Shown one piece after another: positions 1 to 34,699 of a stretch of 34,699 nt of DNA. The notes below the pieces were generated by a model, which saw nothing but the letters and a program-made list of their open reading frames with translations, ran no database searches and was not told where the DNA came from. Each line of letters begins with the position of its first letter. Within the stretch, counting starts at the first letter, position 1. Source of the DNA: Patescibacteria group bacterium (GTDB lineage: Bacteria; Patescibacteriota; Gracilibacteria; Peribacterales; Peribacteraceae); contig JAHISE010000067.1 in NCBI GenBank assembly GCA_018818235.1, forward strand, positions 1 to 34,699, in the 5' to 3' direction. A program made the translations under genes and the position numbers.

Positions 1-372
1 TGGAAATATTGATATTTTTCCGTATATTAAAACAAATCCGTCATCAGCCTTCGCTCCTCCGCTACGCTACGAAGCTACGGCCGACGAGAGGATGCTGTTA
101 TAGATAGAACTATTTTTCGGCTATAAAAAACAAATCCGTCACCAGAACGAATCTTTGCGGCGGAAGTGTTTTATCATCAGAATCAAAAAGTAAACTCTAA
201 TCAACTGACGACATAACTAGTATAGCAAACTTGACCCTAAATCTCAATACTTCAAAATATTAAGTACCATTTATTGGCTTATTTAAGCCATAAAAATCTT
301 TTTGACAATATTTCCCCAAAATCGATGATTTTAGGAAATCCAGAAAAAAATAGGTAAAAAAGCTGAAAATCG

Positions 373-404
373 AAAAAGACCTCATCCCGCTGTGGAATGA
401 GGTC
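373..404 (-). terminator. Rho-independent terminator of the sugar isomerase gene
   Basis: Minus-strand GACCTCATTCC-ACAGC-GGGATGAGGTC stem-loop followed by TTTTT, just downstream of the minus-strand ORF ending at 434. Confidence 0.8.
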
Positions 405-433
405 GGTTCTTGTTGGCAGATATATCGACGATG

Positions 434-1306
434 TCAGCACGCCTGACTGGGCATTTGACTCGCCGCGTCCAGTTTTTTCCACATGTGCCGCAGACTTTCC
501 TTGGCGAATTGGTTGACGTCCGGATCCGAATTGAAGGCTTCGACCGACACATACCCTTGGTAATTGATGTCGAGCAGTGCCCTGAAGATCTTCGCAAAGT
601 CCAGATCGCCGTATCCGGGAGCTTGCAGGTTTGATTCGTTGGCATGGAAGTGAGCAAGCAAATTCCCATACTTACGAATCAAAGTAGCAACACTAGCTGT
701 TTCCTTCTCGCCGAGTTCAATGGCCTTGCAGTCCAACAGCAGCTGGACATATTTCGAATCAACTGTAGTGGCAAGTATCGAAGCTTCTTCAGCCGTAGTC
801 ACGAAGTCATTCTCGCATTCCGCCAGCGGCTCAAGTGCAAGTGTTACACCGGTTTGCTCCAAAGTCGGAACAACCCTCCTCAGCGTTTCTACCACATTAG
901 AGAAAGCATCTCTGACATCCGCACCACGCAAGTCACGATTGGGTGGCGAGCCCAAGACCATAACCTTGCCACCGATGTCTGCGCAGAACTTCGCAAGATC
1001 CTGCAGGTAGATGGCCGTCCGCAAACGAGTTTCACTACTACTGCTCGTCACGTGGAACTGCTGCGCAGAATTCTTGATCTTGGCGAAGAGCCAATGAAGG
1101 CCAATGATTTCGATCCCCGCATTCGAAGCTGTCTTCGCAATCCCCCTGCGTTTCGCTGCCGAAACCCCCCTGATGTCTCCATCACCTTCGTTGACAGAGA
1201 ACGGAGTCAGCTCCGCTGCAGTGTAGCCGCAATCCTTTGCAAGATGATCGAAAATCCTTCGCAACTTCCAGCCTTCGAATAGTTCAGTACAACATGCAAA
1301 CTTCAT
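434..1306 (-). CDS. Sugar phosphate isomerase/epimerase (xylose isomerase-like TIM barrel)
   Basis: 290 aa ORF; motifs such as ALEPLAECENDFVTTAEEA, LLLDCKAIELGEKE, LAHFHANESN, GYVSVEAF. Confidence 0.8.
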   Translation of the reverse strand: MKFACCTELFEGWKLRRIFDHLAKDCGYTAAELTPFSVNEGDGDIRGVSAAKRRGIAKTASNAGIEIIGLHWLFAKIKNSAQQFHVTSSSSETRLRTAIYLQDLAKFCADIGGKVMVLGSPPNRDLRGADVRDAFSNVVETLRRVVPTLEQTGVTLALEPLAECENDFVTTAEEASILATTVDSKYVQLLLDCKAIELGEKETASVATLIRKYGNLLAHFHANESNLQAPGYGDLDFAKIFRALLDINYQGYVSVEAFNSDPDVNQFAKESLRHMWKKLDAASQMPSQAC

Positions 1307-1466
1307 CGTACCACTCCTTTTCTCAAAACCCGGGTTTCTGAAACAGAGCTTTATGCTCCAACAATCTAAACATCGGCTATTGCCGTTACTGCCAAAAGAA
1401 CAATCCCAAATCTAGTCTTAAAAAAAGACCATATCCAGAGAACCATCCTACAACCTACAAGCTAAT

Positions 1467-2186
1467 TCACCCTCCAATCGCCGCCACCGCTCTAACCCCA
1501 CTCTCCGTCAAATGAATATGCTTCTTATCAATCTGAATTAAACCGGTCTGAGCCAGATCATTTAGCTGCTTGGTAACAGTTTCCCGTGTCAGCCCTGTCA
1601 TATTTCCAAGCTTTTCATGAGTGATCTTTGTCGGACGTCTGAGGATTTCAGGAAGAATACTCCCGGAATCTTTTTGATTAAGAAGTTTTACGGTTGCCAG
1701 AATTCTGTCCTTTGCCTGCAGAGCAGAAAGAGCTCTTATTTGTGACTCGTACTGAGCAAGACGTTTATTTAAAACTTTTAACGCACGGAAAGCAACCTCC
1801 GGCCTCTTCTGCAATATCTGCAAAAAGTAATCGTGCGGCAAAGTGCAAAGGTAACCCTTCTGCGTAAACTCCGCATAATGCTTATCGTGCGACTCGGGAT
1901 CAAATCCAATGTTTCCGAATACCGCACCGGGTTTGAGTATATCCAGTATCACATGTTTGCCATCCACTGACTTATAAAGCGTCACCTCTCCCTCTTTTAA
2001 TATATAAACATTCTCTACTGAATCTTGCGGAGTATAAATGAACTCTTTATTTTCATATTCCCTGTCAAAAACTCCCTGAACCATCTCGTGCATTTCTTCT
2101 TCACTAATTCCTGCGAATAGTTCGATGCTTTGGAGGTACCAAAGAGGTGGGCGTGGCATAGTAAAATGAGTGTAGGAGTTTGGCAT
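1467..2186 (-). CDS. Crp/Fnr family transcriptional regulator
   Basis: N-terminal cNMP-binding-like domain (VYILKEGEVTLYK, GAVFGNIGF) and C-terminal HTH (ITHEKLGNMTGLTRETVTKQLNDLAQTGLI). Confidence 0.85.
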   Translation of the reverse strand: MPNSYTHFTMPRPPLWYLQSIELFAGISEEEMHEMVQGVFDREYENKEFIYTPQDSVENVYILKEGEVTLYKSVDGKHVILDILKPGAVFGNIGFDPESHDKHYAEFTQKGYLCTLPHDYFLQILQKRPEVAFRALKVLNKRLAQYESQIRALSALQAKDRILATVKLLNQKDSGSILPEILRRPTKITHEKLGNMTGLTRETVTKQLNDLAQTGLIQIDKKHIHLTESGVRAVAAIGG

Positions 2187-2336
2187 AGTAATAGGAAGGT
2201 AATTAGACGTTTCTTTTGTGCCTCTTTCTTACAAAGAAAGCTATAACGAGTCCAAAACCGGTGAGTAAAGAGATTCTAAACATGCGTGTATTTTGATCAG
2301 ATAGTGATTTGAGTTCTGTAAGGTTGATTACAATTT

Positions 2337-2498
2337 TCCCTCCACCTCCTCTCCCCCTGGCCCCCTCTCCACGGGAGAGGGGGAACTCCGCTATTGGAGA
2401 GAACAAACTTTAGATTCTCCAGTAGCGGAGCTCCCCTCCTCCTTAGGAGGAGGGGCCGGGGGTGGAGGGGCTACTTTGGAGAGGGGCCGGGGGTGAGG
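2337..2498. repeat. GC-rich long inverted repeat, copy A
   Basis: CCCCCTGGCCCCCTCTCC ... GGAGAGGGGCCGGGGGTGAGGT outer arms with inner arms GGGGGAACTCCGCTATTGGAG / CTCCAGTAGCGGAGCTCCCC. Confidence 0.8.
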
Positions 2499-2542
2499 TA
2501 ATATAATGCAAACAACAACAGCATCCATCTAAACCGAAGGTC

Positions 2543-2747
2543 ATTAAACAAAACCGCCAACCAGCCTTCGCTCGCTGCGGCGAGACTACGGCCGGCGGGA
2601 GATGTAATTAATCCACAAACATAATTTATATGCTGTTATTAAACAAAACCGCCAACCAGCCTTCGCCTATGGGCTACGGCCGGCGGGAGATGTAATTAAT
2701 CCACAAACATAATTTATATGCTGTTATTAAACAAAACCGCCAACCAA
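2543..2747. repeat. Tandem duplication (about 95 bp, 88 bp and a partial third unit) carrying REP-like cores
   Basis: ATTAAACAAAACCGCCAACCA starts at 2543, 2638 and 2726; units 1 and 2 share GGCCGGCGGGAGATGTAATTAATCCACAAACATAATTTATATGCTGTT but differ in core. Confidence 0.85.
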
Positions 2748-2933
2748 ATAAATTCGGAAGACGGTCCTGTAGCGTCACCGGATGAAATAAAGCAAGCTCC
2801 ATAACAACCAATGACATTACTAGTATAGCAAACTTTACGTGTTTTTGGAACCCCAAAATTTGTATTCCATTAGCCATTTAAATGCAGATTTTTGACCTCG
2901 TGATCAACTAATCGCAAACATTTGTTGAAGATC

Positions 2934-2966
2934 AAAGGCCAGACGGATTCACTCCGTCTGGCCTTT
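2934..2966. terminator. Terminator-like hairpin upstream of glnA
   Basis: AAAGGCCAGACGGA-TTCAC-TCCGTCTGGCCTTTT perfect stem flanked by A and T runs. Confidence 0.65.
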
Positions 2967-3065
2967 TGCTTACCTACAAGTTACCTCCTTCAACCTAATA
3001 CAAGTCCCCTTTTCATAAAACCCACTCATTGCTATAGTGACTCCCTTCATTTCCTCTCCCACTCA

Positions 3066-4406
3066 ATGAAATACCAATCAAAAGAACAAGTCATGGATGC
3101 AATCGGTCGCGAGAATGTGCAGTTTATTCGGCTGCAGTTTACAGATACTTGCGGAGCACTAAAGGCTGTAACCATTCCCGCAAGTAAAATGGCAGACGCA
3201 ATAGACCACAATGTTTGGTTTGATGGATCTTCCATAGAAGGATTCACCAGAATTTGCGAAAGTGATATGTTCCTCAAGCTTGATCTTAGTACTTTTGCAA
3301 TTATCCCTTGGACAGTTGGAAATGGGATAGTTGTTGCAAGATGTATATGCAATGTGTTTCTTCCTGACGGGCAACCATTCGCAGGAGATCCCCGTCATAT
3401 TCTTGCTACACAAATAGAACGTGCAACCCGAATGGGATTTGATTACTACGTTGGACCGGAATTGGAATTTTTCTTGTTCGAAAAAGGTGAAAATGGAGAA
3501 CTTATGCCACTGCCTCACGACACGGCAGGCTACTTTGATCAAACATCAGACAAAGCTGCACAAATCAGAAAAGAAATTGCATTGGCACTGGATAAATTTG
3601 GTCTGGATGTGGAAGCACTTCATCATGAGGTTGCGGCAGCACAACACGAGATCGATTTTAAGTACGCAGATGCGCTATCAACTGCCGATGCTACGATGAC
3701 AATGAAGTTTACAATCAAAGCCATCGCAGAACAGCACGGACTTTATGGAACTTTTATGCCCAAACCGATTGCCGGAATAAACGGATCCGGAATGCACGTT
3801 CATCAGAGTCTTTTCAGGGAAGATACTCCCCTCTTCTTCGATGCAAACGATCCTTATAAGTTGTCACAAGTAGCAAAACAATTCTTAGCCGGTCAGTTGG
3901 CACACATAAAAGCGATATGTGCGATAACAAATCCTCTGGTTAATTCATACAAACGACTTGTAGCAGGATACGAAGCACCTGTTTACATAGCTTGGGGGCA
4001 GAAGAATCGTTCAACTTTGATTCGCGTTCCCAGATATACACCGGGACGCGAAAAAGCAACACGCTTCGAGCTACGATGTCCTGACCCAAGTACAAATCCA
4101 TATCTTGCATTCGCAGTAATGCTCGCAGCGGGGCTGGATGGAATAGAAAGACAAATGGAAGTACCAACTGCCGTTGAAGAAAACCTTTATGAACTTACCG
4201 TAGCAGAAGCTCGTGCCAAGGGATTTGACGTTTTGCCTCAGTCACTGGATGAATCACTAGGCTTTCTGGAGAAGGATACTGTTATTCGCGGTGCGCTCGG
4301 TGAACATACATACAACGCATTCACAAGAGCAAAGAAATCGGAGTGTGAACAATACAGAGTTCAAGTGAGTGAGTGGGAGATGGATGCTTACTTTGGGAAA
4401 TACTAG
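3066..4406 (+). CDS. glnA: Glutamine synthetase
   Basis: Start revised from the ORF-track 2922 (which reads through the hairpin) to ATG at 3066; motifs WFDGSSIEGF, GPELEFFLF, NGSGMHVHQSLF, RVPRYTPGREKATRFELRCPDPSTNPYLAFAVMLAAGLDGI. Confidence 0.95.
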   Translation: MKYQSKEQVMDAIGRENVQFIRLQFTDTCGALKAVTIPASKMADAIDHNVWFDGSSIEGFTRICESDMFLKLDLSTFAIIPWTVGNGIVVARCICNVFLPDGQPFAGDPRHILATQIERATRMGFDYYVGPELEFFLFEKGENGELMPLPHDTAGYFDQTSDKAAQIRKEIALALDKFGLDVEALHHEVAAAQHEIDFKYADALSTADATMTMKFTIKAIAEQHGLYGTFMPKPIAGINGSGMHVHQSLFREDTPLFFDANDPYKLSQVAKQFLAGQLAHIKAICAITNPLVNSYKRLVAGYEAPVYIAWGQKNRSTLIRVPRYTPGREKATRFELRCPDPSTNPYLAFAVMLAAGLDGIERQMEVPTAVEENLYELTVAEARAKGFDVLPQSLDESLGFLEKDTVIRGALGEHTYNAFTRAKKSECEQYRVQVSEWEMDAYFGKY

Positions 4407-4408
4407 GC

Positions 4409-4457
4409 GACAGTTGACATTTGACTTTTGACAATTGACCTTCGACTTTCGACTTTC
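4409..4457. repeat. Degenerate heptamer array (GACNNTT-type), 7 units
   Basis: gacagtt gacattt gactttt gacaatt gaccttc gactttc gactttc. Confidence 0.85.
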
Positions 4458-4625
4458 AATAAATCACATACTCTGGCGTGGCTATGAAGCATTATTCACA
4501 AATTATTATAGAATTGACATTGGTATTATTTTGATATGGAATTGGTGTAATAATATATTCCCTTATCAAAAGCAAACTGTTCTGCCTTGCAATAGTTTTG
4601 CTGAGTGGTGTATGCTCTTCCACCC

Positions 4626-5021
4626 ATGGCAAATGACACCTCACAACAACCGGCTACTAAACAGGATATTACTGAGGCAATCGGAAATCTTCATCAATAC
4701 ATGGTTAAATGGAAAGATGAGAATCTGGTAAGTAATAAGAAATGGAAAGATGAAATCATTAATGCGACTGATGAAAAGATATTAAAGTCAGAAAACAGGA
4801 TAATTCGCATACTCAAAAGATATTTTGATACCAATATTGAGCTTGCACTTGAACGTCAGGAAACAAGCTTGATACATAAGTTTAATGTTATCGCCGAAAA
4901 CCTTCATCATAATGCAGTGGGTGCCAACAAAGATGAAATCGAAACGCTAAAAGATACACACAAAACTCATGACCTACGAATAACAAGATTGGAAAAACAC
5001 ACCAACCTCATTGCAGCCTGA
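4626..5021 (+). CDS. Hypothetical coiled-coil protein
   Basis: ORF MANDTSQQPATKQDITEAIGNLHQYM...; charged, helical; internal ATG preferred over 4605. Confidence 0.55.
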   Translation: MANDTSQQPATKQDITEAIGNLHQYMVKWKDENLVSNKKWKDEIINATDEKILKSENRIIRILKRYFDTNIELALERQETSLIHKFNVIAENLHHNAVGANKDEIETLKDTHKTHDLRITRLEKHTNLIAA

Positions 5022-5049
5022 CCTACTGTCGAAAGTCGAATGTCGATTG

Positions 5050-5082
5050 CGTAAAGCAACGTGGTTGCCACGCAACTTTACG
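5050..5082. repeat. Imperfect inverted repeat between convergent genes
   Basis: CGTAAAGCAACGTGG-TTG-CCACGCAACTTTACG. Confidence 0.6.
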
Positions 5083-5099
5083 TTGTCGATTGTAAACTA

Positions 5100-6164
5100 T
5101 CAATTATTGACATAAACCGTCTGCGTCGGGAACGCCATCTCTATCCCCTCTTTTGCAAACGCTTCCATGATTTTCAGATTCATCTCCTGTTGAGATTCCA
5201 TATAATCAACATACTCGCTGGAAGTTGTGTAGTAAACAATCTCGTAATTCAGACTAAAGTCACCAAATTCAAAGAAATGCGCCCGATCAAACTCTGTCTT
5301 TTTCAAAGGATCAATGCTGTCCTTAATTATCTGAGGAATCTTTTTTAGTTTTTCCGTCGGAGTTGCATATGTAACACCGATATTAAACACAACCCGTCTC
5401 TTTTTCATTCTCTTAAAATTCTGCACTCTTGCCGTAGTTAATTCGCTATTCGAAATAACAATTTCCTCACCCTGTACCGATTCTATTCTGGTTGTTTTTA
5501 CTCCAATGTGTTTGACCTTACCTTTGTCCGTGCCAACTACAATAAAATCTCCTTCCTGAAACGGCTTGTCTATTGCAATCGAGAGCGAACTGAACATATC
5601 ACTAAGGACACTTTGTAGAGCAAGTGAAATTGCCAAGCCTCCAATACCTAAGCCCGCGATAAGTGATGTGATATTGAATCCAAGGTTGCTTAAGATCAAA
5701 AGCAAACCAACTGACCATAGAATTATTTTGATAAAGATAGAAAAAACTCCTGACACCCTTTTTTCTTCTTCCTCAGACAATCCTTGTTGCTTTGCCTTCA
5801 TGCTTTTTACGATGAAGAAGTGTATTACTCTTTCGATGAGTTTGATAACTTCGTAGATTACCGCGAATAGGAATATTCCCTTAAGCAACACATTGATCAC
5901 CGGAGTTAATGAGAGCGACTGAACGGATGAGTACAAAGCAATCGCCACATAAAACAGTCCCCCAACTCCTTCCAAGACATCCAGAATTACATCATCCAAC
6001 TTCATACTTGTCTTGCTTGCAATTTTACGAACCTTTTTAAGCAGAAACTTCCATATGATTGTAAGTGCAATATAGACCACAACAAACGTAGCTGTGGCAA
6101 TCAGAAGATCCTGAATGGTATTTGAGCCGATGCTTTTGGTTAGAATATCTGAGTAGTTTTCCAT
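5100..6164 (-). CDS. Small-conductance mechanosensitive channel (MscS family)
   Basis: 354 aa; TM helices then GLGIGGLAISLALQSVLSDMFSSLSIAIDKPFQEGDFIVVGTDKGKVKHIGVKTTRIESVQGEEIVISNSEL. Confidence 0.92.
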   Translation of the reverse strand: MENYSDILTKSIGSNTIQDLLIATATFVVVYIALTIIWKFLLKKVRKIASKTSMKLDDVILDVLEGVGGLFYVAIALYSSVQSLSLTPVINVLLKGIFLFAVIYEVIKLIERVIHFFIVKSMKAKQQGLSEEEEKRVSGVFSIFIKIILWSVGLLLILSNLGFNITSLIAGLGIGGLAISLALQSVLSDMFSSLSIAIDKPFQEGDFIVVGTDKGKVKHIGVKTTRIESVQGEEIVISNSELTTARVQNFKRMKKRRVVFNIGVTYATPTEKLKKIPQIIKDSIDPLKKTEFDRAHFFEFGDFSLNYEIVYYTTSSEYVDYMESQQEMNLKIMEAFAKEGIEMAFPTQTVYVNN

Positions 6165-6226
6165 ATGGAAATATTGTAACGCAATCTAATGCAACCGACC
6201 AGTTTTTAGTACTATACTGGTAGTCC

Positions 6227-6745
6227 ATGAAACACGCCCTCCTTTGCACCGAACAAGGTATCCCGCAAGGAACCTCAAATGTCGACTACGCACACGCTGC
6301 GCCGGGCAAGCTGCATAGAGCTTTTTCCATATTTATATTCAGAAATAATTATACTGAATTACTTATCCAAAAGAGGACTGACGGAAAGCGATTTGGAGGA
6401 CTCTGGGCAAATACCTGCTGTTCCCATCTGCAGGAAAACGAAGATTTGATCGCAGCAGCAGAGAAAAGGCTCAAGGAAGAGTGCGGATTCACCTGTCCAC
6501 TCACTGAACACTCCTCCTTTATATATAGAGCGAACGATCCAACTGGAGATGCTGTTGAATATGAGTTTGATTCGATATTAATAGGTGACTTCACAAACCC
6601 TAACCTTAATCCTGATCCCACCGAGATTTCCGAACTGAAATGGATCAACATCGATAAGCTTACAAACGAAATCGAAAACAATCCTGAGAAATTTGCACCA
6701 TGGCTTCCAATAGCACTTGATCGGATCTTGAGTATAGAAATTTGA
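6227..6745 (+). CDS. idi: Isopentenyl-diphosphate delta-isomerase type I (Nudix)
   Basis: LHRAFSIFIF, GGLWANTCCSHLQENEDLIAAAEKRLKEECGF, EISELKWI. Confidence 0.88.
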   Translation: MKHALLCTEQGIPQGTSNVDYAHAAPGKLHRAFSIFIFRNNYTELLIQKRTDGKRFGGLWANTCCSHLQENEDLIAAAEKRLKEECGFTCPLTEHSSFIYRANDPTGDAVEYEFDSILIGDFTNPNLNPDPTEISELKWINIDKLTNEIENNPEKFAPWLPIALDRILSIEI

Positions 6746-6757
6746 TAAGATATCGAC

Positions 6758-6781
6758 CGGATTCCGGATTCCGGATTCCGA
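6758..6781. repeat. ATTCCGG heptamer array, intergenic copy
   Basis: cggattccggattccggattccga. Confidence 0.85.
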
Positions 6782-6802
6782 ATCTACGCTTCGCATAACA
6801 AT

Positions 6803-7498
6803 ATGGATAAACCTTCAAGCTTACATCTCGCAATCATCCCTGACGGAAATAGACGTTGGGCGAAGAATCGCAGCCTCCACCCCTGGAAAGGACACGAACA
6901 AGCAATAGAAAACTTCCGATCTATAACAGAGTGGTGCAGAAACGATCCGCGTGTGAACATTCTGACTGTCTGGTGCTTCTCTACAGAAAACTGGAAGCGT
7001 GATCCAAAGGAAATAGAGATGCTTATGAAGATGTTGGAGGATTATTTAAGAAAGGAGCAGGAAGGTTTTATCGAAAAGAAGACAAAGTCCCTTCATTCCG
7101 GAAGAAAAGATAGGATCCCCTCTTCTCTTGCGCAGTTAATTGAGGAAGTTGAAAAGAAAACTGCTGACCAGTCCGAATTTACTCTGCACTTGGCTGTTGA
7201 TTACGGTGGGAAGGATGAGATCATACGTGCAATCAATAAAATATCCGTAACGGAAGATTGCGATCTTCCGCTGCGATCAGAAAATGGTATTCGTGAGCAT
7301 CTCGACCATCCGGAATTGTCTGATATTGATTTGATCATCCGAACTTCCGGTGAACAAAGAACCAGCAACTTCTTCCTTTGGCAAACTGTTCACTCCGAAT
7401 GGGTTTTTAATAACAAGTTGTTCCCTGATTTTGAAGTTAGTGACCTAGAATCTGCAGTTGATGACTTCGCAAATCGTACACGTCGCTTTGGTTCATGA
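6803..7498 (+). CDS. uppS: cis-prenyltransferase (undecaprenyl diphosphate synthase family)
   Basis: LAIIPDGNRRWAKNRSLHPWKGHEQ, FSTENWKR, LAVDYGGKDEI, DLIIRTSGEQRTSNFFLWQTVHSEWVF; IIPDGNRRWA rather than the usual MDGNGRWA. Confidence 0.92.
   Translation: MDKPSSLHLAIIPDGNRRWAKNRSLHPWKGHEQAIENFRSITEWCRNDPRVNILTVWCFSTENWKRDPKEIEMLMKMLEDYLRKEQEGFIEKKTKSLHSGRKDRIPSSLAQLIEEVEKKTADQSEFTLHLAVDYGGKDEIIRAINKISVTEDCDLPLRSENGIREHLDHPELSDIDLIIRTSGEQRTSNFFLWQTVHSEWVFNNKLFPDFEVSDLESAVDDFANRTRRFGS
7251..7270. repeat. In-frame palindrome, copy 1 (in uppS)
   Basis: CGGAAGAT-TGCG-ATCTTCCG preceded by GTAA. Confidence 0.8.
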
Positions 7499-8442
7499 AA
7501 AACATAGGTTCAGCTCCGGGAAAAATAATTCTTACCGGTGAGTACGCCGTAGTTTTCGGATTCCGTGGTATCGCAATCCCCTCTCCTCTGAAAATGGAAG
7601 TTGAGTTTGAAGAAAACAGATCGATCGAAGGGATTGAAGTTGAGTGGGAAGGTATTAAAGGTGACGAAACAGCCTTCGCCCAGCCGTCGCTCTCCGAGCT
7701 ATGGCCGGCAGGCAAGGCTACGGCTGTCCAGGGTTGGAATTCTAATTTAATAGAGATACTAAATTCAATTCAGCAATTCAAAGGAAAGATTTTTAATGGA
7801 AAACTGACTATCAAAAACTCAATCCCACTCGGAAAAGGTATGGGATCTTCAACTTCACTCGTAATTGCTGTGGCCAGATGCATGCTTGGTGGTGAATGCC
7901 GATCCGAAGCACTTGCGATCGAGAATAAACTGTCACCAAACAACAGTGGAATCGATTTCAATGTGATTTGGGAAGGTTGTCCCATACTGTTTAAGAAAGA
8001 TGAAAAACATCAATTAATTGATATACCCAAAGACTTTCTGAGTGATGCAATATTAATTGATACCGGCACACCAAATGAGTCAACAAAGGAGTTGGTAGCA
8101 TGGGTAACCGACCGTCGTGGTCGTAGCGGAAGATCGTTATCTTCCGATAATGTTTATGAGGCATTGGAAATGATCGGAAATTGTACAGAGCGCCTCATTA
8201 ATAATGATGATTTTTCAAAGATTATTGCTGATAATTATCGCGCCCAACTCACCCTCGGCATCGTCCCTCCTCAGGTTCAGGAATTAATCGAAGAAATTGA
8301 ACAGGCAGGAGGAGCCGCAAAGGTTATGGGGGCGGGCGGGAGAACGGGTGGGGGTGGGATGGTGTTGGCTCTACACAAAAATCTGAAGAATATTGAAGAA
8401 ATAGCTGCACAATATCATCTACAATCACTCACACTTAACTAA
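7495..8442 (+). CDS. mvk: Mevalonate kinase (GHMP family)
   Basis: SAPGKIILTGEYAVVFG, IPLGKGMGSSTSLVIAVAR, SGIDFNVIWEG, KVMGAGGRTGGGGMV; ATGA overlap with uppS. Confidence 0.82.
   Translation: MKNIGSAPGKIILTGEYAVVFGFRGIAIPSPLKMEVEFEENRSIEGIEVEWEGIKGDETAFAQPSLSELWPAGKATAVQGWNSNLIEILNSIQQFKGKIFNGKLTIKNSIPLGKGMGSSTSLVIAVARCMLGGECRSEALAIENKLSPNNSGIDFNVIWEGCPILFKKDEKHQLIDIPKDFLSDAILIDTGTPNESTKELVAWVTDRRGRSGRSLSSDNVYEALEMIGNCTERLINNDDFSKIIADNYRAQLTLGIVPPQVQELIEEIEQAGGAAKVMGAGGRTGGGGMVLALHKNLKNIEEIAAQYHLQSLTLN
7671..7728. repeat. REP-like module inside mvk
   Basis: AGCCTTCGCCCAGCCGTCGC...GAGCTATGGCCGGCAGGCAAGGCTACGGCTG, similar to intergenic modules. Confidence 0.65.
8127..8146. repeat. In-frame palindrome, copy 2 (in mvk)
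   Basis: GTAG + CGGAAGAT-CGTT-ATCTTCCG. Confidence 0.85.
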
Positions 8443-8446
8443 GTCA

Positions 8447-8486
8447 TTTTCCACTTTCCACTTTCCACTTTCCATTTTCCATTCCC
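8447..8486. repeat. CTTTCCA heptamer array between mvk and decarboxylase
   Basis: ttttccactttccactttccactttccattttccattccc. Confidence 0.85.
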
Positions 8487-9512
8487 ATGACAACCGCCTC
8501 CTCCTCCCCCAATTCCGCATTCATTAAATACTGGGGCAACCGAAATAATCCCCTCAGGCTTCCTGTGGCAGATTCATTCTCTATGTCACTCGACGGTCCT
8601 ACCGTAGAAATAGATATAGAACACTCAGATGCTTTAAAAGTCATATCATTTAATCCTGATGGAACGCAGCTTGAGCTGGGCGAGAAACATGTGAACAGAT
8701 TTGGAAAGACTTTGGATATGACAAAGGAGTATTTAACAAAGTTGGGAGCACCAGATGCAATTCCTGCTTCCGTTTCCATCACCGTAAGATCTAATATCCC
8801 ACCTGCTGTGGGACTTGCCTCTTCCGCAGCAGTTTTTAGCTGCCTTGCAAAGGCAATACAGGGTTTGGTTGCTCCGGTGATTGAACTTACTAATGATCAG
8901 ACGAGTGTAATAGGTCGATTGGGATCCGGTTCTGCAGGAAGAAGTGTACATGGAGGCTTTGTTGCATTGGTTGCGGGTGAAGGTGAAGAGATCGACAGCT
9001 CTTATGGCAAACAATTCGCAGACCAGAACCATTGGACACTCCATGACATCATAGTTGTACCCACAATGCTGGAGAAAAAGGTCGGATCAACCGAAGGGCA
9101 TGCCACTGCACAAACCAGTCCCGGCTATAATGATCGAGTTGAAGCAATAATGAGCCGCAGACAACAGGAATGTATAGATGCAGTTCTTAAAAAGGACTTC
9201 GAAAAGCTTACCGCAGTGTGCGAAGAAGATGTTCTGGACATGCATCATGTGATGCAGACCTCCAATCCCCCACTTAACTACCTGACTGACGACACTCATA
9301 GGATCACAAACGGAATAATTGAGCTTAGAATCTCCGAACACCTTCCTGTGTTCTACACAATGGATGCCGGCCCTACAGTTCAGCTGATATGTACCGACGA
9401 ATCCGTTGATCGTGTTCGGGAATTTGCCTACGCACAAGAAGGATGCAAGGTTTTTGAGGCGAAGACGGGGGGTGGGGCGAGGATTGTTAGAGAGGTGGCA
9501 TTATCTGCTTGA
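8487..9512 (+). CDS. mvaD: Mevalonate (di)phosphate decarboxylase (GHMP superfamily)
   Basis: SAFIKYWGNRNNPLRLP, SNIPPAVGLASSAAVFSCLAKA, GRLGSGSAGRSVHGGFVAL, YTMDAGPTVQLICT. Confidence 0.88.
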   Translation: MTTASSSPNSAFIKYWGNRNNPLRLPVADSFSMSLDGPTVEIDIEHSDALKVISFNPDGTQLELGEKHVNRFGKTLDMTKEYLTKLGAPDAIPASVSITVRSNIPPAVGLASSAAVFSCLAKAIQGLVAPVIELTNDQTSVIGRLGSGSAGRSVHGGFVALVAGEGEEIDSSYGKQFADQNHWTLHDIIVVPTMLEKKVGSTEGHATAQTSPGYNDRVEAIMSRRQQECIDAVLKKDFEKLTAVCEEDVLDMHHVMQTSNPPLNYLTDDTHRITNGIIELRISEHLPVFYTMDAGPTVQLICTDESVDRVREFAYAQEGCKVFEAKTGGGARIVREVALSA

Positions 9513-9522
9513 TATTGCACCC

Positions 9523-9680
9523 TTGTCTGAACCATGATTAATAGGATTATCAGCCTACGCCTCTGGGCTACGGTTGACAGGAAGGATTACCTTGATTTCA
9601 CAATCAGAGCTTTTTTAAGCAAAAATCCACACTTAATGATCATGTAAATCCTTTAATCAAGAAAATCAAGGTTCAGACAA
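9523..9680. repeat. TTGTCTGAACC inverted repeat, copy 1, with nested REP-like core (9552-9580)
   Basis: TTGTCTGAACCATGATTAATAGGATTA ... AAATCCTTTAATCAAGAAAATCAAGGTTCAGACAA. Confidence 0.85.
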
Positions 9681-9684
9681 TCAC

Positions 9685-9718
9685 CACTTTTCACTATTCA
9701 CTATTCACTTTTCACTCC
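9685..9718. repeat. CACTWTT heptamer array upstream of hmgR
   Basis: cactttt cactatt cactatt cactttt cactcc. Confidence 0.85.
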
Positions 9719-9730
9719 ACAATAGTCTCA

Positions 9731-10987
9731 ATGGACCTCCGAAGCCTCCCTACATCATTAAACTCTTCCGATCGCTGTAACGAGCGTCGCAAAATCATCG
9801 AACGTGAGCTTGGAGCGGACCTTGGAGCACTGAAGATTGATCCAAATAAGCTCGGCAGTGCCGAAGAGAATAATTGCGAACAAATGTTCGGACATGTTCC
9901 GATTCCTGTAGGCCTGGCAGGCCCACTCAAAATTTATTTCAACGGTCGTAGCGGCGATTCGAAAATCGCCGATGAGAATGCCACAAATATTTTCCTCCCA
10001 CTCGCAACAACAGAAGCTGCACTCGTCGCAAGTGTTAATCGCGGGTGCAAAGCTCTCACTTTATCAGGTGGAGTTACAACCAGATCTATATATCACGGCA
10101 TGACCCGATCTCTCGCATTCCGGATTCCGGATTCCGGATTCCGAAACTTCATAGAAACAATTAACAAACTAAAACCTGAGTGGATGAAAATCGGCGAATC
10201 CACCAGCTCCCACCTCAAAATAATTAATTACTACATTGATGAATGTGATAACCATCTATTTGTAACAATCAACTGTGATACCGACGAGGCAATGGGTATG
10301 AACATGGTAACAATTGCCGCTCAGGCAATCGGAGAATGGATCGAGGCACATATTCCTGAGCTTGAATTTATAACAGTGGCCGGAAATGTGGACTCGGATA
10401 AAAAACCGAGCAAAAGAACTCATGATTTGGGAAGGGGTTACGAAGTTTTTGCTGAGGCTGAACTCTCTGAGGAAGTCATCAAGGACGTACTTCATACTAC
10501 CCCCTACTCACTACTCACTACTGCCCAAGCTAAACTTGAATCAGGCTCTAAAGTTGCAGAATCAATAGGTTCAAATCTTCAAGCTGCAAATATTATCGCT
10601 GCACTCTACCTTGCAACGGGTCAGGATGCTGCGCACGTTGTCGAGGGATCGATGGCGGATACAACAATTACAGACGTAGCGGAAGATCGTTATCTTCCGC
10701 TCCGCATATCGGTCCGTTGCCCCGCCATCCTCGTCGGAGTCCGCGGAGGTGGAACTCAACTACCTGCACAATCTCAATGCCTTCAACTTCTTACAAAACC
10801 AATTAACCAATTAACCAATCAACCAATTAACCTACACTTAGCTGAGATCATTGGAGCCGCCGTCCTAGCAGGAGAAATATCGTTATTGGCTGCTCAAGCA
10901 ACTCATACTTTGGCAAAGTCGCATAAATCACTTGCAAGAAATAGTAAAGAACTGGAAAGACCCCAGTTTTTTAAACCCAAATCCTGA
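9731..10987 (+). CDS. hmgA: HMG-CoA reductase, 3' end modified by IS insertion
   Basis: CEQMFGHVPIPVGLAGPL, LPLATTEAALVASVNRG, DTDEAMGMNMVTIAAQAIGEWIE, GQDAAHVVEGSMADTTI, GGGTQLPAQ. Confidence 0.93.
   Translation: MDLRSLPTSLNSSDRCNERRKIIERELGADLGALKIDPNKLGSAEENNCEQMFGHVPIPVGLAGPLKIYFNGRSGDSKIADENATNIFLPLATTEAALVASVNRGCKALTLSGGVTTRSIYHGMTRSLAFRIPDSGFRNFIETINKLKPEWMKIGESTSSHLKIINYYIDECDNHLFVTINCDTDEAMGMNMVTIAAQAIGEWIEAHIPELEFITVAGNVDSDKKPSKRTHDLGRGYEVFAEAELSEEVIKDVLHTTPYSLLTTAQAKLESGSKVAESIGSNLQAANIIAALYLATGQDAAHVVEGSMADTTITDVAEDRYLPLRISVRCPAILVGVRGGGTQLPAQSQCLQLLTKPINQLTNQPINLHLAEIIGAAVLAGEISLLAAQATHTLAKSHKSLARNSKELERPQFFKPKS
9952..9971. repeat. In-frame palindrome, copy 3 (in hmgA)
   Basis: GTAG + CGGCGATT-CGAA-AATCGCCG. 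Confidence 0.8.
10116..10143. repeat. ATTCCGG heptamer array in hmgA
   Basis: cattccggattccggattccggattccg encoding FRIPDSGFR. Confidence 0.88.
10503..10523. repeat. CTACTCA heptamer array in hmgA
   Basis: ctactca ctactca ctactgc encoding YSLLTT. Confidence 0.7.
10680..10699. repeat. In-frame palindrome, copy 4 (in hmgA)
   Basis: GTAG + CGGAAGAT-CGTT-ATCTTCCG, encoding VAEDRYLPLR. Confidence 0.88.
10801..10832. repeat. AATTAACC octamer array (4 units) in hmgA
   Basis: aattaacc aattaacc aatcaacc aattaacc. Confidence 0.85.
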
Positions 10988-12257
10988 GAATAGCTTAAAA
11001 CCATGCGGAAAAGGGGCATAGTGTATTTTGACATAGTCCAAATGTCTACTTAACCCATTTTTCGCTATGCAACAATACCTCCATGATGCTCTTAGAAACA
11101 ACCTTCGTCCTGTAATTAAGTATTGCACCAGGCCTCAGCAAAAAGCTGTAAGCGAGGTTGTTCGTGGTCTATTCACAGAAGCCACACCTGTCTTGAGGCA
11201 TGTTGCGCAAGACAAAACAAAAACAGTTAAAAAGCAGGCTGAAAAATACAGCTATCACTTGGGAAACATTGATGTAACAGATGAAGTTGATGCCCTTGCA
11301 TTGAGGAAAGTTAAATCTCAAGTGCGTAAGCACACAGTGATTGCCTATGATCTTTGTGATATCAACAAAGAGTTTTCAAAAAAGATTGAGAAGATGACAA
11401 ATGTATTTGATGGAAGCAGGAGAAAGATAGCACCGGGATTTTTTCTGCATGGCGTTGGTATCAATGGCATTCTCTTAAAGTTTCAAGTGCACGATAATGA
11501 GGTACACACACTCAGCCAAATTCGATCAAAGATCGTTGGAAACATTTCAAAAGAACTCAAAAACAAGGGTATCTGGGTTTTTGATCGTGGCAATGACAGC
11601 AAGACATGGTACCGTGAACTCTGTCAGGTTCACGAAGCTGATTTTATCGCAAGAGTAAAAGAAAATCGTTATGTTGTCTTAAAAGAAACTGGGGATTATT
11701 TGCTTGTGAAAGATTTGGAACCGGGCATGTATGAAGTCCACTTTATGAATTATCACAACAACAAAGTGCACACAGATATCACCTATACACTCATCATCAA
11801 TGAGCACTTGGAAGACAAAGAGCCCATCAGACTAATCAGCAACCTTGGCATTGATCAATTCACATCAGAAGAGTTTGTAACAATGTATCTGGAACGCTGG
11901 GGTATTGAGAATGTTTTCAAAAGAGCAAAGCAGAAGTTTTGTCTTGAAAAGATCAGAGTTCTGAGTTTTCGGAAGTTCAAGAACCTTGTGTCTCTCATTC
12001 AGCTTGCAACCATTATTGCTACTGTAACATTTGTTGCCATTCAGAAGTCCACACATGCAGTTATCGTTGCTGTTGTGAAACTTTACAAAAACTTCCTGTG
12101 GCATCGTTCACTTGAACAAAATCTCGACTCCTTCATTGCATTCATGCAGGCATCTTTGCCAAGACTTGTACATCGTATCAAACTTCCTTCTGACCAAATG
12201 AGCCTGTTTTCAAGGAAGTGTTTAAACAGAGTGGGGTAAAAACTGGGGTCTTTTCAG
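10952..12257 (+). mobile_element. IS4-superfamily-like insertion sequence, 1306 bp
   Basis: TIR CTGGAAAGACCCCAGTTTTT vs CTGAAAAGACCCCAGTTTTT (19/20); 7-bp target duplication TAAAGAA at 10945-10951 and 12258-12264; encloses a DDE transposase. Confidence 0.9.
11067..12239 (+). CDS. DDE transposase (IS4-like)
   Basis: HTVIAYDLCDI, GIWVFDRGNDSKTWY, YLERWGIENVFKRAKQKFCLEKIRV. Confidence 0.88.
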   Translation: MQQYLHDALRNNLRPVIKYCTRPQQKAVSEVVRGLFTEATPVLRHVAQDKTKTVKKQAEKYSYHLGNIDVTDEVDALALRKVKSQVRKHTVIAYDLCDINKEFSKKIEKMTNVFDGSRRKIAPGFFLHGVGINGILLKFQVHDNEVHTLSQIRSKIVGNISKELKNKGIWVFDRGNDSKTWYRELCQVHEADFIARVKENRYVVLKETGDYLLVKDLEPGMYEVHFMNYHNNKVHTDITYTLIINEHLEDKEPIRLISNLGIDQFTSEEFVTMYLERWGIENVFKRAKQKFCLEKIRVLSFRKFKNLVSLIQLATIIATVTFVAIQKSTHAVIVAVVKLYKNFLWHRSLEQNLDSFIAFMQASLPRLVHRIKLPSDQMSLFSRKCLNRVG

Positions 12258-12450
12258 TAAAGAATAATTGACTTATGCCCTGTTTTATTGCAAGATACTG
12301 CACTCATATCCTCTTTTGGATATGCGTTCATTCCCATCAAAGGACAACGGATAAATCTCCGGAATCAAAAACCGGAAGATGAAGATATCCCAATCTAGTT
12401 GATCAAGTAACCGTCACCCGTCACACGTTTCGCGAAAGAAGGAAGAACCA

Positions 12451-12828
12451 ATGAGAAAAGCTTTGCTGACCACATTGTCGTGGATTGTAGTCGTAGCACT
12501 CATCATGCTTGTTTGCCAATCGATCCGTCAACAGGATCGGAACACAAGTCAATTCCTGATGATGGATAAGTCAAACCGTGTTATTTCCGCCTCAAAAGAA
12601 AGGCACGAACAAAAAATCGCCCATATACTCGAGAGCCCACTAGACCCGGAATTGGACAAAGATACATGGAAGTATCTGAATTGGGAAAGGAAGGAATTGG
12701 ATCTTATGATCCAGAAACACAACAACGAAATCTCTTGTTATGGTTATGACAAAGAAACACCGGCGAGCGAGTACAAACCGATTCCCAAAATCCCGGCCAT
12801 TCAGTGGCCGGAAACTGCCCCACCGTGA
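12451..12828 (+). CDS. Small hypothetical protein with N-terminal membrane anchor
   Basis: RBS-like GAAGGAAGAACC upstream; LSWIVVVALIMLVCQS helix; followed by a strong terminator. Confidence 0.65.
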   Translation: MRKALLTTLSWIVVVALIMLVCQSIRQQDRNTSQFLMMDKSNRVISASKERHEQKIAHILESPLDPELDKDTWKYLNWERKELDLMIQKHNNEISCYGYDKETPASEYKPIPKIPAIQWPETAPP

Positions 12829-12869
12829 CCCAACCAACCGTTGTCCAATTCATGTTAATGGGAACCGAT

Positions 12870-12899
12870 CCCGACGTCCACAGCGACGTCGGGGTTTTT
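12870..12899 (+). terminator. Rho-independent terminator
   Basis: CCCGACGTC-CACAGC-GACGTCGGGGTTTTT. Confidence 0.88.
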
Positions 12900-12907
12900 G
12901 ACATATT

Positions 12908-13020
12908 TGTCTGAACCCACTTGTCTGAACCATGATTAAAAGGATTATTTGATTACCTTGATTGCCTTAATCAGTATAATCAAGTTAATCCTTTAATCGT
13001 GTAAATCAAGGTTCAGACAA
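12908..13020. repeat. TTGTCTGAACC inverted repeat, copy 2
   Basis: TTGTCTGAACCATGATTAAAAGGATTA ... TTAATCCTTTAATCGTGTAAATCAAGGTTCAGACAA, abutting the hmgS ATG. Confidence 0.85.
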
Positions 13021-14058
13021 ATGCACTCCTCAATAATCTCCTTCGGCCAATACATCCCCTCCAAACGAATCAAAACTGAGGAGATTGCACGGCAACATTC
13101 AAAGGATCCTGCTCCTTATATAAAAGGATTGGGAGTAACCGAGAAATCAGTCCCCAACCAAGGCGAAGATACTTTTACGATGGCGGTTGAGGCGGGTAGG
13201 CAAGCATTAAACTCCGTAGCGGAAGATCGATATCTTCCGCCCCTGCGATCCTCGCAAATTTCCGCTGTCTTCGTCGGCTCCGAAAGTCACCCGTACGCAG
13301 TTAAACCCACAAGCGGAATGGTAGCCTCCGCACTTGAGTGTCATCCCTTCTGTCATTGTGCTGACTTGGAGTTTGCATGCAAAGCCGGAACCGCAGCAAT
13401 GCAAATTGTTGATAGCATGGTGAGGTCCGGTCAGATTGAATATGGAATGGCTATAGGATCGGATACTGCTCAAGGCAAACCCGGTGATGCACTCGAGTAC
13501 ACAGCTGCCGCAGGAGCAGGTGCGATCATACTTGGACCGGAAAATTCCAAGAATGCCATCTGCAGAATAGAAAAGACGCTATCTTTTACATCAGACACTC
13601 CTGACTTTTGGAGAAACTCAGAGAAAAAGTACCCCGAACATGCCGGGCGCTTTACGGGTGAGCCTTCTTATTTCCGTCATACCGAAGAAGCACTAAAAGG
13701 AATACTCGAAATTACTAAAATGGAGGTTGGCGACTTTGCTCACGCAGTATTCCACATGCCCAATGCAAAGTTCCCTTCCAAGATTGCAAATAAATTCGGA
13801 TTTACCAAAGAGCAAATGGAACATGGCTTCATTGTTCCCAAAATTGGGAACACATACAGTGCATGTTCACTGCTTGGGCTGATATCAGTTCTGCAAAAAG
13901 CAAAGAAAGATGAAAAGATACTTCTTGTTAGCTACGGATCGGGTGCGGGGTCGGATGCGTTTGTGTTTACGATGCTGAAGGATGGAGTTGAACTACCCTC
14001 AGATGAAAGAGCAACTGAATATGTGGATTATAATGAGTATGTAAGGTGTACTTCTTAA
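13021..14058 (+). CDS. hmgS: HMG-CoA synthase, archaeal-type
   Basis: VFVGSESHPYAVKPTSGMVA, FACKAGTAAMQ, GKPGDALEYTAAAGAGA, DTPDFWRNSEKKYPEHAGRFTGEPSYFRH. Confidence 0.92.
   Translation: MHSSIISFGQYIPSKRIKTEEIARQHSKDPAPYIKGLGVTEKSVPNQGEDTFTMAVEAGRQALNSVAEDRYLPPLRSSQISAVFVGSESHPYAVKPTSGMVASALECHPFCHCADLEFACKAGTAAMQIVDSMVRSGQIEYGMAIGSDTAQGKPGDALEYTAAAGAGAIILGPENSKNAICRIEKTLSFTSDTPDFWRNSEKKYPEHAGRFTGEPSYFRHTEEALKGILEITKMEVGDFAHAVFHMPNAKFPSKIANKFGFTKEQMEHGFIVPKIGNTYSACSLLGLISVLQKAKKDEKILLVSYGSGAGSDAFVFTMLKDGVELPSDERATEYVDYNEYVRCTS
13220..13239. repeat. In-frame palindrome, copy 5 (in hmgS)
   Basis: GTAG + CGGAAGAT-CGAT-ATCTTCCG, encoding VAEDRYLPP. Confidence 0.88.
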
Positions 14059-14093
14059 GAAGAATCTTCAGATTTTTGGCATCACTGTGATCC

Positions 14094-14353
14094 GACCTCA
14101 CCCCCTGTCCCCCTCTCCTGCCACGCAAATGACTTTGAATAAGTCTGATGTATATATTCAATTCTGGATACACACAGGAGAGGGGGGAGCCCATATCATA
14201 GAAATGAATATCATTGCTACATGATAATGAAAAGAATCTAAAAACCTACTTAAACTTAGGCTCCCCCATCTCCTCTGAATCTGATTATATATTAGCAATA
14301 GATAACATAGGGGTTCACTGACGTGGGAGGAGAGGGGGACAGGGGGTGAGGTC
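14094..14353. repeat. GC-rich long inverted repeat, copy B
   Basis: GACCTCACCCCCTGTCCCCCTCTCCTGCCAC ... GTGGGAGGAGAGGGGGACAGGGGGTGAGGTC with inner arms GGAGAGGGGGGAGCC / GGCTCCCCCATCTCC. Confidence 0.88.
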
Positions 14354-14436
14354 GAAAAGAAAATAGAAAGAACAAATAAAGACTTTGAGTGCATGCATGA
14401 TCCTCTAATTTGTAGTAGGATATCCCAGAGCTACCC

Positions 14437-15552
14437 ATGAATCAGGACATCTACATCACCGGAACCGGCCAAACACCCTTTGGAGAACATTGGGACTTAA
14501 GTCTAAAAGATTTAATGGAGCAAGCCATATCAAAAGCTATTGAATCATCAGAATTAACCGCACTTGATATCGATTTTATCATTGTCTCCAACATGCTCGG
14601 CGAAAGAACCAATGACCAAGCACATTTGGGAGCAATGGCATCCGCAATGCTTCCTCATAGACCTCCTGCCATAAGAACCGAGGCCGCATGTGCATCGGGA
14701 TCGGTCGCAATTCATACGGCGTTGAGTTTACTGGAGAGCGGACGTGCCGAAACAGTCTTGGTAATAGGAGTCGAGAAGATGACAGATGTTCCAACAGAAG
14801 AAATTTCCGCAGCACTTATGGGAGCCGCCGATGCGGAGAAAGATATTCCTTCAGGGCTCACATTCCCCGGAATTTTCGGACTGATCGCTAACAGATACAT
14901 GTACGAATATAGTCTGACCAGAGATAAATTGAATATAGTAAGTGCCCGACATCACGAAAATGCGGTTTATAATCCCAATGCACAGTTCCAAGTTAAGATT
15001 CCTGCTGAAAAAGTCTCTCAGAGCGCAACAGTTGCGGACCCACTTTGTCTTTTAGACTGTTCTCCAATCAGTGACGGAGCTGCTGCTGTCATTCTTTCCA
15101 CTAAACATGAGTCACCAATCAGAATTGTGGCTTCACAAATGAGCACTGATACTTTAAGTATTACAGATCGACCCTCATTAACATCGTTCCCGGCAACAAA
15201 AGATGCTGTTGAACGTGCACTGGAAGAAGCTCAGATTTCTCGCGAAGATATTTCCCATTTGGAGATACATGATTGCTTTTCCATAGCTGCCATAATCAAT
15301 TTGGAAGACCTAGGGTATGCAATTCCGGGGCAAGGAATTCGGCTATATGAAGCGGATAACTCGATGCCTTCAATTAATAAGTCCGGTGGACTTAAAGCAT
15401 GCGGTCATCCTGTAGGAGCAACAGGTGTAAAGCAGATCAGCGAACTTACTGCGCAACTTAAATCTTCAAATGAGCGCTATGCTCTTGCTCACAACTTTGG
15501 AGGAGCCGGTGCAACATGCTGCATTCACATTTTAGAAAATTCAAATGCCTGA
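14437..15552 (+). CDS. Acetyl-CoA C-acetyltransferase, archaeal/SCPx-type thiolase
   Basis: EAACASGSVAIHTALSLLESG, HDCFSIAAIINLEDLG, NKSGGLKACGHPVGATGVKQI, HNFGGAGATCCIHIL. Confidence 0.9.
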   Translation: MNQDIYITGTGQTPFGEHWDLSLKDLMEQAISKAIESSELTALDIDFIIVSNMLGERTNDQAHLGAMASAMLPHRPPAIRTEAACASGSVAIHTALSLLESGRAETVLVIGVEKMTDVPTEEISAALMGAADAEKDIPSGLTFPGIFGLIANRYMYEYSLTRDKLNIVSARHHENAVYNPNAQFQVKIPAEKVSQSATVADPLCLLDCSPISDGAAAVILSTKHESPIRIVASQMSTDTLSITDRPSLTSFPATKDAVERALEEAQISREDISHLEIHDCFSIAAIINLEDLGYAIPGQGIRLYEADNSMPSINKSGGLKACGHPVGATGVKQISELTAQLKSSNERYALAHNFGGAGATCCIHILENSNA

Positions 15553-24654: not shown

Positions 24655-24999
24655 TTGTATAGAAATAATGATCTACCTTCCTCGTGGGTCGTATTATTGA
24701 ACCTTCCTTTTTCTCTATTTTATTGTATAATATATTTAGTGAATGTAATACCAACACCGGAAAATATAATCCCCGCTTCCGAAGTCTCTACAGGTGCTGC
24801 TGAGCAAATAGCAGCTGACAAGGCACCGGTAATTTCTCAGGTTTCGCCCGGACTGGAAGTACTTAAACAATCAATCGGACCAACTATTGCTCCGGTTCTA
24901 ACAATTGCAGGGATTGCATATATTACATATCTGGGAATTAAAACAATAATCACGGGGAAGAAGCCTTTTGGGAAAGGGTCAACAACAATGGTTGCTTAG
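24655..24999 (+). CDS. Hypothetical small membrane protein (start uncertain, perhaps near 24740)
   Basis: C-terminal LTIAGIAYITYLGIKTII helix. Confidence 0.4.
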   Translation: MYRNNDLPSSWVVLLNLPFSLFYCIIYLVNVIPTPENIIPASEVSTGAAEQIAADKAPVISQVSPGLEVLKQSIGPTIAPVLTIAGIAYITYLGIKTIITGKKPFGKGSTTMVA

Positions 25000-25146
25000 A
25001 TCCTTGGCCAACCTTCGCTGCTGGTTGGCTTGCCACGATCAATCACGACTGACGTGGCCTGCCAACCGAAGCCAGGAGGTGGTCGTAAAATTGGTCAACC
25101 TTCGCTCGCTGTGGCGAGGCTATGGTTTACAACCTCCTGCGGAGGT

Positions 25147-25223
25147 TGGTGGACGATACTGGATTCGAACCAGTGACCTTACGGATGTGAACCGTACGCT
25201 CTAACCAACTGAGCTAATCGTCC
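25147..25223 (-). tRNA. tRNA-Val(CAC) with encoded CCA
   Basis: GGACGATTAGCTCAGTTGGTTAGAGCGTACGGTTCACATCCGTAAGGTCACTGGTTCGAATCCAGTATCGTCCACCA; full cloverleaf, anticodon loop TTCACAT. Confidence 0.95.
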
Positions 25224-25473
25224 ATTATGTTGAGTGCATTGTACCAATAACTACTGAGTATAACTAAAAATATTGGAATTTCATGATTATTTGTCGTTCA
25301 ATAATACAGAATACTTTTGCACAAATGTATTTGTGATGTAGATATTTATGCACCCTTAACATGTAAGGCAATTCCGGAATTGCTTTACTGGTTTTTTAGA
25401 CAAGTCAAAGACCCTGACGTCGTATAGATCCTCGATCTTCCAGATCGAAGAAGAAACCTACCTTGTATCCTTT

Positions 25474-25612
25474 TATACTCCTTCGCCTAAATAGTTCCGA
25501 TTCTTGAGGACTCATTAATTATTAACAAATCTATTTCTAATGGCTATGGAGTACGAGATTGCATAACAAAAGCACAGTGAATTTTTCGGAATTATTAACT
25601 AAAAGCAGTATA
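25474..25612. mobile_element. 139-bp MITE-like element, copy 1
   Basis: TATACTCCTTCGCCTAAATAGTTCCGA ... TCGGAATTATTAACTAAAAGCAGTATA. Confidence 0.85.
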
Positions 25613-25820
25613 TCAAGGGCGTTAGGGGTGGTTTTGAATTTAAAACACTGTTGATTTTTGGCTTAAATTAGAGCCTTTAGGGATCACTAGTCGCTTGCCT
25701 GCCGACCGTCTTGTCGGCCATAGCCCAGCCTGCCGACCATAGCCCAGAGGCGACGGCTGGAGGCGACGACTGAAGCCCAAGAGGCGAAGGTTGGTCACTA
25801 GTCGAATGTCGAATGTCATC

Positions 25821-26435
25821 TCAAACCCCAATCACATGCCTCTTCTTTACTTCCTCCTGAATAAACTCGGGGTCACTTCCCAACCTACTACCTTCCGGTT
25901 CAACTTGTCCCATATATTTGCTATTTGGTTTTTTGTTGTAAGGAGTCTGCGCCGGACTTGTCATCTGTTCAAAAGAAATCTGACAAACTCGCATCCCTGA
26001 ATAAAGCGCAACCGGCATTGTATTTAAGTTACTGATTTCGAGTGTGATTGTTCCGCTAAATCCGGGATCAACGAACCCTGCAGTTGAGTGGACAATGATT
26101 CCCAGACGTCCCAATGAACTTCTGCCTTCCACACGTACAACCAAATCATCGGGGACTGTAATTTTTTCCTGAGTAACCCCAAGAAAGAACTCACCGGGTT
26201 GCACTATAAATGGCTCCCCGTCTGCAACTTCTATGGTTCTGATGTTATCGGTTAGAGTTTCTGACTTTCTTGGATCCAGAAGTGAGGCTTTGGAATTATC
26301 GTAAAGCTTAAAGATGTTTCCAAGATGCAAATCCATAGAACTTGCATGGATGTGGTACGAACTCGGATCACAGTTTTCTATTTTTACGTGACCTGAGGTG
26401 ATGGCTCGGCGGATGTCGATGTCGGAGAGGATCAT
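25821..26435 (-). CDS. dcd: dCTP deaminase
   Basis: SSMDLHLGNIFKLY, EFFLGVTQEKITVPDDLVVRVEGRSSLGRLGIIVHSTAGFVDPGFSGTITLEISN. Confidence 0.92.
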   Translation of the reverse strand: MILSDIDIRRAITSGHVKIENCDPSSYHIHASSMDLHLGNIFKLYDNSKASLLDPRKSETLTDNIRTIEVADGEPFIVQPGEFFLGVTQEKITVPDDLVVRVEGRSSLGRLGIIVHSTAGFVDPGFSGTITLEISNLNTMPVALYSGMRVCQISFEQMTSPAQTPYNKKPNSKYMGQVEPEGSRLGSDPEFIQEEVKKRHVIGV

Positions 26436-26463
26436 GATGTGAGAGTATCATAAATAATATAAA

Positions 26464-26620
26464 AAATCCCAAATCCCAAAACACAAATCACAAAGAAATC
26501 CCAAATCCCAAAACACAAATCACAAAGAAATCCCAAATCCCAAAACACAAATCATAAAGAAATCCCAAATCCCAAAACACAAATCACAAAGAAATCCCAA
26601 ATCCCAAAACACAAATCCCA
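26464..26620. repeat. Higher-order tandem repeat, 32-bp units built from AAATCCC-type heptamers
   Basis: (aaatccc aaatccc aaaacac aaatcac aaag) repeated about 5 times. Confidence 0.92.
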
Positions 26621-26628
26621 AATGCCAT

Positions 26629-26985
26629 TTATTGTGTAAGCTTTAATATTATTGAACTTAGAATTCGTAATAATTGATTTGCCTCATCCTTTAAATAAGT
26701 CTGTTCCTTTTGTAGCTCAGTATTGTTTCCGGCATCTATAAGATCTAACCAATGAATACTTTCTTTAGCTTCTTTTCTTGAAATTCGCATATGCATTATT
26801 CGATCCTTTTTACCCAGTGCCTCATCCGCCTCAATAAAATTTGCTCCAATAGATCCTGAAGAACGAATAAGTTGTTTAGTGTATTCGGTGTTGGAAATTG
26901 AGTATGGGATTTTTTCTGTAAAGAATTTAACTTTGCGTGCAAATTGCCTAGAGCGCTGCTCAAAATCAAATGGTTTATCAGTCAT
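26629..26985 (-). CDS. Four-helix-bundle protein (S23/IVP-like)
   Basis: FEQRSRQFARKVKFFTEKIPYSISNTEYTKQLIRSSGSIGANFIEADEALGKKDRIMHMRISRKEAKESIHWLDLI. Confidence 0.9.
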   Translation of the reverse strand: MTDKPFDFEQRSRQFARKVKFFTEKIPYSISNTEYTKQLIRSSGSIGANFIEADEALGKKDRIMHMRISRKEAKESIHWLDLIDAGNNTELQKEQTYLKDEANQLLRILSSIILKLTQ

Positions 26986-27044
26986 AAGGTGAACCAGTAT
27001 ACACCATTATTGTGAATATCAAGTATTTTCTATTAATAACAATC

Positions 27045-27146
27045 TTGGGATTTGGGATTTGTATTTTGGGATTTCGTTGTGTTTTGGGATTTGTGTTTTG
27101 GGATTTCGTTGTGTTTTGTGATTTGTTTTTTGAGATTTGGGATTTC
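27045..27146. repeat. GGGATTT-type heptamer array, inverted relative to 26464-26620
   Basis: cttgggatttgggatttgtattttgggatttcgttgtgttttgggatttgtg... Confidence 0.88.
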
Positions 27147-27256
27147 TTAAATGGGTCCCTGCATTTTGGCATTGATCCGTGATTTGTATTCTTACCTACA
27201 AAAACCTCACCTATTCCATTGCCCTACCCCCAAATTTCCATAAAATACCTGCGTCC

Positions 27257-29005
27257 ATGTCATCTGCAACCGATGTAAATCGCCTGGCCACAAAAAGCTC
27301 TAATGACAAGATAGTCGGAGGAGATGGATCAAGCCTGATGGGAGATTATGAGCGGGAACTGCAGTGTAAATTTTTGAATGATAAATGTATGGAGAGATTG
27401 ACCGGCATAATGCAGGCTTCACCTTTATATACGGAAAAAGATCTGGATCTGGAAAGGCGCGGACTTAAAATGTTCGAAGAAAAAATGCAAACCGAAGAGC
27501 TTAAACAGAGTTACGAAAATACTCCCGCTCTTAAGAGCGAATTGGACGCAGCAGAACAGGAATTTAACAGACAAATGGGAAGGGCCAGAGCAAATAACTG
27601 GATAACCGACAATACTTTAAAATACTGGACCAATAAGCTTTCATCAAAAAATTATCACTGGTCACAGAAGGTTCAATTCATATATGACAAATTGCCTCAC
27701 TTGGTAAGCAATTGGGAGAAAATGACCAATGATATTAAAAAGATCAAAGATGAAATTAAAAAAGATCCGACTCTGAAGAATATTCCTGCAGTAAATATTG
27801 TTGAAACCGGAAAAGGACTTAAGAAATTCACTGACTGGCGTAATGCAATCAGTGAAGCACTGGGGATAATAGAAGCTACCAAGCGCGGAAGAACTGAACT
27901 GTTCAAGGAAGCCAAACAAATATTAAGCTCAGCCGTAAAAAAAGATGTGCTTTCTTCGCATAAAGTCGGAGAATGGCTGCATCGCATATTCGAAAGTAAT
28001 GCACCAGTCGAATTGATCCGCAAATTTGTTCAGGGATCTGATGATAAATCTTTGAAGGGCTTGATAGGACGATGGACAATGGTAAGAGAAAGATATGACA
28101 AAATAGAAATTAAAAGAGTGAAGGTTGGCACCCCACGCAGTTTTAGTTTTGTAAAAACGGAAAAATTCCTTGATTGGCACTACTCCAAACGCCTTGCCTA
28201 TGTGGAAGAAGCTGAAAAAAGATTTACAGACATAGAAAAGGAAAATCCACTGATACTTGATATCAGGCGCGAACTTGATTGCGAAGACTGGGCAACAGCC
28301 GCGCACCTTATCGGCAAGGCAGAAAATGAATTGGTTTCGGAAAAAGACAAGGAAAAGCTCAAATCACTGAAGAGATATCTGAAAGAACATCAAACAACAG
28401 GAATATCTGGCTCGGCAACATTCGAAGAAGAAGGTGAAGATCCTCACGCAGAATTGGAGCGTCTGCTTTCCATTCTGCCAAGTTCATTACAGTCCCTTTA
28501 TCGTAAATCAATTCACGCAGGTAAGTTTAAGTGTCTTTCCTCCATAATGTACAACCGTGTCTGGTGTCACGAAAAAGGACGAGTACTTGATGATAATAAA
28601 GAAGAAGAAATGCGTCAACATGCAACCGAAGATACAAGAACCAGATTGGAAGAAGGCGATAACAAGGATCAACACGTTGCCACCGACGTAGACAGTTACA
28701 AAGAACCATCCATACGCTCCTACTCGTACACGGGTATCAACAAATCACAGACGTTGTTCGTAAGTTCCACGGGTCATGATGCACTTGTCGCAAAAATGCA
28801 TCAGGAGGACAGTTACCTTTTCCGCTATTGGACTACACTGATACCCGACGGAGTGGATTATGGAACTCACTCTTATGTGGTTAATAACATTAATTACAAA
28901 ATTAAAAGCTGTTTGCGTAAAATTGAATCTCCAAAAGCATCGGTTGCAAGCAAGCCATCCCCTTCTAAATCTGCAGGGGCAACTTCATACGCAATGTCTT
29001 CATAA
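27257..29005 (+). CDS. Hypothetical charged, helical protein
   Basis: Long ORF (ORF-track start 27179); internal ATG preferred; no recognised domain. Confidence 0.7.
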   Translation: MSSATDVNRLATKSSNDKIVGGDGSSLMGDYERELQCKFLNDKCMERLTGIMQASPLYTEKDLDLERRGLKMFEEKMQTEELKQSYENTPALKSELDAAEQEFNRQMGRARANNWITDNTLKYWTNKLSSKNYHWSQKVQFIYDKLPHLVSNWEKMTNDIKKIKDEIKKDPTLKNIPAVNIVETGKGLKKFTDWRNAISEALGIIEATKRGRTELFKEAKQILSSAVKKDVLSSHKVGEWLHRIFESNAPVELIRKFVQGSDDKSLKGLIGRWTMVRERYDKIEIKRVKVGTPRSFSFVKTEKFLDWHYSKRLAYVEEAEKRFTDIEKENPLILDIRRELDCEDWATAAHLIGKAENELVSEKDKEKLKSLKRYLKEHQTTGISGSATFEEEGEDPHAELERLLSILPSSLQSLYRKSIHAGKFKCLSSIMYNRVWCHEKGRVLDDNKEEEMRQHATEDTRTRLEEGDNKDQHVATDVDSYKEPSIRSYSYTGINKSQTLFVSSTGHDALVAKMHQEDSYLFRYWTTLIPDGVDYGTHSYVVNNINYKIKSCLRKIESPKASVASKPSPSKSAGATSYAMSS

Positions 29006-29084
29006 TTGAAATAAGACACCTATTTGCTTGAAAATATCACAGATTTGTACAAAAATGCCACCAACAAATTTCCCCATTCCGATA

Positions 29085-29690
29085 ATGAAAAGATTATTAT
29101 TGATTTCCACCGTTTTCCTTACTGCTTGTGCATCAATTACCGATGGCAGTCCTGATGCAGAAAACAATCATGCATCCATCCCACTTAAAGAGCGCTTGGT
29201 TAATCCTCTTTTTGCCGAGCAATACTCAAAGGCTATGACCGAAAGACTCACAGAACTTGTTATTGATAAAGATCCGATTATTGAAGATGAAAAAAAGGCG
29301 AGGTACGTGGAAGACACAAAAAGATATTGGATGGATATTGATCGCAAGTCACGCAAGCTACAGCAGCAAGGATTAACCGGTCAATTTGTAGGCGATAAAG
29401 AGTATGTGATAGGTGAAGCACTTTTGATTAATAACATATTATTTCTCGGTACAAAATTCGAAACTGACCCAGGACCTGAACTTCATATATTTTTGTCAGA
29501 AGTTCTGGATCCGCGTGACCTTGAGGAGTTCCCCGATCCCAGCTTTGTTGATCTTGGGGCTTTGCAATCCCCTTACGGAGCTCAGCGTTATGGCATTCCT
29601 GTCGTAACTAATATTGATGCATTAAGAACTGTTATACTTTGGGATAATCAGCTAAAGAGGTTGTATGGGTTTGCACAGTTAAGCAAGTAA
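29085..29690 (+). CDS. Putative lipoprotein
   Basis: MKRLLLISTVFLTACAS lipobox; start revised from 29028. Confidence 0.65.
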   Translation: MKRLLLISTVFLTACASITDGSPDAENNHASIPLKERLVNPLFAEQYSKAMTERLTELVIDKDPIIEDEKKARYVEDTKRYWMDIDRKSRKLQQQGLTGQFVGDKEYVIGEALLINNILFLGTKFETDPGPELHIFLSEVLDPRDLEEFPDPSFVDLGALQSPYGAQRYGIPVVTNIDALRTVILWDNQLKRLYGFAQLSK

Positions 29691-29767
29691 TAACAATCGA
29701 CACGGTCCTGCGGGACCTTTCGACAGTCAACTATCAACACAGTAATATTTATGCTACACAGAATCAA

Positions 29768-29872
29768 AATGTCGAATGTCGAATGTCGAATGTCGAATGT
29801 CGAATGTCGAATGTCGAATGTCGAATGTCGAATGTCGAATGTCGAATGTCGAATGTCGAATGTCGAATGTCG
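29768..29872. repeat. Perfect heptamer array, AATGTCG x 15
   Basis: 15 identical units ending 2 bp before the dsbA-like stop codon. Confidence 0.97.
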
Positions 29873-29874
29873 AT

Positions 29875-30459
29875 TCACAATCTCTGCTGAAACTTCTTTA
29901 GCTCCTCATCTATCGCCGCCTTTAAAGTGTCATACCCCACCTGAACCTTTTTACCATTAACAAAAAAGGTTGGTGTACCTGCGACGTCCAGTCCCCTACC
30001 TTCTTCGTAATCTGCAAGAACAACTTTACGTTTAGCATGAGACTTCCAACATCTTTCGAATTGCTCAACATTTAAACCTAGTTGATCTGCCCAACTTAAA
30101 AGTGAGTCGTAACTCAGCTCATTCTGATTCTCGAAAGCCAAATCCACAAATTCCCAGAACTTCCCCTGATCAGATGCGCACTCAGAGGACTCCGCAGCAT
30201 CCATTGCGAACCTGTGGATGGCTCTTAGAGGAAAGTGTTTGAATTCAAATCTTACTTCGTTACTAAATTCCTCCATAATCGGTCCTACTACTCCCTTGTG
30301 AACAGATGAGCATGCAGGACATTCAAAATCCGAGTATTCCTTTATTACAACGACCCCATTGGGGTTGCCTTTTGGGGGTCTGCTGGATTCAGGGGGGATG
30401 CCTCCCGTGCAAGAAACCAGGATTATTGATAAAATTGAGAGAGATATTAAGCGTTTCAT
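29875..30459 (-). CDS. DsbA-family thioredoxin-fold lipoprotein
   Basis: MKRLISLSILSIILVSC lipobox; VVVIKEYSDFECPACSSVH; FKHFPL; VAGTPTFFVNGK; start revised from 30519. Confidence 0.9.
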   Translation of the reverse strand: MKRLISLSILSIILVSCTGGIPPESSRPPKGNPNGVVVIKEYSDFECPACSSVHKGVVGPIMEEFSNEVRFEFKHFPLRAIHRFAMDAAESSECASDQGKFWEFVDLAFENQNELSYDSLLSWADQLGLNVEQFERCWKSHAKRKVVLADYEEGRGLDVAGTPTFFVNGKKVQVGYDTLKAAIDEELKKFQQRL

Positions 30460-30618
30460 GTGGTTAGGATGACAGAGAGCCCTGCTTTTGGCAATTTGCA
30501 ATTGGCAATTGGCTATCAATTGCTGCCAAACGTAGCCAATATGCTAATATGCTAATATCCCAATTAGCTAATTGCTTTTTATGCACAAAGATTTAGATTA
30601 TGTATAATCTATATCTCT

Positions 30619-32112
30619 ATGTCCCTCTACAGAAAGTACCGGCCCCAGACCTTTGCCGAAGTAGTAGGACAGGATGCTGTTGTATCTACTTTAGAGCAAG
30701 CTGCAGAGCAGGATAAGCTTTCACATGCATTCTTGTTCTCCGGAAGCAGAGGAACAGGAAAGACATCAATCGCGCGCATACTTGCAAAACTGATAATGGC
30801 TGAGGGTGTTGAGGATGAAACGATAAAAAAACAGATTATAAATGGAGTCACGGAGGGAAATATTGTGGACCTTCTGGAAATTGATGCCGCAAGTAATCGT
30901 GGGATTGATGATGTTCGTGATCTTATAGAAAAGATTCAGTTCTCCCCCGTCGTTTCGAAGGCAAAAGTTTATATAATTGATGAGGTGCACATGCTTACAA
31001 AGGAAGCATTTAATGCACTGCTCAAAACTCTGGAAGAACCTCCTGATTACGCATACTTTATACTTGCTACAACGGAACTGAGTAAAATCCCTTCTACAAT
31101 CCAATCGCGCTGTCAGTGTTTTTCTTTTAGAACCATTCCGGAGGAAGACATAATAAGGAGGCTGCAGTTAATTGCTGATCAGGAACATATTAAAGTTGAG
31201 CGGGAAGCACTAAGGATCATTGCTCACCACGGGCAAGGTAGCATGCGTGATGCAATCTCCATGCTTGATCAGATGCGGTCCTTGCCAAATGTAACTCTGG
31301 ATGATGTTGAACAACGAATGGGTAAGACAGGCAGCGAATATCTGGAACCGCTTTTCGAAGCTATTGATAATGAGGATAAAAAAACAATCATTTCGATAGT
31401 TCAGAAAATTGAAGAGACCGGAATAGCATTGGATGTTTTTGTAAGAATGTTACTTACAACAGTCAGAAGTATGTTGCATGAAGCGATAGAAAAGAATCAG
31501 GAAACAGATTATCTAAGAAGCATTCTTGATACTCTTTTGCAGGCAATAAGAGATGTAAGAATCTCCCCTTTGCCGGGTCTTGTTCTGGAATCGGCTTTGA
31601 TTTCGCTATGCAGTACGGAAGAAGAATCGGGGAAAAAGGCAACACTCAATAAACCTTCTAAAGAAGACAAGAAAGCTGCGAAAAAAGAGGCGAAAGTACA
31701 GGTAAAAGCCAAAATTATTGAAGATAATATTGAAGCTAAACAAATAGAAACAAAATTGGAGGATGAAGAAATCAAAGAGGCACAAGTGGAAGCAGTTGAG
31801 CTTTCTAAAGAAAAAGTATCCGAGTTGTGGCCTCAGGTTATAGAAGAAATAGCCAAATCCTCTGTAAAACTTTCCTTAAAGGACGGTAGTCTTGTGAATG
31901 TGAATGAGAAATTGTTAACACTTGGCTTTTCTTCTTCATTCCATAAGGATAAAGTGGCGCATCCGGAGGCAAGCCGCGCAGTTGAAGAAGCTATGAAAAA
32001 GATACTAAAGAGATCACTGAAAATAGAATGTATTATTGGCGATGGTCATCAGGAAAATACAACTCCGGAACCCGATGTGGATTTGGCGGAAGCGGCGGCG
32101 GAGATATTTTAG
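30619..32112 (+). CDS. dnaX: DNA polymerase III subunit gamma/tau
   Basis: MSLYRKYRPQTFAEVVGQDAVVSTLEQA, FSGSRGTGKTSIARILAK, EIDAASNRGIDDVRDLIEK, YIIDEVHMLTKEAFNALLKTLEEPP. Confidence 0.95.
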   Translation: MSLYRKYRPQTFAEVVGQDAVVSTLEQAAEQDKLSHAFLFSGSRGTGKTSIARILAKLIMAEGVEDETIKKQIINGVTEGNIVDLLEIDAASNRGIDDVRDLIEKIQFSPVVSKAKVYIIDEVHMLTKEAFNALLKTLEEPPDYAYFILATTELSKIPSTIQSRCQCFSFRTIPEEDIIRRLQLIADQEHIKVEREALRIIAHHGQGSMRDAISMLDQMRSLPNVTLDDVEQRMGKTGSEYLEPLFEAIDNEDKKTIISIVQKIEETGIALDVFVRMLLTTVRSMLHEAIEKNQETDYLRSILDTLLQAIRDVRISPLPGLVLESALISLCSTEEESGKKATLNKPSKEDKKAAKKEAKVQVKAKIIEDNIEAKQIETKLEDEEIKEAQVEAVELSKEKVSELWPQVIEEIAKSSVKLSLKDGSLVNVNEKLLTLGFSSSFHKDKVAHPEASRAVEEAMKKILKRSLKIECIIGDGHQENTTPEPDVDLAEAAAEIF

Positions 32113-32113
32113 C

Positions 32114-32506
32114 GACCTCACCCCCTGGCCCCCTCTCCTCCCACATAAGTGAGCATCATAGTTACTTGTTGTATACTCCTTCGCCTAAATAATTCCGGTT
32201 CTTGAGGACTCATTAATTATTAACAAATCTATTTCTAATGGCTATGGAGTACGAGATTGCATAATAAAAGCACAGTGAATTTTTCGGAATTATTAACTAA
32301 AAGCAGTATATATATACTTTAAAACATAGAGGAAAGGGGAACTCCGCAAATGAATGTTTTTTAATTACATTTGCAATTCAATGAAATTAAATTTATTCCT
32401 TTAATACGGGCTCCCCCCTCTCCTGTGAGTATCCAAAAATCTCAAACAGCATAAAATTTACTCGAAGCCCTTGTTGGGGCAGGAGAGGGGGCCAGGGGGT
32501 GAGGTC
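32114..32506. repeat. GC-rich long inverted repeat, copy D, interrupted by MITE copy 2
   Basis: GACCTCACCCCCTGGCCCCCTCTCCTCCCAC ... GGCAGGAGAGGGGGCCAGGGGGTGAGGTC. Confidence 0.88.
32172..32310. mobile_element. 139-bp MITE-like element, copy 2
   Basis: Nearly identical to 25474-25612. Confidence 0.88.
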
Positions 32507-32555
32507 GATTGAAGAAGACTAGCCAATAAGCCAATAAGCCAATATGCTAACTCCC

Positions 32556-33131
32556 ATGCACCCCTCAGAATCAAAACAACAACTCAGGGAATCCATAATC
32601 GAACGCCTTGCCCACATGTCAGAAAAAGATCGCGCAGACGAAAGTAGATCCATATGCAGAAGACTTAAAGAGAATATCCCCGAAGGATCCGGTGTTTGTG
32701 TTTATTCCGCATTAAAAAAGACTGAGCCTGACCTTACAATGCTTATAGAAAAGCTATTAAAGAGAGGAGACAAAGTATATTTTCCATTTTTTGAAGGTGA
32801 CCACTTTATATTCAAACGTGCTATGAATCTAGATGAACTTAAACCGGGCAAATTAAAAATACTTGAGCCTCCGGCAGACTCTGAACTTGCAGATCCGAAG
32901 GAAATCGACTTTGTTCTTGTGCCGGGTCGCGCTTTTGACCGAAATGGAAACCGCTTGGGCAGAGGAAACGGAGGTTATGACTATTGGATAGCAGATCAGA
33001 GGATGGCCAATCCCAAAACTGCAATGTGGGGCGTTGCTTTTGAGTGTCAGATTGTAAATGAAGTGCCGGTGGAAGAGCATGATCGGAGAGTGGACGGGGT
33101 GGTTACTGCTAGAACGTTGTTAAGTTGCTAA
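32556..33131 (+). CDS. 5-formyltetrahydrofolate cyclo-ligase
   Basis: FVLVPGRAFDRNGNRLGRGNGGYDYWI, GVAFECQIVNEVPVEEHDRRVDGVVT; start revised from 32544. Confidence 0.9.
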   Translation: MHPSESKQQLRESIIERLAHMSEKDRADESRSICRRLKENIPEGSGVCVYSALKKTEPDLTMLIEKLLKRGDKVYFPFFEGDHFIFKRAMNLDELKPGKLKILEPPADSELADPKEIDFVLVPGRAFDRNGNRLGRGNGGYDYWIADQRMANPKTAMWGVAFECQIVNEVPVEEHDRRVDGVVTARTLLSC

Positions 33132-33286
33132 GTTGCTACATTGGACAGCATGCAACATAAACGTAGCAACGTAGCAACGTATCAACAAATAACATAACAA
33201 AACAATAATTTATTTGCCACACAATCAAATCAGTATTAATCTGGACACCTATGATCACCCCGACAATTTCTTCACCCAAAATTGCC

Positions 33287-34699: not shown

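Follow-up and report, generated by a model that had tools for sequence, protein, structure and literature searches.

What are the perfect palindromes that recur in frame within the mevalonate genes of a bacterium with a small genome, and how did they come to be there? We have addressed this question starting from a window of 34,699 nucleotides (contig JAHISE010000067.1, assembly GCA_018818235.1) from an uncultured member of the Peribacterales. We consider it likely that these palindromes are GTAG-type REPs of a Peribacterales (Peregrinibacteria) REP/RAYT system, spread by RAYT transposases and surviving in frame within loops, with a further REP inside the RAYT gene itself. That is, an uncultured small-genome bacterium carries a hairpin in frame in loops of many essential proteins, and in its relatives a hairpin of the same kind lies within the gene for the transposase by which it is probably moved.

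A reading of the window from its sequence only had listed palindromes in four genes. All are present: four of the form CGGAAGAT-N4-ATCTTCCG, at 7251, 8127, 10680 and 13220, have 0 mismatches, a variant at 9952 reads GTAG-CGGCGATT-CGAA-AATCGCCG, and each lies, as described, within an uninterrupted frame of uppS, mvk, hmgR or hmgS (Table 1). With up to 3 mismatches allowed, CGGAAGAT-N4-ATCTTCCG has 5 matches in the window compared with 0.11 expected from shuffled windows; a match at 12373 with 3 mismatches is taken as chance. The element, about 28 nt long, consists of a GTA/CG foot and a hairpin whose loop is 4 nt. Four of the window copies have GTAG as their foot and one has GTAA/GCAG; this last is the uppS copy, which on the plus strand reads GTAA-CGGAAGAT-TGCG-ATCTTCCG-CTGC and on the minus strand has the loop CGCA and the foot GCAG. 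The mvk copy has lost its right foot and has ATAA in that place.

Table 1. Palindromic elements in the window and the genes that contain them
Feature	Position	Strand	Details
GTAG-REP copy in uppS	7247..7274	-	8-bp stem perfect; encodes VTEDCDLPL
GTAG-REP copy in mvk	8123..8146	+	GTAG-CGGAAGAT-CGTT-ATCTTCCG; encodes RSGRSLSS
GTAG-REP copy, second stem type, in hmgR	9948..9971	+	GTAG-CGGCGATT-CGAA-AATCGCCG; encodes RSGDSKIAD
GTAG-REP copy in hmgR	10676..10703	+	GTAG-CGGAAGAT-CGTT-ATCTTCCG-CTCC; encodes VAEDRYLPL
GTAG-REP copy in hmgS	13216..13239	+	GTAG-CGGAAGAT-CGAT-ATCTTCCG; encodes VAEDRYLP
uppS, host gene	6803..7498	+	Pfam PF01255
mvk (mevalonate kinase), host gene	7495..8442	+	Family confirmed by Pfam
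hmgR (HMG-CoA reductase), host gene, two copies	9731..10987	+	Pfam PF00368
hmgS (HMG-CoA synthase), host gene	13021..14058	+	Family confirmed by Pfam

The same octapeptide, VAEDRYLP, is encoded in both HMGR and HMGS, as had been noticed, and on that ground the repeat might be a protein-level tag or a set of conserved functional residues. We give this possibility practically no weight: the octapeptide is absent from 28 of 28 HMGS relatives, and the copies within RAYT genes described below retain the hairpin and not the peptide. The other window copies encode different peptides (VTEDCDLP, RSGRSLSS and RSGDSKIAD) because they use other frames or other stems. All three reading frames are used, giving VAEDxxLP, RSGRSxSS or QRKIxIFR, which indicates that it is the DNA that is conserved and not the peptide. 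The QRKIxIFR frame would put the TAG of the GTAG foot in register; copies within genes that use this frame have GCAG, ACAG or GTGG as the foot, and where the GTAG is intact the QRKIxIFR frame starts at the element itself. Among 47 copies in long frames, the foot is exactly GTAG in 31 and GCAG in 8.

Relatives in which the same sites are empty, or differently filled, indicate what has been added. The window HMGS is exactly 7 codons (21 nt) longer than that of 28 relatives, and the 7 residues are also missing from 6esq_I, the closest PDB chain; an AlphaFold model with a mean pLDDT of 59 only suggests that this insert is placed in a loop. The sequence-only reading had proposed that the palindromes are DNA-level insertions in frame at tolerant loops, and their absence from homologues bears this out. 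The HMGR copy at 10676 adds about 4 codons relative to relatives, in a loop of variable length. At the second HMGR site (9948) the CGGCGATT hairpin is common to the window and to two genomes of the same genus (G001 and G002), G003 instead has GTAGCCGCGACG-CCGG-CGTCGCGGCTAC, likewise a perfect GTAG palindrome, and no palindrome is found in G004 or the rest of the family compared. Where the window MVK has the CGGAAGAT hairpin, G001 and G002 have the CGGCGATT-CGAA hairpin, and G003, G004 and other relatives have no insert. The UppS loop varies in length among relatives, some of which have other palindromes or tandem repeats at that place, and in other genomes the loops of MurB and MnmA are likewise occupied by unrelated palindromes or by tandem repeats. 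Such varied fillings at one site indicate that certain loops have been filled repeatedly. The inserts add 4 to 10 residues to essential enzymes, and we note that, because the net insert length (about 12-30 nt) is not equal to one element length, the alignments do not demonstrate a clean simple insertion. Loops filled by unrelated palindromes, and by tandem repeats elsewhere, would also be expected if replication slippage or template switching (quasipalindrome correction) made and kept the hairpins without a transposase, with insertion-tolerant loops gathering repeats and one arm being recopied onto the other.

The link to mevalonate genes that the window had suggested does not extend to the genome (G000; 1.58 Mb, 164 contigs), where copies are spread throughout. 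A predicted genome-wide excess of the motif is borne out: we find 19 perfect copies, one copy with 2 mismatches and no copy with 1, whereas the pattern read backwards has no match when up to 1 mismatch is allowed and 3 matches when up to 3 are allowed. About 10 stem variants, for which a looser search (AGCGG-N14-CCG) was used, are present besides the 19 perfect copies; the AGCGG...CCG frame is common to other, equally complementary stems, namely CGGAAAGC, CGGCGGTT, CGGAGGTT-CATG, CGGAGAGC and CGGCGATT-CGAA. Hairpins of at least 10 bp number 38 in the real stretches and 0 in triplet-shuffled sequence of those stretches. The CGGAAGAT type also lies inside ileS (isoleucyl-tRNA synthetase), uvrC, murB and sod (superoxide dismutase), so that the claim that housekeeping genes are free of copies is true of the window and not of the genome. 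Copies of this type are also found near the starts of the dGTPase and GAPDH genes, stem variants lie within TsaC and a cobalamin adenosyltransferase, and the remaining copies are intergenic or within short frames; contig C144 has an inverted REP pair, 56 bp apart. The core is present in 13 of 75 family genomes, in 5 genera (control, 0). Chance origin is ruled out by the shuffles and the backwards-pattern control, and the presence of the core in 13 separate genomes, from 5 genera, makes an assembly artefact unlikely.

A core that is perfect in 19 of 19 G000 copies, with none at 1 mismatch, together with five copies in G107 that lie just upstream of the start codons of genes for a single protein family, might suggest that the hairpin is a DNA uptake signal or is bound by a chromosomal protein, in the manner of parS, Noc sites or operators. 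Such a role is very unlikely given the patchy distribution of the core among genomes and given that, at the orthologous miaA site in four sister species of one genus (a small descriptive set), the core stem is wholly replaced, with GGAAGAT, GGAGACC and GGAGGTT stems between homologous flanks.

The features of these hairpins are those of GTAG REPs and REPtrons. They are palindromes within the 20-40 bp size of REPs (stems of 8-20 bp, loop of 4 nt) with GTAG (GT(A/G)G) at one foot; they are dispersed, with several stem families per genome, inverted REP pairs, an NF047646-type RAYT, and stems that evolve with complementarity kept. The cognate RAYT with adjoining REPs is found in sister species, G000 having a RAYT fragment only. 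A mostly extragenic location is typical of REPs, not absolute, and many of the copies here lie in conserved genes. Classical REPs usually exceed 100 copies per genome, whereas G000 has 19 and about 10 variants. Moderate copy number, the large share of copies inside conserved genes and, in one genus, variable inverted outer arms thus set the present elements apart from GTAG REPs and REPtrons as described. Intragenic GTAG REP copies are known from several species (PMC3733652, PMC2817692), and the window finding alone is a further case of these known elements. A literature search covering part of the literature found no report of REP/RAYT for the Peribacterales (CPR).

The palindromes had also been likened to Rickettsia palindromic elements (RPEs), and the outcome is indeed the same, namely that palindromes are carried in frame by many conserved proteins unrelated to one another. 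The closeness does not survive comparison: RPE-4/6 are CGTC REPs without a dedicated transposase and RPE-1 is a longer palindrome (PMC3733652), whereas the elements here have a GTAG foot, are about 28 bp long and track RAYT transposases. It is therefore extremely unlikely that they are selfish elements of the RPE kind. The coding palindromes of Nematomorpha mitochondria are likewise perfect inverted repeats kept in coding genes but are mitochondrial and up to 284 bp long, whereas ours are short REP cores recurring across genomes (PMC6649704). IS200/IS605 elements, to whose transposases the RAYT family is related, also employ a HuH/Y1 transposase on single-stranded DNA hairpins; in the present system, unlike IS200/IS605, element boundaries and a mobile transposase unit are undefined.

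Genes of the Y1_Tnp family are found in 34 of 60 relatives. The two proteins scored against NCBIfam NF047646 ('REP-associated tyrosine transposase'), from G003 and G035, reach 90.3 and 102.9 bits, over the cut-off of 80; RAYT matches score under the IS200 cut-off, and the PDB contains a single relative, E. coli TnpA_REP (4er8). The RAYTs have the HuH motif (PDHMH or PDHLH) and an invariant Y (A1 set) that, from the alignment to 4er8, we infer to be the catalytic tyrosine. In G003, G035, G097 and G107 there is one CGGAAGAT hairpin each within the RAYT frame, between the SFKRN..DIR helix and WQK, and at the same position G098, G015, G109, G004, G052, G007 and G010 have other perfect hairpins of 10-20 bp. 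Among the 19 complete frames examined, 11, from 8 genera, thus have a palindrome of 10 bp or more at this fixed position; stems there are of 9 bp in G028 and G027 and of 8 bp in G050, and no hairpin is found there in G001, G002, G023, G029 or G030. In the 11 strong frames the stems (10-20 bp) compare with maxima of 8-11 bp in codon shuffles. The internal stem differs by lineage and stays complementary, and its reading frame varies between RAYTs, for which reason protein conservation cannot explain the hairpin.

In G001 and G002 the REPs that flank the RAYT are CAGCGATT/GGTT-CGAA; their stem type (CGATT-CGAA) is that of the window copy at 9952 and of G002 hmgR and mvk. These flanking REPs and the internal CGGAAGAT hairpins tie both window stem types to RAYTs of sister species. 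In the G000 assembly itself, a family-wide search found two distant Y1 genes and, on contig C118, a RAYT fragment bearing a CAGCGACT-CCGT hairpin, but no intact member of the hairpin-bearing subfamily. In vitro, TnpA_REP/RAYT proteins act on a GTAG tetranucleotide with a hairpin after it (PMC8266576). According to published accounts, two inverted REPs always flank a RAYT gene (PMC2817692), and REPs either flank RAYT or overlap its end, with no other arrangement described (PMC2817692, PMC3733652). Here, in addition to flanking RAYT as in REPtrons, the REP occupies a fixed position within the RAYT frame, and it is this that is unusual with respect to the published REP/RAYT descriptions (PMC2817692, PMC3733652). 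We note that in the sampled sequence of G015 (414 kb) and G004 (170 kb) no other copies of the RAYT-internal stem type were found; the internal hairpin being the sole copy of its type there, its presence does not imply dispersal.

That the hairpin itself is maintained, as had been suspected, is upheld by paired changes at several loci. When ten distinct RAYT-internal hairpins are aligned on their loops, 96.7% of cells are paired, a percentage inflated because the rows were picked as hairpins, although neither the fixed position nor the stem lengths depend on this selection; 10 of the 12 pairs have changed on both sides, and double-changed cells number 36 in the ten stems compared with 9.9 in shuffles (0 of 500 shuffles). 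As at miaA, stems are replaced at the MnmA site of the same genus (GGAAGAT in one species, GGAGAGT in a second and GGAGGTT, here imperfect, in a third), and at the MurB site three species keep the core with three outer pairs changed on both sides, these two comparisons also being small descriptive sets.

It is possible to outline how such a system might work. The RAYT, a HuH tyrosine transposase, would recognize the single-stranded hairpin and place copies at new sites; the copies that survive would be those that keep the frame in loops tolerant of extra residues, and the palindrome, whose changes we observe directly, may be kept through paired changes in place and turnover of stem types. The REP inside the RAYT frame, at its conserved and covarying position, probably serves in cis for recognition or autoregulation, and probably gave rise to the dispersed copies. 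A more specific version holds that the Peribacterales have built a REP into the middle of the RAYT frame as a covarying cis-element for self-recognition or autoregulation and as a source of copies, that relatives of this REP are tolerated in essential enzymes, and that one genus edits its hairpins in place, with arms copied from the flank and stems swapped; we regard the chances for and against this version as about even. Neither the spread of REP elements nor the function of domesticated RAYT transposases in their hosts is settled, and a REP inside the transposase frame, with copies that can be dated against empty orthologous coding sites, makes both testable. The elements also provide a route by which streamlined genomes gain new residues in essential enzymes.

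The outer arms of one genus (g33) speak for slippage or template switching. In this genus about 7-8 nt outside the GTAG are unique to each copy, yet the two sides are mutually complementary: at positions 9-12, pairing with the copy's own partner is 0.59 in G055, 0.54 in G098 and 0.43 in G097, compared with 0.26, 0.28 and 0.20, respectively, with swapped partners, and arm pairing ends at a 20-bp stem. Self-complementary outer arms were not seen in G000, G035 or G107. These arms, and the MurB arms altered on both sides, are what recopying of one arm onto the other would produce. However, change in place does not explain identical stems at unrelated loci and in RAYT, and G098 has the GGAGAGT stem in both mnmA and its RAYT, one stem type at unrelated loci of a single genome favoring copying or exchange over point-by-point compensation; nor does it explain a foot and core conserved across genera. 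We consider slippage without a transposase rather unlikely, and continue to favor REPs spread by RAYT. The g33 arms could have arisen either through an insertion that folds back a copy of the flank or through later template switching that matches the arms. At L086:3323, the left arm alone is common to the G055/G036 pair, which suggests that here the right arm is the copy.

The loops of UppS, MurB and MnmA that hold in-frame hairpins are filled, in other genomes, by in-frame tandem repeats or unrelated palindromes, and are generally tolerant of insertions across the family. Relatives also carry further GTAG hairpins, of the types GTAGGGGCTTGG-CGCG-CCAAGCCCCTAC and GTAGAGACGCGCG, and several classes of GTAG REP therefore exist within the family.

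In the related genome G055, a hairpin lies at the identical position in two paralogous membrane-protein genes (stretch L087, 4556, and L090, 4854). The orthologue in relative G097 (L269) is without the hairpin and retains CGCAGCGG at the site, which could be a target motif or, alternatively, a remnant.

The region downstream of groEL contains REP hairpins in G055 and two other relatives, G036 and G099 (L090, 1950, and orthologues L299 and L296). At that place the hairpin of G098 and G097 is of an ordinary, terminator-like kind, and it may be that REPs have replaced a terminator. At gene starts, we note that five paralogues of ~570 aa in relative G107 have CGGAAGAT REPs directly 5' of them. These paralogues are divergent and cysteine-rich (zinc-ribbon-like), and it is possible that the REPs play a regulatory role or replace the ribosome-binding site.

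Within the window, the insertion sequence has 21-nt inverted ends that are 95% complementary, and because it covers the 3' end of hmgR, the C-terminal residues of HMGR are IS-derived. We also note palindromes resembling the additional types tabulated here at several sites in the window's own genome and in relatives.

Repeats and insertions in the window and in relatives (L, stretch of a relative's genome, then position)
Feature	Location	Remark
Insertion sequence	window 10951-12258	DDE_Tnp_1 transposase 11067-12239; overlaps hmgR 3' end
Longer imperfect inverted repeat, MITE-like, two copies	window 9522-9680 (precedes hmgR); 12918-13023 (precedes hmgS)	ends TTGTCTGAACC...GGTTCAGACAA
Additional palindromes, GGCACGTCTCA-CATG-TGAGACGTGCC and CCCCTCTCCTC-type hairpins	window 16823, 2361, 2433, 16697	
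CGGAAGAT REPs, G107	L277 2589; L278 2581; L279 2629; L280 2639; L282 2651	immediately 5' of genes
Loop fillings, other genomes	uppS L156-L158; murB L187-L201; mnmA L216, L218	
Further GTAG hairpins	L079 2526; L082 6004; L079 5402; L091 5466; L371 6458
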